Below are positions 1 to 64,000 of a stretch of 64,000 nt of DNA, piece after piece. Made by a program: the position numbers and the translations under genes. This stretch comes from Gelidibacter gilvus. GTDB taxonomy: Bacteria > Bacteroidota > Bacteroidia > Flavobacteriales > Flavobacteriaceae. The stretch is taken from NCBI RefSeq assembly GCF_004115975.1, contig NZ_SDDZ01000001.1:124001-188000 (forward strand), in the 5' to 3' direction. How positions within the stretch are numbered: position 1 is the first letter of the stretch; each line of letters begins with the position of its first letter. A model generated the notes under the pieces. It saw nothing but the letters and a program-made list of their open reading frames with translations, had not been told where the DNA came from and did not search any database.

Positions 1-420
1 TTTTCTAAGTTCCTGTTTAACGTCACTAACCAGGCCCATATTGGCATTCTCATCCACTTTAAGAGCTACGGTCAAAAAAGGTACTAATTCCTCTCTTTTT
101 GTCGCTCTTTCAGACGCTATGAAAGATTTAATATCTACTAAATCGGCAAACTTATCATTAAGCTGAATCCGAGATTCTTTTCCATATTGTCCTTGGAAAG
201 CTTCTTGTGGTTTTCCAATATAAATATACATTATCAAATCCTTCTTATCAAGTTTTTCAACCTGGTCAGCATATGGTAATTTGTTTTCAATCTTCAATGT
301 CGTTTCACGCATTGTAGTTGCCACCATAAAAAAGAACAATAGCATAAATACAATGTCAGGTAATGACGCTGTCGATATTGCCGGTAAATCTCCTGACTTC
401 TTTTTATTAAATTTGGCCAT
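1..420 (-). CDS. exbD: ExbD/TolR-family energy transducer, partial (C-terminus outside window)
   Basis: Reading on the minus strand from the ATG at 420-418, 140 codons stay open to the window edge, so the C-terminus is missing. The N-terminus is short and basic, followed by one membrane helix (about residues 18-38). The helix contains the aspartate of the family in the context SLPDIVFML. The rest would be periplasmic. ExbD/TolR proteins pair with ExbB/TolQ to use the proton gradient to drive outer-membrane transport through TonB, or envelope constriction in the Tol system. It lies 21 bp downstream of a second exbD, as the distal member of an exbB-membrane protein-exbD-exbD operon. Family assignment is firm; whether it serves TonB, Tol or another system cannot be read from the sequence. 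Confidence 0.9.
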   Translation of the reverse strand, partial: MAKFNKKKSGDLPAISTASLPDIVFMLLFFFMVATTMRETTLKIENKLPYADQVEKLDKKDLIMYIYIGKPQEAFQGQYGKESRIQLNDKFADLVDIKSFIASERATKREELVPFLTVALKVDENANMGLVSDVKQELRK

Positions 421-441
421 TATTGATGTTTTTCTAAATTA

Positions 442-1041
442 TTATTGAACTTCTGACAGTTTCTGAGGATATTCAACTTTAACCCTATCGATTTTCTCTT
501 TCAGAGATTCCTTGTTTCCTATCCAATTGACATCGCTATAATTGGCTTCCATTTCCTTTAAAGTCTTCCCATAAAGTTCTGTGGCTCTTCTATCTCTCAG
601 TTGATTATAAGCTGCTACCAACTCATTCTGAACAGAGATATAAGTACCATACTTGGTTTCTCTCTCATTTTTCAATGAAATGATGGCCTTGTCGGGATTA
701 TCAGATGATTTAGGATCTTTTTTCCCTTTACAATAAGTACAAGCATCCTCTCCTGAACCACCACCGTTGTCCAAAAATTCGACCGCTGCTTTTCTCAGAT
801 CTTTAAGCTCCATTAACTCATCTTCAACCATAAGCTGATTTCTTCCGTTAATAAGAACTGTAAAAATATTCTTCTGCCTAATAATAGGAGGCGTCACTTC
901 TGTATCATCTATTGGAGGTAATCTTCTGTTTAAACCCGAATCAGTTTCAATGGTAGTTGTTACCAAGAAAAAGATAAGAAGTAAGAATGCAATATCAGCC
1001 ATGGATCCTGCATTAACTTCGGGTGCTGATCTTTTTGCCAT
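442..1041 (-). CDS. exbD: ExbD/TolR-family energy transducer with periplasmic CxxC
   Basis: This 199-residue protein has a short cytoplasmic N-terminus, one membrane helix (about residues 14-31) with the proton-pathway Asp16 in SMADIAFLL, and a long periplasmic part. It is longer than classical ExbD (about 140 residues). The extra length includes a Gly-rich loop with a Cys101-x-x-Cys104 pair (ACTYCKGKK), which could form a disulfide or bind metal; that is inference. It starts 2 bp after the preceding membrane protein gene and is followed 21 bp later by a second exbD, so the two probably form a heteromeric ExbD pair working with the ExbB at 1518-2300. The start is chosen because the transmembrane helix follows directly. 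Confidence 0.92.
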   Translation of the reverse strand: MAKRSAPEVNAGSMADIAFLLLIFFLVTTTIETDSGLNRRLPPIDDTEVTPPIIRQKNIFTVLINGRNQLMVEDELMELKDLRKAAVEFLDNGGGSGEDACTYCKGKKDPKSSDNPDKAIISLKNERETKYGTYISVQNELVAAYNQLRDRRATELYGKTLKEMEANYSDVNWIGNKESLKEKIDRVKVEYPQKLSEVQ

Positions 1042-1043
1042 AG

Positions 1044-1496
1044 TTACTTAGTTATTTTTTTGATTCCTGATAATGCCATTGCTGCCGCAGCACCAATAAT
1101 AAGAATGTAAAATGCTACTAGGCCTGCACCAACCATGTGTGACTCACCTTCTGTGGCTGGAGCGCCGTTGTAATAATAATTACCAGCATCCGAACCACTA
1201 GACAATACGTAAGATATTATCAATACTCCTACAAAGGCCCCTACGCCAATTAACGTACTTTTCAAGGAACTTGTATTTGTAAACAAGTTTTGTAATACGA
1301 AAATTAGAACAAGTACAATGGTCAAAGCAAAAATAAAGTAAGTTACATAAAGCATTGGATCAAGGATGGCACTATCGCCATCTGTAGCCGCAGATTGAAT
1401 TGCCGTATCACCTTTTGAGATAATTGTCACCAAAAAGATAATACCTGCAAGACCCAAAAGTGCCGCTACTATTTTTAATATTTTGTGTAAATTCAT
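1044..1496 (-). CDS. Four-helix membrane protein of the ExbB/ExbD operon, function unknown
   Basis: This 150-residue protein has about four predicted membrane segments: residues 8-26, 48-70, 80-99 and 122-143. Between the last two lies a Ser/Gly/Asn/Tyr-rich loop (SGSDAGNYYYNGAP). I do not recognise a named family. The gene sits between exbB (21 bp upstream) and exbD (2 bp downstream) on the same strand, so it is very probably co-transcribed and may be an accessory subunit of the ExbB-ExbD motor. That role rests on position only. Confidence 0.8.
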   Translation of the reverse strand: MNLHKILKIVAALLGLAGIIFLVTIISKGDTAIQSAATDGDSAILDPMLYVTYFIFALTIVLVLIFVLQNLFTNTSSLKSTLIGVGAFVGVLIISYVLSSGSDAGNYYYNGAPATEGESHMVGAGLVAFYILIIGAAAAMALSGIKKITK

Positions 1497-1517
1497 AGTT
1501 TTCTTTAATTGTGCGGT

Positions 1518-2300
1518 TTATCTTTTGTATCTCACTAGCATATCCATCAACGTGATAGATGCATCTTCCATATCATTTACAATGCTATCAATCTTAGCGA
1601 TGATGTAATTGTAAAAAACTTGAAGAATAATAGCTACGATAAGACCAAATACCGTTGTTAAAAGTGCTACTTTAATACCACCTGCAACAAGTGAAGGTTG
1701 CATATCTCCAGCAGCTTCAATTTTATCAAAGGCTTGGATCATACCAATTACTGTACCCATGAAACCAAGCATTGGCGCCAATGCGATGAACAATGAAATC
1801 CAAGACACGTTTTTCTCCAACTGACCCATTTGTACACCACCGTAAGCAATAACAGCTTTTTCAGCAGCATCCAAATCTTCATCAGCCCTATCCAATCCTT
1901 GGTAATAAATAGAGGCAACAGGTCCTTTTGTATTTCTACAAACTTCTTTTGCAGCTTCGATACCACCTGATTGTAAAGCATCTTCTACATTCTGTACTAA
2001 TTTTTTAGTATTGGTAGTTGATAAGTTTAAAAAGATAATTCTTTCAATGGCGATAGCTAGTCCTAAAATTAAACAAAGCAATACAATACCCATAAAGCCT
2101 GGGCCACCTTCAATAAAACGTTTCTTTAATTCTTGATGAAACCCAAGATCCTCTTCTCCAGCCTGAGCCGAAGTGTCTTCTTGTGTTACTGTTGCAACAG
2201 TTGTAGTTGCCATTGACGCTGTAGCCGCATAGTTATTTGCACTTACAGTTCCGAAAGCCATGATTCCTGCAATGGCTAGGGTAGAAAATAGTCTTTTCAT
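1518..2300 (-). CDS. exbB: MotA/TolQ/ExbB-family proton channel
   Basis: ExbB/TolQ-family subunit of a proton-driven motor. An upstream in-frame ATG at 2354 would add 18 residues, but the ATG at 2300 opens a clean signal-like sequence (MKRLFSTLAIAGIMAFG), so 2300 is preferred and gives 260 residues. After the N-terminal hydrophobic segment comes a short periplasmic stretch, a membrane helix near residues 70-90, a cytoplasmic domain, and the two conserved C-terminal helices around 165-190 and 210-235 (WISLFIALAPMLGFMGTVIGM and the GGIKVALLTTVFGLIVA region). These carry the Gly, Thr and Pro pattern of the MotA/TolQ/ExbB domain. It heads the operon with the 150-residue membrane protein and two ExbDs. 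Confidence 0.93.
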   Translation of the reverse strand: MKRLFSTLAIAGIMAFGTVSANNYAATASMATTTVATVTQEDTSAQAGEEDLGFHQELKKRFIEGGPGFMGIVLLCLILGLAIAIERIIFLNLSTTNTKKLVQNVEDALQSGGIEAAKEVCRNTKGPVASIYYQGLDRADEDLDAAEKAVIAYGGVQMGQLEKNVSWISLFIALAPMLGFMGTVIGMIQAFDKIEAAGDMQPSLVAGGIKVALLTTVFGLIVAIILQVFYNYIIAKIDSIVNDMEDASITLMDMLVRYKR

Positions 2301-2496
2301 TGTTCTGATCTTAATTTTATTAGTTAAAGTGTTAAAGATATAAAAAAATTGCAATTAAAAAATAAAAATAAGGGAGAGTCTATCAGATTTAATATTGTTT
2401 CCAACCGTTTATCTCACCCATGGATTGCAAAATGAATTTCAATTAAATAGTTTGACTTTAATAAAAAAGAAAAATTATCATCTCAAAATTAAATTG

Positions 2497-2584
2497 CAGA
2501 GAGGAAGGGATTCGAACCCTCGACACCCTTTTGAGGTGTACACACTTTCCAGGCGTGCGCCTTCGACCACTCGGCCACCTCTCT
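2497..2584 (-). tRNA. tRNA-Ser (anticodon GGA)
   Basis: An 88-nt class II tRNA on the minus strand. The 7-bp acceptor stem AGAGAGG/CCTCTCT, the D-arm GGCCGAGTGG, a long variable arm and the T-loop GGTTCGAATCC are all visible. The anticodon loop CTGGAAA puts GGA at 2550-2548, reading UCC/UCU codons. CCA is not encoded. It stands alone between exbB and the asparaginase gene, with no clear neighbouring RNA genes. Confidence 0.97.
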
Positions 2585-2656
2585 AAAACTTATAGCTTAA
2601 TTGCTTTGCCAAATAACGAAAAAAAATATTGGCGTAAAAAATTTTATTCGTTAATT

Positions 2657-3688
2657 TTAAAACATTTCCCCTCTTAAAGAGGTTTCAAAGATGGTTTTGA
2701 ACGTTTTAGCAGAAATTTTCTCTCCCAACATATACATCAATTTGGTCACGGCAGCCTCTGTTGTGATGTCTTTTCCTGAAATAACACCTATATTCTTGAG
2801 TTGGGAACTGGTTTCATACTGCCCCATAATGACACTTCCGCCAGAACATTGCGTTACATTTATCACAGGAATTCCTTTTTTTATCGTTTGCTTGATCAGC
2901 TCAATAAACCAATTTTCTGTAGTTGTATTTCCTGCGCCATAAGTTTCTATGATGATTCCTTTAATATGAGGAGAGGAAAACATGCACTCTAAAACCGATT
3001 TTGAAATCCCCGGAAACAACTTAATTAATGCGATATTATTTTCAAGTTTCTTATGAACCGTGAATTTTTTACGGACATTTGGTTTGAAAAGATGCTCCTT
3101 TGACACTTTTAAATGCACTCCTGATTCTGCTAAATCAGGATAATTTAAGGATTCGAAGGCCTCAAAATGTTCTGCATTGATTTTTGTGGTTCTATTGCCT
3201 CGATAGAGTTTATATTCAAAATAAAGTCCCACTTCCTTAATTACTGGTTTGCCATGATGGCGCAAGGATGCCATTTGAATGGATGTAATGAGGTTTTCCT
3301 TGGCATCTGTACGTAAATCCCCGATGGGCAATTGAGATCCAGTTAAAATGACTGGTTTGGCTAAATTTTCTAACATAAAACTCAACGCAGATGCGGTATA
3401 GCTCATGGTATCACTCCCGTGCAAAACTACAAAACCATCAAAAGACTCATAATTGAGCTCAATAATTTCAGCAATTTGAACCCAATACTCCGGATTCATA
3501 TTAGAGGAATCAATCGGTTCTTGAAAAGAAATAGTTCTGATTTCGCAATCCAATAATTTCAATTCTGGGATTTGCTTCAGCAAATTACTAAAGTCAAAAG
3601 CTTTGAGAGCGCCAGTATCAGCATCTTTGATCATGCCAATGGTTCCGCCGGTATATATTAATAAAATGTTGGGTTGTTGGTTGGACAT
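2657..3688 (-). CDS. ansA: Type I (cytoplasmic) L-asparaginase
   Basis: A 343-residue enzyme that hydrolyses L-asparagine to aspartate and ammonia. The N-terminal nucleophile motif YTGGTIGM (about residues 12-19) and the second threonine motif HGSDTMSYTAS (about 89-99, usually GTDTM) are present, as is the DAKEN lysine motif near 128-132. No signal peptide is seen, which fits the cytoplasmic AnsA type rather than the periplasmic AnsB type. It starts 2 bp after the tatD stop codon on the same strand, so the two are likely co-transcribed. The length is normal for the family. Confidence 0.95.
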   Translation of the reverse strand: MSNQQPNILLIYTGGTIGMIKDADTGALKAFDFSNLLKQIPELKLLDCEIRTISFQEPIDSSNMNPEYWVQIAEIIELNYESFDGFVVLHGSDTMSYTASALSFMLENLAKPVILTGSQLPIGDLRTDAKENLITSIQMASLRHHGKPVIKEVGLYFEYKLYRGNRTTKINAEHFEAFESLNYPDLAESGVHLKVSKEHLFKPNVRKKFTVHKKLENNIALIKLFPGISKSVLECMFSSPHIKGIIIETYGAGNTTTENWFIELIKQTIKKGIPVINVTQCSGGSVIMGQYETSSQLKNIGVISGKDITTEAAVTKLMYMLGEKISAKTFKTIFETSLRGEMF

Positions 3689-3690
3689 AA

Positions 3691-4458
3691 TTATACTTTA
3701 AAGATGGCTTTAGAATTTTCAGTTGTAATTTCGGCAATTTTCTCCTGGGATAGTCCGTAGAGTTCAGATAGTTTTTCAAGTACCATTATAATGTAGGCAC
3801 TTTCATTGCGCTTGCCTCTGAATGGTGTTGGCGCTAAATAAGGAGAGTCTGTTTCTAAAACAATATGTTCTAAATCAATTTGATTCAAAAATTTGTCGAC
3901 GCCACCATTTTTAAAAGTGACCACGCCACCAATACCCAATTTCATATTGAACGAGATCGCACGTTTTGCCTGTTCTAAATCGCCAGTAAAGCAATGGAAG
4001 ATACCAAATAGATCCTCAGATCTTTCAGTTTCCAGAACCGCAAAGATTTCATCAAAAGCATCCCTACCATGGATCACGATGGGCAATTGGTACTGTTTTG
4101 CAAGGCGTATTTGATGTTTGAAAGCCTCTTGCTGGATATTTAAGGTGCTTTTGTCCCAATACAAATCGATACCGATTTCTCCAATAGCGATAAACTTTCT
4201 TTGAGAAAGCAGCTCTTCAACGTGGCTCAATTCGGCTTTATAATTTTCCTTGACTGAAGTGGGATGCAAGCCCGTCATCAAATGAACATAATCTGGGAAA
4301 TCGGCTTCCAACTGAAGCATGGCTTTTGTGTAAGTTGAATCTATGGCAGGAATAAAAAAACGCGTCACATTCGCTTTTATGGCGCGCTCCATCATTGCTT
4401 TTCGGTCTTCGTCAAAAGCACTACTATATAAATGGGTGTGTGTATCTGTAACAATCAT
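3691..4458 (-). CDS. tatD: TatD-family metal-dependent hydrolase (DNase)
   Basis: TatD-family TIM-barrel nuclease, 255 residues from the ATG at 4458. A longer frame opens at 4485, but the family starts directly before the metal motif, as in MIVTDTHTHLY. Metal and catalytic residues are visible: His-x-His in THTHLY, Glu in GEIGIDLYW, His in VIHGRDAFDE, His in FHCFTGD and Asp in ETDSPYLAP. TatD enzymes act as 3'-5' DNA exonucleases in oxidative DNA repair and DNA turnover. The asparaginase gene follows 2 bp downstream; the pairing is probably only transcriptional. Confidence 0.95.
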   Translation of the reverse strand: MIVTDTHTHLYSSAFDEDRKAMMERAIKANVTRFFIPAIDSTYTKAMLQLEADFPDYVHLMTGLHPTSVKENYKAELSHVEELLSQRKFIAIGEIGIDLYWDKSTLNIQQEAFKHQIRLAKQYQLPIVIHGRDAFDEIFAVLETERSEDLFGIFHCFTGDLEQAKRAISFNMKLGIGGVVTFKNGGVDKFLNQIDLEHIVLETDSPYLAPTPFRGKRNESAYIIMVLEKLSELYGLSQEKIAEITTENSKAIFKV

Positions 4459-4545
4459 GCTGCAAAAGTATAAGTTCTTTTGCAAATAACACCAATTAAC
4501 ACCTATAGTGTTAAAAGAAATCGTTGCGAAAATATGGTCTTATTA

Positions 4546-4737
4546 TTATAAGGTTTTTGGAAGATTCTGCGCGCTTTCATCAGCTTCTACGTTTTCAAAA
4601 ATGGCTTTTAAAACCGATGCACTTTCAAACGTCTCTTCGGTTTTAATCATTATTCTTCGCCCAAAAGTTTTGTTCCAAAAAAACTTTAGTCTGAAGATAA
4701 AGATTACAACCTGCATCACACGCATGCTGATTTCCAT
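4546..4737 (-). CDS. Possible small membrane-associated protein, uncertain
   Basis: A 63-codon frame fills much of the 376-bp gap upstream of tatD on the same strand. It reads as a hydrophobic, basic N-terminal half (VMQVVIFIFRLKFFW, then KTFGRRIM) followed by an acidic, helix-prone tail (TEETFESASVLKAIFENVE). That pattern looks more protein-like than the 93-codon frame on the opposite strand. An internal Met at codon 30 would give a 34-residue soluble peptide. I recognise no family and see no clear promoter. It may be a real small gene or chance. Confidence 0.3.
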   Translation of the reverse strand: MEISMRVMQVVIFIFRLKFFWNKTFGRRIMIKTEETFESASVLKAIFENVEADESAQNLPKTL

Positions 4738-4834
4738 ATGCCAAAAATACTTTCACATTATTATTGGATTAGGATATTGTCATTGGTAATTGTCCTATTT
4801 TTATGGCATAGAAAACGAAAAACCAATAATTTAG

Positions 4835-5290
4835 ATGATTAATAGTATTGACATGCCACTTCAGGATTTTCTTTTAGAAAAAGGATATATTAAAGTCAAA
4901 TTAAAACTGACCAAAACAAACCATTTCGAAATCAAAGCGACCCTAAATGGCGTCAAGGGCTTGTTTATTTTAGACACTGGTGCATCTAATTCTTGCGTAG
5001 GTTTTGAAGCCATTGAAACCTTTAACCTAACCGCTAAAGATTCTGAAATTAAAGCTGCAGGTGCTGGTGCAACTGATATGCTCACCCAGGTTTCCAAAAA
5101 AAATAAGCTTAAAATAGGAAAGTGGAAGAAGGATAAGGTGCCTCTCGTGCTTTTCAATTTAACCCATGTCAATACGGCACTTCTTAACTATAATTCAAAA
5201 CCAGTAGACGGCATTATAGGTGCCGACATTTTAAAGAAATCCAAGGCCATTATCGATTATGACAAACGCTATTTGTATTTGAAATTGTAA
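4835..5290 (+). CDS. Retropepsin-like aspartic protease, single domain
   Basis: A 151-residue protein with the aspartic-protease signature LDTGASNSC at about residues 46-54 and a downstream hydrophobic-Gly motif (VDGIIGADIL, about 128-137). This is the layout of single-domain retropepsin-like proteins that act as homodimers. There is no signal peptide or membrane segment, so it is probably cytoplasmic, and the substrate is unknown. The start at 4835 gives MINSIDMPLQ; the internal Met at 4853 is an alternative. The response regulator gene follows 60 bp downstream on the same strand, close enough for co-transcription, though an AT-rich promoter-like stretch lies between. Confidence 0.85.
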   Translation: MINSIDMPLQDFLLEKGYIKVKLKLTKTNHFEIKATLNGVKGLFILDTGASNSCVGFEAIETFNLTAKDSEIKAAGAGATDMLTQVSKKNKLKIGKWKKDKVPLVLFNLTHVNTALLNYNSKPVDGIIGADILKKSKAIIDYDKRYLYLKL

Positions 5291-5350
5291 TGATATTCCC
5301 GCTTTTTAATAAAAAATAGCTACCTTTAAATCCCTAATTAATTATCATTA

Positions 5351-5986
5351 ATGGCAGCGTCTATCATTATAGCAGATGATCATCCTCTTATCCTTAAAGG
5401 TCTCACCGATTTTTTAAAGGAAAAAGATTACAACCTCATTGGAAGTGCCGTTAATGGCAAGGAAGCTTTAGATATGGTTATATCCAAGAAGCCAGAAATT
5501 GCCATCTTAGATATACAAATGCCATTTTTAAGTGGTCTGGAAATCGCAGAAAAGTGTAAGGATTTAAATCTTTCTACAAAAATCATCCTTATTACTTTTG
5601 AAAAGGACGAAGCCATTTATAAGCAAGCAAAAGCTCTCGAAATCTACGGCTATGTACTTAAAGAATTCGCACTTGTTGAGATTGAAAATTGTATAGCAGC
5701 TGTATTGGACGGAAAATCCTATTTTAGTCCGGAACTGATTGAGTATTTAGAAATTCCTGAACCGCCAAAAGAATTACAGCTACTAACTCCAACTGAAATT
5801 GAAGTATTAAAACATATTGCCTTAAATAAAACAGCCAAAGAAATCGGTAGCATTCTTTTCATTTCTAGTAGAACGGTCGAAAAACACAAAAGCCATATCA
5901 TTAGAAAATTGGAGTTAGAGTCCAAAGGAGGGAGTTTAGCACTCTTTGCCAAAGAAAACGAGGAATTTCTTGATTTAAATACGTAG
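5351..5986 (+). CDS. Orphan NarL/LuxR-type response regulator
   Basis: A 211-residue two-component response regulator. The receiver domain (residues 1-120) has the acidic pair Asp9-Asp10, phospho-acceptor Asp54 in AILDIQMP, Thr82 and Lys104. A LuxR/GerE-type helix-turn-helix spans about residues 144-190 (LTPTEIEVLKHIA through ISSRTVEKHKSHI). No histidine kinase gene adjoins it, so it is an orphan locally. Its last codons and stop (5981-5986) lie inside a 16-bp palindrome (5980-5995) that recurs twice more downstream in front of short transcription units. It is therefore the obvious candidate to bind those sites; that is inference from position and from the palindromic targets of LuxR-type domains. 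Confidence 0.93.
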   Translation: MAASIIIADDHPLILKGLTDFLKEKDYNLIGSAVNGKEALDMVISKKPEIAILDIQMPFLSGLEIAEKCKDLNLSTKIILITFEKDEAIYKQAKALEIYGYVLKEFALVEIENCIAAVLDGKSYFSPELIEYLEIPEPPKELQLLTPTEIEVLKHIALNKTAKEIGSILFISSRTVEKHKSHIIRKLELESKGGSLALFAKENEEFLDLNT

Positions 5987-6028
5987 TTCTACGTATTGTT
6001 TGGTATTAAGATTATAGCCATCTTTACA
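5980..6028 (+). promoter_or_regulatory. TACGTAG box module 1 (palindrome plus promoter)
   Basis: TACGTAGTTCTACGTA (5980-5995) is a palindrome of two 7-bp arms around TT. It is followed by TTGTTTGG, 20 variable bases, and TTTACA at 6023-6028. The spacing from the TTG to TTTACA is 27 nt, identical in all three modules. The palindrome overlaps the end of the response regulator gene, and a short hairpin-terminated unit follows. Confidence 0.65.
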
Positions 6029-6097
6029 ATGCTATTAATCAATTCTCTTTAGGAGAATGAAAAAACTCTAGATTGTCAATAATCCAGAGCTTTTTCA
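6020..6097 (+). ncRNA. Candidate small RNA 1 downstream of TACGTAG box 1
   Basis: A probable short transcript of about 75 nt. It runs from the end of promoter module 1 through a 5' hairpin (ATTCTC 6042-6047 with GAGAAT 6053-6058, loop TTTAG) to an intrinsic terminator (CTCTAGATT 6066-6074 with AATCCAGAG 6081-6089, one mismatch, then CTTTTT). There is no meaningful reading frame, only Met-Lys-Lys-Leu-stop. Candidate 2 has the same order of parts with different hairpin bases. The exact 5' end is inferred. Confidence 0.4.
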
Positions 6098-6302
6098 AAA
6101 GGGAAATAGTATGAAGAATATTTTCAATCTTTCATTTCTTTTTTTGCTCCCATTTTAATTTCTTCTTTCATTACAGCCATTCCTACGAGTAGCATCGTGG
6201 GATGTTTTATTTCAAAAGTTCATTAAAGAAGTCTCAAATCCGCAGTCATTTTATTGGATTATGCCTTTATTTTAAGAAAAAAGTACATAATCACTCAAAA
6301 TA

Positions 6303-6351
6303 TACGTAGAACTACGTATTGTTTGGCATTACATAATTGTCGAAATTTACA
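6303..6351 (+). promoter_or_regulatory. TACGTAG box module 2 (palindrome plus promoter)
   Basis: TACGTAGAACTACGTA (6303-6318) repeats box 1 with the centre AA instead of TT. TTGTTTGGCA follows, and TTTACA lies at 6346-6351 with the same 27-nt spacing as in the other two copies. Confidence 0.65.
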
Positions 6352-6416
6352 GTGCTATTAATTCTTAGGGGAATTATTCATAAGGCTCTGGATCTTTATT
6401 GGTTCAGGGCTTTATT
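6343..6416 (+). ncRNA. Candidate small RNA 2 downstream of TACGTAG box 2
   Basis: A probable transcript of about 70 nt with the same layout as candidate 1. The shared start is TTTACAGTGCTATT. A 5' hairpin follows (AATTC 6360-6364 with GAATT 6371-6375 around TTAGGG), then a 10-bp terminator stem (GCTCTGGATC 6385-6394 with GGTTCAGGGC 6401-6410, including three G-U pairs) and TTTATT. Stem sequences differ from unit 1 but pairing is kept, which suggests selection on RNA structure. Confidence 0.4.
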
Positions 6417-6443
6417 GCTTCATAACCAAATCTCATTAAAAAA

Positions 6444-6492
6444 TACGTAGAACTACGTATTGTTTGACATCATATTATTAGTGAAATTTACA
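6444..6492 (+). promoter_or_regulatory. TACGTAG box module 3 (palindrome plus promoter)
   Basis: TACGTAGAACTACGTA (6444-6459) is identical to box 2. TTGTTTGACA follows, with TTTACA at 6487-6492 and the same 27-nt spacing. The leader then carries CCCTA-TT-TAGGG (6510-6521), a hairpin in the same place as those of units 1 and 2. The module leads to the 36-codon gene at 6576. Confidence 0.65.
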
Positions 6493-6575
6493 GTACTATT
6501 TGATTGATCCCCTATTTAGGGCAAGACACATACTCAAGTAAGCTAATAGAAACAACCTAAATCTCTAAAAAACTT

Positions 6576-6686
6576 ATGAAAATCATGAAAGATAATTTCA
6601 AAAGTGGCAATCGTTTACTAATCATAGGATTGATATCGAGCGCAATATTGATTATAACTGCAAATATTCTTGTTAATTTCTTTTAA
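6576..6686 (+). CDS. 36-residue single-span membrane peptide
   Basis: A short frame of 36 codons from the ATG at 6576. An internal ATG at 6585 would give 33. It has a basic N-terminus (KIMKDNFKSGNR) and then one hydrophobic segment of about 20 residues (LLIIGLISSAILIITANILV), so it should be a small inner-membrane protein with N-in topology. It is the only coding unit among the three TACGTAG-box modules, about 115 bp downstream of box 3, and is followed directly by a strong terminator. No known family is recognised. The clean Met, a composition typical of small membrane proteins and the framing signals support it as a real gene. Confidence 0.6.
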   Translation: MKIMKDNFKSGNRLLIIGLISSAILIITANILVNFF

Positions 6687-6700
6687 TTGTTAGTTGGTCA

Positions 6701-6740
6701 AAAAAAGGGCAACTTAATTAAATAAGTTGCCCTTTTTTAT
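6701..6740. terminator. Bidirectional intrinsic terminator
   Basis: The stem AAAAAAGGGCAACTTA (6701-6716) pairs with TAAGTTGCCCTTTTTT (6723-6738), with A- and T-runs on both sides. It can end both the small membrane peptide unit (plus) and the sucB-sucA operon, if the E1 and E2 genes are co-transcribed (minus). Confidence 0.9.
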
Positions 6741-6761
6741 TTTATAAATTCTTGTTTTTAC

Positions 6762-8030
6762 TTACAATTCCAAGGTTCTCTTAATGTCATTATCCATTAA
6801 GAGCTCGATCGGGTTTTCTAGAGCTTCTTTGATTGCTACTAAGAAACCGACACTTTCTTTACCATCAATAATTCTATGGTCATAAGATACTGCCAAGAAC
6901 ATGATTGGTCTAATCTCAACGTGACCGTCAATGGCTACAGGACGTTCCACAATATTATGCATTCCTAAAATCGCACTTTGCGGCGGATTGATAATTGGTG
7001 TAGACAACATACTACCAAAAACACCTCCATTGGAAATAGTAAAGGTACCACCGGTCATTTCATCTACAGTAAGCTGTCCGTCACGGGCTCTGATTGCCAA
7101 TCGTTTTACTTCGTTTTCCACACCTCTAAAGGAAAGATTTTCAGCATTTCTAATCACCGGAACCATCAAACCTCTTGGGCCTGAAACGGCAATACTGATA
7201 TCACAAAAATCATAGCTGACCATTTCCTGACCATCAATCATGGAGTTGACCGCTGGATATTCCTTTAAAGCTCTAACTGCTGCCAAAGTAAAGAAACTCA
7301 TAAAGCCCAATCCAACTCCGTGCTTGCTTTTGAAGGTTTCTTTGTATTCTTCTCGCAATTTGAAAATTGCGGTCATATCTACCTCATTAAAGGTCGTCAA
7401 CATTGCTGTTTCGTTTTTGGAAGCTACCAAGCGTTCTGCAACCTTACGGCGCAACATAGACAATCTTGAACGAGAAACACCACGGCTTCCTCCTGTTGGC
7501 GTACCCATTGAAGGGGTTGCTTTTACAGCATCATCCTTAGTGACACGGCCATCTTTTCCTGTACCGCTAACATCTGAAGCCGACATGTTTTTTTCTGCCA
7601 ATACTTTTTTGGCTGCAGGACTAGCTGCACCAGTAGCATATGTTGTTTGGTCTGGGCTAGGTGCTTTTTTGGATTCTTCCTTTTTAGGCGTTTCCTTTTG
7701 CTCTTTGGAAAGTTCTTTCTCAACATTTTTGTCACCAGAGCCTTCATCACCTTTGCTTTCTGACTTAGCGTCTGAATCACCTGCTGGTTTTTCGGCAGAT
7801 GTGTCAATCAGACATACCACCGCACCCACGGCAACTGCATCTCCTACTTCAGCCTTCAAGGTAATAATTCCACTGGCTTCTGCTGGAAGCTCCAAGGTAG
7901 CTTTGTCGCTATCTACTTCAGCAATGGCTTGATCTTTTTCTACATAGTCACCATCAGCAACTAACCATTCTGCAATTTCTACTTCTGTAATGGACTCTCC
8001 TGGTGAAGGAACTTTCATTTCTAAAATCAT
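6762..8030 (-). CDS. sucB: 2-oxoglutarate dehydrogenase E2 (dihydrolipoyl succinyltransferase)
   Basis: A 422-residue E2 core enzyme that transfers the succinyl group from lipoyl-lysine to CoA in the TCA cycle. Domains in order are: a lipoyl domain (about 1-75) with the lipoylated lysine in [10 protein letters not shown]; a long Lys/Glu/Ser-rich linker (about 80-130); a peripheral E1/E3-binding domain (about 133-170, [13 protein letters not shown] through GRVTKDD); and the acyltransferase domain (about 185-422) ending with the catalytic His-Asp motif [11 protein letters not shown]. The neighbouring E1 gene and the NEVDMT-type catalytic core indicate the succinyl form. It lies 29 bp downstream of sucA on the same strand. 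No E3 gene is present here. Confidence 0.96.
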
Positions 8031-8059
8031 CGTATTCTATATTTTAGTATTATTTCTAT

Positions 8060-10849
8060 TTATCGTTGGTTGTTCTTTGTTTTGTCAAACACATAATCAA
8101 TCACTTGTTTATGACGACGTTTAGAACGTGTTGCACTTCCTGCGGCTGGGGCACCATAAGCGCGTCGCGAAGCAATTCTAAACGATTTGGACTCTTCAAA
8201 ATGCATCATCATAAAGCTGTAAGCTCCCATATTGCGAGGTTCTTCTTGTGCCCACACGATATCATCGGCATTTTTATATTTTTTCATGAGGTCTCTCATC
8301 TGTTTTGCAGGCAAAGGAAATAATTGCTCTATTCTCACCAATGCAACATCCTCTCTTTTTTGCTCCTCTCTCACTTCTAAAAGATCATAATAAAATTTCC
8401 CCGTCAAAAAGACCAAAGTTTTCACTTTATCAACCTCAGCTTTCTCATCATCAATGACCATTTGGAAACTTCCGTTTGCAAATTCGTCTACGGTTGAGAT
8501 GACTAAAGGATGTCTTAATAAACTCTTTGGAGTAAATATAATTAACGGTTTTCTAAAGTTTGTTTTCATTTGTCTTCTTAACAAATGGTAAAGGTTTGCA
8601 GGAGTTGTACAATCTGCAACAAACATATTGTCACTTGCACAAAGTTGTAAAAAACGCTCCATACGTCCTGAGGAGTGTTCAGCACCTTGGCCTTCATAAC
8701 CATGTGGCAATAACATGACCAATCCATTTTGTAGTTTCCATTTATCTTCTGCAGCAGAGATATATTGATCTACCATAATCTGTGCACCGTTACCGAAATC
8801 TCCAAATTGTGCCTCCCAAATGGTCAGTGTATTAGGACTTGCCATGGCATAACCATAATCAAAACCTACAACTCCATATTCAGAAAGCAATGAATTGTAA
8901 ATATAGAATTTACCTTGATCGTCTGCGATCTGGTTTAAAAGTAGAATTTCTTCTTCACTGTCTTCCACTTTTATAACGGCATGACGATGTGAGAACGTCC
9001 CGCGTTCAACATCCTGGCCTGATATGCGAATGTCATGACCTTCTTGTAAAAGTGTTCCGTAAGCCAAATGTTCAGCCATTGCCCAATCCAACTTGTTTTC
9101 ATCAAACATGGTTTTTCTGGACTGAATAAGCCGTTCAATTTTACGTATGAATTTTTTATCTTTTGGTAAGGTTGAAATGACATCGGCAATCTTTGATAAT
9201 TTTTCTTTAGAAAATGTGGTATCAACATCCTGCATCATCATATTAACGTCAGCATAGTCGTAACCTGTCCATTCATCTTGCATAAATGGCGTAATTACGG
9301 TCTTTTCTTGCTTACGTGAAACCTCTAATTCTTCTTCCAAAGACGCCTTATAAGCTTCTTCAAGATTTTTGACGTAATCCTTATCAACAATACCTTCTTT
9401 TATAAGAATACCAGCATAAATCTCTCTAGGATTTTCATGCTTTGAAATGGCTTTATATAATTTTGGTTGCGTAAAACGTGGTTCATCACCTTCATTATGC
9501 CCATATTTTCTGTATCCTAAAAGATCAATAAATACGTCACGCTTAAAGGTCATTCTAAAGTCTAATGCAAAAAGCATCGCATGCACTACGGCTTCAACAT
9601 CATCAGCGTTAACGTGCAATACTGGAGATAAGGTTACCTTGGCAACATCAGTACAGTAAGTACTTGAACGGGCATCAAGATAATTAGTAGTAAACCCAAT
9701 TTGGTTATTGATCACTATATGTATGGTACCATTGGTCTTATAACCGTCCAAATTTACCATTTGAATCACTTCATAAACCAAGCCTTGTCCAGCAATAGCA
9801 GCATCTCCATGAACAATTATAGGTAAAACCTGCGAAGGATCATCAACATATTTATCATCTTGCTTGGCTCTTGCAATACCTTCAACCACTGCACCTACAG
9901 TCTCCAAGTGAGAAGGATTTGGCGCAATGTTCAAGTTTATTTTCTTTCCACCTTTAGATTCTCTATCGCTAGTCCATCCTAAGTGATACTTGACATCTCC
10001 ATCAAATATTTCCTGTTCGTAATCCTTTCCATCAAATTCACTAAAGATATCTTTAGCCGATTTTCCGAAAATATTGATCAGTGTACTCAAACGGCCTCTA
10101 TGTGCCATTCCCATAACAAATTCCTTCACGCCAATTTCAGCAGCACTCTCAATGAGTGCATCTAGGGCCGGAATTAAAGATTCGCCACCTTCCAATGAAA
10201 AACGTTTTTGACCAACATACTTGGTATGCAAAAAGCTTTCAAAAGTAACCGCTTCGTTCAGTTTGCTAAGGATATGTTTTTTCTGGTCAGAAGAAAATTT
10301 AGGCTGGTTATCATTGATGTTCAGTTTTTTCTGGATCCATTCAATTTCCTTCGGGTTTCTGATGTACATATATTCCAAACCAATGGAGGAACAATAGATT
10401 TTTTCTAGGTGGTCCACAATACTTTCTAAAGTCTGTGGGCCAATCCCTAAAACATCTCCCGCGGAAAAAACAGTTTTGAGATCTTCTTTTAAAAGTCCAA
10501 AATTTTCAAGCGCCAAAGTAGGCTCATATTTTCTTCGCTCTCTAACCGGATTGGTTTTTGTAAACAAATGACCTCGGTTTCTATACCCATCAATCAGTCT
10601 GATGACGTTGAATTCCTTGTGCAGATGATCAGGAATTTCTGGCGAAATACAGTCAACACCATCAACATTGGCAACATTGGCAACATTGGCAACATTGGCA
10701 ACTTCGCTGTTTTCGGAACCAAAGTCAAAGCCTTGAAAAAAGGCTCTCCAGCTCGGCTCAACGGAATCTGGGTATTGTAAATATTGATCGTATAATTCAG
10801 CAAAAAAAGCTGAGTGAGCGGCATTTAAAAAGGAATATTTATCCATCAT
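8060..10849 (-). CDS. sucA: 2-oxoglutarate dehydrogenase E1 component
   Basis: A 929-residue thiamine-diphosphate-dependent decarboxylase of the TCA cycle. The N-terminal E2-binding motif of the family is clear (AELYDQYLQYPDSVEPSW, about residues 17-34). The ThDP-binding region has GDAAIAGQG and later NNQIGFTTN (about 350-390). The transketolase-like pyrimidine domain and C-terminal domain follow (EAQFGDFGNGAQ; QEEPRNMGAY). Between the N-terminal motif and the core lies an Ala-Asn-Val repeat (about residues 51-62) encoded by a 9-bp tandem repeat. Two Met codons begin the protein (10849 and 10846). It is followed 29 bp later by sucB. A TATTTTTG -7 element on the minus strand (10891-10884) is a likely promoter part. 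Confidence 0.97.
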   Translation of the reverse strand: MMDKYSFLNAAHSAFFAELYDQYLQYPDSVEPSWRAFFQGFDFGSENSEVANVANVANVANVDGVDCISPEIPDHLHKEFNVIRLIDGYRNRGHLFTKTNPVRERRKYEPTLALENFGLLKEDLKTVFSAGDVLGIGPQTLESIVDHLEKIYCSSIGLEYMYIRNPKEIEWIQKKLNINDNQPKFSSDQKKHILSKLNEAVTFESFLHTKYVGQKRFSLEGGESLIPALDALIESAAEIGVKEFVMGMAHRGRLSTLINIFGKSAKDIFSEFDGKDYEQEIFDGDVKYHLGWTSDRESKGGKKINLNIAPNPSHLETVGAVVEGIARAKQDDKYVDDPSQVLPIIVHGDAAIAGQGLVYEVIQMVNLDGYKTNGTIHIVINNQIGFTTNYLDARSSTYCTDVAKVTLSPVLHVNADDVEAVVHAMLFALDFRMTFKRDVFIDLLGYRKYGHNEGDEPRFTQPKLYKAISKHENPREIYAGILIKEGIVDKDYVKNLEEAYKASLEEELEVSRKQEKTVITPFMQDEWTGYDYADVNMMMQDVDTTFSKEKLSKIADVISTLPKDKKFIRKIERLIQSRKTMFDENKLDWAMAEHLAYGTLLQEGHDIRISGQDVERGTFSHRHAVIKVEDSEEEILLLNQIADDQGKFYIYNSLLSEYGVVGFDYGYAMASPNTLTIWEAQFGDFGNGAQIMVDQYISAAEDKWKLQNGLVMLLPHGYEGQGAEHSSGRMERFLQLCASDNMFVADCTTPANLYHLLRRQMKTNFRKPLIIFTPKSLLRHPLVISTVDEFANGSFQMVIDDEKAEVDKVKTLVFLTGKFYYDLLEVREEQKREDVALVRIEQLFPLPAKQMRDLMKKYKNADDIVWAQEEPRNMGAYSFMMMHFEESKSFRIASRRAYGAPAAGSATRSKRRHKQVIDYVFDKTKNNQR
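10664..10699. repeat. 9-bp tandem repeat within sucA
   Basis: Four perfect units of AACATTGGC, with a degenerate fifth unit beginning at 10700. They encode Ala-Asn-Val repeats in the linker after the N-terminal E2-binding motif. The unit length keeps the frame whatever the copy number. Confidence 0.95.
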
Positions 10850-10968
10850 TTTGTAAAACGTTCAGATGTTTTCAAATTTTATTCAAAAATACAACTTTTA
10901 GTAAAATAAGAATTGCTTTTAGTATATTTATATGATATAACTGTATCAATAAACAAAATACCAAATTT

Positions 10969-11502
10969 ATGCGATTCTCACTAAATAAAACCCTGTTTTC
11001 TTGCGTAATTATGATATCATTAAGCTTAAGCGGATTGGCGCAAATAAATGCGAGGCAATCTTCTCCAGATTTCTGGAGTCATGTTCGCTTTGGAGGTGGA
11101 ATCGGGTTGAGTTTTGGCGATGGTTTTTTCAGTGGAACATTGGCTCCAAGTGCCATTTACGAATTTAACGAGCAATTTGCTTTAGGTGTCGGACTCAACG
11201 GTACCTACAACAAGCGTAAAGATTTTTATAAATCAACAGTTTTTGGAGGAAGTCTGATAGGTTTGTTCAATCCCATAAAAGAAATTCAACTGTCGGCGGA
11301 ATTTGAAGAGCTCAACGTCAACCGGAAGTGGGACGACCGATACAACATTGCAAACGAGAACTACTGGTATCCCGGTCTGTTTTTAGGCGCGGCCTTTAGA
11401 TCGCAAAATGTTGCGGTTGGAATTAGATACGATGTGTTATATGATAAAGAGAAAAGTATCTATGCCGATCCTTGGGCACCTTTTGTAAGGGTTTATTTTT
11501 AA
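10969..11502 (+). CDS. Small outer-membrane beta-barrel-like protein
   Basis: A 177-residue protein with a signal peptide (about residues 1-24, cleavage after GLAQ). The rest is rich in alternating hydrophobic and aromatic strands with Gly turns (FGGGIGLSFGDGFF, YEFNEQFALGVGL) and ends in Phe (VRVYF), the usual signature of an outer-membrane barrel. It is divergent from sucA. Relatives beside sucA in flavobacterial genomes are often labelled alpha-ketoglutarate decarboxylase, as far as I recall. Nothing in this sequence supports that activity, since there is no thiamine-binding motif and the protein is exported. The true role is unknown. Confidence 0.85.
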   Translation: MRFSLNKTLFSCVIMISLSLSGLAQINARQSSPDFWSHVRFGGGIGLSFGDGFFSGTLAPSAIYEFNEQFALGVGLNGTYNKRKDFYKSTVFGGSLIGLFNPIKEIQLSAEFEELNVNRKWDDRYNIANENYWYPGLFLGAAFRSQNVAVGIRYDVLYDKEKSIYADPWAPFVRVYF

Positions 11503-11581
11503 GTAAAATGCCCAAATCTTCCTGAGAAGACTTGAACCATTTTTCTTTATAATGAAGGAAGAACTTACCCTACGGAGAGTC

Positions 11582-11935
11582 TTAGGAACTGAACTTATTC
11601 CTATAATACACTTTTTGCCATTCCCGTTTGAGAATTAAAAACATGACATTTTCTGACAACTGTAGGGTATCATTACCATCCAATTGTTTTATTTTTTCTT
11701 CGGATACATCAACTATATATAATAGGTTGAGATAATCCATAAATTTATGCTGAATGAGACGATGCACTTCTTCGTGCAAAAGTAACTTCAAACTTGTAGG
11801 TAAAACTTCGGAATCAAATTCTAGATCCACATTTGCCAATGCCAAATCTTTATTGAGCTGCTCCACAAGTTTACCATAAAGCTCCCATTTATTGGCTTCA
11901 TCAACCAATTCTTCAAACGTTTTCAGTTTTTCCAT
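11582..11935 (-). CDS. Conserved-looking small soluble protein, unknown function
   Basis: A 117-residue protein with no signal or membrane segment, rich in helix-forming Leu, Glu and Lys (MEKLKTFEELVDEANKWE). A conserved-looking HEEVHRLIQHKFM stretch around residues 74-86 contains a His-Glu-x-x-His pattern. HExxH occurs in zinc metallopeptidases, but the protein is too short and lacks other signs of such an enzyme, so this may be chance. It begins 6 bp after the polyprenyl synthase gene on the same strand and is probably co-transcribed with it. Confidence 0.75.
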   Translation of the reverse strand: MEKLKTFEELVDEANKWELYGKLVEQLNKDLALANVDLEFDSEVLPTSLKLLLHEEVHRLIQHKFMDYLNLLYIVDVSEEKIKQLDGNDTLQLSENVMFLILKREWQKVYYRNKFSS

Positions 11936-11941
11936 TGAACC

Positions 11942-12916
11942 TTATACTCTTCTATTCATTAAATCATTGCCAAATGCTCTTAACACTTCCTTCTTGTTTT
12001 CTGGAATAGAAAGTTCATGCAGCACTGCAAATGCCTTTTTCGTATAATTTTCAATTTCGTTGCGGGTTGCATCTGCCGAGCCACTCGATTGGAAAAGTTG
12101 CTTTATAGTTTCAATTTTATCTGCGGGATCTGTCGGATTGATCGCGAACAGATGTTGTAGTTGTAACTTATCGTCATCGTTAGAGAACTCTAAGGCTTTA
12201 ATGAATAAAAAAGTTTTCTTGTTTTCAATAATATCACCACCAACCTGCTTCCCAAAGGTTTCCGGATCACCAAACGCATCCAAATAGTCGTCCTGAAGCT
12301 GGAAGGCTATGCCCAATAATCGTCCAAATTCATAAATATAGTCTTGATCCCCTTTTGATGCCGAAGCCACTATGGCGCCCATTTTCATGGCTGCACCTAC
12401 CAATACCGCTGTTTTGAATTCTATCATTTTGAGATATTCCTCTACAGAAACATCATCACGATTTTCAAAATCCATATCATATTGTTGCCCTTCACAAACC
12501 TCCAAAGCAGTTTTACTGAACAATTTTGCCAAATCCTGAAAGGTCGTGGCGTCATACCGCTCAAAAAGCTGATAGGCCAAAATCAGCATGGCATCTCCCG
12601 ATAAAATCCCAGTATTGATATCCCATTTTTCATGTACTGTCGGTTGGCCGCGACGCAAGGGGGCCGCATCCATAATATCATCATGGATCAAAGAAAAATT
12701 ATGGAAAATTTCGATACTTAAAGCGGCATCAAGCGCATTTTTGTAATCATCATCAAAAGCTTCTGCAGTCATTAAGGTTAAAATTGGCCGCAGGCGCTTA
12801 CCTCCCAATCCTAAGATATAAAGTATAGGATCATATAAAGAAGCAGGTTCTTTTGATCGGATATTTTCTTCTAAATAGGCAACAAAAGCAGTGTGGTAGA
12901 ACGAAATTTTTTGCAT
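11942..12916 (-). CDS. Trans-polyprenyl diphosphate synthase
   Basis: Builds long-chain polyprenyl diphosphate from IPP and an allylic primer, most likely for the menaquinone side chain. The start at 12916 gives 324 residues. A frame opening at 12961 would add 15 Cys/aromatic-rich residues of no family likeness. The first Asp-rich motif HDDIMDAAPLRRG (about residues 78-90) and second motif QLQDDYLDAFGD (about 207-218) are intact, as is GGKRLRP (about 39-45), which binds IPP. No bulky aromatic pair directly before the first motif limits chain length, which suggests a long-chain product; this is inference. Confidence 0.93.
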   Translation of the reverse strand: MQKISFYHTAFVAYLEENIRSKEPASLYDPILYILGLGGKRLRPILTLMTAEAFDDDYKNALDAALSIEIFHNFSLIHDDIMDAAPLRRGQPTVHEKWDINTGILSGDAMLILAYQLFERYDATTFQDLAKLFSKTALEVCEGQQYDMDFENRDDVSVEEYLKMIEFKTAVLVGAAMKMGAIVASASKGDQDYIYEFGRLLGIAFQLQDDYLDAFGDPETFGKQVGGDIIENKKTFLFIKALEFSNDDDKLQLQHLFAINPTDPADKIETIKQLFQSSGSADATRNEIENYTKKAFAVLHELSIPENKKEVLRAFGNDLMNRRV

Positions 12917-12986
12917 AGGACAAAAATAAGGGAAATAGCATGAGTAATGCAAACCTAACATCCATTTTAAAGTTTTATTAAACTTT

Positions 12987-13027
12987 GGAAACTATTTTTG
13001 TTTTTAAAGTTTCCTGTTGTACTTTTG
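12987..13027 (+). promoter_or_regulatory. Promoter and palindromic operator of the efflux operon
   Basis: A Bacteroidota-type promoter: TTG at 12998-13000, 19-bp spacer, TACTTTTG at 13020-13027. It is overlapped by an inverted repeat, GGAAACT (12987-12993) and AGTTTCC (13008-13014). The transcript would begin only a few bases before the ATG at 13037. The palindrome is the natural site for autorepression by the TetR protein encoded next. Confidence 0.7.
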
Positions 13028-13036
13028 CAACCGATT

Positions 13037-13639
13037 ATGCGAGAAAAAATTATAAATAGAGCTACGGAATTGTTTTTGACACTTGGTTTCAAGAGTGTTA
13101 CTATGGACGATATTGCTAATGAATTAGGCATCTCTAAGAAAACCATCTACGTTCATTTTGAAAATAAGACCAAATTGGTGGAGTCCTCAACATTAGAAAT
13201 GTTTGAGCTTATTTCTCATGGCATCGATTGCATTTGTCAGTTACAAAAAGATCCTATTGAAGAAATTTACGACATAAAACAGCTTGTGATGGAGCATTTA
13301 AAAAATGAAAAATCATCGCCTTACCATCAATTACAAAAATTTTATCCTAAAATATTCAATTCCTTAAGGTCAAAACAATACCGTTTGATGGAAGATTGTG
13401 TTGCTGATAATTTGAAACGGGGAATTGCTCTTGGACTTTATAGGAGCAATCTGGAAATTGAATTTATTTCAAAAATATATTTCACCTCTATAATGGCACT
13501 AAAAGACAAGCAACTGTTTCCCTTGAAAAATTTTTCCATGACCTCCTTAATGAATCTTTACCTTGAATATCACGTTAGGGGCATTTGCACCCCAAAAGGT
13601 CTGGAAGTACTCTCAAAAACCATCAACAATCAAATATAG
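13037..13639 (+). CDS. TetR/AcrR-family transcriptional regulator of the efflux operon
   Basis: A 200-residue regulator. The N-terminal TetR helix-turn-helix (about residues 5-50) is clear: MREKIINRATELFLTLGF, then VTMDDIANELGISKKTIYVHFENK. A helical ligand-binding domain of no recognisable specificity follows. The start at 13037 is preferred over an in-frame ATG at 12998 because the -7 element (13020-13027) lies between them, so the longer form would not be transcribed in full. It is followed 4 bp later by a TolC gene and then an MFP and RND pump, so it probably represses them through the overlapping palindrome upstream. Confidence 0.93.
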   Translation: MREKIINRATELFLTLGFKSVTMDDIANELGISKKTIYVHFENKTKLVESSTLEMFELISHGIDCICQLQKDPIEEIYDIKQLVMEHLKNEKSSPYHQLQKFYPKIFNSLRSKQYRLMEDCVADNLKRGIALGLYRSNLEIEFISKIYFTSIMALKDKQLFPLKNFSMTSLMNLYLEYHVRGICTPKGLEVLSKTINNQI

Positions 13640-13643
13640 TCCT

Positions 13644-14987
13644 ATGACAAACAAGTTTTATATACTTTTATTCATTCTGTCCCCTTTTCTTGCATTCTCA
13701 CAGGAGACACCAAAAACTTTCAGCTTACAGGAAGCTATTGATTTTGCACTTGTCAATAATAGAAGGGCCATCAACTCCCAACGGGACATTGAAGCTGCAA
13801 AGGCACAAAAATGGGAAACAACGGCAAGTGGTTTGCCTCAAATAAATGCTTCAGTTGATTATCAAAACTTTTTAAAACAACAGGTTCAAGTTCTTCCGGC
13901 TGAGTTTTTTGGTGGGAATCCAGGAGAATTCGCCGAAGTTATTTTTGGGACCAAACAAAACATCAACGCCACCGCAACTTTAAGTCAACAAATTTTTGAT
14001 GGTTCTTATCTTGTCGGCTTACAATCGGCTAAGGTCTTTTTGGAGATTTCTCAGAACGCTAATACTAAAACGGAATTGGAAGTCAGAAAAGCAGTTATCA
14101 ATGCCTACGGAAATGTATTGTTAGCTGGAGAAACTGTTGAAATTTTAGAGCGCAATTTAAAAGTGCTTCAAAAAAACCTCAGCGAAACCACAAAAATATT
14201 TGAAAACGGATTGGCAGAAGAAGAAAGCGTAGAGCAGCTACAAATTACCCTCACTGGTATTGAAAGCAATTTAAAAAACGCGAGCCGAATGAAAACATTG
14301 GCTTACCAAATGCTCAATATGACCCTCGGTTTGGAAATAAACTGGCCGACAATTTTAACTGATGATTTGGAGCGATTAACGCAAGAAAACATTTCTCTAG
14401 GTCTGTTGGATGCAGAAGTTAATGTTGAAAACACTATTGATTATCAAATTGCAGAAAATGATAAAGTTTCCAAGGAACTTTTATTAAAATTAGAAAAAAG
14501 CAAGGCGTTGCCCACGCTGACCAGTTTCATAAATGGCGGCTATTCAGCATTTACTGATGAATTTACTTTTATGGACAAAGATCAAAAGTGGTTTGGATCC
14601 TCCTTGTTTGGTGTCAGTCTTAACATCCCAATTTTCAGTTCGGGAATGCGAAGTGCATCAACACAACGCGCACAGATAAATTTGGAAAAAGCAAAAACTG
14701 ATCTTATTGAAAAAGAACAGAACATTCAATTTGAGATTGCCGCCGCAAAAAGCGATTACCTATTCGCTATAGAAGATTATGACAATAAAAAGCAGAACTT
14801 AAAACTTGCCGAGCGTATTGAAGCAAAAAATGAAACAAAATTTTTTGAAGGTATTTCTTCAAGCTTTGATTTGCGCCAAGCACAAACGCAATTATACTCA
14901 GCACAACAACAATATTTACAGGCCATGTTAGATGTTATTAATGCCAAAGCGGAGTTGGAGACTGCATTGAATGTGATAACGAATTAA
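13644..14987 (+). CDS. TolC-family outer-membrane efflux protein
   Basis: A 447-residue outer-membrane channel of a tripartite efflux pump. The start at 13644 gives a signal peptide (MTNKFYILLFILSPFLAFSQ). Two repeats of the OEP domain follow, with long Gln/Asn/Ala-rich coiled helices (for example EAIDFALVNNRRAINSQRDI near residues 31-50, and SSFDLRQAQTQLYSAQQQYL near the C-terminus), typical of TolC trimers that span the periplasm. It is second in the tetR-tolC-MFP-RND operon. Substrates are not readable from sequence. Confidence 0.94.
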   Translation: MTNKFYILLFILSPFLAFSQETPKTFSLQEAIDFALVNNRRAINSQRDIEAAKAQKWETTASGLPQINASVDYQNFLKQQVQVLPAEFFGGNPGEFAEVIFGTKQNINATATLSQQIFDGSYLVGLQSAKVFLEISQNANTKTELEVRKAVINAYGNVLLAGETVEILERNLKVLQKNLSETTKIFENGLAEEESVEQLQITLTGIESNLKNASRMKTLAYQMLNMTLGLEINWPTILTDDLERLTQENISLGLLDAEVNVENTIDYQIAENDKVSKELLLKLEKSKALPTLTSFINGGYSAFTDEFTFMDKDQKWFGSSLFGVSLNIPIFSSGMRSASTQRAQINLEKAKTDLIEKEQNIQFEIAAAKSDYLFAIEDYDNKKQNLKLAERIEAKNETKFFEGISSSFDLRQAQTQLYSAQQQYLQAMLDVINAKAELETALNVITN

Positions 14988-15070
14988 CCGTAAAGGACAC
15001 AAGGAGAATAGCAAAGGTCGCGATGATAATTCACCTTGCGAAGAACCCGCTGCGAACCTAGTGTTTAAAA
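14988..15070 (+). repeat. Degenerate dispersed spacer repeat
   Basis: The spacer between tolC and the MFP gene contains AAAGGACACAAGGAGAATAG and CCTTGCGAAGAACC followed by TGCGAACC. This resembles the accaagg/ccttgcg inverted repeats found in many genomes, as far as I recall, and may form an imperfect hairpin inside the operon message. Assignment is by appearance only. Confidence 0.35.
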
Positions 15071-15124
15071 AATTTGCAAATAACTTATAACAATAAATAC
15101 CTCAGCACAATAAACCATTCAAAC

Positions 15125-16312
15125 ATGAAATACATACTCACCATCTTAACATTAAGTGTTCTTCTTACCTCCTGTGGAGAAGGCAAAAAAAATACGGTTG
15201 AAAAAGCATTGGAAAGCAACAATCTTGAAACCATCAGAAAGAAAAGAGCAGAACTTGTAGATGAACAACAAATACTTCACGGCAAGATTGTGTTGCTTGA
15301 TGAAAAAATTTCCGTTTTGGACACCACCAAAAACGTACCGCTAATCACGACTTTTAAAGCCACTCCTGAAGAATTCAATCACGTATTGGAACTACAAGGC
15401 AATGTCACTACAAAAGATTTAATGATTATAACACCTGAGTACAGTGGTATTTTGACTCATGTTTATGTTAAGGAAGGGCAACGGGTGAGCAAAGGTCAAT
15501 CTCTTGGTAAAATTGATGATGGTGGTTTGAGCCAACAATTGGCACAACAGCAAATTCAAACAGATTTAGCACAAACAACCTTTGAACGTCAAAAAAGATT
15601 ATGGGATCAAAAAATTGGAAGTGAAATCCAGTTTCTTCAAGCCAAATCCACTTATGAAGGTCAGGTGGAAGCCGTTAACCAAATCAAGCAGCAAATAGCA
15701 AAAACTATTGTAAAAGCGCCATTTTCAGGAACAATTGATGCGGTGATCTCTGAACAAGGTAGTGTTGTTGCAGCAGGTCAAACCCAATTAATGCGCATTG
15801 TCAACTTAGACAATATGTATATTGAAACCGAAGTTCCTGAGCGTCATCTCAAAACTATTACTGTAGGGAAAGATGTAGAAGTCAATTTCCCCATACTTGG
15901 TAAAACAATATTAGCTAAAGTTCGTCAAACCAGTAATGTGATCAGCGCTTCCAACAGAACGTTCAAGGCAGAAATTGGCATTCCAAACAAGGAAGGGACG
16001 TTTAAACCAAATCTTACAGCCCGTCTAAAAATCAACGATTACACGAATAAAGACGCTGTATTGATTCCACAAAGCATAATTTCTGAGAATGCCGAAGGGG
16101 AACAATATGTCTATGTTGTCAAGGATAAAAACGATAAAAATCAAGGCATTGCTTCCAGAGTGATCATCAAAACTGGGCGAACCCAAGGCGATCTGATTGA
16201 GGTTTTGGAAGGGATAGAAAGTGATGCAGAACTGATTGATGAAGGTGCAAGAAGTGTAAAAGACGGGCAAACCGTAGAGGTATTAATACTAGACAACAAT
16301 AAGAATGAGTAA
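15125..16312 (+). CDS. RND efflux periplasmic adaptor (membrane fusion lipoprotein)
   Basis: A 395-residue adaptor linking the RND pump to TolC. The start at 15125 gives a lipoprotein signal with lipobox LLTSC (Cys17). A coiled segment precedes the barrel-sandwich/lipoyl half-motif (IITPEYSGILTHVYVKEGQRV, about 100-120). An alpha-hairpin (QQQIQTDLAQTTFERQKRLW) and the second lipoyl half (TIVKAPFSGTIDAVI) come next, then the beta-barrel and membrane-proximal domains. Its stop codon overlaps the start of the RND gene by 8 bp, which indicates translational coupling. Confidence 0.95.
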   Translation: MKYILTILTLSVLLTSCGEGKKNTVEKALESNNLETIRKKRAELVDEQQILHGKIVLLDEKISVLDTTKNVPLITTFKATPEEFNHVLELQGNVTTKDLMIITPEYSGILTHVYVKEGQRVSKGQSLGKIDDGGLSQQLAQQQIQTDLAQTTFERQKRLWDQKIGSEIQFLQAKSTYEGQVEAVNQIKQQIAKTIVKAPFSGTIDAVISEQGSVVAAGQTQLMRIVNLDNMYIETEVPERHLKTITVGKDVEVNFPILGKTILAKVRQTSNVISASNRTFKAEIGIPNKEGTFKPNLTARLKINDYTNKDAVLIPQSIISENAEGEQYVYVVKDKNDKNQGIASRVIIKTGRTQGDLIEVLEGIESDAELIDEGARSVKDGQTVEVLILDNNKNE

Positions 16313-19300
16313 GAAGAAAAAACAAGTGGAAAAGGAATTTGGCTTGTCTTCATGGGCAATTACCAATAAGACCACCATGTATGTGCTTATTGCCGTGATT
16401 TTTTATTTAGGTGTTTCCGCATTTTTTAGTATGCCTCGGGAGAGTTTTCCAGAAGTCAACATCACTAAAGTTTTTGTGAGTTCCATATTCCCTGGAAACA
16501 CAGCAGAAGACATTGAAAAACTCATTACAGATCCGCTTGAAGATCGATTAAAAACCTTAAGTAATGTGGTGGAGATCACCTCTACCTCCCAAGAGGATTT
16601 TTCTATGGTAGTTGTAGAATTTGATGAGAACATTACTGTAGAACAGGCCAAACAAAAAGTAAAGGATGAAATAGACAGTGAAACCGCGAGTGAAGATTGG
16701 CCAACATTTAATGACGCGAAAGTGGTTCCAGATGTCTTTGAGATGAGCCTTTCTGAAGAAATGCCAATCCTTAACATTAATATTTCTGGAGATTATACGG
16801 TTGAAAAACTTAAGGAGTTTGCGGAATACCTTCAGGATGAAATTGAAGATGTTCAAGAAATTAAAAAAGCAGACATTCGTGGCGCTCAAGAAAAGGAGAT
16901 CGAAGTTGCCGTGGACATCTATAAAATGATGGCATCACAGGTCACATTTAATGATGTGATCGGCGCCATTAAAAACGGGAATGTTACCATGTCTGCAGGA
17001 AATTTAATTGCCAGCGGACAACGACGTACCATTCGTATTTTGGGAGAAATTGATTCACCTAAAGAATTGGAAAACTTTGTCGTAAAGTCAGAAGACGGGA
17101 ACGCTATCTATCTTAAAGATATTGCCACCGTCTCTTTTCAAGAAGAAGATAATACGACATTTGCGCGCGAATTTGGAGATCCTGTGGTCATGTTGGACGT
17201 AAAAAAACGTGCCGGAAAGAACATGGTTGATGCCGTAGAGCAAGTTAAGGTTATTATTGATAAAGCTAAGGCTGACGTCTTCCCACATGACCTTAAGGTT
17301 TCTATTGCCAATGACCAATCTACAGTAACTATTGGTCAGGTGGATGACTTGGTCAACAACATTATTTTTGGGGTTATTTTGGTCGTTACGGTGCTCATGT
17401 TCTTCTTAGGATTTAAGAATGCCATTTTTGTCGGATTTGCTATTCCGATGTCCATGTTCATGTCCTTAATGATCTTGAATCTGTTAGGTCATAGTTTAAA
17501 TACGATGGTACTTTTCGGACTGATTATGGGTCTTGGAATGTTAGTAGATAACGGTATTGTAGTGGTTGAAAACGTCTATCGCTTGATGGATGAAGAAGGA
17601 ATGACCCGTTTGGAAGCTGCCAAAAAAGGTATTGGTGAGATTGCTTTCCCAATCATTATTTCAACGGCTACAACAGTAGCGGCATTTATCCCATTGGGAT
17701 TATGGCCAGGGATTATGGGTGAATTTATGATGATCCTACCAATCACCCTATCGGTAGTTCTTGGGTCTTCATTGTTTGTCGCCATATTTTTCAACTCCGT
17801 TTTAGTGTCTCAATTTATGAGCATTGAAGATAAAAACATGCCGTTAAAACGCATTATCATCACCACAAGTGTAATGGCTATTATCGGATTGATCGTGTTT
17901 TTTGTAGCAGGCGAATATCGCGCCCTCGGAACACTTATGATATTTACTGCCATTATGCTTTGGGTATATCGTTTCTTCCTAAGAAAATGGGCCAATAACT
18001 TTCAAAATAGCACGCTTGTTAAATTAGAAAACTGGTATGAACGCCAACTGCGTGGAGCACTCACCGGAAAGATGCCTTATATTTTAAGCCTCGGAACTTT
18101 TGCCTTGTTGATTTTGGCATTTGTGGGGTTTGGCGCTTCTTTGTCATCGCAACGCACAAAAGTGGAGTTCTTTCCAGACAATAAACCCAATCAAATCATT
18201 GTATATATTGAGTATCCACAAGGTACTGCGATTGAAAAAACCAATACCATCACAAAACTGATTGAGAAACGTGTCTATAGCGTCATCAACGATAAACAGT
18301 ATCGAGACGACGATTACAACTTTTTGGTAGAGAGTGCCGTATCTCAAGTTGGTGAAGGTGCCGGAGATCCTCAAGCAGATATGGGATCAGCTGCAGAAAT
18401 GCCTCATAAAGCAAAGATCACAGCTTCCATGCGCGAATATAAATACCGACAAGGCGCTGACAGTGAATTGCTACGTCAAAAAGTTCAGGAAGCCTTGGTA
18501 GGCATCTATCCTGGGGTTTTAATTTCCGTCGAAAAAGACGCCAATGGGCCACCGGTAGGAGCACCAATCAATATAGAAATTCAAGGTGAAGATTACAATG
18601 AGTTGATTGCCACTGCGGAAAATATGCGCGAATTTATAAACGCCAAAAATGTTGCGGGCATTGACGAGCTTAAAATTGATGTGAATAAAGACAAGCCAAC
18701 CATGCGTGTCATCATCGATCGGGAAAAAGCAGGAGAGCTTGGCGTAAGTGCTTCACAGATTGGCCAGCAATTACGTAATTCCATATTTGGAGCTAAAGCA
18801 GGCATCTATAAGGAAGGAGGCGATAATTATGATATTTACGTGCGTTTTAATCAAGAGAACCGTTATAACATAAACGCATTGTTTAACCAGAACATTACGT
18901 TCCGGGATAATAAGGGCCAGATAAAGGACATTCCGTTATCTACGCTCATTAAATATGAGAATACTTCAGGCTTCAGTGCGATAAAGCATAAGGGCACTAA
19001 TCGTGTGGTTACTGTTTATTCAGCACTATCTCCTGGGTTTACGGACGCAGGCGCCATTGTAGGACAGATTCAAAACGAAATGAAAAGCTACGAAGGAATG
19101 CCCGAGAATATCAAAATTGATTATACAGGACAGATTGAAGAGCAACAAAAACAAATGACATTCTTGGTAGGTGCATTCTTAACGGGTCTTGGATTAATTT
19201 TCTTTATCCTTATTTTCCAATTCAACTCCATATCAAAACCCGCCATTATTATGTTGGCCATATTTTTGAGTTTTATTGGTGTCTTTGGAGGCATCGTGAT

Positions 19301-19805
19301 TACAGGAAGTGCTTTTGTGATTATGATGACCATGGTTGGAATTATTTCCTTGGCAGGAATTGTGGTGAATAACGGGGTCGTACTTTTGGATTACGCCGAA
19401 TTGCTCATCGAGCGTAAAAAATTCGAGCTCGGTCTCGATAAAAGTGATTATTTAGAAATTGAAGACCTTTTTGAAAGCATTGTCAAGGCTGGGAAAGCGC
19501 GTTTGCGCCCGGTATTGTTAACAGCGATTACCACCATTTTAGGATTGGTGCCTTTGGCCATCGGTCTCAATATTAATTTCTTTACATTATTTAAAGAATT
19601 TGACGCCGATATTTATATGGGTGGTGATAACGTCGTATTCTGGGGCCCTTTAGCTTGGACGGTTATTTACGGATTGTTGATTGCAACTTTCCTTACGCTG
19701 ATAGTCGTGCCAATTCTATTCTTTTTGGTGACCAAGTTTAAAATGTGGTTGCGTGTTAAAATTAAATCAGTCAATAAAGATCTGGATCAAGAATTGGCAG
19801 AATAG
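16305..19805 (+). CDS. RND-family efflux transporter (AcrB/HAE1-like)
   Basis: An 1166-residue inner-membrane proton-driven exporter with twelve expected membrane helices. There is one N-terminal span (about residues 27-45), six around 345-565, and five around 940-1150. Two large periplasmic loops carry the porter domains. The helix-4 motif GLGMLVDNGIVVVENVYR has a single Asp where AcrB has an Asp-Asp pair (here Asp-Asn). The second half has the matching motif VVNNGVVLLDYAELLIERK. It ends the tetR-tolC-MFP-RND operon and is followed by a terminator. Drug or metabolite specificity cannot be assigned. Confidence 0.96.
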   Translation: MSKKKKQVEKEFGLSSWAITNKTTMYVLIAVIFYLGVSAFFSMPRESFPEVNITKVFVSSIFPGNTAEDIEKLITDPLEDRLKTLSNVVEITSTSQEDFSMVVVEFDENITVEQAKQKVKDEIDSETASEDWPTFNDAKVVPDVFEMSLSEEMPILNINISGDYTVEKLKEFAEYLQDEIEDVQEIKKADIRGAQEKEIEVAVDIYKMMASQVTFNDVIGAIKNGNVTMSAGNLIASGQRRTIRILGEIDSPKELENFVVKSEDGNAIYLKDIATVSFQEEDNTTFAREFGDPVVMLDVKKRAGKNMVDAVEQVKVIIDKAKADVFPHDLKVSIANDQSTVTIGQVDDLVNNIIFGVILVVTVLMFFLGFKNAIFVGFAIPMSMFMSLMILNLLGHSLNTMVLFGLIMGLGMLVDNGIVVVENVYRLMDEEGMTRLEAAKKGIGEIAFPIIISTATTVAAFIPLGLWPGIMGEFMMILPITLSVVLGSSLFVAIFFNSVLVSQFMSIEDKNMPLKRIIITTSVMAIIGLIVFFVAGEYRALGTLMIFTAIMLWVYRFFLRKWANNFQNSTLVKLENWYERQLRGALTGKMPYILSLGTFALLILAFVGFGASLSSQRTKVEFFPDNKPNQIIVYIEYPQGTAIEKTNTITKLIEKRVYSVINDKQYRDDDYNFLVESAVSQVGEGAGDPQADMGSAAEMPHKAKITASMREYKYRQGADSELLRQKVQEALVGIYPGVLISVEKDANGPPVGAPINIEIQGEDYNELIATAENMREFINAKNVAGIDELKIDVNKDKPTMRVIIDREKAGELGVSASQIGQQLRNSIFGAKAGIYKEGGDNYDIYVRFNQENRYNINALFNQNITFRDNKGQIKDIPLSTLIKYENTSGFSAIKHKGTNRVVTVYSALSPGFTDAGAIVGQIQNEMKSYEGMPENIKIDYTGQIEEQQKQMTFLVGAFLTGLGLIFFILIFQFNSISKPAIIMLAIFLSFIGVFGGIVITGSAFVIMMTMVGIISLAGIVVNNGVVLLDYAELLIERKKFELGLDKSDYLEIEDLFESIVKAGKARLRPVLLTAITTILGLVPLAIGLNINFFTLFKEFDADIYMGGDNVVFWGPLAWTVIYGLLIATFLTLIVVPILFFLVTKFKMWLRVKIKSVNKDLDQELAE

Positions 19806-19832
19806 CCTCAGTTAAATAGAACACTGATAAAA

Positions 19833-19868
19833 GACCAACTGACACCCCGTTCAGTTGGTCTTTTTTTA
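19833..19868 (+). terminator. Intrinsic terminator of the RND operon
   Basis: GACCAACTGA (19833-19842) pairs with TCAGTTGGTC (19851-19860), followed by seven T residues. It lies 27 bp after the RND stop codon. Confidence 0.93.
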
Positions 19869-20109
19869 TCGCATCATTAAGATATTACAAATCATTGCTT
19901 GCTGAGATAAACAAACCACCATAACTTGAAAATCTATAGTTTTATATTAGCAGACTGAAAGTCTAACTCGTGAAATAGCCGGTTTAGGATATGTAAAAAT
20001 ACATAATTACTCGTGATCCCTCTAGCCATCGGGACGTGGCTAAAACATTTAAAGAAACCAAAGTAGTTGCAATAAAATTGTAGAATTTCAACCTTTAGAT
20101 AATTAATAA
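19869..20109. other. Spacer with no gene recognised
   Basis: The convergent gap between the RND gene and the phosphate transporter totals 367 bp (19806-20172). Apart from the two terminators I see only a minor hairpin (TAGCCA 20021-20026 with TGGCTA 20037-20042). No reading frame or promoter is convincing. Confidence 0.5.
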
Positions 20110-20149
20110 AAACACCCTAAATGTCTATGATATCCATTTAGGGTGTTTT
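20110..20149 (-). terminator. Intrinsic terminator of the porin-PiT operon
   Basis: AAACACCCTAAATG (20110-20123) pairs with CATTTAGGGTGTTT (20134-20147) around a 10-nt loop. On the minus strand a T-run follows the stem. It lies 24 bp past the PiT stop codon. Confidence 0.88.
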
Positions 20150-20172
20150 GTTTTTAGCAGATAAATCCGGTC

Positions 20173-22491
20173 CTACTTCTTGTGTTTATCAGGAAACGGA
20201 ATTGGTTTTACAGAACTGTCATGTGCCTGATAATACTCTTCCAACAGATTCATGGTAGCCGTCAACAAGTCTTTTGTTTCTAACAGAATGCTGAAATATA
20301 AGGTCGTATTTTTCGGACTCGATTCTTCTGTTCGTGTTCGCTCCACCTGTTTCTGGATCTTGCCCGTAACAAGAGATACAATTTCCTTTTTTCTCCCGAG
20401 AATGATTCCTATTTCCTCAAAGGAATGAGATTCAAAGGCATTTCTAGAATTGTTGAACAAGCGCTCAAAACGTTCATCCACTTCCTTAAGTTCTTTTATT
20501 TGACTGAACTTCAGTTTTTTATGGTTGTTGTGGATGTGTTTGTGGCTCATTTTAGAAATGTATTCCAAAGACTGGGTCATATCCTGCAGATATCCTAAAA
20601 TATTGATGTAAAAATTACTGGCGCCAACACTTGAATCGTCTAAGTTTTTAATAAAATAGAAGATGTTGTCACGCAGTTCTTCCACCTCATCAGAGAGTTT
20701 TCGAACTTGTTTCTTGTTTTTCTTCAACAGTGAAAGATCCTGTAAAGCAAGTCCGTTAATAGCATTGGTATATATCCTATTCCCACGTTTGATAACATTG
20801 GCAATGTTCTTTGCACTTTCATGAATCACGCCCTGTACAGAACTGCTTTCGGTTTTGTTCAAACGATCTTCAGCTTTCGTTTCCTTCAACTTGTCTCTAT
20901 GCGCAATGGAACTTTTGATCAGTAAGCCAAATGCAACTAACAATAAAATCGGGAACATGACCTTAATATTCAGATTCAGTAAATAGGCCACTAAAGCCGC
21001 TGAAAGGAAGGCACTGATCGCGGTAAAAAACCATCCACCAATCACGTTGATCACACCTGCCACTCTATACACAGCACTTTCAGCTCCCCAGGCACGGTCG
21101 GCAAGGGAAGATCCCATAGCAACCATAAACGTAACGTAGGTTGTAGATAAAGGCAACTTCCAAGACGTTGCAATGGCAATCAACACAGCAGCAACCATAA
21201 GGTTTACAGCAGCCCTTACCAAGTCAAAAGAAGGTAATTCGTGTACTTTATCTTTTGCCAATTGAATGACAGGAGGCTGAAACTGCTTATCTATTTTAGC
21301 TTCCCATGATTTGGGTAGGATATATGAGGATGCTTGTGACAATCCCATTGCTACCCTAACGAATATTCTCGATAAAAAATTGGGTTGAAACCGTTCTTTA
21401 GTATCCCCTTGACTTGAAAGGTCAATAGAAGTTTTTACCACATTTTGAGCCTTAGAGGAAAACCAAAGGGTCACTACCATAATGACACCTGCCAAGAACA
21501 ATAATAAGGTAGGAGTTGCAGCAGATTCGCCCAAACTTTCCATGGAAAATTCTGAGGCCGACAGCCCAAGCGTATTGACCGCGGGGTCCATGAAATCAGA
21601 ATAGGCCTGGAAGGCCCCAATTGTAGGCCCGATAAAGTTGACCAAGTCATTCCCTGCAAAAGCCAATGCCAAGGCAAAAGTACCTACCAAAATGACCAAT
21701 TTATAAATGTTAGCCTTTAAAAATTCAATTACTGCGTAAGACAGCGCTATCCAAAAAACAAGGCTGATGGTCACGATATATACTACTTGATGCTCTAAAA
21801 ACGCTTTTATGGTTTCACCTCCAATCAGATCATAACTTTGACTGGCAAAATTGGTACCGCCAATTCCTTTTATGAAAATGAAATAAGTTATTGAAGTCAA
21901 GGCCAATCCTCCAAATAACGCACCTACCCAATTTGCTTTTCTTTCAAAATCGTAAGAAAGCAAGAGTCTGGCCACCCATTGTACAAAGGCACCAATAGAA
22001 AACGCCACCACTACAGAAAGCAAAATTCCGAAGATAATTTCCGATACTTTATCTGTATTGATGTAATCCAAGACTTCCATATACCCCCCACCACTATGAC
22101 TTAATTTAATCAAGGTCATCGCAACAGATGCTCCAAGGAGTTCGAAGACAATGGAGACCGTCGTGGAAGTTGGCAACCCAATAGAGTTAAAGAAGTCTAA
22201 AAGTAAAATATCAGTGAGCATGACCGCCATAAAAATGATCATAATTTCACTGAACATAAACTGTTCAGGAAGGAAAATCCCACTACGGGCTATTTCCATC
22301 ATCCCACTTGAAAATATCGCACCAATTCCAATTCCAAGACTCGCCACAATCATCAGCGTTCGAAAAGACACCGCTTTCGAACCCATTGCCGAGTTTAGAA
22401 AATTCACGGCATCATTGCTGACACCAACCACCAAATCAGCAACTGCTAGAATGGCTAAGGCAATGATCATGTATAAGTAAATATTGTCCAT
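20173..22491 (-). CDS. PiT-family inorganic phosphate transporter with PhoU-like tail
   Basis: A 772-residue symporter, long for the PiT family (bacterial PitA is about 500). Both signature repeats are present: VGVSNDAVNFLNSAMGSKA near residues 22-40 and AGNDLVNFIGP near 278-288. About ten or more membrane helices fill residues 1-540, interrupted by a cytoplasmic loop around 340-400. The last 220 residues are soluble and helical (LSDEVEELRDNIFYFIKNL and so on), resembling the PhoU/DUF47 domains that accompany PiT proteins elsewhere as a separate gene. It lies 69 bp downstream of a phosphate-selective-porin-like gene, which supports phosphate as substrate. Confidence 0.93.
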   Translation of the reverse strand: MDNIYLYMIIALAILAVADLVVGVSNDAVNFLNSAMGSKAVSFRTLMIVASLGIGIGAIFSSGMMEIARSGIFLPEQFMFSEIMIIFMAVMLTDILLLDFFNSIGLPTSTTVSIVFELLGASVAMTLIKLSHSGGGYMEVLDYINTDKVSEIIFGILLSVVVAFSIGAFVQWVARLLLSYDFERKANWVGALFGGLALTSITYFIFIKGIGGTNFASQSYDLIGGETIKAFLEHQVVYIVTISLVFWIALSYAVIEFLKANIYKLVILVGTFALALAFAGNDLVNFIGPTIGAFQAYSDFMDPAVNTLGLSASEFSMESLGESAATPTLLLFLAGVIMVVTLWFSSKAQNVVKTSIDLSSQGDTKERFQPNFLSRIFVRVAMGLSQASSYILPKSWEAKIDKQFQPPVIQLAKDKVHELPSFDLVRAAVNLMVAAVLIAIATSWKLPLSTTYVTFMVAMGSSLADRAWGAESAVYRVAGVINVIGGWFFTAISAFLSAALVAYLLNLNIKVMFPILLLVAFGLLIKSSIAHRDKLKETKAEDRLNKTESSSVQGVIHESAKNIANVIKRGNRIYTNAINGLALQDLSLLKKNKKQVRKLSDEVEELRDNIFYFIKNLDDSSVGASNFYINILGYLQDMTQSLEYISKMSHKHIHNNHKKLKFSQIKELKEVDERFERLFNNSRNAFESHSFEEIGIILGRKKEIVSLVTGKIQKQVERTRTEESSPKNTTLYFSILLETKDLLTATMNLLEEYYQAHDSSVKPIPFPDKHKK

Positions 22492-22560
22492 AATTTAGTT
22501 TAAAATAGTTTGCAAATATCCTTACAGTTTTTGAAGCGCATGTTACCTCAATGTTATTTT

Positions 22561-23763
22561 TTAAAAGTGAATGCCAAATTGCAATCGCCACATCAGTTGG
22601 TCATTTGAGATATTCATCGCTAAATAGCTTACATCAGATTGGACTTTTAATTTATGACCTATAATGTATTTCGAAACTCCTAAAGTGAACTGATTTTGAG
22701 CATTATTAGCTGTTATATCTTTGTCAAATTCTATATTCGTATACCTTCCAGAAACTTCCCAATTACTTTCAAATAGATAACCTGCCTGGAAATTCAGACC
22801 GTTTCCTATTTGAACGGCATCACCGGTAAGCGTCCCGTCAGAATTCTTCGCCACCGGATCGGTAGCAGTTCTATCAGCATATTCCGCCATCAACGAAAAC
22901 CCTTGGTATTTAAACATGGCATCAACAAAGACCGTTGAAATATTAGTTTCAAAAAATCCTGTATCCGTCACCATATATGAGCCTTGATTGCTTCGTGTTT
23001 TGACGGCATTGTTATTGAAATCATAGGTCACACCAAATGCTAATTTAGGTGTGTCTTCTCTGTAGATATCACCACCTATATAATCTCCGTTCTTTGTAAA
23101 ATTGCCGAACGGAAGCAACTCCAACCGCGATGTGTATTGAAAACCGCCAAGGTTTCCAGAGGTAATATTGCGTCCTTCACCTTGAGACAATGCAAATGCC
23201 TCTTTAATGACAAACTTTTCAGAAACTTTAAAATGATGTCTTAATTGAAATCCAAGATCCCGATCAATATTATAATTACCGTTCAAAGGTGATCTATCAA
23301 CGAGCTGAAGATTGCCTGAAGATATGAGATGCTCCCTATTGCCTGGAAGTTTTGTTTGTCCGAACCATAATTCGAAGTTTTCATGAAAATTCCATTTCAT
23401 AACCGCATCTAAAATATAGCGGGGCGCATTAGAGGTATATTCGGAAGCTCCGGAAATATCCCTATTGGCGAGACCGATGGCTATTTTATAAGTTAATTTT
23501 GGGGAGTAGACAAATCCATCAAGTTTGAGGCGTGCTCTTCTGATTAAAAAATTCGTTTGTCCATTAGTAAAACTGGCGTTTTCCTCTTCCCATTGTGCAA
23601 ATGCCTGAAATTGCATTTGCATACCTACTTTCATTGACCACGTACTATCTTTTCCTTTAAGATTAAGAATGCCATCTCCAAACTTAGGAGCAGACACCTC
23701 CTGAGCATGGACAACTGAAAACGCAACAAAAAAAAACACCAAAAGTGTTGGTCGAAAGGTCAT
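22561..23763 (-). CDS. Phosphate-selective porin O/P family protein
   Basis: A 400-residue outer-membrane porin. It has a signal peptide (about 1-20, cleaved after VHAQ), followed by beta-strand-rich sequence with the motifs usual in this family: a short N-terminal strand pair (WSMKVGMQMQFQAFAQW), FLIRRARLKLDGFVYSPKLTYKIAIG near 72-97, and FELWFGQTKLPGNREHLISSG near 135-155. It ends in Phe (LQFGIHF), as barrels do. It is first in a two-gene unit with the PiT transporter, so it probably admits phosphate across the outer membrane. The family also includes pyrophosphate porins. Confidence 0.9.
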   Translation of the reverse strand: MTFRPTLLVFFFVAFSVVHAQEVSAPKFGDGILNLKGKDSTWSMKVGMQMQFQAFAQWEEENASFTNGQTNFLIRRARLKLDGFVYSPKLTYKIAIGLANRDISGASEYTSNAPRYILDAVMKWNFHENFELWFGQTKLPGNREHLISSGNLQLVDRSPLNGNYNIDRDLGFQLRHHFKVSEKFVIKEAFALSQGEGRNITSGNLGGFQYTSRLELLPFGNFTKNGDYIGGDIYREDTPKLAFGVTYDFNNNAVKTRSNQGSYMVTDTGFFETNISTVFVDAMFKYQGFSLMAEYADRTATDPVAKNSDGTLTGDAVQIGNGLNFQAGYLFESNWEVSGRYTNIEFDKDITANNAQNQFTLGVSKYIIGHKLKVQSDVSYLAMNISNDQLMWRLQFGIHF

Positions 23764-23929
23764 TAATCATAGTTTTTTTCAAAGACAAAGAACTGAATTT
23801 AATGTTAACTTAATGTTTCCTAATCGTTAAGTTTTTTAAAAAACACTAGGGTTGAACACATCCTTTATCAAGAAAACACAATGGAAGTGCATGTTTCCAT
23901 GAGACTTGTAGAATTATTAGATAAAATTT

Positions 23930-24562
23930 CTACTGACCATTAAACGTATTCATTGTAATATTTATACCAGCGGTTCCAAAGGATTTTATGAGTTCGAAGG
24001 CCTTGTCCAGACGTTCTGATAATTTCGCTTCTTCTTCTGGCGTCCATTCTCCCAAAACATAATCTACCTGTCGGCCTTGGCTAAAGGCATCACTGATACC
24101 GAACCTGAAGCGGTTGTAGTTGGTAGTTTGCAATTTGTCTTGCGTGTCCTTTAATCCATTATGGCCACCATCACTTCCTTTGGTCTTTAGACGAATGGTA
24201 CCAAAAGGCAAATTCAAATCATCGGTAATTACCAATAGGTTTTCAAGAGGAATGTTTTCTTTGTTCAACCAATAAACGATGGCCTTCCCGCTCAAATTCA
24301 TATAGGTGCTGGGTTTTAATAAAATAAACTGTCGCCCTTTAAATTTATATACGGCCACGTCTCCTAATTTTTGAGTCTCAAAAGTTAAACTCTCCTTTTT
24401 GGCCAAATGGTCCAAGATTCTAAAACCAATATTATGGCGCGTGTTGGCATAATCACTGCCAATATTGCCTAAACCTACAATGAGATATTTTTTCATAGTA
24501 TTTTCTTCAACAGGTGTTGCGTTTTTTGAAGATCTAAAAAAATTGCGTAAAAAACTGAACAT
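23930..24562 (-). CDS. pth: Peptidyl-tRNA hydrolase with N-terminal extension
   Basis: Recycles tRNA from prematurely released peptidyl-tRNA. The enzyme core begins at MKKYLIVGLGNIG (residue 23 of the 210-residue frame) and has the catalytic His in NTRHNIGF, the Asn motif KPSTYMNLSGKA, and the LPFGTIRLKTKGSDGGHNGLKD region. The 22-residue extension (MFSFLRNFFRSSKNATPVEE) is basic and aromatic. I keep the longer start at 24562 because related flavobacterial proteins carry similar extensions as far as I recall; the internal Met is the alternative. The gene is monocistronic and precedes a repeat-filled spacer and the L25 gene on the same strand. Confidence 0.94.
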   Translation of the reverse strand: MFSFLRNFFRSSKNATPVEENTMKKYLIVGLGNIGSDYANTRHNIGFRILDHLAKKESLTFETQKLGDVAVYKFKGRQFILLKPSTYMNLSGKAIVYWLNKENIPLENLLVITDDLNLPFGTIRLKTKGSDGGHNGLKDTQDKLQTTNYNRFRFGISDAFSQGRQVDYVLGEWTPEEEAKLSERLDKAFELIKSFGTAGINITMNTFNGQ

Positions 24563-24722
24563 GCAAGTGCTATCTTAAAACCAATTTATCAAAGTGAAAA
24601 ATAACCTTTTTTGAGAAAATTTCGGGATAATTCCGGTAAACAATCTTCAATTGGGGATAGAAAAAGGTCTTAACGGAGATCTTGCTAAAAAAATCGAAGC
24701 TATTTCAGTAGATCATAGATAT

Positions 24723-25015
24723 CCAGCAAAGCCCAATGCGTCTTTAGCTTTTAACAACATAGATAGTAACGTGGAACTAGAGATCCCGCCAAAAGGCGGG
24801 GTTAGTTCAACCAACAAAACTCAATGCGTCTTTGGCTTTCAACAACATAGATAGTAACGTGGAACTAGAGATCCCGCCAAAAGGCGGGATTAGTTCAACC
24901 AGCAAAACTCAATGCGCCTTCGGCTTGTAACAACATAGATAGTAACGTGGAACTAGAGATCCCGCCAAAAGGCGGGATTAGTTCAACCAGCAAAACTCAA
25001 TGCGCTTCGCTTTTG
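24723..25015. repeat. 88-bp tandem repeat array, about three copies
   Basis: Copies start with AACAACATAGATAGTAACGT at 24753, 24841 and 24929, exactly 88 bp apart. Each contains the palindrome CCCGCC-AAAA-GGCGGG and ends near CAAAACTCAATGCG. A partial lead copy begins about 24723 and the last copy decays after 25000. Small differences between copies (rttagttc, gcgtcttt versus gcgccttc) show it is not an exact recent duplication. It lies between rplY and pth; no gene is recognised in it. Confidence 0.92.
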
Positions 25016-25031
25016 AGTTTTGGGTTTCACT

Positions 25032-25063
25032 AAAAAAAGCATCCTGAATGAACAGAATGCTTT
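25032..25063 (-). terminator. Intrinsic terminator of rplY
   Basis: On the minus strand GCATTCTG (25060-25053) pairs with CAGGATGC (25046-25039), followed by seven T residues. It ends the L25 unit 23 bp after its stop codon. Confidence 0.88.
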
Positions 25064-25085
25064 TAAATATGTTGCGAAACAAGAT

Positions 25086-25748
25086 TTATTCTTGACCTTC
25101 TGCAGGTGTTTCAGCGCCTTCAGCAGTTGCTTCTGCACCTTCTGCACCTTCTGCTCCTTCTTCAAGCTCGTCTTCATCTTCACCTTCAAATTCGGCAATA
25201 CTTGCTCTAGAACGTCTTACTTGACAAATCACGGTATTATCTGGGTGTAAGAACTCGTAATTTGGGTTTTCCAGTTCAGTAATGTACATTTTACTTCCAA
25301 TTTTTAAAGGTGTAATATCAACCTCTATAAAATCTGGCAAGTTTGCTGGGATCGCTTTGATTCTAAGCTTACGTTGGTTTCTTTGTAATACGCCACCATT
25401 TAGCACCCCTTTTGAAGTTCCAATGACGTGTACAGGAATCTCCATCATGATTTCTTTGTCTTCATATAACTTATAAAAATCCACGTGCAGGATTCTGTCA
25501 GTTACTGGATGGAATTGAATGTCTTGCATAATCGCGTTAAATGACGTTCCATTTTCTAAGGCAATCACAACTGTATGCGCATTTGGCGTATAAACCAGTT
25601 TAGAGAAAGCCAATTCAGGTGCTGAGAAATGCACTGGGTTGTCTCCTCCGTATAGTACGCAAGGAACCTGACCAGCATTACGTAAGGCTCTTGTTGCTTT
25701 TTTGCCCACGCTTTCTCTTTGAGATCCGTTGATTGTAATTGATTTCAT
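25086..25748 (-). CDS. rplY: 50S ribosomal protein L25/Ctc
   Basis: A 220-residue 5S rRNA-binding protein of the long (Ctc) form. The N-terminal L25 domain (about 1-90, [26 protein letters not shown]) is followed by the C-terminal beta domain (about 95-185, with [18 protein letters not shown] and [15 protein letters not shown]). An acidic low-complexity tail of about 30 residues built from Glu-Gly-Ala repeats ([16 protein letters not shown]) ends the protein. The next gene upstream on the strand is prs, a pairing common in bacteria. Its own terminator follows. Confidence 0.96.
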
Positions 25749-25807
25749 TTAAAATTTATTTATTAATTAGTACTCTTATTTACTATTGTTTATTCGTGTT
25801 ATTTATT

Positions 25808-25872
25808 TGTTACTGACGTCAGCCTGTCGAATGTTGGTTGAGCCAGTCGAATGTCGGTTGAGCCTGTCGAAA
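25808..25872. repeat. Short tandem repeat of a dispersed CCTGTCGAA-type element
   Basis: Three units with a 20-bp period: GCCTGTCGAATGTTGGTTGA, then GCCAGTCGAATGTCGGTTGA, then GCCTGTCGAAACC. This is the familiar TTTCGACAGGCTCAAC-type spacer element on the other strand. It fills the gap between rplY and prs. Confidence 0.8.
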
Positions 25873-25873
25873 C

Positions 25874-26815
25874 CTACATCAGAAATTTAGAACTGATAGA
25901 TTTGTTATAGTGTACGTTATGCATTACCCCAGCAAACAAATCGGCGCAACTGATCACTCTGATCTTGTCGCTTTTTTGTTTTAAAGGAATGGAATCGGTA
26001 ACGATCAATTCTTCCAATTTTGAATTCTCCAAGCGCTCATAAGCATTTCCTGATAAAATAGGATGTGTACAAATTGCTCTAACGCTCAATGCGCCACGCT
26101 CCATCATCAAATCAGCGGCTTTGGTCAATGTTCCTGCAGTATCAACCATATCATCTACCAACACCACGTTTTTACCAGTAACATCACCAATCAATTCCAT
26201 ATGCGAAATTACGTTGGCTTTTTCACGTTGCTTATAACAGATGACCACATCACTTTCCATTATTTTGGAATAGGCATAGGCTCTTTTGGACCCCCCCATA
26301 TCTGGTGAAGCGATAGTCAAGTTGTCAAGATTCAGACTTCTCAGATAAGGAAGAAATATCGTAGATGCAAACAAATGGTCTACAGGTTTTTCAAAAAATC
26401 CTTGAATTTGATCTGCGTGCAAATCCATAGTAATGATTCGGGTTGCTCCGGCTGCTTCCAGCATTTTTGCCACAAGTTTGGCAGCAATTGGCACTCTTGG
26501 TTTATCCTTTCTATCCTGTCTTGCCCAACCAAAATAAGGTAAAACCGCTGTGATATGTCTTGCTGATGCACGCTTTGCGGCGTCAATCATCAATAACATT
26601 TCCATTAAGTTTTTAGGGCCAGGATGTGTAGATCCAATGATGAAAATTCGCGTCCCTCTTATAGATTCTTCATAAGACGGCTGAAACTCCCCATCACTAT
26701 AGGTAGATGTAATGACCTTACCTAAAGGCGCACCAAAGGTGGCTGCTATTTTTTCAGCAAGTTCTGTACTCTGTGAACACGCAAAAATTTTGGCTTCTGT
26801 AATAAAATTAGGCAT
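25874..26815 (-). CDS. prs: Ribose-phosphate pyrophosphokinase (PRPP synthetase)
   Basis: A 313-residue enzyme making PRPP from ribose 5-phosphate and ATP for nucleotide, His and Trp synthesis. Recognisable parts are the N-terminal FACSQSTELAEKIA, the flexible-loop region WARQDRKDKPRVPIAAK (about 99-115), the divalent-metal/pyrophosphate motif TMDLHADQIQGFF (about 130-142) and the PRPP-binding loop VVLVDDMVDTAGTLTKAA (about 215-232). A minus-strand -7 element TAAATTTG (26874-26867) lies about 50 bp upstream of the start. Confidence 0.97.
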   Translation of the reverse strand: MPNFITEAKIFACSQSTELAEKIAATFGAPLGKVITSTYSDGEFQPSYEESIRGTRIFIIGSTHPGPKNLMEMLLMIDAAKRASARHITAVLPYFGWARQDRKDKPRVPIAAKLVAKMLEAAGATRIITMDLHADQIQGFFEKPVDHLFASTIFLPYLRSLNLDNLTIASPDMGGSKRAYAYSKIMESDVVICYKQREKANVISHMELIGDVTGKNVVLVDDMVDTAGTLTKAADLMMERGALSVRAICTHPILSGNAYERLENSKLEELIVTDSIPLKQKSDKIRVISCADLFAGVMHNVHYNKSISSKFLM

Positions 26816-26918
26816 TGTAATAGAGTGTTTTATAACGAATTAATCCTCGTTTTCTTTAACAGGCTGCAAATTTAAGAATTTAATTGGACAGAAAAAGTAT
26901 AAAAGAAAGATATTTTAG

Positions 26919-26948
26919 TTGTTTGTAGAAAAAATTTTTATAATTTTG
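26919..26948 (+). promoter_or_regulatory. tRNA-Leu promoter
   Basis: TTG at 26919-26921, a 19-bp spacer, then TAATTTTG at 26941-26948. This is an exact match to the Bacteroidota TTG/TAnnTTTG promoter form, 21 bp before the tRNA. Confidence 0.85.
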
Positions 26949-26969
26949 CAGTCCGATTAGTACATCCTT

Positions 26970-27051
26970 GCTCAAGTGGTGGAATTGGTAGACACGTTGG
27001 ATTCAAAATCCAATGTCGCGAGACGTGCGGGTTCGATTCCCGCCTTGAGTA
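26970..27051 (+). tRNA. tRNA-Leu (anticodon CAA)
   Basis: An 82-nt class II tRNA. The acceptor stem GCTCAAG/CTTGAGT (first pair G-U), the D-arm with GGTAGACAC, the anticodon stem TTGGA/TCCAA with loop TTCAAAA, a long variable arm and the T-loop GGTTCGATTCC are all visible. The anticodon CAA at 27004-27006 reads UUG. CCA is not encoded. Confidence 0.97.
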
Positions 27052-27057
27052 CAGAAA

Positions 27058-27090
27058 GAAAAAGCCGAGATATAATTCTCGGCTTTTTTA
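27058..27090 (+). terminator. Terminator of tRNA-Leu
   Basis: AAAAAGCCGAGA (27059-27070) pairs with TCTCGGCTTTTTT around TATAAT. A T-run follows the stem directly. Confidence 0.92.
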
Positions 27091-27134
27091 TTTCAGATAC
27101 AACAATTAGGGTTTATCTTATAAAACAATCTTTC

Positions 27135-29105
27135 TTAAGATTTGAGTTTTTCCTTAAACTCATTAATGATACCACCTTTAAGCAGCATATTTATCTGGCG
27201 GTCGCTTAAGGTATGTTTAGTCTCAAATTCAAGTTTTTTACCTGAATCATTACTGACCTTGACTCTAATGGGCTTCCGGTCTCTAATATCGTTCCTTAAA
27301 TTTTTAAAGCTCACGGTATCTCCCTGCTCGATCTTGTCATAATCTTTGATAGACTTAAACTCAAGAGGCAATATCCCGAAATTTGCAAGGTTTTGCCAAG
27401 CAATACGAGCATAGGACAAGGCTATGACGGCAACTTGACCCAGATATTTAGGTGCAAGTGCAGCGTGTTCCCTACTTGATCCCTGGGCGTAATTTTCCTT
27501 GGCGATTACAATGTGCCCGCCATACAGGGTTTTTGACTCCATGGCCCTATCATAGAAAGTGTGGTCAATCACCGAAAAGGTGTATTTGCTAATTTCTGGA
27601 AGATTACTTCTAAAAGGCAATACTTCTGCTCCGGCTTTCAAAATCTCATCGGTAGATACGTCATCCCCCATTTTTAAGAGAACCGGCACTTCATAATCGT
27701 CCATCAGTGGATTAATATGAGGCAATGCTTTAATATTGGGACCTTTCTTTAATTCAATTTGCGAACCATCCTCGGGAGGAGCGACCAATAGTTCGGTATT
27801 GATGATTTCCATTTCTGGATTTTCATATTGGGGATAGCTCATGCCATATAATTTCTCAAGGTCTCTAGGATCAGTAATTTTTCCTGTTAGGGCAGAAGCC
27901 GCAGCCGTTTCAGGACTGCAAAGGTAAACCTGGTCATCTTCCGTCCCCGACCTGCTTGGGAAATTTCGTGGCATAGTCCTTAAGCTGATGGTATCTGAGG
28001 CCGGAGCCTGGCCCATCCCGATACACCCCATACAACCCGACTGGTGGAACCTTGCCCCTGCTTTGATCAAGTTCGCAAAGGCGTGGTTATCGATCATATT
28101 TTGGATAAGTTGTCTGGATGTCGGGTTGATATCAAATGATACTTCGCTATTGACCGATTTGTCTTTTACAATTGCGCCAGCAATCCAAAAATCACGTAGC
28201 CCTGGGTTAGCGGAAGATCCGATGACTACTTGGCCAATAGGTCTTCCCGCAACTTCACTCACAGCAACTACATTTCCAGGACTAGTAGGTTGGGCTATAA
28301 GTGGAACCAACTCGTCCAACTTAATTTCTTCATGTAAATCATATTCACAACCTTCATCGGCCACGAGTTCTATCCAATCTTCTTCCCTGCCTTGAGATTT
28401 TAAAAAGCGTTTGATCTCACCATCGCTTGGGAAGACGGTGGTGGTAGCCCCTAATTCGGCACCCATATTGGCAATGACGTGGCGGTCCATAGCGCTTAGG
28501 TTTTTTAACCCGTCTCCGTAATATTCCAAGATTTTCCCGACCCCGCCCTTAACACCATGTCTACGGAGCATCTCCAGAATAACGTCCTTAGCACTTACCC
28601 AATCCGGAAGTTTTCCTGTCAATTTAACGCCCATCACCTTCGGCATCCTAACAAAAAAGAGTTCGCCCGCAATGGCAGCGGCCACATCCAATCCCCCTGT
28701 ACCAATTGCTAGCATCCCCATAGAACCTGCGGCACAACTATGGCTGTCCGCTCCTACCATGGTTTTTCCCGGTTTACCAAAACGTTCCATATGCACCGGG
28801 TGGCTAACCCCATTTCCTGCCCGGCTGTACCATAAACCAAAACGCTGTGAAGCCGACAAAAGGAACGCATGGTCATCGGCATTTCTAAAATCGGTCTGCA
28901 GCAGGTTATGATCTACATATTGAACAGCAATCTCCGTTTTAGCTTTCTTAAGGCCCATCGCCTCCAATTCCAATTGAACTAAGGTGCCCGTTGCGTCCTG
29001 TAATAGAGCTTGATCTATTTTAATACCTATTTCCGATCCTGGGGTCATTTCTCCAATGATCAAATGGGAGTCTATAAGTTTTTGGGTAACATTATGTTGC
29101 TTCAT
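27135..29105 (-). CDS. Aconitate hydratase, short Aquifex-type/homoaconitase-like
   Basis: A 656-residue [4Fe-4S] dehydratase of the aconitase superfamily, shorter than the common AcnA (about 890) or the mitochondrial type (about 755). The three cluster cysteines are in GADSHSCAAGS (about residue 124) and HQSGCMGCIGMGQ (about 354-366). The large and small subunits are fused: domains 1-3 (about 1-420) are followed by a swivel domain with GSSREHAALAP (about 545-555). The likely reaction is citrate to isocitrate, but homoaconitate or isopropylmalate relatives share this length. The gene appears richer in G+C than its neighbours (for example around 28440-28800), so transfer is possible. It is monocistronic. 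Confidence 0.88.
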   Translation of the reverse strand: MKQHNVTQKLIDSHLIIGEMTPGSEIGIKIDQALLQDATGTLVQLELEAMGLKKAKTEIAVQYVDHNLLQTDFRNADDHAFLLSASQRFGLWYSRAGNGVSHPVHMERFGKPGKTMVGADSHSCAAGSMGMLAIGTGGLDVAAAIAGELFFVRMPKVMGVKLTGKLPDWVSAKDVILEMLRRHGVKGGVGKILEYYGDGLKNLSAMDRHVIANMGAELGATTTVFPSDGEIKRFLKSQGREEDWIELVADEGCEYDLHEEIKLDELVPLIAQPTSPGNVVAVSEVAGRPIGQVVIGSSANPGLRDFWIAGAIVKDKSVNSEVSFDINPTSRQLIQNMIDNHAFANLIKAGARFHQSGCMGCIGMGQAPASDTISLRTMPRNFPSRSGTEDDQVYLCSPETAAASALTGKITDPRDLEKLYGMSYPQYENPEMEIINTELLVAPPEDGSQIELKKGPNIKALPHINPLMDDYEVPVLLKMGDDVSTDEILKAGAEVLPFRSNLPEISKYTFSVIDHTFYDRAMESKTLYGGHIVIAKENYAQGSSREHAALAPKYLGQVAVIALSYARIAWQNLANFGILPLEFKSIKDYDKIEQGDTVSFKNLRNDIRDRKPIRVKVSNDSGKKLEFETKHTLSDRQINMLLKGGIINEFKEKLKS

Positions 29106-29455
29106 GATTATGTGATTTTTAATAGGCAGTAGATAACATGCCGTAATTATTTTTTTATTTCGTGATGTATCCGGCGTTTTAGGAAACAGAATTGCATGTC
29201 ATGGACGATGGATAAATCCAATCCGCAATATGACTAAGATACAAATTTAAGGATTGCAACGCCAGTTAAATATCTAATTGTCCAAGAATTAGAAAAATAT
29301 GATTCTGCAAATAGAGGCTTCAACAAACCTTATGTAGTCTTTTTTGTTCTAAGTAGTGTTGATAGCGTTTTTTTGTAAATAAAAAAATTATAGCAACCAA
29401 TCTAACGTCTTTTTCATAATTTCCGTCACAGCCACTCTTTTACAAATTCCTACAA
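29106..29455. other. Spacer with nothing recognised
   Basis: A 350-bp gap between the aconitase and the S9 peptidase, both on the minus strand. It is AT-rich and presumably holds the aconitase promoter. I see no reading frame of interest, repeat or terminator hairpin with confidence. Confidence 0.5.
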
Positions 29456-31480
29456 TTATTCATACTTTTTAAACCAAGCCAAAATATGCGCCACCTTACT
29501 GATCAAATTACTTGGTCTTTGGACGATATTATGATAGGCTTCAGGAATTTCAACTAAAACGGTTTCTATTTTTCTAAGTTTTAAAGCGTGATAAAGTTGC
29601 TTTGCCTCACTTGGCGGGGTTCTTAAATCATTCATTCCTACCATAACCATAGTTGGGGTTTCTATATTGCCCACTAATGAAATTGGTGAAAATTTCCAAT
29701 AGGCTTCAAAATTTTCCCAAGGCTGACCGTCATAACGCGAATCGGCATAGCCATAATAATTATCTGCTACCAAGGTTTTACTGATCCAATTGACCACAGG
29801 CTTCACCACTGCAGCAGCTTTAAAGCGATGATTCTTCCCAATCATCCAGGTGGTCATGATGCCGCCAGCACTACCTCCGGTGACGTATAATTTAGCATTT
29901 TCAACAATGCCCTTATCAACTAAATAATCCACACCATCCATGACATCATTATAATCCTGACCTGGATAATTATTCTTTAACAAATTCCCGAATTCTTCGC
30001 CATAACTTGTACTCCCACGCGGATTTGGATAAAAAACAACATACCCTTCCGCAGCGAACAACTGGATTTCAGCGGTAAATCGGTCACCATAATTCAAAAT
30101 GGGCCCGCCATGATTCTCAACGATCAACGGATACTTTTTAGAGGCATCATAAAATGGCGGTCTAACAATCCAACCTTGAATGTCTCTGCCGTCAAAAGTG
30201 GATTTGTACCAAACTTCTTCAGTTTTACCCAATTCACGAAAAGCAAGCACATCGGCATTTAAATTTGTGATTAAGCTAGCCGGTTTTTTATTTTGGATGA
30301 CCGCCAATTCCGCTGGATATTCTGGTCGCGATTGCGTATAAACCAAGGTGCCATTTTGAGACACGGCATACGACCCTGAAGCATACGGTCTTCCAATGGT
30401 TGTTCCGCCAACATTATCAGCCAATTTTGTAATTTTTCCCGAGGTCGTGATATATCCTATCTTGGTATTCCCTTTTTCGTCATACATAAAATACAAGCCT
30501 TTCCCGCTCGAGTCCCAAATAATATCAGAGACACTGGTATCTAAATTTGAAGAAATAATGCGTTTGTTCCTGCCATCGCTGTTCATCAAGTGCAATAAGG
30601 TGTTTTGATGGTCCTGCGCCCGATCTTCATACCCCAAATATGCCACCGTTTTGCCGTCAGGCGATACTTGCGGAGAATGATCGGGTCCATCTTGAGAGGT
30701 CAATGCCGTAATTTCTTTGGTAGCAACATTCACCTTATAAACTTCGCTATTTCTAAATCGGTATTCCCAATCTTCAAATCGGTTTGAGGAAAAATAAATC
30801 TCCTTTCCATCTGGAGAAAAAGACAGATTGCCTCGGTGGCTATAGTTGTCGCTTGTTAATTGCCTGGCTGTACCTCCTTCGGCAGGAATTAAAAAAACAT
30901 GTGTAAATCCTGGTTCCATATAGCCACTGCCATCGGCTTCATGCTTGAGTCGGTCCGTAATTCTTGCTGGTTCAGCCCATTTGGCACCTTTAGGTTTTTC
31001 TGGTAATTTCGCTACAACTGGCGGTTTTTCTGAAATGAACATGGTAAAGGCAATCCATTTTCCATCGGGCGACCAGGTTAAGGCACTTGGCGATGTTTCC
31101 AATTGGGAAATTCTGGCAATTTGACCAGTTTCTGTCCAGTACATATATATTTCTGAACCTTCATCTGTCGTACTTGAAAACACAATACGATCTCCATTTG
31201 GCGACCAACTGGCTTGAGATTCGCTTACTTCCCGTGACGTCAGTTTACGATGAGACGTGCCATCAGCATTGACAATCCAGAGGTTGCCATTGGCATTGTC
31301 CTTCATCATATCAAACCCATTTCTTTTATAGACAACCTGAGTGCCGTCAGGAGATATTTGTGGGTCAGTAGCCCACTCCAGCGCGAAAACATCCATAGGC
31401 TGAAAGGGCAGTTTTTGCGTTTGCGAAACGGCAAATTGAATACTAAAAAGACCAACTAAAAGACTGAGAAACCGGACCAT
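29456..31480 (-). CDS. S9-family prolyl oligopeptidase-like peptidase, exported
   Basis: A 674-residue serine peptidase with an N-terminal signal peptide (MVRFLSLLVGLFSIQFAVSQ). A beta-propeller of TolB/PD40-type repeats (about residues 35-400) has recurring blades such as SPDGTQVVYKR, SPNGDRIVFSS, SPDGKWIAFTM and SPDGKEIYFSS. The alpha/beta-hydrolase domain (about 420-674) has the nucleophile in TGGSAGGIMTT, the Asp in GMNDLRTP and the His in EAYHNIV. Such enzymes remove dipeptides or cut oligopeptides in the periplasm. The organism probably uses it for peptide nutrition together with the S46 peptidase further on. Confidence 0.94.
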   Translation of the reverse strand: MVRFLSLLVGLFSIQFAVSQTQKLPFQPMDVFALEWATDPQISPDGTQVVYKRNGFDMMKDNANGNLWIVNADGTSHRKLTSREVSESQASWSPNGDRIVFSSTTDEGSEIYMYWTETGQIARISQLETSPSALTWSPDGKWIAFTMFISEKPPVVAKLPEKPKGAKWAEPARITDRLKHEADGSGYMEPGFTHVFLIPAEGGTARQLTSDNYSHRGNLSFSPDGKEIYFSSNRFEDWEYRFRNSEVYKVNVATKEITALTSQDGPDHSPQVSPDGKTVAYLGYEDRAQDHQNTLLHLMNSDGRNKRIISSNLDTSVSDIIWDSSGKGLYFMYDEKGNTKIGYITTSGKITKLADNVGGTTIGRPYASGSYAVSQNGTLVYTQSRPEYPAELAVIQNKKPASLITNLNADVLAFRELGKTEEVWYKSTFDGRDIQGWIVRPPFYDASKKYPLIVENHGGPILNYGDRFTAEIQLFAAEGYVVFYPNPRGSTSYGEEFGNLLKNNYPGQDYNDVMDGVDYLVDKGIVENAKLYVTGGSAGGIMTTWMIGKNHRFKAAAVVKPVVNWISKTLVADNYYGYADSRYDGQPWENFEAYWKFSPISLVGNIETPTMVMVGMNDLRTPPSEAKQLYHALKLRKIETVLVEIPEAYHNIVQRPSNLISKVAHILAWFKKYE

Positions 31481-31569
31481 AAAAAAGAATTAAATTTTAA
31501 ATGCTCAAGTTACTGATTTTAAAATTACAGCACTGAAAAAAATTTAGAGGTGAGATATGTGTAGAAATC

Positions 31570-32235
31570 CTATGAATTATGCGACACTTCCTGTAAGAAC
31601 AAGTTTTTGGCGACATTTTCTGAAACCACCAATTCAGCATCATTGAATTTAATTTTAACCGAATTATCAAAAGGCTCCTTATGGATTATTTCTATAGTGG
31701 TGCCAAGACTGATATGATTCGCGTCCAAATACTTTAGAAAATCGCTTGAACTGTCATGCACACCCACACAAACGTAGGTCACACCTTCCTGTGCGTCGGT
31801 AAGACTGGTTTTATCTATCTTTTCAATATGCCCATGTTTATCAGGAATGGGGTCACCGTGCGGATCCACTTTCGGAAAACCCAAAAACTCATCGAGCTTA
31901 TCCGTTAATTTTTCTGATTTGATATGTTCCAATTGTTCGGCCACGTCATGCACTTCATCCCAGGAGAAATTGAGCTTCTCCAACAAAAACACCTCCCAAA
32001 GCCGATGTTTCCGCACCACTTTAACGGCATGGGCACGACCTGCCTTAGAAAGCGTAACGCCTTGATAAGGAATATAGGAAACCATGTTTTTCTCTGCCAA
32101 CTTCTTGATCATATCTGTAACGGAAGATGCCTTGGTTTGCATTTCTTCGGCTAACGCATTTGTTGATACATCATTGGAAGACTGATTTTCTAAATGATAA
32201 ATGGCTTTAAGGTAATTTTCTTCAGCGAGAGTCAT
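31570..32235 (-). CDS. mntR: DtxR/MntR-family metal-dependent transcriptional regulator
   Basis: A 221-residue regulator. The N-terminal winged helix (about 1-65) begins with MTLAEENYLKAIYHLE and has the recognition region NALAEEMQTKASSVTDMIKKLAEK. The metal-binding dimerisation domain (about 66-140) contains His- and Glu-rich stretches (EVHDVAEQLEHIKSEKL; FPKVDPHGDPIPDKHG). A C-terminal FeoA/SH3-like domain (about 145-221) completes the DtxR-type architecture. It is divergent from a Mn/Zn/Fe-type ABC transporter operon, and a palindromic box lies just upstream of its start, so it likely represses itself and the transporter when metal-replete. Whether it senses Mn or Fe is not certain. Confidence 0.93.
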   Translation of the reverse strand: MTLAEENYLKAIYHLENQSSNDVSTNALAEEMQTKASSVTDMIKKLAEKNMVSYIPYQGVTLSKAGRAHAVKVVRKHRLWEVFLLEKLNFSWDEVHDVAEQLEHIKSEKLTDKLDEFLGFPKVDPHGDPIPDKHGHIEKIDKTSLTDAQEGVTYVCVGVHDSSSDFLKYLDANHISLGTTIEIIHKEPFDNSVKIKFNDAELVVSENVAKNLFLQEVSHNS

Positions 32236-32268
32236 ACATAATATTATTATCTACAAATATAAATTTTT

Positions 32269-32301
32269 TTTAGACAAAAAGATTATTTAGATTTGTCTAA
32301 A
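32269..32301. promoter_or_regulatory. DtxR-family operator in the mntR promoter
   Basis: TTTAGA-TTTG-TCTAAA (32286-32301) is a perfect 16-bp palindrome, and the upstream TTTAGACAAA (32269-32278) mirrors its right half, TTTGTCTAAA. DtxR/MntR proteins bind TTTAGG/TTTAGC-type palindromes of this size. It lies 34-66 bp upstream of the mntR start. A nearly identical palindrome precedes the AraC gene at 61846. Confidence 0.75.
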
Positions 32302-32382
32302 CTTTTAATTCGTTTGATAGTGACTTATTTTTAGCTCGTAAAAATACACCTACACTTCGGATTGAATGATTCGGAATTTTGA

Positions 32383-32466
32383 TTTTAAGTGAGTATTTAT
32401 TCAGCAACAGATTGGGTTTTTTAGATAATCTCTAAAACTCGGTCTGTTGTTCACTTAATTTAAAAC
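32383..32466. other. Long imperfect hairpin in the mntR-transporter spacer
   Basis: Two nested inverted repeats: AAGTGA (32387-32392) with TCACTT (32451-32456), and about 20 bp from AACAGATTGGG (32406 on) with CTCGGTCTGTT (32439-32449). Most mismatches in the inner stem are G-T, so RNA would pair better than DNA. It lies about 130 bp upstream of the binding-protein gene. It may be a structured leader or a small mobile remnant. Confidence 0.5.
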
Positions 32467-32598
32467 CTATTCGGCTCGCTTCAAAAACCTTAACACCGAT
32501 GGATTTCCAGACTTCAACCTGATTTATCGTGAGAAATCGCTAATAATCAGCCTTACATCCTCATTTTTTTAGTACTTTCGTAACTTATATTTAGACTC

Positions 32599-33510
32599 AT
32601 GAAAAAAATAGTTTTCATTTTATTAACTTTAATATGTTTTTCAGCCTGTAAAGATGCTAAGCCAGACAACGGCAACCTCAACATCGTGACCACAACCACC
32701 TTAATTACCGATTTATTAGACCACATTGGTGGTGATAAACTGAACATTCAAGGTTTGATGGGAAGTGGTGTGGATCCGCATTTATATAAAGCCAGCGCCG
32801 GGGATGTCACGAAATTGGCAAATGCCGATTTGATTTTTTATGGCGGGTTACATTTAGAAGGAAAACTTGTTGATGTTTTTGAAAAAATGGAAAGTCAGAA
32901 CATTAAAACCATTGCCGTTTCAGATGCTTTGGATAAAAGCACGTTAATAGGTTCAGAATATTTCGACTCAAATTATGACCCGCATATCTGGTTTAATGTC
33001 CATAACTGGGAACTCATTACCTCATTTGTAGTCCAAAAACTTTCTGAAGCCGACCCGAAAAACGAAGCACTTTATAAAGAAAACGGAAAGACCTACCTTG
33101 AAGAGTTAAAAGTTTTAGATTCAGAGATCAAAGCCATTATCGAAACGCTTCCAAAAGAAAAAAGAATTTTGGTTACCGCTCATGATGCCTTTAATTATTT
33201 CGGACAGGCCTACGGATTTGAAGTTGTTGGCTTACAAGGCTTATCCACGGCTACCGAAGCTGGGGTGCAGGATGTTCAAAATTTGTCTAACTTTATTATC
33301 GAAAAGAAAATAAAAGCCATTTTTGTTGAGAGCTCGGTACCAAGACGTACCATCGAAGCCCTTCAAGCTGCCGTGAACTCAAAAAACCATCACGTAGAAA
33401 TTGGAGGCACCCTATATTCCGACGCGTTAGGAAACGCAGGTACTGTTGAAGGAACTTATATTGGGATGTTTAAATATAATGTAAATACGATTGTGAATGC
33501 ATTACGATAA
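32599..33510 (+). CDS. Metal ABC transporter substrate-binding lipoprotein (cluster A-I/TroA-like)
   Basis: A 303-residue binding protein of a Mn/Zn/Fe importer. It has a lipoprotein signal with Cys17 in CFSACKD, which fits attachment at the outer face of the inner membrane. The four metal ligands of the family are visible: His in GVDPHLYK, His in YDPHIWFN, His in TAHDAFNYFG and Asp in LYSDALG, the TroA-like His3-Asp set. There is no His-rich loop as in ZnuA, so manganese or iron is as likely as zinc. It heads the operon with the ATPase and two permeases and is divergent from the DtxR-type regulator. Confidence 0.94.
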   Translation: MKKIVFILLTLICFSACKDAKPDNGNLNIVTTTTLITDLLDHIGGDKLNIQGLMGSGVDPHLYKASAGDVTKLANADLIFYGGLHLEGKLVDVFEKMESQNIKTIAVSDALDKSTLIGSEYFDSNYDPHIWFNVHNWELITSFVVQKLSEADPKNEALYKENGKTYLEELKVLDSEIKAIIETLPKEKRILVTAHDAFNYFGQAYGFEVVGLQGLSTATEAGVQDVQNLSNFIIEKKIKAIFVESSVPRRTIEALQAAVNSKNHHVEIGGTLYSDALGNAGTVEGTYIGMFKYNVNTIVNALR

Positions 33511-33528
33511 TTCCTGCGAAGGCAGGAA
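33511..33528. repeat. Dispersed palindrome TTCCTGC-N4-GCAGGAA, copy 1
   Basis: Begins at the base after the binding-protein stop codon. It has seven-base perfect arms around GAAG. Further copies with the same arms lie at 34501, 34715, 55233 and 60847. There is no T-run, so it is not a typical terminator. Confidence 0.9.
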
Positions 33529-33682
33529 ACCGTTTGGTTCAACATAGTTAATCTCGGGAAAATCAGAACTCATATAATGGAATCTCTACATTGGATGAAT
33601 CCAGAATTTCCAACTTCTAATTTTGACTTCCAACAGCATGACAAGAAATATTGCCTTAAAATAACACAGAGTTCAAAATGAC

Positions 33683-34495
33683 ATGAAATCAATGGACAAT
33701 ATAAAAAACACGAATTCCAAGGACGAGACTACTGCATCCATATCTGCCAACGAGGCAGGCGCCGTAGTTATGGCGGTAAAGGTGGACGATTTAACTGTGG
33801 CTTATAACTATAAGCCTGTGCTTTGGGATATCGATCTTGAAATTCCTGAAGGCGTCCTCATGGCTATCGTTGGCCCTAACGGGGCTGGTAAATCCACCTT
33901 GATAAAAGCCATTTTAGGAATACTAAAACCTATTGCTGGTAGTGTTAGCATTTACGGCAAACCTTACCATAAACAGCGTTCCCATGTGGCTTACGTGCCA
34001 CAAAAAGGAAGTGTGGATTGGGATTTTCCTACGGTTGCACTCGATGTTGTGATGATGGGAACTTATGGAAGTTTGGGATGGATCAAGCGTCCGGGAGTTA
34101 AAGAAAAGAAAGCAGCCTTGGAAGCTTTAGAGAAAGTGGGCATGCTCCCATTTAAAAACAGACAGATCAGTCAGCTTTCTGGCGGTCAACAACAACGGAT
34201 ATTTTTGGCCAGGGCCTTGGTGCAGGATGCGTCCATTTATTTTATGGACGAGCCTTTTCAAGGTGTGGACGCGACCACAGAAATTGCCATTATCAATATT
34301 TTAAAAGAATTGCGAAAAGCAGGAAAAACGGTAGTCGTTGTGCATCACGACCTACAAACAGTTCCTGAATATTTTGATTGGGTCACTTTTTTAAACGTTA
34401 AAAAAATCGCCACAGGTCCTGTAAAAGATATTTTTAATGATGATAACTTGACAAAGACTTATGGTATTAATTATAAGGTGAGTGTGCAGAAGTAG
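33683..34495 (+). CDS. Metal ABC transporter ATP-binding protein
   Basis: A 270-residue ATPase with Walker [10 protein letters not shown] (about residues 68-76), Q-loop VPQKGSVDW, signature LSGGQQQR (about 166-173), Walker [13 protein letters not shown], and the H-loop VVVHHDLQ. The frame starts at 33683, but the first 29 residues are Ser/Asn/Thr/Glu-rich and unlike the family. The Met at 33770 ([18 protein letters not shown]) is the usual type of start and may be the true one. It energises the two permeases that follow. The gap to the binding-protein gene contains a dispersed palindrome. Confidence 0.94.
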
Positions 34496-34499
34496 CACA

Positions 34500-34733
34500 A
34501 TTCCTGCGGAGGCAGGAATCTTAGGAATAGCAGCCAACTCACAAACTATATTAGAGCTTTTGCGCAACGATCAAACAATCAGGATGATTAAAAAATAAAA
34601 ATCTATAAAGTCAACCATTGGCAAAAATCATTGAATATCCTGAAAGGTTTGAAGAAAATAAATCTATGATTATTGAATCCATCACAACCATTTGAAATTA
34701 AAAAATAAAAAAGATTCCTGCCCACGCAGGAAT
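34500..34733. repeat. Two dispersed palindromes TTCCTGC-N4-GCAGGAA, copies 2 and 3
   Basis: Copy 2 (34501-34518, centre GGAG) follows the ATPase stop codon. Copy 3 (34715-34732, centre CCAC) ends 6 bp before the first permease ATG. The 243-bp space between the genes holds nothing else I can identify. Confidence 0.9.
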
Positions 34734-34738
34734 ACGGT

Positions 34739-35866
34739 ATGAATTTACAAGACTATTTTTCTCTAGTTTTTAGCGATTACACGCTTCGCACCATCACCTT
34801 CGGCACCGCCATTTTGGGTGCTGTTACGGGAATGCTCGGTAGTTTCGCAGTGTTGCGAAAACAAAGTTTGCTGGGTGATGCCATTTCACACGCTGCCCTT
34901 CCAGGAATCGCCTTGGCATTTTTGATTACCGGTGCCAAAGACACCAACACCTTACTTCTTGGCGCTTTGGTCAGCGGCCTTGTGGGCACTTTTTGGATCC
35001 GGGGTATCGTGACCAAAACACATTTAAAATCGGATACTGCTTTGGGTCTTATCCTCTCCCTGTTTTTTGGATTTGGGATGTTGTTGCTCACTTTCATCCA
35101 AAAACAACCCAATGCCAATCAAGCAGGATTGGACAAATATTTATTCGGACAGGCAGCAACCTTGGTGGAAAGTGATGTTTGGCTAATGGCTATCGTCACA
35201 GGAATTTGTCTGATCGTCATGCTGTTATTTTGGAAGGAATTCAAGCTTTTACTTTTTGATCCAGACTATACCAAGACTTTAGGTTTCAACACCAAATTCA
35301 TAGATATTTTGATTACTACATTTATTGTATTGGCCATCGTTTTGGGGTTGCAGACCGTGGGCGTCGTTTTGATGAGCGCCATGTTATTGGCTCCTGCCGC
35401 AGCTGCAAGACAATGGACCAATAGTCTAGGTACAATGGTGTTTTTAGCGGCAATTTTCGGAGCGTTTTCAGGAGTTTTTGGAACGGCCATCAGTGCCAGT
35501 CAAGACAACCTTTCTACTGGACCGGTCATTGTTATTGTGGCGTCAGTATTTGTGATTTTCTCTTTCGTCTTTTCACCAGGAAGAGGTTTATTGTTTCGTC
35601 AAATCCGATTTATTAAAAACAGAAGAGATTTGGAATTTCAAAAAACCCTCGCCTTTATGTATCATATTGCCGAAACCCACGAGGATATTTCGCATCCGCA
35701 TACCATTAAAATATTAAACAACTTTCAAGGTTTTACACGAAAGACACTTCAAAAATTAGCCGATAAAAACTATGTAACCTTAGATGGTGCTATGTGGAGT
35801 TTGACAGAAGAAGGTTTTGAAACCGCGGCCAATTTATACAACCAAAATTTCAAGAAACATGAGTAA
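34739..35866 (+). CDS. Metal ABC permease with C-terminal winged-helix-like domain (1)
   Basis: A 375-residue inner-membrane permease of the Mn/Zn/Fe ABC-3 family. The first 280 residues have about eight to nine membrane helices and family motifs (LGDAISHAALPGIALAF near 43-59; VGVVLMSAMLLAPAAAARQW near 203-222). The remaining 95 residues are soluble. They end with a helix-turn-helix-like block (TRKTLQKLADKNYVTLDG, then WSLTEEGFETAANLY) that resembles the DNA-binding part of DtxR/MntR proteins. Typical permeases of the family end after the last helix, at about 280-300 residues. It overlaps the next permease gene by 8 bp. The fusion recalls chlamydial YtgCR. Confidence 0.93.
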   Translation: MNLQDYFSLVFSDYTLRTITFGTAILGAVTGMLGSFAVLRKQSLLGDAISHAALPGIALAFLITGAKDTNTLLLGALVSGLVGTFWIRGIVTKTHLKSDTALGLILSLFFGFGMLLLTFIQKQPNANQAGLDKYLFGQAATLVESDVWLMAIVTGICLIVMLLFWKEFKLLLFDPDYTKTLGFNTKFIDILITTFIVLAIVLGLQTVGVVLMSAMLLAPAAAARQWTNSLGTMVFLAAIFGAFSGVFGTAISASQDNLSTGPVIVIVASVFVIFSFVFSPGRGLLFRQIRFIKNRRDLEFQKTLAFMYHIAETHEDISHPHTIKILNNFQGFTRKTLQKLADKNYVTLDGAMWSLTEEGFETAANLYNQNFKKHE

Positions 35867-37019
35867 CGCCCAATTGGAAATACAGCTCATTGCTAGTTTG
35901 GTTGCCGTTGCCTGTGCCATTCCTGGAACCTTTTTGGTGCTCCGAAAAATGGCGATGATCAGTGATGCCATTAGCCACTCTATCTTACCAGGTCTAGTCG
36001 TTGGTTTTTTCATCACACAGGACCTCAACTCGCCACTCCTCATTTTATTGGCCGCACTTACGGGAGTTATTACCGTTATTTTAGTAGAGCGCATTCAAAA
36101 AACAGGTTTGGTAAAGGAAGATACTGCCATCGGATTGGTATTTCCTGCAATGTTCAGTATTGGGGTCATCATGATTGCGAAAAACGCTAATGATATACAT
36201 TTGGATGTGGACGCGGTGTTGTTAGGTGAATTGGCTTTTGCACCTTTTGACCGACTCACGATTGGCGGCACAGATATAGGCCCGAAATCCTTATGGGTTA
36301 TTGGAATTATTTTACTGGCTACGGTCGCGCTTTTAATCGCGTTTTTTAAAGAATTAAAGGTCAGCACTTTTGATCCCGGATTATCCGCCTCCTTAGGTTT
36401 TTCGCCAGTAGTCATTCATTACGGCCTTATGACCATGTCTTCCATTACGACTGTTGGTGCTTTTGATGCCGTTGGCGCAATTTTGGTTGTGGCACTTATG
36501 ATTGCCCCGGCTGCCTGTGCTTATCTACTGACCACAGATTTAAAGAAAATGCTCGGACTCGCCATATTTTTCGGGGTTTTTGGAGCCATTTCGGGATATT
36601 GGGTGGCACATTGGCTGGATGCTTCAATTGCGGGATCCATTGCAACCATGCTCGGGGTCGTGTTTTTTCTTGTGTATTTATTTGCCCCAAGTAAAGGATT
36701 GATTGCCGTGATGTACAGAGAAAAAAGACAACGCATTGAAGTCTCATTGTTGACTTTTTTACTCCATCTTAAAAATCACAGTGAAGAGGAAGAACGCCAT
36801 GTCAATCATCTCAACGAGCATATCAATTGGCAAAAAGTGAAAAGTAAAACGGTGTTGGATTTGGCGCTTAAAAACAATATGATCCTCATTAACAATAAAA
36901 TCGTTTCGCTCACCAAAAAAGGTGATGAATTCACCTCACAGGCCATCGATTATATCATTACCAATGAAGACACCCAGATTGAAGATATGAAAAAGCATTT
37001 CTTTTTATTTAGAGGGTAA
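35859..37019 (+). CDS. Metal ABC permease with C-terminal winged-helix-like domain (2)
   Basis: A 386-residue second permease. The start at 35859 is chosen because it overlaps the first permease stop by 8 bp (translational coupling) and begins the first helix after a short head; a frame opening at 35817 is less likely. Family motifs are MISDAISHSILPGLVVGFF near 36-54 and FDAVGAILVVALMIAPAACAYLL near 202-224. After the membrane part (about residues 1-287) comes a 100-residue soluble tail with KVKSKTVLDLALKNNMILIN and IVSLTKKGDEFTSQAI, again like a winged helix. It ends the transporter operon. Confidence 0.93.
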   Translation: MSNAQLEIQLIASLVAVACAIPGTFLVLRKMAMISDAISHSILPGLVVGFFITQDLNSPLLILLAALTGVITVILVERIQKTGLVKEDTAIGLVFPAMFSIGVIMIAKNANDIHLDVDAVLLGELAFAPFDRLTIGGTDIGPKSLWVIGIILLATVALLIAFFKELKVSTFDPGLSASLGFSPVVIHYGLMTMSSITTVGAFDAVGAILVVALMIAPAACAYLLTTDLKKMLGLAIFFGVFGAISGYWVAHWLDASIAGSIATMLGVVFFLVYLFAPSKGLIAVMYREKRQRIEVSLLTFLLHLKNHSEEEERHVNHLNEHINWQKVKSKTVLDLALKNNMILINNKIVSLTKKGDEFTSQAIDYIITNEDTQIEDMKKHFFLFRG

Positions 37020-37288
37020 AGACTTTCCAAACCGGCTTTTTGTTTTTTAGACATGAATTCCACAAATCAACACTAATCCATGAGCTGAATTCATTGTGCA
37101 TTCCTGAGGTAAATCTTAAAAAATTAGGGTACGAATTCAAATGATAAAAATAGATGTGAAACTTCACCGAATGGTCAGTCAGACACGTAGCTTAAGTTAA
37201 TCACCGCGTTTGTATACCGGTTAAATATTTCAAATATCTTTGGTAACAAATAATTTCGCTAACTTTGATTTTCACCTAATTTATTATA

Positions 37289-37951
37289 ATGAAATACGCA
37301 CTCTTTTGCATCAGTCTGTTTTTGTTATTTTCTTGCGGCACTTCCAAAAAAATAGTGGATAAACCGATTGTTTTTGATGCAGAGCGGATCCAACTCACCA
37401 AAGAATATCTATCTACACGCTATGGTTTAGAACAAGACAAACCGATTATTGTACCCAAAATGATTGTATTGCATTGGACGGAAATCCCAACACTCCAAGA
37501 ATCTTTTGATGCGTTCTACACATCGCAACTTCCAAGCAGACCTGATATTGCTACAGCAAGTGCTTTAAATGTATCCTCACAGTTTTTAGTAGATCAGGAT
37601 GGTACCATTTACCGATTGATGCCAGAATTAACCATGGCGAGACATGTGATTGGTTTAAACCACACCGCCATTGGGGTTGAAAATGTTGGAGGGACTAAAG
37701 ATGTACCTCTGACCCATGAGCAAATAAAAGCAAACATCTGGTTGGTCAACTATTTGAGTAAAAAATATCCTATTGAATACCTTATTGGCCACTATGAGTA
37801 TACTAATTTTGAAGGTCATGAGTTATGGCTTGAGAAGGATGATGGCTATAGAACCGAAAAGGTTGATCCTGGCGAGGATTTTATGAGAGCCGTCAGAAAA
37901 AAAACACGAAAACTTAAATTGAAATCAGCTCCGGTAAAAAGAAATAATTAA
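37289..37951 (+). CDS. N-acetylmuramoyl-L-alanine amidase, amidase_2 type, lipoprotein
   Basis: A 220-residue enzyme that would cut the amide bond between MurNAc and the peptide stem of peptidoglycan or of murein fragments. The lipoprotein signal has its lipobox Cys in LLFSCGT (about residue 16). Zinc ligands are seen as His in MIVLHWTEIP (about 59), His in MARHVIGLNHTAIGVEN (about 120-136) and the C-terminal GHYEYTNFEGHELW with a later DPGEDF. An M14 carboxypeptidase gene follows on the same strand, so the two may act together on cell-wall peptides. Confidence 0.9.
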   Translation: MKYALFCISLFLLFSCGTSKKIVDKPIVFDAERIQLTKEYLSTRYGLEQDKPIIVPKMIVLHWTEIPTLQESFDAFYTSQLPSRPDIATASALNVSSQFLVDQDGTIYRLMPELTMARHVIGLNHTAIGVENVGGTKDVPLTHEQIKANIWLVNYLSKKYPIEYLIGHYEYTNFEGHELWLEKDDGYRTEKVDPGEDFMRAVRKKTRKLKLKSAPVKRNN

Positions 37952-38041
37952 GGATGATATATGTTTATTCCAGAATTTAGGATAAACCGATTGTCTTATC
38001 CGAACAGTCCTTTGATCAATAAAACAAATAAAATGCAACAA

Positions 38042-39508
38042 ATGAAATCTATTTTCACTTTAGTACTTGCCATTTTCTCATTCTCTATGATGGGTCAGGT
38101 CAATGATATGACCACAAGTCTATACGACAGCTATTCAAAATACAAAGAACCAAGCTTGGACAAACGTCGGATCAAACATGAAGACATCCAACCTTTAATC
38201 CTCAAGCTTAAAAACAATCCATCTTATACGGTTCAAAAAGTAGGAGAAAGCATCAAAGGAAAAGACATCAATTTGATCAGTGTTGGAACGGGAGCTGTCA
38301 ACGTTTTTCTATGGTCACAAATGCATGGCGATGAACCTACCGCAACCCAAGCTATTTTCGATATTTTTAACTTTTTGAACAGCAACGATTTTAAAGCTGA
38401 AAAAAAAGAATTGTTAAGCAAATTGACGGTTCATTTTATGCCAATGCTCAATCCCGATGGTGCAGAAGTGTTTACCAGACGTAACGCCTTGGGCATTGAT
38501 ATTAACAGAGATGCGCTCATGCTACAGTCTCCAGAAGGTCAAGTTTTAAAACGCATCCGCGACAGTTTAGATGCCGATTTTGGTTTCAACCTTCACGACC
38601 AAAGCACATATTACAATGCCGAGCGTACGCCTAAACCAGCGACCATTTCTTATCTGGCACCTGCTTACAATTATGAAAAAGACATCAATGACGTCCGTGG
38701 AAATGCCATGAAGGTTATTGTCTTTATGAACAGCATCATCCAAAAATATGCTCCAGGACAAGTGGGGCGCTACAACGACGATTTTGAGCCTCGCGCTTTC
38801 GGCGACAACATTCAAAAATGGGGCACGAGTGCCATATTGATTGAATCCGGCGGTTATAAAAATGACGTTGAAAAACAGGAAATCAGAAAGCTCAATTTTG
38901 TGTCTATTTTATCGGCATGTTATACCATTGCCAATGGAAATTATAAAAATATCTCTATTGACGATTATGAAAAAATCCCTCAAAACGATCGCAAATTATT
39001 CGATTTAAAAATAGAACGTTTCACCCATAATCTTTTAGGAAAGGATTATATTTTAGATATCGGAATCAATCATTTGGAAGTCCAAGACAAAAATTACGAC
39101 AGTTTTTATAACGTGGGCAGCATTGTTGAAAAAGGCGACCTCTCAACCTTTTATGGATATGAAACTGTAGATGCTACCGGGTATCGCTTAATTGAAGGAA
39201 AGGTTTATCCAGAAACTATCCAGACCATGAAAGATTTGGAAGCTATGGACATTTACGAACTTCTCAAATCAGGCTACACCTATGTCCGATTGGCGGACTT
39301 TTCACAAAAAGATAAAGACGTTTCGCTCCCGATAAACATTTTGGACAAAGATCAAAAAGTTCCAGGTTTTTATGTGAACATAGGCAACAACCCTAATTTT
39401 GTTTTGCAAAAAGATGGCAGCGTAGATTATGCGGTGGTCAACGGATTCTTGATTGATCTAAAAACCGAGGAGAGTAACTTTAAGAATGCTATTTTTTATG
39501 GAAAGTAA
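38042..39508 (+). CDS. M14-family zinc carboxypeptidase, exported
   Basis: A 488-residue peptidase. The start at 38042 gives a signal peptide (MKSIFTLVLAIFSFSMMGQ). The frame is open upstream to 37961, and 38033 is another Met. Zinc ligands of the M14 fold are in SQMHGDEPTATQ (His-x-x-Glu, about residues 98-101) and FNLHDQSTYYN (His, about 182); the catalytic Glu is in ILIESGGYKND (about 265). The C-terminal 200 residues form an extra domain without clear family likeness. M14 members trim C-terminal amino acids, and some cut gamma-D-Glu-diaminopimelate bonds in murein. The position after the amidase favours a cell-wall role, but dietary peptides remain possible. Confidence 0.88.
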   Translation: MKSIFTLVLAIFSFSMMGQVNDMTTSLYDSYSKYKEPSLDKRRIKHEDIQPLILKLKNNPSYTVQKVGESIKGKDINLISVGTGAVNVFLWSQMHGDEPTATQAIFDIFNFLNSNDFKAEKKELLSKLTVHFMPMLNPDGAEVFTRRNALGIDINRDALMLQSPEGQVLKRIRDSLDADFGFNLHDQSTYYNAERTPKPATISYLAPAYNYEKDINDVRGNAMKVIVFMNSIIQKYAPGQVGRYNDDFEPRAFGDNIQKWGTSAILIESGGYKNDVEKQEIRKLNFVSILSACYTIANGNYKNISIDDYEKIPQNDRKLFDLKIERFTHNLLGKDYILDIGINHLEVQDKNYDSFYNVGSIVEKGDLSTFYGYETVDATGYRLIEGKVYPETIQTMKDLEAMDIYELLKSGYTYVRLADFSQKDKDVSLPINILDKDQKVPGFYVNIGNNPNFVLQKDGSVDYAVVNGFLIDLKTEESNFKNAIFYGK

Positions 39509-39517
39509 AACTCTCAT

Positions 39518-40780
39518 TTAGTAATTATCCCTTAAATATTCCAGTACAGCCTGCATATGTTCTTTGACCTTATTGGTAGATGTATTGTAGTTATTGTTCA
39601 TAAAGCTAAATATCAAAACGTCTCCAGAATTAGTCAGCAAATAGCCACTTAAAGTACTCGCGCTAGACAACGTGCCGGTTTTGGCAAACACGTAAGGGCC
39701 ATTAGGTCCCGCATACCAATTTTTCAAAGTGCCACTAACACCACCGGCCGGAAAAAAGTTGAACAGGCGTTCCCTTGGAATTTCGTCGTAAAGCTTTTCC
39801 AAAACCTGAACAAAGGATAACGGCGTGAAGAGATTGTAATTACTCAACCCGGAGCCATCCCTCCATTTCGGTTTTTGTTTCAAATCTTTGAGTTGATTTT
39901 CGAGAATCGATTTCCGAATAGGATCCGCATCCAAGGTATCAGAAACGGTTGAGGATGTCAAAATTAAGATCTGTTCTGCCAAAAAATTGTCACTCACATG
40001 CATCATTCGTTTGTATAAACTGTCTGAAGGAATGCTGTAGAGTACTTGATCGGTTTTGGCGGTAGAATAAGGGATGAATTCTACTTTACCCGGCAACAAA
40101 TCACTCCAAAGTTGTTTGACTAGAGTTGTATCCAATACAAATGGGACTTCAATTGTGTCTTTACGAGTAAGTTTGTAATAAAAATTATTCTCATTAAAAT
40201 CCCTGCGCTTATTCATTGACGTAAAAGTTGCCTGAGGTTTTAAAATTTCGGGATAAGTATTCAAATCTCCAGTACTTGAAATTGACAAGACATTTCCATA
40301 CAGAGGAAAAGCACTGCGTTCTGGACTGTAATACATGTCATAATCTTCCCATGCCCAACCTGGACCAAATTTGTCATTGGCGTAATTATCTGTCACCAAT
40401 TTTATGGCTTTATAATTTTTCATAAACTCCAAAGCCGTACTGTCCTTAAAATAATGATGCAAGAAACTTGGATCACCCGTTCCTCTTACAATTAATGTGT
40501 CTTGATGCACTGCATATTTAAAGGCTGGAACTTTTTCAGGCAAATACTGTAAAGCTGTAAATAAAGTAAATATTTTGGTGTTGCTCGCTGGTGTAAAATA
40601 GCGTTCGGCGTTATGATTAAAAACCGTGTCCTTGGTTCTGGGATTATAAACCATGAGGCCCGTAAACTGATTTTCAAAAAAATTTGAGTTCAACGAGTTT
40701 TCCAAGTGTTTGGAAACTTTAGCCGATTTACAGTTAACAAAAAGAAGGGAAAAGAGTATCAAAAAACTAAAACGCACCAT
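39518..40780 (-). CDS. D-alanyl-D-alanine carboxypeptidase/endopeptidase (PBP4, S13 family), lipoprotein
   Basis: A 420-residue penicillin-binding protein that removes terminal D-Ala and cleaves cross-links in peptidoglycan. The start at 40780 gives a lipobox, LLFVNC (Cys17); an in-frame ATG at 40834 would hide the signal. All three active-site motifs are present: Ser-x-x-Lys in PASNTKIF, Ser-x-Asn in HVSDNFLAE, and Lys-Thr-Gly in FAKTGTLSS. It is convergent with the M14 gene, with only 9 bp between stop codons. As an S13 member it fits the murein-processing theme of the surrounding genes. Confidence 0.93.
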   Translation of the reverse strand: MVRFSFLILFSLLFVNCKSAKVSKHLENSLNSNFFENQFTGLMVYNPRTKDTVFNHNAERYFTPASNTKIFTLFTALQYLPEKVPAFKYAVHQDTLIVRGTGDPSFLHHYFKDSTALEFMKNYKAIKLVTDNYANDKFGPGWAWEDYDMYYSPERSAFPLYGNVLSISSTGDLNTYPEILKPQATFTSMNKRRDFNENNFYYKLTRKDTIEVPFVLDTTLVKQLWSDLLPGKVEFIPYSTAKTDQVLYSIPSDSLYKRMMHVSDNFLAEQILILTSSTVSDTLDADPIRKSILENQLKDLKQKPKWRDGSGLSNYNLFTPLSFVQVLEKLYDEIPRERLFNFFPAGGVSGTLKNWYAGPNGPYVFAKTGTLSSASTLSGYLLTNSGDVLIFSFMNNNYNTSTNKVKEHMQAVLEYLRDNY

Positions 40781-41030
40781 TGAATTGACGTTTATCACAC
40801 TTTCAAAACTCTTGAATTTACTGGAATTTTTCATATCAAATAAAACACAAATATTAATATTCCGAAAGTTAGTTGATAATTTTGAAAAAAGCGAAATCAG
40901 TAAAGAAAATCAATTTATCATCGCCAAAGTACGATTCTATTTATAATCGGTCTAAAGAATTGCCAAAAATGCACCTTATCTATTATTTTATTACATTTAC
41001 CGTGCTACTTTAATAAAAATAATTCAAATT

Positions 41031-41081
41031 ATGCAAAAAAATACTCCAGTCACGCCGGTATGGTGGGACGCTCAAAATTAA
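41031..41081 (+). CDS. Possible 16-residue micro-peptide (VWWDAQN) or small RNA unit
   Basis: An ATG followed by 15 sense codons and TAA encodes MQKNTPVTPVWWDAQN. It lies about 30 bp after a promoter-like TACATTTA (40992-40999) and 21 bp before a strong terminator, so a transcript of about 130 nt is framed. The PVTPVWWDAQN composition is not random-looking, and the region has no other gene on this strand. The tandem Trp codons recall leader peptides, but no plus-strand gene follows the terminator. It could instead be a non-coding RNA. Confidence 0.4.
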   Translation: MQKNTPVTPVWWDAQN

Positions 41082-41101
41082 ATCTGTTTTCAATGGAATA
41101 A

Positions 41102-41137
41102 AAAACCCTTCACAAATTTTAGTGAAGGGTTTCTTTT
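41102..41137. terminator. Bidirectional terminator
   Basis: AAACCCTTCAC (41103-41113) pairs with GTGAAGGGTTT (41122-41132), with T-run on the plus strand and A-run on the other side. The aminotransferase-like gene ends inside it (stop at 41121-41119), so it serves that gene and the micro-peptide unit. Confidence 0.88.
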
Positions 41138-42159
41138 TGGAATAATCTCAAAGCTGATTTCAATTTTTCCAAATCGGAATTTGTATGGTTGGCAGTGATG
41201 ACAATCCGATTCATCAAAGCCTCATAATTGGGATATTTAAAATTAGTGATGATGATGCCCTTGGATTTCAAATAGTCAAAAATGACATTACTATGGGAAT
41301 AGATCACAGGGTAATCCTGATCATAATAAGATTGAGGTGGCAAACCATCTTCATATACAAACTTTAGGTTCTCCCGCAATTTTTTAAGTTGATCCTGGAT
41401 GATGTCCTGGCCTTTTACAAAGGTTTGTAAAAAGATTGGATTCATTCCTGCAGCCGAGATAAACACCACAGCATTTCTTATGCTGTCAACAAGCCTTTTA
41501 TTTCCAACAATAACACCTCCAGAACAGCCATAAGCTTTGGTCAAGGAACTGATCATTATTTTTTGCGAAATACTTCGATGGGTAATCGTTTTAAAAATGC
41601 CTGTACCGTCTTTGCCGACAATGCCCAAACTATGTGATTCATCGATTAATAACGTGATGGTTTTACTTGAAGAAATGTCGTCCAAGAAATCGAAGTTTGT
41701 AGGTTTGACCGCTAAGGATAAAAGCGCATCTGCAGTAACCACAACGGCTTCTTTTACTTCATCTCTCAATCCTGGATGTAATTCTCCATCAATAAACAAA
41801 GGCCGACTTGAATTTTCAAGAATGGCGGGATGTGTTTTTGGATAATGATAAAAATGTTGGTGTGTTTCTGTCAAATAATCAATCACTAGTCTTCCAGCCA
41901 ACGTCCCTGATGAAACCGTAAGCGCCGCTTCAGCGCCAGAGTTTTTCGATAATAAGGCCTCTGCTTCTTGGTATATTCTTAACTGAATATTAGAATTCCG
42001 CGAACTCCCGTAAGAGGTGCCCCATGTTTTGATACTGTCAAAAAGCAGGTTTTGAAAATCAGGGTTAGTAGCCATCCCCAAATAGGAAGTGCCTCCAAAA
42101 TAAAGATAGGTTTTGCCATCAACTAAAATGGTCCGATCCGGAAATTGATCAACAGTCAT
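41119..42159 (-). CDS. PLP-dependent alpha-oxoamine synthase-like enzyme (BioF/Kbl superfamily)
   Basis: A 346-residue fold-type I PLP enzyme. Typical regions are the N-terminal FGGTSYLGMATNP, a GSSRNSN segment (usually GSGGSR), a cofactor-stacking stretch AALTVSSGTLAG, the Asp contacting the PLP ring in LIDESHSLGIVG, and the Schiff-base Lys in SSLTKAYGCSGG (about residue 210). It is about 40-50 residues shorter than BioF or 2-amino-3-ketobutyrate ligase, so a plain aminotransferase or an amino-acid-processing variant is possible. It starts 6 bp after a dipeptide epimerase gene, so its substrate may be an amino acid or dipeptide released from murein; this is inference. Confidence 0.88.
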   Translation of the reverse strand: MTVDQFPDRTILVDGKTYLYFGGTSYLGMATNPDFQNLLFDSIKTWGTSYGSSRNSNIQLRIYQEAEALLSKNSGAEAALTVSSGTLAGRLVIDYLTETHQHFYHYPKTHPAILENSSRPLFIDGELHPGLRDEVKEAVVVTADALLSLAVKPTNFDFLDDISSSKTITLLIDESHSLGIVGKDGTGIFKTITHRSISQKIMISSLTKAYGCSGGVIVGNKRLVDSIRNAVVFISAAGMNPIFLQTFVKGQDIIQDQLKKLRENLKFVYEDGLPPQSYYDQDYPVIYSHSNVIFDYLKSKGIIITNFKYPNYEALMNRIVITANHTNSDLEKLKSALRLFQKETLH

Positions 42160-42165
42160 TGATTA

Positions 42166-43176
42166 TTAGGTTAAGGTCACACCGGTTCCGTGCAAATCAC
42201 TATAAAAAATCTCACCATCTTCAATGCGCACCCCAGTAGCAATATCATTGGCCAACAATAGAGCGCCATCCATATCTACATAATCTAAAAGTGGTAATAA
42301 ATGAGCAATGGCAGAAATCCCCACAGTGGATTCAGTCATACAGCCCACCATGGTTTTCATTCCCAGATGTCTCGCCTTGACCAACATACGTCGTGCAGGT
42401 GTCAGTCCTCCACATTTGGTCAACTTCACATTCACCCCATGGAAATGTTCGAAGCATTTATCAACATCTGCTTCTACCTGGCAACTTTCGTCAGCAATAA
42501 TTGGCAGTACAGAATGTTCAAACACCTTTTTATGGCCTTCCCAATCGTCGGCTGGTAATGGTTGCTCTATAAACTCTACTCCCAATTCCTTAAGTGCTAT
42601 GGCATTGGCAATGGTTTCATCTGCTGTCCAACCACAATTGGCATCTACCCTAAAAATGGCATCGGTATGTTTACGCAATTCGGTAATGATTTCAATATCC
42701 CGATCCGAACCTAATTTGATCTTATAAATCGGCCATGGCATTTCTTTCATCTTAGAGACCATTTTTTCAATAGTATCGATGCCAATGGTATAATCTGTTA
42801 GCGGATTGTGGCTGATGTCATAATCCCACAATTCATACAGTTTTTTGCCTTCTTTTCTGGCATAAAGATCGTTGTAGGCTAAATCTAGAGCACACAGGGC
42901 AAACATATCATGAGTTAACTGCGACTTCATTTTCTCCCAAAATTCTTCGGGAGCCATGCCAGAGGAATCTGCGATAAGCGGCTCCAATTGCTGCAAATCA
43001 TTCATCATTCCTTTGATGGTTATATTGTAATAGGGATTTGAAGTGGCTTCCCCGAATCCAGAGATACCATCTTCTTTTAATTCAACAATCAATGAAGGTT
43101 GCTCGTCTCGAGACTCTCTTGAAATGGTAAACGTGTGTCTTAGTTTTAAGACATAGGGTCTTAATATCAATTGCAT
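42166..43176 (-). CDS. L-Ala-D/L-Glu-type dipeptide epimerase (enolase superfamily)
   Basis: A 336-residue enolase-superfamily epimerase that converts L-Ala-D-Glu from recycled murein to L-Ala-L-Glu. The active-site residues are visible: Lys-x-Lys in YKIKLGS (about 153-155), metal ligands Asp in FRVDANCGW, Glu in FIEQPLP and Asp in IIADESCQ, the second Lys in VNVKLTKCGG, and the substrate-binding Asp-x-Asp in DYVDMDGALL. It leads the two-gene unit with the BioF-like enzyme. Nearby amidase, carboxypeptidase and PBP4 genes support the murein-recycling reading over other dipeptide substrates. Confidence 0.92.
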   Translation of the reverse strand: MQLILRPYVLKLRHTFTISRESRDEQPSLIVELKEDGISGFGEATSNPYYNITIKGMMNDLQQLEPLIADSSGMAPEEFWEKMKSQLTHDMFALCALDLAYNDLYARKEGKKLYELWDYDISHNPLTDYTIGIDTIEKMVSKMKEMPWPIYKIKLGSDRDIEIITELRKHTDAIFRVDANCGWTADETIANAIALKELGVEFIEQPLPADDWEGHKKVFEHSVLPIIADESCQVEADVDKCFEHFHGVNVKLTKCGGLTPARRMLVKARHLGMKTMVGCMTESTVGISAIAHLLPLLDYVDMDGALLLANDIATGVRIEDGEIFYSDLHGTGVTLT

Positions 43177-43381
43177 AGTATAAGATTTAATACATTTTTT
43201 GAATTAACATCAATAAAATGTCTATTTATAAAAAACTAAATTAATGAATTTATAAGTGTTTGAAGAGTTACGAAAGAATAAATATATAAGACCAAAACCG
43301 AGCGATTTTTAACGTGAAAAAACCTGAGACCATTACCGTCCAGAGTCGATTTCAAACCTATTGATTTTTTTAGAACAGGAT

Positions 43382-44149
43382 TTAAAACCTACGCTCCTTT
43401 TGTAATTTCTCGTAAGCTTCCTGAACTTGTCGGAATTTTTCCACAGCGCCCTTTTGATGTGCCTCACCTAAGTGGATCACACGATCTGGATGATATTTCT
43501 TTGCCATTTTCCTATAAGCCGCCTTAATTTCATCAGTTGTGGCTTCCTTTGTGATTTCAAGGATTTTATAAGCATTGTCACTACTGTCATAAAACATCGC
43601 TTTGATACTTTCAAAATCCCGAGAGCTGATGCCCATATATCCTGAAATAGTATGAATTTGATTCACTTCTGGATCCGTCACCATCCCATCGGCTTTGGCA
43701 ATTCCGAAGAGGAAATGCAACAATTGCAAGCGCGAGGCATGATCCATCATTTGCTGGATCTGCATACACACTTGACGCACAGGGATTTGTTGCTGATTAA
43801 TACCCTTAAACAATTTAAATGCTTTATTGGCGCGTTCCTGTCCGTACATATTCACGAATTGCTGTCGGACAAAATCCAGTTCGCGTTGGTCCTGATGGCC
43901 ATCGGCTTTAATCACCACCGACGCCAGGATCAAAAGGCTCACTTCAAAATCGCCGGGCTGCGTTTGCGGTTGCGCTTGTCTTCTGTACGTTGGCTGATTT
44001 TTCTGCTTGGTCTGCCAGTCGCCCAAAAGTGGTGTGCCACTATCAGAAACTGAATCTATAATACTTCCCAATACCAATCCAATGATGGCTCCAATTGGCC
44101 CACCAAAAGACCAGCCTAATCCTGCGCCTATCCATTTTGAAAAACTCAT
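43382..44149 (-). CDS. TerB-DnaJ (DjlA-like) co-chaperone
   Basis: A 255-residue protein. A Gly-rich hydrophobic N-terminus ([26 protein letters not shown]) may insert in or touch the membrane. The middle third is a TerB-like helical domain (about 65-170, [21 protein letters not shown]). The C-terminus is a J domain (about 190-255) with the HPD motif YHPDRVIH, which stimulates DnaK-type chaperones. The order matches the DjlA arrangement, though DjlA of gammaproteobacteria has a different membrane anchor. The gene is monocistronic and divergent from the bacilliredoxin. Confidence 0.92.
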
Positions 44150-44292
44150 CTATCTGTTTTATTTTTAGTAGTCCAAATATACTATAGTTCGTCATTTGAT
44201 GTTCTAAATAATTACTTAAATTTCCATTGACAACAGAAATACTACCATTCAAACTACCAACACACGACAACTGTAATAAGGCGATTTTTTCT

Positions 44293-44300
44293 TATCTTTG
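44293..44300 (+). promoter_or_regulatory. Promoter -7 element of the bacilliredoxin gene
   Basis: TATCTTTG, the Bacteroidota TAnnTTTG form, followed by CAGTCC and a small hairpin CCCGAACTTCGGG (44305-44317) in the leader. No clear TTG lies at the usual upstream distance. Confidence 0.55.
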
Positions 44301-44349
44301 CAGTCCCGAACTTCGGGATTAATTATTAATCTTTTAAATATTATAATAT

Positions 44350-44760
44350 ATGTATCCAGCAGAATTAGTAAAACCAATGCGAGAAGACTTGACCAAGGTT
44401 GGATTTGAAGAATTACATACCGCTCAAGACGTTGATACCGCTTTAGCGAAAGAGGGCACTACCTTATTAGTCATAAATTCAGTTTGTGGCTGCGCGGCTG
44501 CAAATGCACGCCCGGGAGCGCGAATGAGTTTGCAAAACGAAAAACATCCTGACCATACAGTAACTGTATTTGCAGGCGTTGACAAAGATGCTGTTGCCCA
44601 AGCTAGACAGCACATGGTTCCATTTCCTCCAAGCTCACCAAGTATGGCTTTGTTTAAAGATGGCGAATTGGTGCACATGTTAGAGCGTCATCATATCGAA
44701 GGAAGACCTGCAGAATTGATTGCAGAAAACCTTGTGGATGCTTATAACCAGTATTGTTAA
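44350..44760 (+). CDS. Bacilliredoxin (BrxA/BrxB, YphP/YqiW family)
   Basis: A 136-residue thiol-disulfide protein with the unusual Cys-Gly-Cys active site in NSVCGCAAANARPG (about residues 48-50). The family removes bacillithiol from mixed disulfides on proteins after oxidative stress; in Bacteroidota it implies use of bacillithiol or a similar thiol. Length and motif match the family. It has its own promoter and terminator. Confidence 0.94.
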   Translation: MYPAELVKPMREDLTKVGFEELHTAQDVDTALAKEGTTLLVINSVCGCAAANARPGARMSLQNEKHPDHTVTVFAGVDKDAVAQARQHMVPFPPSSPSMALFKDGELVHMLERHHIEGRPAELIAENLVDAYNQYC

Positions 44761-44809
44761 AAAGCAAGCAGCTTGAAGCACGAAGCTTGAAGTTTTAGAT
44801 TTAAATTTT

Positions 44810-44843
44810 AAAAACCACGGTAAATCTATCGTGGTTTTTTTGT
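44810..44843 (+). terminator. Terminator of the bacilliredoxin gene
   Basis: AAAAACCACGG (44810-44820) pairs with TCGTGGTTTTTTT around TAAATCTA. The spacer before it holds the direct repeat GCTTGAAGCACGAAGCTTGAAG (44771-44792), a common dispersed element. Confidence 0.9.
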
Positions 44844-44894
44844 TCATACGCAACCATTTAGAACAAAATGCATCTTCATTAAAAGCACTTTATT

Positions 44895-45290
44895 ATGAGA
44901 AAATCAACATTTGTTTTAAAATTAGCTGTTCTGTTCCTATTACTAACCGCTTTTACCTGTGATGATCAGGATGACAGGTCCTGCGAAGACTATGTTTCAA
45001 AACTAGAAGACATAAGAACTAAGATTGAAACTCTTGTCGAAACTTCCGAATGTAATAAAGATTTAGAATGTCATTTTTTGGCGTTTGGGAGCAAACCCTG
45101 CGGCGGACCGTGGAGTTACTTAGTCTATTCTACAGCCATAGACACTTTGGAACTCCGAAGTCTCGTGGATGCTTATAACAAAATGGAACAAGAGTATAAT
45201 GTGGCCTGTCAACAATATTCAGATTGCATGTTCGTAAGTCCACCCCTTCGATTGGAATGTGAAAACAATAAATGCATTGCCATTTATTAA
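44895..45290 (+). CDS. Cys-rich putative lipoprotein, unknown function
   Basis: A 131-residue protein with an N-terminal hydrophobic segment ending in a lipobox-like LTAFTC (Cys22). The mature part has eight or nine further cysteines, many spaced for disulfides (SECNKDLECHF; PCGGPWSYLVYST; NVACQQYSDCMF; ECENNKC). I recognise no function. A cysteine-stabilised periplasmic or surface lipoprotein is the best description. It lies between the bacilliredoxin and an acyltransferase on the same strand, 35 bp before the latter. Confidence 0.8.
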   Translation: MRKSTFVLKLAVLFLLLTAFTCDDQDDRSCEDYVSKLEDIRTKIETLVETSECNKDLECHFLAFGSKPCGGPWSYLVYSTAIDTLELRSLVDAYNKMEQEYNVACQQYSDCMFVSPPLRLECENNKCIAIY

Positions 45291-45325
45291 TAGGTTTTTA
45301 GGTTGAGTTTTTCTTAATTTGTAGC

Positions 45326-46063
45326 ATGCGAAAAATATTGGCTTATCCTTTGACCGTTTTATATTTCATTTGTTTTGGAATCACTCTGATTGTATTCCAT
45401 CCCATTCAATGGATTTGCTTCAATGTGTTTGGTTATCAAGCGCATAAAATTAGCGTGGATTGGCTTCAGTTTTTTTTGATACGCTGCCTTAATGTTTTAG
45501 GAACGCGATTCACCTTCACCAACCCTTATGATATTGACACAGACCAACCGCTTATCATTGTGGCCAACCATCAAAGTATGTACGACATTTCTCCAATTAT
45601 GTGGTATATGCGCAAGCATCATCCCAAATTTATTTCAAAAAAAGAACTGGGGAGAGGTATCCCAAGTGTTTCTTACAACTTACGTCATGGGGGCTCCGTA
45701 TTGATCGATCGTAAAAATCCGAGGCAAGCCATAACTGCCATTATGAAGTTTGGTGAATATATCGAAAACAACAAACGCGCTGCCGTTATTTTTCCGGAAG
45801 GCACGAGAAGTAAAACAGGTGTTCCAAAACCTTTTCAAACAAAAGGATTGGAAATGATGATCAAAAAAGCCCCTTCGGCTACCATAGTTCCTATCAGTAT
45901 CAACAATTCCTGGAAAATGTTGCGCTACGGAAAATTTCCTATGGGGATTGGAAATCATTTGAAATTCACTGTACATCAACCTATCAAAATTGCTACCTTT
46001 GTAGATAAGCAAGAATTAATCCGATCTGTTGAAGAGACGATTTCTTCTAATATTCATCCTTAA
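45326..46063 (+). CDS. plsC: 1-acyl-sn-glycerol-3-phosphate acyltransferase
   Basis: A 245-residue membrane-bound enzyme that makes phosphatidic acid. The acyltransferase motifs are present: NHQSMYDISP (NHx4D, about residues 82-88), the acceptor motif GSVLIDRKNPRQA and FPEGTRSKTG (about 157-166), then VPISINNSW. An N-terminal hydrophobic region (about 5-35) anchors it. The acyl-ACP desaturase gene follows 12 bp later, so the pair probably adjusts membrane phospholipid acyl chains together. Confidence 0.93.
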   Translation: MRKILAYPLTVLYFICFGITLIVFHPIQWICFNVFGYQAHKISVDWLQFFLIRCLNVLGTRFTFTNPYDIDTDQPLIIVANHQSMYDISPIMWYMRKHHPKFISKKELGRGIPSVSYNLRHGGSVLIDRKNPRQAITAIMKFGEYIENNKRAAVIFPEGTRSKTGVPKPFQTKGLEMMIKKAPSATIVPISINNSWKMLRYGKFPMGIGNHLKFTVHQPIKIATFVDKQELIRSVEETISSNIHP

Positions 46064-46075
46064 AATTACAAGATT

Positions 46076-47065
46076 ATGTCTTTAAAAAATGTGAGATTAG
46101 AAGTGATGCAACACTTGGAAAAAGACGTCGAATCACTTATAGAAAAATATTTAATTCCCATAGATAAAATTTGGCAGCCCACCGATTTTTTACCAGATTC
46201 AGAAAGCGACAGCTTTTATGACGATGTTAGGGAAATTCGTGAATTGTCCAAAGACTTACCCTATGACTTTTGGGTGGTTTTAGTGGGTGATATGATTACG
46301 GAAGAAGCTTTACCAACTTACGAATCGTGGTTGATGGATGTAGAAGGTGTGGATCAGGTAGGCCGAAATTCGTGGGGAAAATGGGTACGCCATTGGACTG
46401 CTGAAGAAAACAGACATGGAGATGTGCTCAACAAGTATCTTTACTTGTCTGGTCGCGTGAATATGAGAGAAATTGAAAAGACGACACAACATTTAATTGC
46501 TGACGGATTTGATATTGGCACCGATAGAGATCCTTATAAAAACTTTATTTATACCAGTTTCCAAGAATTGGCCACTTATGTTTCTCATAATCGTGTGGGA
46601 AAAATGGCTAGAGAAAAAGGCAATAGATCACTCGCTAGAATGTGTAATATCATTGCCGGCGATGAGATGCGTCACCACCATGCCTACTCTGAATTTGTAG
46701 AACGCATTTTCGCGGTAGATCCTAACCAAATGATGATTGCCTTTCAAACCATGATGAAGCAGAAAATCACCATGCCTGCACATTTCCTGAGAGAATCTGG
46801 TAATGAAATAGGAACCGCCTTTGAAGAATTCTCCAATACTGCACAACGGATAGGGGTTTATACTTCTGCGGATTATGTCGATATTTTGGAAAAACTGATC
46901 GCCCGTTGGGAAATTGGCAATATTAAAAATCTTTCTGACGACGCCGAAAAAGCTAGAGATTATCTCATGAAACTTCCTGACCGTATGAAACGTTTGGCAG
47001 ACCGTATGAGAATTCCTGAAAACTCTTATCAATTTAAATGGGTGGAACCTGCTAGTCTAAAATAA
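46076..47065 (+). CDS. Acyl-ACP desaturase (soluble diiron, FA_desaturase_2)
   Basis: A 329-residue soluble diiron enzyme that inserts a double bond in acyl-ACP. The two iron-binding EENRHGD and DEMRHHH motifs (ExxH type, about residues 105-111 and 200-206) are intact. The N-terminus resembles plant stearoyl-ACP desaturase (EKDVESLIEKYLIPIDKIWQP). It follows plsC by 12 bp, consistent with oxygen-dependent desaturation supplying phospholipid synthesis, and is followed by a terminator. Confidence 0.93.
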   Translation: MSLKNVRLEVMQHLEKDVESLIEKYLIPIDKIWQPTDFLPDSESDSFYDDVREIRELSKDLPYDFWVVLVGDMITEEALPTYESWLMDVEGVDQVGRNSWGKWVRHWTAEENRHGDVLNKYLYLSGRVNMREIEKTTQHLIADGFDIGTDRDPYKNFIYTSFQELATYVSHNRVGKMAREKGNRSLARMCNIIAGDEMRHHHAYSEFVERIFAVDPNQMMIAFQTMMKQKITMPAHFLRESGNEIGTAFEEFSNTAQRIGVYTSADYVDILEKLIARWEIGNIKNLSDDAEKARDYLMKLPDRMKRLADRMRIPENSYQFKWVEPASLK

Positions 47066-47083
47066 CCTAGTACAAAAACATAC

Positions 47084-47119
47084 AAAATTCCTTTTAACTA
47101 TCTAAAAGGAATTTTTTAT
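47084..47119 (+). terminator. Terminator after the desaturase gene
   Basis: AAATTCCTTTTA (47085-47096) pairs with TAAAAGGAATTT (47103-47114), followed by T-rich sequence. Confidence 0.88.
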
Positions 47120-47126
47120 TTAAGAT

Positions 47127-47780
47127 ATGACTGAAGATCTGATAATAGAGAAAACCATCGCTTTCGTAAAAGAAAAATTAAAGAATGCCGAAGGCGGTCA
47201 CGATTGGTTTCACATTGAACGGGTTTATAAAAATGCCTTATTGATTGCGAAGAATGAAGACGTTGATGTTTTCGTGGTAAAGCTCGGCGCACTTCTTCAT
47301 GATATTGCCGACAGTAAATTCCATAATGGGGATGAAACCGTCGGACCAAAGATCGCCCGTCAGTTTTTAACGACCGTCGATGTGGATGCTGTAGTTATGG
47401 ATCACGTCATCAAGATCATTGAGAACATCTCCTTTGGTGGTGGCAATGAAGTTCAAAAATTCAAATCCCCGGAACTTGATGTCGTCCAAGATGCCGACCG
47501 ATTGGATGCCTTAGGCGCTATCGGCATTGCACGAACGTTCAATTATGGTGGCTTTAAAAATAGAACCCTTTACGATCCTTCAATACTTCCAAATTTGGAC
47601 ATGTCCAAAGAAGAGTATAAAGCTTCAAATGCACCAACCATTAATCATTTTTATGAAAAGCTATTGTTGTTAAAAGACATGATGAACACCAAAACAGGAC
47701 GTAAAATCGCTTTAGAGCGGCACCAATTTATGGTGCAATTTCTTGAGCAATTTTATGCGGAGTGGGATGGCGAAAAATAA
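47127..47780 (+). CDS. HD-domain phosphohydrolase
   Basis: A 217-residue metal-dependent phosphohydrolase with the HD pattern: His in DWFHIERVYKNA (about residue 33), His-Asp in GALLHDIADSKFH (about 61-62) and Asp in VQDADRLDALGA (about 120). The arrangement resembles YedJ-like single-domain HD proteins. The substrate, perhaps a nucleotide, is unknown. Transcription probably starts in the space after the terminator that precedes it. Confidence 0.9.
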   Translation: MTEDLIIEKTIAFVKEKLKNAEGGHDWFHIERVYKNALLIAKNEDVDVFVVKLGALLHDIADSKFHNGDETVGPKIARQFLTTVDVDAVVMDHVIKIIENISFGGGNEVQKFKSPELDVVQDADRLDALGAIGIARTFNYGGFKNRTLYDPSILPNLDMSKEEYKASNAPTINHFYEKLLLLKDMMNTKTGRKIALERHQFMVQFLEQFYAEWDGEK

Positions 47781-47782
47781 GA

Positions 47783-47831
47783 GACCTAACAGGTTTTACC
47801 TGTCCGCCGAAGGAGGAAAACCTGTGAGGTC
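47783..47831. repeat. Inverted repeat between convergent genes
   Basis: GACCTAACAGGTTTT (47783-47797) pairs with AAAACCTGTGAGGTC (47817-47831), one mismatch, around a CCTGTCCGCCGAAGGAGG core. It may act as a bidirectional terminator between the HD and TraB genes, and it looks like a dispersed flavobacterial spacer repeat. Confidence 0.8.
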
Positions 47832-47868
47832 TGGAGAAAATTAAGTTGCTTAAGCTGTTTAGTGGATC

Positions 47869-48735
47869 TTAATCCATTACTGGCGTCACCCTATAACCCG
47901 CTTCTCTTAATAGGTTGACAACACCTTGATCTCCTCCAAGATGAGCTGCACCAACACCATAAAATGTAGGAGCCTCTTTAGAGAATTTAGCAATTTCTGG
48001 AATCCAATTGTTATTTCTTTCATCTAAAAATTTCTCCATCATTACAATATCACCTTTCATATATTCATCCATATAACCATACATTGCCTCAATATCTTCG
48101 GAAACGTAGAGTTGTGCCATTTTGTTAAAAATCTCAGCATTTTCCTCTGGCTTGCTAATCATTTCAACAAGATCATCTATCTGTTTTTCATAAGGTGCGG
48201 CATCGAAAACAGCTACTTGAGATGCGAGAGTTTCTAAGCCCTCAATTTCCTTATTGGCTTCTTTTGCCATTTGCATCAAGGTCATTTCAAAACTTGCCAA
48301 AGGTTCATCCACCGATGCCATTATAATAACAGACATGAGCATAAAGGGTTTCATGGTGCTATACATTGGCATGCCGTTTCCCGTTTTTTCCTTTAAAAAG
48401 TTATCCAATAATTCGTACTCACTCTCGTCCATGTAAGACTTCAGCTCTGTTCCTTTCTCTAAATAAGAATGCGCCATCATATCTTTCATAAATTCTGGAC
48501 CTGTCATATCTAATTCCAAAACAACTTGTTCAGAGGCTTCAAATGCAGATTTCACTTTGTCTTTCAACTGAAAGTCTTTTTGCGGAATAAGGTGCATAGT
48601 GCCAAAAAGATAGGAAGTCTTGATGTTGTCTCCCTCAATTTTCCAAAGGTTTGAACTCTTGTTTTCCTGAGCACTTAACGTCAAAGAAAGTATGCTCAGG
48701 GTTACGGTTACAATGATTTTTACTAATGTATTCAT
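47869..48735 (-). CDS. TraB/GumN-family protein, exported
   Basis: A 288-residue protein with a signal peptide (about 1-22, LTLSAQ). The TraB/GumN domain covers the rest, with the paired motifs YLFGTMHLIPQ near residue 43 and the C-terminal YGVGAAHLGGDQGVVNLLREAGY near 255-280, and the acidic VVLELDMTG. Relatives are thought to be membrane-linked metal-dependent proteases, but the reaction is not settled. It is the last gene of a three-gene unit with a 129-residue membrane-anchored protein and a 34-residue membrane peptide. Confidence 0.9.
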   Translation of the reverse strand: MNTLVKIIVTVTLSILSLTLSAQENKSSNLWKIEGDNIKTSYLFGTMHLIPQKDFQLKDKVKSAFEASEQVVLELDMTGPEFMKDMMAHSYLEKGTELKSYMDESEYELLDNFLKEKTGNGMPMYSTMKPFMLMSVIIMASVDEPLASFEMTLMQMAKEANKEIEGLETLASQVAVFDAAPYEKQIDDLVEMISKPEENAEIFNKMAQLYVSEDIEAMYGYMDEYMKGDIVMMEKFLDERNNNWIPEIAKFSKEAPTFYGVGAAHLGGDQGVVNLLREAGYRVTPVMD

Positions 48736-48756
48736 AATTTTATATAGTGCTTAAAG

Positions 48757-48861
48757 TTAAAATAATAATTCTAATGTGAAATAAATAGCTACTCCTGCTA
48801 CAATACCAAGGAGAAATTTAATAGTTCTGATTTTTTGATTTGTTTTTTGATCTACTTTCAT
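48757..48861 (-). CDS. 34-residue membrane peptide in the TraB operon
   Basis: A 34-codon frame on the minus strand from the ATG at 48861. It starts with a hydrophilic basic head (KVDQKTNQKIRTIK) and then one membrane segment (FLLGIVAGVAIYFTLELLF). It begins 2 bp after the stop codon of the upstream 129-residue gene and ends 21 bp before the TraB-like gene, so it is well placed as a translated member of that operon. No family is recognised. Confidence 0.65.
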   Translation of the reverse strand: MKVDQKTNQKIRTIKFLLGIVAGVAIYFTLELLF

Positions 48862-48863
48862 AA

Positions 48864-49253
48864 CTATTTAATTTTGCCGTTAGCGATGGTTATTTTTCGT
48901 TTTCCACTTTCAGATATAAAATCCAGGGTCATAAGATCAATGGATTCAAATCGAATCACCTTGGCTTTCAACAATCCATCAATACGTGCTACTTCAGCAT
49001 CAAAATTGGCATAGTCACAATTAGTAAGTTGATAGGCTACATTTGACGATGTGAAGCCATCATCTTTATTGTATTGTATTCCGTGTGAATATGTTGTTCT
49101 CGCAATGCTCTCGCAATTGCAATGTTCTTCTAAAACCGTTTGAATCTGATCTGTAAGGTCATGGTTTTTTTCAAAGGTCTTGACCGTTTTTCCAACACCA
49201 AATCCAACCACTCCAAAGACGATAAAAATGAGGATGAGTTTTTTTGCTTTCAT
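48864..49253 (-). CDS. Membrane-anchored protein of unknown function, TraB operon
   Basis: A 129-residue protein with one N-terminal membrane segment (KLILIFIVFGVVGFGVG, about residues 5-20). The extracytoplasmic part has a CNC pair (about residues 46-48) and a later Cys in NCDYANF. It is first in a three-gene unit with the 34-residue membrane peptide and the TraB-family protein. No known family is recognised; exported small domains of this size often bind a partner, but nothing in the sequence says which. Confidence 0.75.
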   Translation of the reverse strand: MKAKKLILIFIVFGVVGFGVGKTVKTFEKNHDLTDQIQTVLEEHCNCESIARTTYSHGIQYNKDDGFTSSNVAYQLTNCDYANFDAEVARIDGLLKAKVIRFESIDLMTLDFISESGKRKITIANGKIK

Positions 49254-49420
49254 AATAATTTAGGTTTAAATGATTCATGTTTCTGAAATCAAATTTCCGG
49301 CAATTAAACTCCTTAAACAAGACAAGCTCCCCGAGATTTAGAAAAATGGGGATGCTTTTTTAGTATATAACTAACTGATTTTTAGTCTTTAAAATTTGTA
49401 AACTCGAAGATCCTAGAATT

Positions 49421-49471
49421 AAAAACCCTCAACCCTAAATTTATAAAATTAGGGTAAAAGAAGGGGTTTTT
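49421..49471 (-). terminator. Hairpin terminator region of the TPR-AraC gene
   Basis: An outer stem AAAAACCC (49421-49428) with GGGGTTTTT (49463-49471) encloses an inner stem ACCCTAA/TTAGGGT. On the minus strand the T-run follows the outer stem. Confidence 0.65.
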
Positions 49472-51176
49472 ACTTTAAACTTTTAAGTTGTTTTATGTAA
49501 AAAGAAGGGTTTAAACCTGTGTTTTGCTTAAAGTATTTGGTAAAGGAGTCGGCACTTTTGTAACCCAAATCTTCGGAAATGGATTGGATTGAAAACGATC
49601 TGAAGCGTGAATCATTCTCCAATCTTACAATGGCATAATTAATACGAAGGTCGTTGATATATGTGTTGAAGTTTTTTTGATAATGCGAATTGACAACTTT
49701 GGACAAATAAGAGGTATTGGTTTTTATTTTCTTAGCCACGTTATAAGCATTGCACTCCTGTTTTAAAAAATACTCTTGAGCCTCTAATTTTTGCAAACCT
49801 GCTAAAATCTGTTGGGTGACGTCATCGCTCACATCTGAAGTAGCATTCTCATCCAGCACCTCATCTTTTGTGTCCACTATTTGCGTCTTTTCTTCAGTTT
49901 TTAAGGTGTTTAATTTGAGATGGAGATTATTAAATTTTTCTTCATTTTTTTTCTTATTTCTGTAAAATATCAGAAGGAGAATAAGTAAACCTAAAATCAC
50001 TAAAGTCGCCGCCAATCCTAAATACTTAAAATGACTCTGTTGGTTCTGTTTTTCAGATTTCAGTTGTAGCAGTTCCTCTTGAAATTCCTCAATCTTCTTT
50101 TGATTGAAATTTGTATCAATGATCTGATTGAGATCTTTTTTGGAATTATGCTTTTGTATGTATTTTTCAAAGTAATAATTCGCTTTTTCGTAATCACCTT
50201 TTTCCTTATAGGCTTTTGCTAATAACTCATAATTGGCGTCATTATTAGAATAGTTTAAGCTGTCACGCTCGGTCAAGGCAACAGAATTCTCCAAAATGGC
50301 AATCACTTCATCAAAGTTTTTCACCTGATAATAAACAGAGGCCAATGAAAATCTCGCTTGCATCAGGGTTATTTTATTACCCATCTCAAGGTTCATCGAA
50401 TCTGCTCGATATAAATTTTCAAAAGCCTTTTCAAATTGATTTTTTTCAGCATAGGCAGTGCCCAAAAACCTGTAAATACCGGTTATTGAGAATTGATCAT
50501 TTTGAATTTTAGCTTGCTTTAGGGCGCGCTCGGCGTAAAATAAAACAGAATCTGGTTGTTTCAAATTCGTGAACACGATGGCATGCAACATGTTGTTTTT
50601 GGCTAAAATCTCATTTTTCAGGTCACTTTCATCTTCAAGAATTACCTTTCTGCCCTCTTTCAGGATTGCAAGTGCTTCATCATAGTTGCCTATCTGGTCT
50701 TTAAAATAAGCCAAATTGTGTTTGACGCTTACTGTTTTTAAGGTGAATTTATGATCTTCAGAAATACGTATGGCTTCAAAATACGCAGGAAGGACCTTAT
50801 CGTAGACTCCTAAATCAGAATGAATGTTTCCTAAAGAATTGTAGACACTTATTTGTAATTCTGGATTGTCAACTTTATCTAAAAGTTTTTCTGCAGAAAG
50901 TTGATTCTCCAAAGCGAGATTTAAATTTCCCAGTATGCGGTTGGACTCACCCATAAAATTAAGTGCCGTGCATTGGGTTTCGTAATCGTTTGTCTTTTCA
51001 GATTTTTTTAAAAGATACTTGCTGTAAGCAATGGAGGTTTTTGGATTTGACCTTATATTATCCACAATTAATTGCTTGAGTTCAGCGGTAGATCTATTTC
51101 CTAAAGTGTCCTTTTCTTGGGCATTTAAACTTAAAGCACCAATTAATAAAACGATAAATAGAAGTTGTTTACTCAT
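49470..51176 (-). CDS. TPR-transmembrane-AraC regulator
   Basis: A 568-residue regulator of a type common in Bacteroidota. The signal/anchor start (MSKQLLFIVLLIGALSLNAQ) is followed by TPR repeats over about residues 45-340 (YFEAIRISEDHKFTLKTVSVKHN and similar). A membrane helix lies at about 378-398 (LGLAATLVILGLLILLLIFYR), then a linker. An AraC-type helix-turn-helix fills the C-terminus (about 465-568, YLSKVVNSHYQKNFNTYIN and SEDLGYKSADSFTKYFKQ). The TPR part is probably periplasmic and senses an unknown signal that is passed to the cytoplasmic DNA-binding part. Targets are unknown. Confidence 0.92.
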   Translation of the reverse strand: MSKQLLFIVLLIGALSLNAQEKDTLGNRSTAELKQLIVDNIRSNPKTSIAYSKYLLKKSEKTNDYETQCTALNFMGESNRILGNLNLALENQLSAEKLLDKVDNPELQISVYNSLGNIHSDLGVYDKVLPAYFEAIRISEDHKFTLKTVSVKHNLAYFKDQIGNYDEALAILKEGRKVILEDESDLKNEILAKNNMLHAIVFTNLKQPDSVLFYAERALKQAKIQNDQFSITGIYRFLGTAYAEKNQFEKAFENLYRADSMNLEMGNKITLMQARFSLASVYYQVKNFDEVIAILENSVALTERDSLNYSNNDANYELLAKAYKEKGDYEKANYYFEKYIQKHNSKKDLNQIIDTNFNQKKIEEFQEELLQLKSEKQNQQSHFKYLGLAATLVILGLLILLLIFYRNKKKNEEKFNNLHLKLNTLKTEEKTQIVDTKDEVLDENATSDVSDDVTQQILAGLQKLEAQEYFLKQECNAYNVAKKIKTNTSYLSKVVNSHYQKNFNTYINDLRINYAIVRLENDSRFRSFSIQSISEDLGYKSADSFTKYFKQNTGLNPSFYIKQLKSLK

Positions 51177-51214
51177 TAAAAATGGACGTAAAAATACGAT
51201 GTCAAATATAAGGA

Positions 51215-52288
51215 TTAAAATAACTTTAGCTGCCCATCCTTAAACTGTTCGTGAAGCGACGTGTTCAGTTTTGGCATCGATTTATCCTTGAAATATTTAA
51301 GCTTCGCCAGTTTGACCATGTCGTTGATTTGTTTGGCAATCTCACCTTCACCGTGCATGCGTGTTCCAATACGCGAGTCATTCAAACTCCCACCATGGCA
51401 ACTCTCAATTTGATGCAACACTTTGTCTGCCCGATCGGGCATTGTTTTTTTAATCCAATCTGTGAAAATTTCACCAATAGCACCGTTCAATCTCACAATG
51501 GTATGACCCATGCTCAAAGCACCCATTTCTGAGACTTTCTTTGCCAGTGCCAATACCTCATGACTGTTAATTGAAGGAATAATGGGCGCCATCATCACAT
51601 TAACCGGAATGCCATGTTCTGATAAGATTTTTACCGTTTCCAATCGCTTTTTGATGGTTGCCGTTCTGGGTTCCAATATCCGTCTCGTGTCCTCAGAAAG
51701 CGACGTGATGGATATATTGACCGCTATCAAATTGTCTTTTGCCAGTTCTTTTAGTAAATCCAAATCACGAAGAATCATTGCATTTTTAGTAATTATGCCC
51801 ACCGGATGTTTATACTTTAAAAACACTTCCAAACATCTTCGTGTGATATCAAATTGTTTTTCAGCGGGTTGGTAACAATCCGTATTTCCAGACATCACAA
51901 TTGGATGGGCTTCCCAACTTTTTCTTTTGATGAATTTTTCCAACAAGAGCGGTGCCTCCTTTTTTACCAAAATCCGACGTTCAAAATCCAAGCCCGCGCT
52001 ATAGCCCCAAAATTCATGCGTGTTTCTTGCATAACAATAGATGCACCCGTGTTCGCAACCTTGGTATATATTCATGGAGTACCCCATGCCTACGTCGGGG
52101 CTTTTAACTTTATTGACAATCGTTTTTGGAAAAACCTCGAGGAAGAGCGTTCTGTTTTTATCGGCTTCTTCACCTTCCTTGGCACAGAATTCAAGGAAAT
52201 CATCACGAATTTCATGACTTAGTTCGAAGAAGCGATTAGGCACGTTAATTTGTGCTCCACGACCTTTTAAGGTAGGATTTGGGTCCAT
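51215..52288 (-). CDS. Radical SAM protein of the PA0069/SPL-like family
   Basis: A 357-residue radical SAM enzyme with the cluster motif Cys-x3-Cys-x2-Cys in YQGCEHGCIYCYAR (about residues 77-84). The C-terminal part has no second Cys cluster that I can see, as in the PA0069 subfamily related to spore photoproduct lyase. The substrate is not established. It starts 235 bp upstream of the divergent S46 peptidase gene and lies 38 bp before the TPR-AraC gene on the same strand. Confidence 0.91.
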   Translation of the reverse strand: MDPNPTLKGRGAQINVPNRFFELSHEIRDDFLEFCAKEGEEADKNRTLFLEVFPKTIVNKVKSPDVGMGYSMNIYQGCEHGCIYCYARNTHEFWGYSAGLDFERRILVKKEAPLLLEKFIKRKSWEAHPIVMSGNTDCYQPAEKQFDITRRCLEVFLKYKHPVGIITKNAMILRDLDLLKELAKDNLIAVNISITSLSEDTRRILEPRTATIKKRLETVKILSEHGIPVNVMMAPIIPSINSHEVLALAKKVSEMGALSMGHTIVRLNGAIGEIFTDWIKKTMPDRADKVLHQIESCHGGSLNDSRIGTRMHGEGEIAKQINDMVKLAKLKYFKDKSMPKLNTSLHEQFKDGQLKLF

Positions 52289-52523
52289 AATTATAGTTTT
52301 ATTGATGATTCCCGTCGTTAGGACGAGAGTTTAAAGTTACTACCAAAGTCATCTATTTGATGGCTACAGAATGTAGAAACTTAAATTATCACCTCATTAT
52401 GAAACACATATACTTTAGATACTTGTTCACATCCATTAAATTATAACAAGGTTTTAACAGTTTCAAAGACCTTAAACCATATAAAAATTCAATATTTTTG
52501 GCACTCACAAATAATTTAAAAAC

Positions 52524-54686
52524 ATGAAGAAAATATTGCTCTCCCTAACCATTTTTATGATGACCTTTTCATCCGCCCTAAAAGCAGATGAAGGCATGTG
52601 GTTCTTAATGCATATTGAGCGTCTCAACCATAGAGATATGCAAAAAATGGGACTTCAATTGACTGCTGAAGAAATATACAGCATCAACAATAGAAGTTTA
52701 AAAGATGCCATCGTACAATTTAATGGTGGGTGTACTGCCAGTATTGTTTCTGATAGCGGTTTGGTATTGACCAACCACCACTGTGGCTATGATGCGATTG
52801 CAGAATTATCTTCTGCCGATAGAAACCATCTTAAGGATGGCTATTGGGCAAAATCACTCGATGCAGAATTAAAGCCAGAAAGTTTATACGTCAGATTCTT
52901 TGCTAGAATGGATGATGTTTCAACACGTATCTTATCGCAAGTGAATGATACCATGTCTGAAAAAGAACGTGAAGCTGCCATCAATAAAGAGGTTGCTAAA
53001 ATTGAAAAAGAGAATAACGACGGTGGAAAATATACCGTTTCTGTACGATCTTTTTATCAAGGAAATGAGTTCTACTATTTTGTTTATGAAGATTTCAGAG
53101 ATGTGCGTTTAGTAGGCACACCTCCAGAAAGTGTTGGTAAATATGGTGGCGATACAGACAACTGGGAATGGCCAAGACATACCGGCGATTTTGCATTGTT
53201 CAGAGTATATGCTGACCAAGATGGAAATCCAGCAGAATATTCTACGGCTAACTTGCCTTTAAAATCAAAATACCACCTTCCTGTAAGTATTGATGGCGTT
53301 AAAGAAAATGATTTTGCAATGATCTTGGGTTATCCAGGAAGAACCAACCGTTGGATGCCTGCACAAGGGGTTGAACAAAACGTAAAATATGCTTATCCTG
53401 CCTGGGTTGAAGGTTCAAAAGTGAGCATGGATGTCATGAAAAAATACATGGATAATGACGACGCCATCAATTTGATGTATGCGTCTTCTTATGCCAGTAT
53501 TGCCAACTATTGGAAAAACCGTGGTGGTATGATTGATGCTTTAACTGATCATAAAACAGTAGCAACGAAAACTAAAGTTGAGGACGCTTTTAATAAATGG
53601 GCCAATAACAAGAAAAACAAAGCTCAGTATGGCAACGTAATTTCTGATATCAATGCGTATTACAAATTGACCAATGACAAGGCGAAGCACGATAACTACC
53701 TAACTGGTATTTTGCGTGGCAGTAAATTTGCCGCCCTACCTTACAGAATGGGTGGTGCTTTGGAACAATATGCTGCTGCAAACCAAGCCGCTCGTGAGAA
53801 TATGCTTCCAAGGTTACAATCGTTTATAGAAAGTTCTTATAAAGATTACCACTTGCCTTTAGAAAAAGAAATTCTTGCCAAACAATTGAATTTATACGCT
53901 TCTAAAGCAAATTTTCCACTTCCTGAATTGGTAAAAGAAGTTGGTGATAAAAACAACAACGACTTTACAGCTTTTGTAGATTCTGCTTTTGATTCCAGCA
54001 TTTTCACTTCAAAAGAAAACGTCATGGCATTTTTACAAAACCCTGATGCTTCAAAATTAGAAAACGACCAATTGTACAAGTTATCTAGTCAATTATTGAC
54101 AAAATACAGAGAACAACCTGAAAACTTGGTACAACCAGAGAACGATTATCAAGCTGCTTTTAGAAAACTGGTAGCTGGATTACGCGAATCTGGATTGAGC
54201 AATATCAAATATCCTGATGCCAACTCGACATTGCGATTGAGCTATGGAAAAGTGAGAGCTTTACCTAGAAAAGAAGGCGAACAGAATGATGCTGAGGTTA
54301 ACAACTACACGACCTTAAAAGGGATGGCTGCAAAATACATTCCGAATGATGATGAGTTTGACTTGCCACAAGACATGTTGGATGCTTATGAGAAAAAAGA
54401 TTACGGACGTTATGCCAACGAAAAAGGTGAGCTTTCAGTAAACTTTTTATCAGATAATGATATTACCGGAGGTAACTCAGGATCTCCTGTGATCAATGGC
54501 AAAGGTGAATTGATTGGCTTGGCTTTCGACGGAAACATTGAAGCAATGGCTGGTGATGTGATTTTCGATGCGGATTTGCAGAGAACAATTAATGTTGATA
54601 TCAGATATGTCCTTTGGTTGATCGACAAATATTCAGGTGCCAAACATATTGTTGATGAATTGACGATTGTTGGCGGGAAGTCATAG
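52524..54686 (+). CDS. dpp7: S46-family dipeptidyl-peptidase, DPP7 type
   Basis: A 720-residue exported serine exopeptidase with a signal peptide (about 1-22, SSALKADEGMW). The chymotrypsin-like triad is visible: His85 in NHHCGYD, Asp in GDTDNWEW, and Ser652 in GGNSGSPV. The residue 18 after the serine is Gly670 (AFDGN), the position that is Gly in DPP7 and Arg in DPP11 of Porphyromonas. By that established rule it should cleave after hydrophobic or small P1 residues, not after Asp/Glu. The TATTTTTG -7 element at 52493-52500 is 23 bp upstream of the start. Confidence 0.95.
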   Translation: MKKILLSLTIFMMTFSSALKADEGMWFLMHIERLNHRDMQKMGLQLTAEEIYSINNRSLKDAIVQFNGGCTASIVSDSGLVLTNHHCGYDAIAELSSADRNHLKDGYWAKSLDAELKPESLYVRFFARMDDVSTRILSQVNDTMSEKEREAAINKEVAKIEKENNDGGKYTVSVRSFYQGNEFYYFVYEDFRDVRLVGTPPESVGKYGGDTDNWEWPRHTGDFALFRVYADQDGNPAEYSTANLPLKSKYHLPVSIDGVKENDFAMILGYPGRTNRWMPAQGVEQNVKYAYPAWVEGSKVSMDVMKKYMDNDDAINLMYASSYASIANYWKNRGGMIDALTDHKTVATKTKVEDAFNKWANNKKNKAQYGNVISDINAYYKLTNDKAKHDNYLTGILRGSKFAALPYRMGGALEQYAAANQAARENMLPRLQSFIESSYKDYHLPLEKEILAKQLNLYASKANFPLPELVKEVGDKNNNDFTAFVDSAFDSSIFTSKENVMAFLQNPDASKLENDQLYKLSSQLLTKYREQPENLVQPENDYQAAFRKLVAGLRESGLSNIKYPDANSTLRLSYGKVRALPRKEGEQNDAEVNNYTTLKGMAAKYIPNDDEFDLPQDMLDAYEKKDYGRYANEKGELSVNFLSDNDITGGNSGSPVINGKGELIGLAFDGNIEAMAGDVIFDADLQRTINVDIRYVLWLIDKYSGAKHIVDELTIVGGKS

Positions 54687-54740
54687 GTAGTTGGTGAGAC
54701 GGGTGACCGATGACCGAAGACCGAAGAAATTAGATGAAAT

Positions 54741-54779
54741 AAAAAATGCGAACTAAATACTTGGTTCGCATTTTTTTAT
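54741..54779 (+). terminator. Terminator of the S46 peptidase gene
   Basis: ATGCGAAC (54746-54753) pairs with GTTCGCAT (54764-54771), flanked by an A-run and seven T residues. Just before it, GACCGATGACCGAAGACCGAAG (54705-54726) is a short tandem repeat. Confidence 0.92.
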
Positions 54780-54789
54780 TGAAGTGTTT

Positions 54790-55215
54790 TTTGGATCGGT
54801 GAAAATCTGCACGATCAATAGAACGCAGATGACACTGATTTTTTATGATTTGCACTGATCAGATATTGACCATTATTTATTTAACGAGTACAAAGTAAAT
54901 CAGTGAAAATCCGCTCAATCTGTGTCATCAGTGTTCCATTAAATAGAACGCAGAACACGCTGATTTTTTATGATGAGCACTGATCTTATCATCAAACGTT
55001 TATTTAATTTTCACAATCAGATCAGTGAAAATCTGCTCAATCTGTGTCACCTGCCCTGCCGTCAGGCGGGTCAGTGGTCCAACAAAAAAGAACGCAGATG
55101 ACGCTGATTTTTTATGATAAGCACTGATCTTGTCTTCAAACGTTTATTTAATTTTCACAATCAAATCAGTGAAAATCTGCATAATCTGTGTCACCTGCCC
55201 TGCCACTATACGGGT
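54790..55215. repeat. Tandem degenerate repeat of a hairpin-forming spacer element
   Basis: About three and a half copies. Each copy carries ATCAGTGAAAATCTGC, a stretch like TCAATCTGTGTCA, then GAACGCAGATGACACTGATT and TTTTATGAT-GCACTGATC. Copies begin near 54795, 54898, 55019 and 55164. The third and fourth are interrupted by a CCTGCCCTGCC(GTCAGGCGGG) insertion. No gene is recognised between the S46 peptidase and the enoyl-CoA hydratase (569 bp). Confidence 0.88.
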
Positions 55216-55232
55216 CCGCGTTCTATTTGAGA

Positions 55233-55250
55233 TTCCTGCCTGCGCAGGAA
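55233..55250. repeat. Dispersed palindrome TTCCTGC-N4-GCAGGAA, copy 4
   Basis: Perfect 7-bp arms with centre CTGC, 5 bp from the end of the enoyl-CoA hydratase gene. Same arms as the copies in the metal transporter operon. Confidence 0.9.
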
Positions 55251-55255
55251 TTTGT

Positions 55256-56038
55256 TTATTTTCCCGGAAACTCCGCCTTCCGCTTTTCTAAGAATGCCGT
55301 CGTACCTTCGGTAAAATCGTCGGTGCCAAAGCACTTTCCAAATTGTTTGATTTCTACTTTATACCCATCTACACCGTCTTTATAATTGGCGTTAATGGCT
55401 TTAATAGCGCCTTTAATGGCTACAGTAGAGTTTCGCATGATTTTCCCCGCAATCTTTTCACATAAAGGAATCAGCTCATCTTGTGTGGTCACATGATTGA
55501 CCAATCCGTAGGCTTTTGCAGTCTCCGCTTCAATCATGCCGGCAGTCATAACCATTTCCATGGCACGACCTTTTCCAACCAACTGTGGCAAACGTTGTGT
55601 TCCACCATAACCAGGAATAACGCCCAATGAGGTTTCTGGTAAACCCATTTTTGCATTGTCGCTCGCAATCCTGAAATGACAGGCCATTGCCAGTTCGAGT
55701 CCACCACCAAGAGCAAATCCGTTGACCGCTGCAATAACTGGTGTGGAAAGATTTTCAATATAATCAAACAGCAACTCCTGACCCTTAGCCGCCAATTTTC
55801 CACCATCTTCAACATCAAAATGGGCAAACTCACTGATATCCGCACCAGCAACAAAAGCTTTTTCACCACTTCCGGTAATAATGATCACCTTGGTGTTTTT
55901 ATCCTTGTCAGCCACTTTAAAAGCCTGATTGAGCTCGTTAATAGTTGCTTTGTTTAGAGCGTTTAATTTATTAGGACGGTTGATGGTAATGGTTGTAATC
56001 CCGTCGTTTCTTTTTGATAAAATGTTTTCGTATGACAT
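55256..56038 (-). CDS. Enoyl-CoA hydratase/isomerase (crotonase family)
   Basis: A 260-residue crotonase-type enzyme of fatty acid beta-oxidation or related acyl-CoA chemistry. The two catalytic glutamates are in GGGLELAMACHF (about residue 114) and GLPETSLGVIPGYGGTQRLP (about residue 134). The oxyanion-hole stretches AFVAGADISEF and FALGGG are intact. Length is normal. It is a single gene ahead of the NtrY-like kinase on the minus strand, 130 bp from it. Confidence 0.92.
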   Translation of the reverse strand: MSYENILSKRNDGITTITINRPNKLNALNKATINELNQAFKVADKDKNTKVIIITGSGEKAFVAGADISEFAHFDVEDGGKLAAKGQELLFDYIENLSTPVIAAVNGFALGGGLELAMACHFRIASDNAKMGLPETSLGVIPGYGGTQRLPQLVGKGRAMEMVMTAGMIEAETAKAYGLVNHVTTQDELIPLCEKIAGKIMRNSTVAIKGAIKAINANYKDGVDGYKVEIKQFGKCFGTDDFTEGTTAFLEKRKAEFPGK

Positions 56039-56168
56039 ATAAATGTTTTTTATTGTTTCCGCGCCTGTCTGTCGGAAGATAGGACGGTGGAAATCTTTTA
56101 TTTATTAAATATAATTAATTTTTCTCTGTACTATTTGAAGTGACAAAAACTGAAAATTAAGCAATATT

Positions 56169-57647
56169 TTAGGAGATTACGGCTTTCGTAGGAAGAATTT
56201 CTTTCGGAAAAGTCACCGTAAACGTCGTTCCTTTCCCATTTTGGGAAGTAAAAGTAATGGTTCCTTTATAAGTTTCTACGATGTTTTTAACCATTGCCAA
56301 TCCAAGACCCATTCCGCTTGACTTTGTAGTAAATTTAGGTTCAAATATTCTGTCAATATTTTCATCGGTAATCCCCTTTCCATTATCAGAAACAGAAATT
56401 TTCACCAAATCATTCTCAGACATCACACTGACCACAACTTTGGGGTCTTTGCAATCCGCAACAGCTTGGGTGGCATTTTTAACCAAATTGGTAATCACCC
56501 GTATCAATTGTGTACGGTCTAATTGGGAAATAATTTCCTTTTCATCGGCCACAAAAGCAATATAATCTTCACTAAAAATATCTAAGGCCAACTTTACAAT
56601 TTTAACCACATTCAGGGTTTCATTTTTTTGCGCAGGCATTTTGGCGAAATTGGAAAAGGCAGATGCAATAGAACTCATCGTATCAATTTGCTGAATAAGT
56701 GTTTTGCTGTATTCATCGACTTTCTGGTGAATTTCTGGATCTTCCGGATTAAACTTACGCTGAAAACTTTGAACACTGAGTCGCATTGGCGTTAGCGGAT
56801 TTTTTATTTCGTGCGCTACTTGTTTTGCCATTTCCCGCCATGCCTGTTCACGTTCTGACGTGGCCAGCTTAACCGCACTTTCCTGTAGTTGATCAATCAT
56901 ACTATTGTAGGAATTCACCAAAGTAGCAATCTCTTCACTGGACGATTCAATGTCAATGCGTTGATTTTGTTTTCCTAATCGCGTCGTATTTATTTTATCA
57001 CTAATCGTTTTAAGCGATTTTGTAATGTATTTAGAAAGGAAATAGGCTAGTAAAATAGCTAAGATCAGCATCACAAAATAGGCATAGCCCAAACGCTCTA
57101 AAAACTCATTCAATTCCTTATTTAAAATGTCATCATTCTGAATATAATGAAGGTTTAAAATCGCGATCGGTTTAAATTTTTTATCTGTTATATAGGTAAA
57201 AGACGATTGAAACGTTTGATCATGCTGCTCTATTTTCTCAACATACCTATGTTTGGCTGTATTGGAAAGGGCATTTAAAATATCCGCACTCAAACAACTT
57301 GAAAGTGTATCTCCCTCAATACTGGATTTTGAAGATTTTAATAAGCCGCCCTCAAGATCAAACAGATTGACTTGCAATTGGTGGATATCTGCAATCTTAT
57401 AAATTTCTTCCCTAAAAATTAAAGGTATTCTTTCAGTTTTGGGCTCCCATGATGTTTCACGGATGACAAAGTCAATATGCCGTCTGATATTATCTTCTTT
57501 GCGTTCTAAACGATTCCGGTGATATTCCTGAGCTTCTTCATTATATTGATAAATAGTGACCGCGGCAATAAGAATGGAAGCAATAAGCACCAACAAAATC
57601 ATTGCAAAAAAGATGCGTACGCGTAAGGAAAGTCTTCTGATTCTCAT
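56169..57647 (-). CDS. NtrY-like sensor histidine kinase
   Basis: A 492-residue membrane kinase. The first helix (about 10-31) and a second (about 190-212) flank a periplasmic sensing region. A HAMP domain follows (about 212-265). The dimerisation domain has the phospho-accepting His in VAHEIKNPLTPMRLSVQ (about residue 281), and the ATPase part has NLVKNATQAV, DNGKGITDEN and GMGLGLAM (about 385-455). No response regulator adjoins it. The kinase is likely autonomous or paired with a distant regulator; the orphan response regulator at 5351 is far away and not an obvious partner. Confidence 0.92.
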   Translation of the reverse strand: MRIRRLSLRVRIFFAMILLVLIASILIAAVTIYQYNEEAQEYHRNRLERKEDNIRRHIDFVIRETSWEPKTERIPLIFREEIYKIADIHQLQVNLFDLEGGLLKSSKSSIEGDTLSSCLSADILNALSNTAKHRYVEKIEQHDQTFQSSFTYITDKKFKPIAILNLHYIQNDDILNKELNEFLERLGYAYFVMLILAILLAYFLSKYITKSLKTISDKINTTRLGKQNQRIDIESSSEEIATLVNSYNSMIDQLQESAVKLATSEREQAWREMAKQVAHEIKNPLTPMRLSVQSFQRKFNPEDPEIHQKVDEYSKTLIQQIDTMSSIASAFSNFAKMPAQKNETLNVVKIVKLALDIFSEDYIAFVADEKEIISQLDRTQLIRVITNLVKNATQAVADCKDPKVVVSVMSENDLVKISVSDNGKGITDENIDRIFEPKFTTKSSGMGLGLAMVKNIVETYKGTITFTSQNGKGTTFTVTFPKEILPTKAVIS

Positions 57648-57890
57648 TTAAATAATTGTAGCTCGATAAAGATAGCAATAATCAGGCCAATGACGGTTGC
57701 ATCTTAAATTTCAAAAAATCAAATGCTCAAATTCCAATGGATTGGTGATTGTAGATCAGTCCAAGCTTTTTCTATCAGTATGAATCGGTTCAGACGGACG
57801 GCGCGGGACTTTGAGAACATTTATTTTTGAATAAAAAATAACGTCGTCTGAAACTTGGAATTTGAAACTTGGAACTTGGAATTTAAAATT

Positions 57891-58439
57891 CTAAACATCA
57901 GGATTTCGATTTCTGATGTTTTTATATAATTTAAATCCCAGCATTAATAGAATACCTAAAACCACGATGCCCACCACTCCAAAAATCCAGTTGATTGAAT
58001 TTTTTAGGATCACCAAAAACACCACAGAAAACAAGATAAACGTGGCACCTTCATTCCATAGCCTCATAAAATTAGAGGTTTTTTTAACCTCATCACGTTG
58101 CAATTGTTTGTAATAGTGATGGGTTTTTAAATGATAAATGATAAGTAAAACCACAAATGCCAATTTCACATGCATCCAACCTTGATGTAACCAAGATGGG
58201 ATTAAAATAAGTAACCAAATTGCAAAAACAGTGGCTAAAATTGCCGAAGGCCAGGTAATAATGTTCCACAAACGTTTGGCCATCAATTTGAGTTGTTTAC
58301 CCAGAATTTCCTTTTCAGGGGATGGTTTATGAAAGGCTTCAATTTGATAGACAAACAACCTCGGAATGTAAAATAATCCCGCGAACCAGGTGATAACAAA
58401 AATAAGATGTAGCGCTTTTATATAATTGTAATAGTCCAT
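57891..58439 (-). CDS. hemJ: Protoporphyrinogen oxidase HemJ
   Basis: A 182-residue membrane protein with four or five helices and the HemJ/UPF0093 signature HLIFVITWFAGLFYIPRLFVY (conserved His at residue 11 and the Trp-Phe-Ala-Gly run). HemJ oxidises protoporphyrinogen IX to protoporphyrin IX in bacteria lacking HemY or HemG. It lies in the same stretch as hemH, hemA and hemC, and is separated from the MATE gene upstream on its strand by 14 bp, which supports the assignment. Confidence 0.93.
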   Translation of the reverse strand: MDYYNYIKALHLIFVITWFAGLFYIPRLFVYQIEAFHKPSPEKEILGKQLKLMAKRLWNIITWPSAILATVFAIWLLILIPSWLHQGWMHVKLAFVVLLIIYHLKTHHYYKQLQRDEVKKTSNFMRLWNEGATFILFSVVFLVILKNSINWIFGVVGIVVLGILLMLGFKLYKNIRNRNPDV

Positions 58440-58453
58440 CGTTCAAAAATAAA

Positions 58454-59806
58454 TTAAACATCTTTAGGAATCAAATTCTTCTTGACTTCACGATTTAAGA
58501 AATAGGCGGTCACGATGGTGGCTAATACATCTGAAATTGGAAACGAAATCCAAACCCCAAATTCGCCGTAAAACTTCGGTAAAATTAAGATGAGCGGAAT
58601 GAAGAAAAAACCTTGTCTGGATAAAGTCAATAATAGTGCAGGTACAGCTTTTCCAATGGCTTGAAAATAGGCGGCACCAATCAACTGCCATGCAATAATG
58701 GGCGTTGCAGCAAATACCCAACGCATATCGTTTGGTGCTTGACTAACAACATCAGCATCTGTGGTGAACATCCTTGTGATACTTTCCGGAAATATCATCA
58801 ATACAATAAACACCAAAGTAGCCAGAATCGCGGCGTATTTAATGGCCGTATTTAGCGTTTCTTTTACGCGATGGTAGTTTTCCGCCCCGTAATTAAAACC
58901 GGCAATCGGCAAAAATCCTTGAGTAACCCCAAGAACAGGAAACATGGCAAACATTAACATTCTTCCCGCAATGGCATAGGAGGTCACAGAAGTTTCCCCA
59001 CCCAGATCAAACAAGATATTATTCATAAACAAATAGGTAACGCTCACCACCGCTTGACGCGACAACGTGACGAAGCCCAAAGAAGTGATTTCTTTTACGA
59101 TTGGAAAATTCAATCCCAAATGCGCAAAGTCAATTTTTAATTCTGATTTTTTAGATACAAAAAACCAAATTATGAATGCCAAACAAATCCCATAAGAAAG
59201 CGTAGTAGCCCAAGCAGCACCCGCCATTCCGAAATCCATAACATAGATAAAAATATAATCCATGATCAAGTTACTGACCGAAGGAATCATCATAGCATAC
59301 ATGGCAAATTTTGGCTTTCCCTCCGCTCTAATGACCGTATTTGCCATCATACAAAGTGCTAAAAGCGGCACTCCGTAAAGAACAATTTCATAATAGATTT
59401 TAGCGGGCTCAAAAATACCGCCTTTGCCACCAAAGGATTCGATAATGCCATCTGCAAAAAGCAATCCCACAGTGACCAAAGAAAGTGTCAACACCAAAGT
59501 CAAAGTGATTTGGTTACCGAAAGTTTTCAGCGCCTTTTCGTAGTTGTTACCGCCCAAGGCCCTAGAAATTATAGAAGAACCTCCAATCCCGATAGCCATT
59601 CCCAAAGCCGCAATAAAAAACGACACTGGTAACACCACATTAATAGCTGCGATGGCCGTAGACCCAATCCAATTTCCGACAAAAATAGTATCCACCAAGA
59701 TATTCAGCGACATTACCAAAATCCCGATTGATGCAGGAACAGCTTGCTTTATTAAAAGCTTGCTAATGGGTTGTGTGCCTAAATCTTGAGAGGAGTCTTT
59801 AGCCAT
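58454..59806 (-). CDS. MATE-family efflux transporter
   Basis: A 450-residue cation-coupled exporter with about twelve membrane helices and the two-fold MATE arrangement (LIKQAVPASIGILVMSLN at the start; GVTQGFLPIAGFNYGAENY near residue 290). The start at 59806 is favoured over an in-frame ATG at 59836 because it overlaps the hemH stop codon as TAATG, a translational coupling signal. The physical link to hemH suggests export of a porphyrin-like or toxic by-product, but this is inference; drug export is the family norm. Confidence 0.93.
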   Translation of the reverse strand: MAKDSSQDLGTQPISKLLIKQAVPASIGILVMSLNILVDTIFVGNWIGSTAIAAINVVLPVSFFIAALGMAIGIGGSSIISRALGGNNYEKALKTFGNQITLTLVLTLSLVTVGLLFADGIIESFGGKGGIFEPAKIYYEIVLYGVPLLALCMMANTVIRAEGKPKFAMYAMMIPSVSNLIMDYIFIYVMDFGMAGAAWATTLSYGICLAFIIWFFVSKKSELKIDFAHLGLNFPIVKEITSLGFVTLSRQAVVSVTYLFMNNILFDLGGETSVTSYAIAGRMLMFAMFPVLGVTQGFLPIAGFNYGAENYHRVKETLNTAIKYAAILATLVFIVLMIFPESITRMFTTDADVVSQAPNDMRWVFAATPIIAWQLIGAAYFQAIGKAVPALLLTLSRQGFFFIPLILILPKFYGEFGVWISFPISDVLATIVTAYFLNREVKKNLIPKDV

Positions 59807-60840
59807 TATACAGGTACGGCTTCTGAGGTTGCCCACTCATCGATCCAATTGGAAAGTATCGTCACAAATTCATCGTCATCATTTAAACACGGTACGGTTG
59901 TAAATTCCTTACCACCCACTTCATGGAAGATTTCTTGACCTTCCATGGCAATTTCTTCTAAGGTTTCTAAACAATCACTTACAAATGCAGGCGTTACAAC
60001 GGCCAAGTTCTGCACCCCTTTTTTGCCCATACGCTCGATAGTCAAATCTGTTGGAGGCTGCAACCATGGATCAAATCCTAATCTAGACTGAAAGGAGGAA
60101 GAATAGGTGCCTTCTTTTAAATTGAGTTTTTCGGCCACTAAGCGTGTGACTTCCAAACATTGGTGACGGTAGCAAAATTCGTGCGCCGGCGATGGTGTTA
60201 TGCAACAGCTCTTGTCGATTTTACAATGTGATTTTGTGATGTCACGTTTTCGGATATGACGTTCTGGAACCCCATGATAAGAAAACAACAAATGATCATA
60301 AGGATTGTTTTTTAAATGTCTTCCTATAGAATTGGAAAGGACATCAATATAATCTTCGCGATTATAAAACGCTTTCAAATCGGAGATCTTAAGATTTGGA
60401 AAATGTTCTTTCCGTATTTCTTCTGCCAACACCAAAATAGTTTCGGTAGTTGCCATGGCAAATTGTGGATAAAGCGGCATCAAAAAGACCTCTTCAACCC
60501 CCTTGTCAACCAACTCTTGAAGCCCTTTTTTAATGGTTAAACTCCCATAGCGCATTGCCAAAGCCACAGGAAGATCGGTGTTTTTTTGTATTTTTTTCTG
60601 AAGTCGCTCAGAAATTACAATTAACGGTGAACCTTCCTCCCACCATATTTTTTGGTACGCTTCCGCGGATGCCTTTGGGCGTGTATTTAAAATAATCCCT
60701 TTTACGATGAAGGTTCTTAACCACAGCGGAACGTCAATGACGCGTTCATCCATTAAAAACTCACTTAAATAAGGCTTAACATCTTCTGGTGTTGGGCTGT
60801 CCGGCGAACCTAAATTGACAAGTAATACTCCTTTTTTCAT
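59806..60840 (-). CDS. hemH: Ferrochelatase
   Basis: A 344-residue enzyme that inserts ferrous iron into protoporphyrin IX, the last step of heme b synthesis. Motifs include VNLGSPDSPTPEDVKPYL (N-terminus), SYHGVPERHIRKRD with the catalytic His (about residue 190), the Cys-rich KIDKSCCITPSPAHEFCYRHQC (about 207-228) and the porphyrin-side TYSSSFQSRLGFDPWLQPPT with a later VVTPAFVSDCLETLEE. It is first of a unit with the MATE gene and hemJ. A palindrome of the TTCCTGC family precedes its start. Confidence 0.96.
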   Translation of the reverse strand: MKKGVLLVNLGSPDSPTPEDVKPYLSEFLMDERVIDVPLWLRTFIVKGIILNTRPKASAEAYQKIWWEEGSPLIVISERLQKKIQKNTDLPVALAMRYGSLTIKKGLQELVDKGVEEVFLMPLYPQFAMATTETILVLAEEIRKEHFPNLKISDLKAFYNREDYIDVLSNSIGRHLKNNPYDHLLFSYHGVPERHIRKRDITKSHCKIDKSCCITPSPAHEFCYRHQCLEVTRLVAEKLNLKEGTYSSSFQSRLGFDPWLQPPTDLTIERMGKKGVQNLAVVTPAFVSDCLETLEEIAMEGQEIFHEVGGKEFTTVPCLNDDDEFVTILSNWIDEWATSEAVPV

Positions 60841-60846
60841 ATCTTA

Positions 60847-60864
60847 TTCCTGCGAAGGCAGGAA
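60847..60864. repeat. Dispersed palindrome TTCCTGC-N4-GCAGGAA, copy 5
   Basis: Perfect 7-bp arms with centre GAAG, identical to copy 1. It lies 6 bp upstream of the hemH start codon, within the transcript leader. Confidence 0.9.
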
Positions 60865-60943
60865 TCTATTTTTTAATTATATCCAATTTCAACAGATCTT
60901 CAAGTCACGGAAGTCTCCGTATGAACATCTTTTAAATATTAAT

Positions 60944-61846
60944 TTACGAAGATAATGACATTAAATATTTTTTGGGGGTCGTGCCATATTTCTTTTTAAA
61001 TGCCACTATAAAGTGACTCGATGTACTATAACCAACTTTTAAGCCTACTTCATTCACATTGTAGTCATTGGACTCCAAAAGCTTTCTTGCGACTTCCATC
61101 TTATAATCGAATAAAAAACTATAAACCGTATCCCCATATATCTGCTTAAAACCTTCTTTAAGTTTTTTTATGTTCAATCCAATCTCCTCAGAAAGCTCCT
61201 GCAAGGTTGGTGGTTCTGCCATTCTGGAAATGACAATATCCTTGGCTTTTCTGATTTTGATGACATTGGTATCATCCACCAAAAACGGACACTGTTCAAT
61301 ATTGGCATCTTCACTTCTATTGAAATACAAACTTAAGAGCTCATAGGCTTTCCCCTTGAAATAAAGGTTTTTGATGGAGGAATTCAAGTTATAATGAATC
61401 AACTGCGTCAAACCAATAGCCATGGAAGGTGAAATTTTTCCGTCCTTATAATATTTTTTATCCTTATTGTCATTGCTCAAAAAAGTGATGTATCCCGCTT
61501 CTTGAGAGAACAAGCCATGGAACTTTTTTATGGAGATCACAATCGAGACCAACCACGAATTGGGATGCATTTCCATATGCATGGGCAAATCACGTTGTGG
61601 GTTGTACAACAAGAGTGAATTTTCCTCCATGATATCCAAAGCATAGCGCCCTTCATTGAAAATGAATTTACTAAAGCCTTTTAAACAAAAGTGAAATTGA
61701 ATAAAACTACTGTCTATCTCGCGTGTAATAATTTCTACGGCGTTGCTCTCGTTTTGATAGGTCAACACCAAAAAACCGTCATCAATCTCAGTCTCCTCTA
61801 AAGAACCTTTAACGACATTTTTTAAATCCATTATTTTAATATCCAT
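60944..61846 (-). CDS. AraC-family regulator of the heme locus
   Basis: A 300-residue regulator with a long N-terminal sensing part (about 1-195) and an AraC DNA-binding domain at the C-terminus (about 200-300: QELSEEIGLNIKKLKEGFKQIYG, then VGYSTSSHFIVAFKKKYGTTPKKYL). The C-terminal half resembles PchR-type regulators of iron and heme uptake. It lies between hemH and hemA, divergent from hemA. A palindrome like that of the DtxR-type gene sits 10 bp before its start, which suggests iron- or manganese-linked control. Its targets are probably neighbouring heme genes. Confidence 0.92.
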   Translation of the reverse strand: MDIKIMDLKNVVKGSLEETEIDDGFLVLTYQNESNAVEIITREIDSSFIQFHFCLKGFSKFIFNEGRYALDIMEENSLLLYNPQRDLPMHMEMHPNSWLVSIVISIKKFHGLFSQEAGYITFLSNDNKDKKYYKDGKISPSMAIGLTQLIHYNLNSSIKNLYFKGKAYELLSLYFNRSEDANIEQCPFLVDDTNVIKIRKAKDIVISRMAEPPTLQELSEEIGLNIKKLKEGFKQIYGDTVYSFLFDYKMEVARKLLESNDYNVNEVGLKVGYSTSSHFIVAFKKKYGTTPKKYLMSLSS

Positions 61847-61855
61847 TGTTTCTTA

Positions 61856-61872
61856 TTTAGATTCATTCTAAA
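61856..61872. promoter_or_regulatory. DtxR-type palindrome before the AraC regulator
   Basis: TTTAGA-TTCAT-TCTAAA with flanks TTA and CAAAA. It differs from the box at 32286-32301 only by its 5-bp centre (TTCAT, against TTTG). It lies 10-26 bp upstream of the AraC start on the minus strand. Confidence 0.65.
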
Positions 61873-61980
61873 CAAAACCATCTATAGGCATTGGTACTGC
61901 TGCAAAAGTATGTTATTTATGACACTTCTATAAAATAAAAGACCAAAAAACATCGAACGACATTTATAGTCCTTTGAGCG

Positions 61981-62012
61981 TTGTTTTTATTCAATTGACA
62001 TTTCTACTTTTG
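61981..62012 (+). promoter_or_regulatory. hemA promoter
   Basis: TACTTTTG at 62005-62012 with TTG at 61981-61983 (21-bp spacer), about 50 bp before the hemA start. The Bacteroidota promoter form is met, with a slightly long spacer. Confidence 0.6.
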
Positions 62013-62062
62013 TCTTGAATCTTCGCTATCGAATTTCCAAAACCAGTATTGAGCACTATCTT

Positions 62063-63307
62063 ATGTTGAAAACTACTTATTTTTATGCCATTGGATTAAG
62101 CTATAAAAAAGCGGATGCAGATATTAGAGGTCGTTTTAGTTTGGACGACACTTCTAAAAAAAATCTACTCCACCAAGCAAAAGAAATAGGCATCGAGAGT
62201 TTAATCGTCAACTCAACTTGCAACAGGACTGAGCTTTATGGTTTTGCGGAACATCCTTATCAACTCATCAAACTACTTTGTGAAAACTCCAAAGGCACGA
62301 TTGAAGAATTCCAGCACGTGGCTTACATCCACAAGAACCAAGAGGCCATTTCACACATGTTCCGGGTAGGTTCTGGACTTGACAGTCAAATTTTAGGCGA
62401 TTTTGAGATCATCAGTCAGCTTAAAACTAGTGCAAGAACATCAAAAAAACTGGGCTTGCTCAACGCCTTTACCGAACGATTGCTAAATGCGGTCATTCAA
62501 GCCAGCAAACGCATTAAAAACGAAACGGAGATTTCGTCCGGAGCAACTTCTGTATCCTTTGCCTCCGTTCAATATATTTTAAAGACGATTGAAAACGTTT
62601 CGGATAAAAATATTTTACTTTTTGGAACCGGTAAAATTGGAAGAAACACTTGTGAAAATTTGGTAAAACACACCAAAAACGAACATATCACCTTAATCAA
62701 CAGAACAAAAACCAAGGCTCAAGAAGTCGCCGGTAAATTCAATCTGTTAGTAAAAGATTATACCAATCTCCAAGAAGAAATCAACGCCTCTGATATATTA
62801 ATTGTTGCAACAGGCGCTCTCAATCCTACGGTTGATAAAAATCACATCCAATCTAAAAAGCCGTTGTTGATTTTAGATCTTTCGATTCCTAAAAATGTCA
62901 ACCCTGATGTTACTGAATTATCTCATGTATCCTTGATCCATCTTGATGATTTATCTCAAATGACGGATGATACCTTAGAACGCAGAAAAGCTTTTATTCC
63001 TTTAGCCGAAAAAATATTGGAAGAAGTGAAGCAGGATTTTAACAGTTGGCTGGAAACTCGTAAATTTGCACCAACCATCAACGCATTGAAGCACAAATTG
63101 CTCGATTTTAAAAATGCGGAATTGGAAACTCAACGTAAAAAATACGCTGATTTCAATGAAGCCCAAGCCGAGTTGATCAGTAATAACATCATTCAAAAAA
63201 TAACGAATCACTTTGCATATCATCTTAAAACAGATGATACGTCTACTGATGACAGTATTGAACTCATCAGAAGAGTATTCCAGTTAGAATCCACAAAACA
63301 TGTCTAA
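62063..63307 (+). CDS. hemA: Glutamyl-tRNA reductase
   Basis: A 414-residue enzyme reducing Glu-tRNA to glutamate-1-semialdehyde, the first committed step of the C5 heme route. The start at 62063 (MLKTTYFYAIGLSYKKAD) matches the usual N-terminus; an earlier in-frame ATG at 62015 adds 16 residues before the promoter-leader part. The catalytic Cys is in NSTCNRTELYGF (about residue 50). The NADPH-binding stretch LLFGTGKIGRNTCENL (about 182-197) and the C-terminal dimerisation helices follow. It overlaps hemC by 8 bp. Confidence 0.96.
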   Translation: MLKTTYFYAIGLSYKKADADIRGRFSLDDTSKKNLLHQAKEIGIESLIVNSTCNRTELYGFAEHPYQLIKLLCENSKGTIEEFQHVAYIHKNQEAISHMFRVGSGLDSQILGDFEIISQLKTSARTSKKLGLLNAFTERLLNAVIQASKRIKNETEISSGATSVSFASVQYILKTIENVSDKNILLFGTGKIGRNTCENLVKHTKNEHITLINRTKTKAQEVAGKFNLLVKDYTNLQEEINASDILIVATGALNPTVDKNHIQSKKPLLILDLSIPKNVNPDVTELSHVSLIHLDDLSQMTDDTLERRKAFIPLAEKILEEVKQDFNSWLETRKFAPTINALKHKLLDFKNAELETQRKKYADFNEAQAELISNNIIQKITNHFAYHLKTDDTSTDDSIELIRRVFQLESTKHV

Positions 63308-64000
63308 AATAATAAGAATTGGCACCCGTGATAGCGAATTAGCGCTATGGCAAGCCAAAGCTGTGCAAAATCAACTTGAGACTTTAGGTCATCTTACCCA
63401 ATTAGTTCCTGTGAAATCCACAGGCGATTTGGTTCTTGACAAACCCATTTATGAAATGGGGATTGTTGGTGTTTTTACCCGAATTTTAGATGCAGCAATG
63501 CTCAATAACACCATTGATATTGCCGTCCATTCGCTTAAAGATGTGCCAACGCTTCTACCACAAGGTATTGTTCAGGCCGCGGTGTTAAAACGTGGCAACG
63601 TTAGGGATACTTTACTCTTTAAAGACAATGAAGAGTTTTTATCGCAAAGAGATGCGGTCATAGCCACCGGAAGTTTAAGACGTAAAGCTCAATGGCTCAA
63701 TCGTTATCCAACCCATACTATTGTTGGTCTAAGAGGAAACGTCAATACCAGACTCCAGAAATTACAAGATAATGAAGATTGGAATGCGGCCATTTTTGCC
63801 GCTGCCGGAATTGGTAGAATTGGAGTACGCCCAGAGGATGCCATTAATCTTGATTGGATGGTTCCAGCACCTGGACAAGGCGCCATCATGATTACTGCAC
63901 GTGAAGAAGATGAGGAAGTGCTAGCCATTTGTAAAGAAATAAACCACGAAGAAACCGAAATCTGTACGACCATAGAGCGTCGATTTTTAAATCTTTTGGA
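63300..64000 (+). CDS. hemC: Porphobilinogen deaminase, partial (C-terminus outside window)
   Basis: The first 233 residues of hydroxymethylbilane synthase, which joins four porphobilinogens into the linear tetrapyrrole. N-terminal motifs IRIGTRDSELALWQAK, VKSTGD, GIVGVFTRILD and DIAVHSLKDVPTLLP, and later TGSLRRKAQWLN and APGQGAI, are all present. The cofactor-attaching Cys (GGC region) should lie just beyond the edge. The start overlaps the end of hemA by 8 bp, so translation is coupled. Further heme genes are expected downstream. Confidence 0.95.
   Translation, partial: MSKIIRIGTRDSELALWQAKAVQNQLETLGHLTQLVPVKSTGDLVLDKPIYEMGIVGVFTRILDAAMLNNTIDIAVHSLKDVPTLLPQGIVQAAVLKRGNVRDTLLFKDNEEFLSQRDAVIATGSLRRKAQWLNRYPTHTIVGLRGNVNTRLQKLQDNEDWNAAIFAAAGIGRIGVRPEDAINLDWMVPAPGQGAIMITAREEDEEVLAICKEINHEETEICTTIERRFLNLL

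Follow-up and report, generated by a model that had tools for sequence, protein, structure and literature searches.

The window (i.e., the whole stretch of 64,000 nucleotides that was analysed) derives from a 4.6-Mb Gelidibacter genome, whose response regulator (RR) shares 90, 87, and 88% identity with those of its nearest named relatives G. pelagius, G. japonicus, and G. maritimus, respectively. Three palindromes lie 3′ of the gene for this LuxR/NarL-type RR; palindromes 1 and 2 precede predicted RNAs of 66 and 63 nt, respectively, and palindrome 3 precedes an ORF for a 36-aa membrane peptide. The features of the array are as follows (R1 being the covariance model described below):

5321..5328 (+): predicted –7 box of the RR gene, TACCTTTA, resembling the TAnnTTTG motif given in section 15 of PMC9723704
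5331..5337 (+): TCCCTAA in the RR leader, its CCCUAA complementary to UUAGGG of RNA 2
5347..5355 (+): ATTAATGGC across the RR start codon (5351–5353), nine pairs (one G·U) with GCUAUUAAU of both RNAs
5351..5986 (+): LuxR/NarL-type response regulator, 211 aa (Pfam: Response_reg 5–114, GerE 144–192)
5980..5995 (no strand): palindrome 1, TACGTAGTTCTACGTA; overlaps the stop codon of the RR, which presumably binds there
6019..6026 (+): predicted –7 box of unit 1, CATCTTTA, with TTT[AG] at offset 43 from the start of the palindrome box
6031..6096 (+): predicted small RNA 1 (class B), with 5′ tail GCUAUUAAU, hairpin ATTCTC/GAGAAT, and terminator (R1 34.1 bits, E 0.002)
6111..6158 (+): remnant of a small membrane ORF 3′ of unit 1, 15 codons left
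6303..6318 (no strand): palindrome 2, TACGTAGAACTACGTA, by pattern match
6342..6349 (+): predicted –7 box of unit 2, GAAATTTA, from sequence and fixed offset
6354..6416 (+): predicted small RNA 2 (class A), with 5′ tail GCUAUUAAU, hairpin with UUAGGG, and terminator (R1 40.1 bits, E 1.2e-4)
6444..6459 (no strand): palindrome 3, TACGTAGAACTACGTA, by pattern match
6495..6575 (+): unit-3 leader (predicted); promoter as in units 1 and 2, no hairpin-terminator unit, runs into the small ORF
6576..6686 (+): small membrane ORF MKIMKDNFKSGNRLLIIGLISSAILIITANILVNFF, 36 aa; a pattern ORF in 78/80 related loci
6701..6738 (+): inverted repeat (I4) and T run closing the array, terminator-like

The original prediction had described two hairpin units 3′ of TACGTAG boxes 1 and 2, and both were present as described, behind exact boxes; it left out the third box, behind which lies the 36-aa ORF and no hairpin unit. 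That the units are paralogous RNAs behind boxes going with the adjacent RR was supported as well. The 5′ stems differ and yet pair (ATTCTC/GAGAAT in unit 1 vs. AATTC/GAATT in unit 2), and so do the terminator stems, i.e., CTCTAGATT/AATCCAGAG with one A·C mismatch and GCTCTGGATC/GGTTCAGGGC with G·U pairs. The transcripts, put at 70–75 nt, came out shorter, namely 66 nt (6031–6096) and 63 nt (6354–6416), with both ends being predictions. Section 15 of PMC9723704 gives the –7 box as TAnnTTTG at positions –12 to –5, and with the –7 box placed accordingly, both RNAs are predicted to start at the G of GCTATTAAT. The 36-aa membrane ORF (6576–6686) yielded no Pfam match, and the count of such ORFs in 78 of the 80 related loci is based on a text pattern. 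Longer small membrane ORFs were seen 3′ of unit 1 in seven loci (L038, L039, L042, L044, L045, L046, and L062); in L038, L039, L042, L045, and L062 this second small ORF is intact. On the other side of the RR gene, ~2.8 kb 5′ of it, a tRNA gene (RF00005) is located at 2497–2584 (–) of the window, and a same-strand tRNA also stands ~2.4–2.5 kb 5′ of the RR gene in L050, L056, L077, L094, and L113.

All three palindromes match TACGTANNNNTACGTA (i.e., TACGTAG(NN)CTACGTA) exactly, and TACGTAGNNCTACGTA has these three matches only in the 4.6-Mb genome. TACGTAG itself was found six times in the window vs. 1.81 expected, a number reached in 2 of 100 shuffles. As relatives, we took the best 80 of 487 loci by RR similarity alone, MAGs included; related species among them do not amount to independent counts, and L005–L014, which are the same assemblies as ten of L034–L062, were counted once. 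At least one palindrome was located within 1100 nt 3′ of the RR gene in 79 of the 80 loci, the sole exception (L063) carrying near-palindromes, and the first palindrome began –7 to +25 nt from the RR stop codon in 74 of these 79. TTT[AG] was positioned exactly 43 nt after the palindrome start in 170 of the 173 exact palindromes in the window and the 80 loci, and no other offset from 30 to 59 exceeded 38 of 173. This geometry places the palindrome centre ~43 nt 5′ of the predicted transcription start, and LuxR-type activators often bind about that far upstream. Moreover, the 4-nt spacer was identical across all boxes in 58 of the 72 genomes with several exact boxes (2000 shuffles yielded a mean of 21.6 and a maximum of 33), indicating that the palindromes of one genome evolve together. 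This uniformity may reflect either concerted evolution or matched specificity.

The units are no chance likeness, given that orthologous units were seen in other genera. Text patterns on the RNA 5′ end served to sort them into classes A, B, and C, so that the invariance of the 5′ end within a class arises partly by construction. The best-kept sequence consists of this 5′ end, GCUAUUAAU, together with the UUAGGG loop. The paired changes between the two units had been read as selection for RNA structure. This reading held for the terminator; the hairpin of unit 2 gave it moderate support and that of unit 1 weak support. With RNAalifold, alignments of unit 1 (13 sequences, with L040 and L045 excluded as divergent) and of unit 2 (23 of the 26 class-A units) recovered the terminator stem only, with two-sided changes in 7 of 14 pairs in each. 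When compensatory changes were looked for in class C (29 of 35 units), all nine pairs of the terminator core showed two-sided changes at 100% pairing, followed by T-rich sequence as in an intrinsic terminator, and the outer three terminator pairs were paired in 74.7%. The 5′ hairpin of these 29 units was 98.9% paired with two-sided changes in none of its seven pairs, and 13 units had gaps in two pairs. Compared with dinucleotide shuffles, the 5′ hairpin region reached a mean z of –2.03 in class A (unit 2; 21 distinct sequences), –1.44 in class C (23 distinct), and –0.64 in class B (unit 1; 90 distinct). The 5′ hairpin of unit 1 is, as such, weakly supported. Since every intrinsic terminator keeps its stem, covariation of the terminator does not prove an sRNA, and the stronger evidence is the conserved 5′ sequence that is complementary to the RR's own translation start. 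As a separate observation by eye, UUUUAGG(GA) 5′ of the terminator is complementary to a CCUAAAA-like sequence just 3′ of it in class-B units of L041, L043, L046, L047, L052, L055, L056, and L065, so that a longer stem may wrap the terminator in this class.

The complement of the RNA 5′ end, TTAATAGC, was encountered in 44 of 81 RR leaders (i.e., the window and 80 relatives, the window not being among the 44), covering 17 of 29 genera or lineages, and in 1 of 486 other ORFs of the same loci (mechanically called, ≥80 aa). It ended 2–6 nt before the ATG in all 44 leaders, 42 of which had the full 9-mer. The 8-mer was missing from the other 37 leaders; it was present, for example, in 0/3 leaders of Xanthomarina and 1/4 of Mangrovimonas. 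CCCT occurred in 48 of the 81 leaders and stood 0–22 nt 5′ of TTAATAGC in 25 of them. The two leader elements stand in pairing order: ATTAATAGC, located at the start codon, is the reverse complement of the RNA 5′ end, and the CCCT further upstream is that of the loop.

The window's own leader is without TTAATAGC and carries the variant ATTAATGGC over the start codon with TCCCTAA upstream, to which either RNA can pair. For either RNA, the RR start ranked first, by a narrow margin, among 121 starts in the window (–14.8 kcal/mol, with the next at –14.3 and –14.2), and the duplex did not stand out when the leader was dinucleotide-shuffled (p-value of 0.085). With one unit taken per locus, leader shuffling gave p < 0.05 in 35 of 81 leaders, at a median p of 0.075. 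In G. mesophilus, the duplex on the RR leader had two blocks of nine pairs each, separated by a bulge of 6 nt (–23.6). In an independent set of loci chosen by the RNA model, from which an RR leader was obtained in 28 of 30, at least 7 nt were complementary to the core in 20, p < 0.05 against mononucleotide shuffles was reached in only 11, and several leaders held the two elements in reverse order. By eye, the anti-Shine-Dalgarno end of the 16S rRNA can form 5–6 pairs with the RNA, including G·U.

Single-block targets of the unit-2 loop were also considered. The long form TCCCCTAAGAA gave 16 hits in nine Gelidibacter genomes, nine of which were the sRNA gene itself, and the pattern CCCCTAAGA gave 64 hits (nine of them self) vs. 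92 for its reversed pattern. Only four orthologous pairs were found by blastn among the 55 non-self CCCCTAAGA hits, arguing against a conserved single-block target, and one of the 55, located 5′ of the RR gene in G. mesophilus (G003), led to the bipartite target. The corresponding pattern, TCCCT-N2-18-ATTAATAGC-N2-4-ATG, had 23 matches in 21 of the 349 genomes of the family, six of which were this RR, and its reversed pattern had six matches in all. Three matches (L278, L279, and L280, with TCCCTAA as the upstream element) preceded one and the same protein of 141–145 aa, the N-terminus of which looks secreted and for which neither of the two copies tested gave a Pfam match, making it a candidate second target. 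The other matches included one DUF7793-like protein (below cut-off) and ORFs of 170 and 57 codons, and 11 of the 23 stood before ORFs of 18 codons or fewer. The sole match in the window's genome is not the RR gene and precedes a 16-codon ORF.

A covariance model, R1, was built on the class-C units; its E-values are rough, and its weakest matches may be due to chance. In the window's own genome, the two units were the top two hits. Five further hits (E 0.012 to 0.79, four of the loci inspected) appeared to be ordinary terminators or chance. The model search across Flavobacteriaceae that had been put forward as a check returned matches at E ≤ 0.01 in 148 of 349 genomes and 109 of 237 genera. In the class, 1 of 295 genomes matched at E ≤ 1e-4, as did none of the nine family members shown there. 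Even the units of the window (E 1.2e-4) fall short of this threshold, so that only for strong matches is a restriction to the family established.

Many genomes carried extra copies of the core elsewhere. We inspected 20 hand-picked stretches: L170, which spans a multi-copy array of the first kind, and 19 surrounding extra copies. Among these 19, the core stood behind a second palindrome, TACTCAAWTTGAGTATTG, in 16, and in two (L160 and L172) no palindrome was recognised. This second kind of locus (seen in L153–L157, L159, L161–L169, L171, and most of those inspected among L189–L207) is composed of a PAS-LuxR gene, palindrome TACTCAAWTTGAGTA, and the sRNA core, often followed by a convergent gene; the neighbours are ones that we take to be murF-like (in this convergent position) and sucB-like. 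The second palindrome was detected in 61 of 349 genomes of the family (reversed control, 0) and is absent from that of the window. Eleven of these genomes were viewed; an ORF of 256–260 aa lay just upstream in ten of them, and a strict pattern located the core at +50 in eight. PAS_3 and GerE domains were identified in the single upstream protein that was tested. The ten PAS-LuxR leaders examined were without TTAATAGC, which argues that PAS-LuxR regulators are not autoregulated in this way. Both kinds of locus were found together in at least nine genomes (G024, G064, G079, G154, G199, G239, G289, G294, and G364).

The remaining extra-copy stretch (L158, genome G013) holds two minus-strand copies of the core, at 1562 and 8520, behind a third kind of palindrome with CCGTAA. 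Two HK-RR pairs, each an HK with a divergent RR (below the Pfam cut-off), lie ~7 kb apart there, and each precedes a core, so that this single genome may present a third kind of regulator for the same RNA core. In Winogradskyella (e.g., L077, L083, and L085), an additional hairpin, GTTATTAATTAAGGGTTAATAAC, which carries an AGGG of its own, forms the 5′ end of the first RNA and sits between promoter and core, displacing the core ~25 nt further from the predicted start. That the core stays while promoter, regulator, and terminator change indicates that it is selected as an RNA.

The units, the palindromes, the fixed promoter geometry, the conserved core, and the complementary sites at the RR gene in about half of the relatives are established at the level of sequence. 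They suggest that RR-activated twin sRNAs probably repress translation of the RR itself, in an autoregulatory negative feedback. The RR would bind the palindromes, the series of which starts at the stop codon of its own gene, and would thereby activate the promoters with a –7 box at fixed distance, an activation for which palindromes and spacing argue. Two of the three transcripts would be short terminated RNAs, presumably made and stable, and the third would encode the 36-aa membrane peptide. GCUAUUAAU and UUAGG(G) could then pair antiparallel with AUUAAUAGC, for which the window has AUUAAUGGC, at the RR start and with CCCU(AA) upstream of it, so that the RNAs would block translation and lower RR synthesis. 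The redundant twin sRNAs would thereby provide negative feedback on the RR, and the membrane peptide may act in the same circuit.

Alternatively, the units could belong to the 5′ leader of the small membrane ORF and act there as attenuators, the terminator stopping most transcripts and read-through making the peptide. In many relatives a unit indeed lies directly 5′ of such an ORF, and in L017 and L019 a palindrome-like site and promoter stand directly before the ORF without an RNA unit. We nevertheless consider attenuation unlikely, because some units have no ORF before the next palindrome (unit 2 of the window and the first units of Winogradskyella), unit 3 of the window has the ORF but no terminator, and the core recurs at other loci behind another palindrome, several of which have a convergent next gene when larger ORFs are considered. 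Attenuation also leaves the complementarity to the RR start unexplained. That the hairpins are mere terminators without RNA function, and that only the repeated RR-driven promoters matter, is very improbable in our view. Any terminator would be expected to covary in this way, support for the class-B hairpins is weak, and unit 3 of the window, L017, and L019 consist of promoter and ORF only, all of which would fit such promoters; the core, however, has been retained where both the palindrome and the neighbouring regulator are different ones, and its position ~25 nt further 3′ behind the inserted hairpin in Winogradskyella is not explained by selection on the promoter.

GacA is a NarL/LuxR-type RR that acts from an upstream palindrome on titrating RNAs, and the driver proposed here is likewise a NarL/LuxR-type RR with an upstream palindrome. 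The RNAs might accordingly titrate an RNA-binding protein through an exposed AGGG, as CsrB/RsmY do CsrA; AGGG is kept in most class-A and class-C units while its flanks vary, and occurs twice in some Winogradskyella and Psychroserpens units. Searches of 25 genomes make this quite improbable. CsrA (PF02599), the partner of CsrB/RsmY-type RNAs, was found in none of them, the window's included, and RRM (PF00076) in two, both from other families of the order, and in none of the 15 from the window's own family and none of nine Gelidibacter genomes. Hfq scored above the cut-off in none of the 25, one match below the cut-off, in a Gelidibacter genome, being broken by stops. No CsrA, RRM, or intact Hfq was found in the genus, which argues against titration of a protein; moreover, conservation is not confined to AGGG but extends to the 5′ end GCUAUUAAU.

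Beyond translational feedback on the RR, it is conceivable, although we hold this tentatively, that one RNA core is common to several signalling systems and that the RNA of one circuit represses the regulator of another. At least three kinds of regulator in Flavobacteriaceae (the RR, PAS-LuxR, and, in one genome, HK-RR) have a private palindrome and a core sRNA immediately 3′ of their own gene, and the core would serve as a currency for ranking or balancing signalling systems without a known RNA chaperone. The small membrane peptide could then provide a second arm of feedback by acting on the sensor, in the way that the small membrane peptide MgrB feeds back on PhoQ.

Redundant sRNAs under an RR, with feedback on that RR, are known from Qrr1–5 and LuxO in Vibrio, which are sigma-54 driven and Hfq-dependent; the Gelidibacter units would resemble them as redundant sRNAs under an RR with the feedback proposed here. 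The OmrA and OmrB genes are, like the units, a pair of neighbours, standing adjacent to each other. Under EnvZ/OmpR in Enterobacterales, these twin RR-activated sRNAs pair through conserved terminal regions and repress the mRNA of their own activator, with Hfq cooperating (excerpts of PMC12692685). The Gelidibacter RNAs share with OmrA/OmrB an RNA end that is complementary to the start region of the regulator's mRNA (44/81 leaders, the window site being a variant). They differ from them in belonging to another phylum, with no intact Hfq in the genomes tested, in standing directly behind the regulator gene and palindromes, and in having a LuxR/NarL-type RR. At gathering score, Rfam recognised only tRNA, and hence no OmrA/OmrB homologue, in the window and 12 related loci. 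None of the 25 Rfam matches at E ≤ 10 in 5900–6760 was named Omr, and they look like chance. The best reading is that the Gelidibacter RNAs may work like OmrA/OmrB without being members of that family.

The csRNAs of CiaRH in streptococci comprise several short RNAs of one RR regulon in bacteria apparently without hfq; each has a promoter with a site for the RR and ends in a terminator, 32 of 61 form two stem-loops, and they are predicted to cover translation starts by a stretch between the stem-loops that is complementary to Shine-Dalgarno and AUG (parts of PMC3091779). Layout and apparent lack of Hfq are shared with the Gelidibacter units, whereas the pairing parts here are the RNA 5′ end and loop, and instead of NTTAAG-N5-WTTAAG with an OmpR-type regulator we found TACGTANNNNTACGTA with a LuxR/NarL-type RR. 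Within Bacteroidota, the FopS/GibS family of Bacteroides thetaiotaomicron also consists of paralogous sRNAs that pair near start codons, as is predicted here; according to the consulted sections of PMC11697453, FopS has 14 copies at several loci, represses susC-like mRNAs, and associates with the RRM protein RbpB. RRM proteins, the group to which RbpB belongs, were found in 0/9 Gelidibacter genomes. Rfp18 of Flavobacterium psychrophilum is described, in the portion of PMC9723704 used, as a conserved flavobacterial sRNA thought to act by pairing and predicted to do so via its third stem-loop with metalloprotease mRNAs; judging by this description, both pairing parts and targets differ from those of the present RNAs.

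Little seems to be known about trans-acting sRNAs and their targets in Flavobacteriaceae, the open papers searched offering one study, on Flavobacterium, and the 15 genomes of the family tested here yielded no CsrA, RRM, or intact Hfq. Against this background, an RNA family of marine flavobacteria, without an Rfam match in the window and 12 related loci and with R1 matches in 148 of 349 genomes, now has a predicted promoter, start, seed, and target. The regulator gene, its presumed site, and the putative feedback RNA stand together as one cassette. Should different regulators indeed draw on a single RNA core, this would amount to a concrete case of RNA cross-talk.
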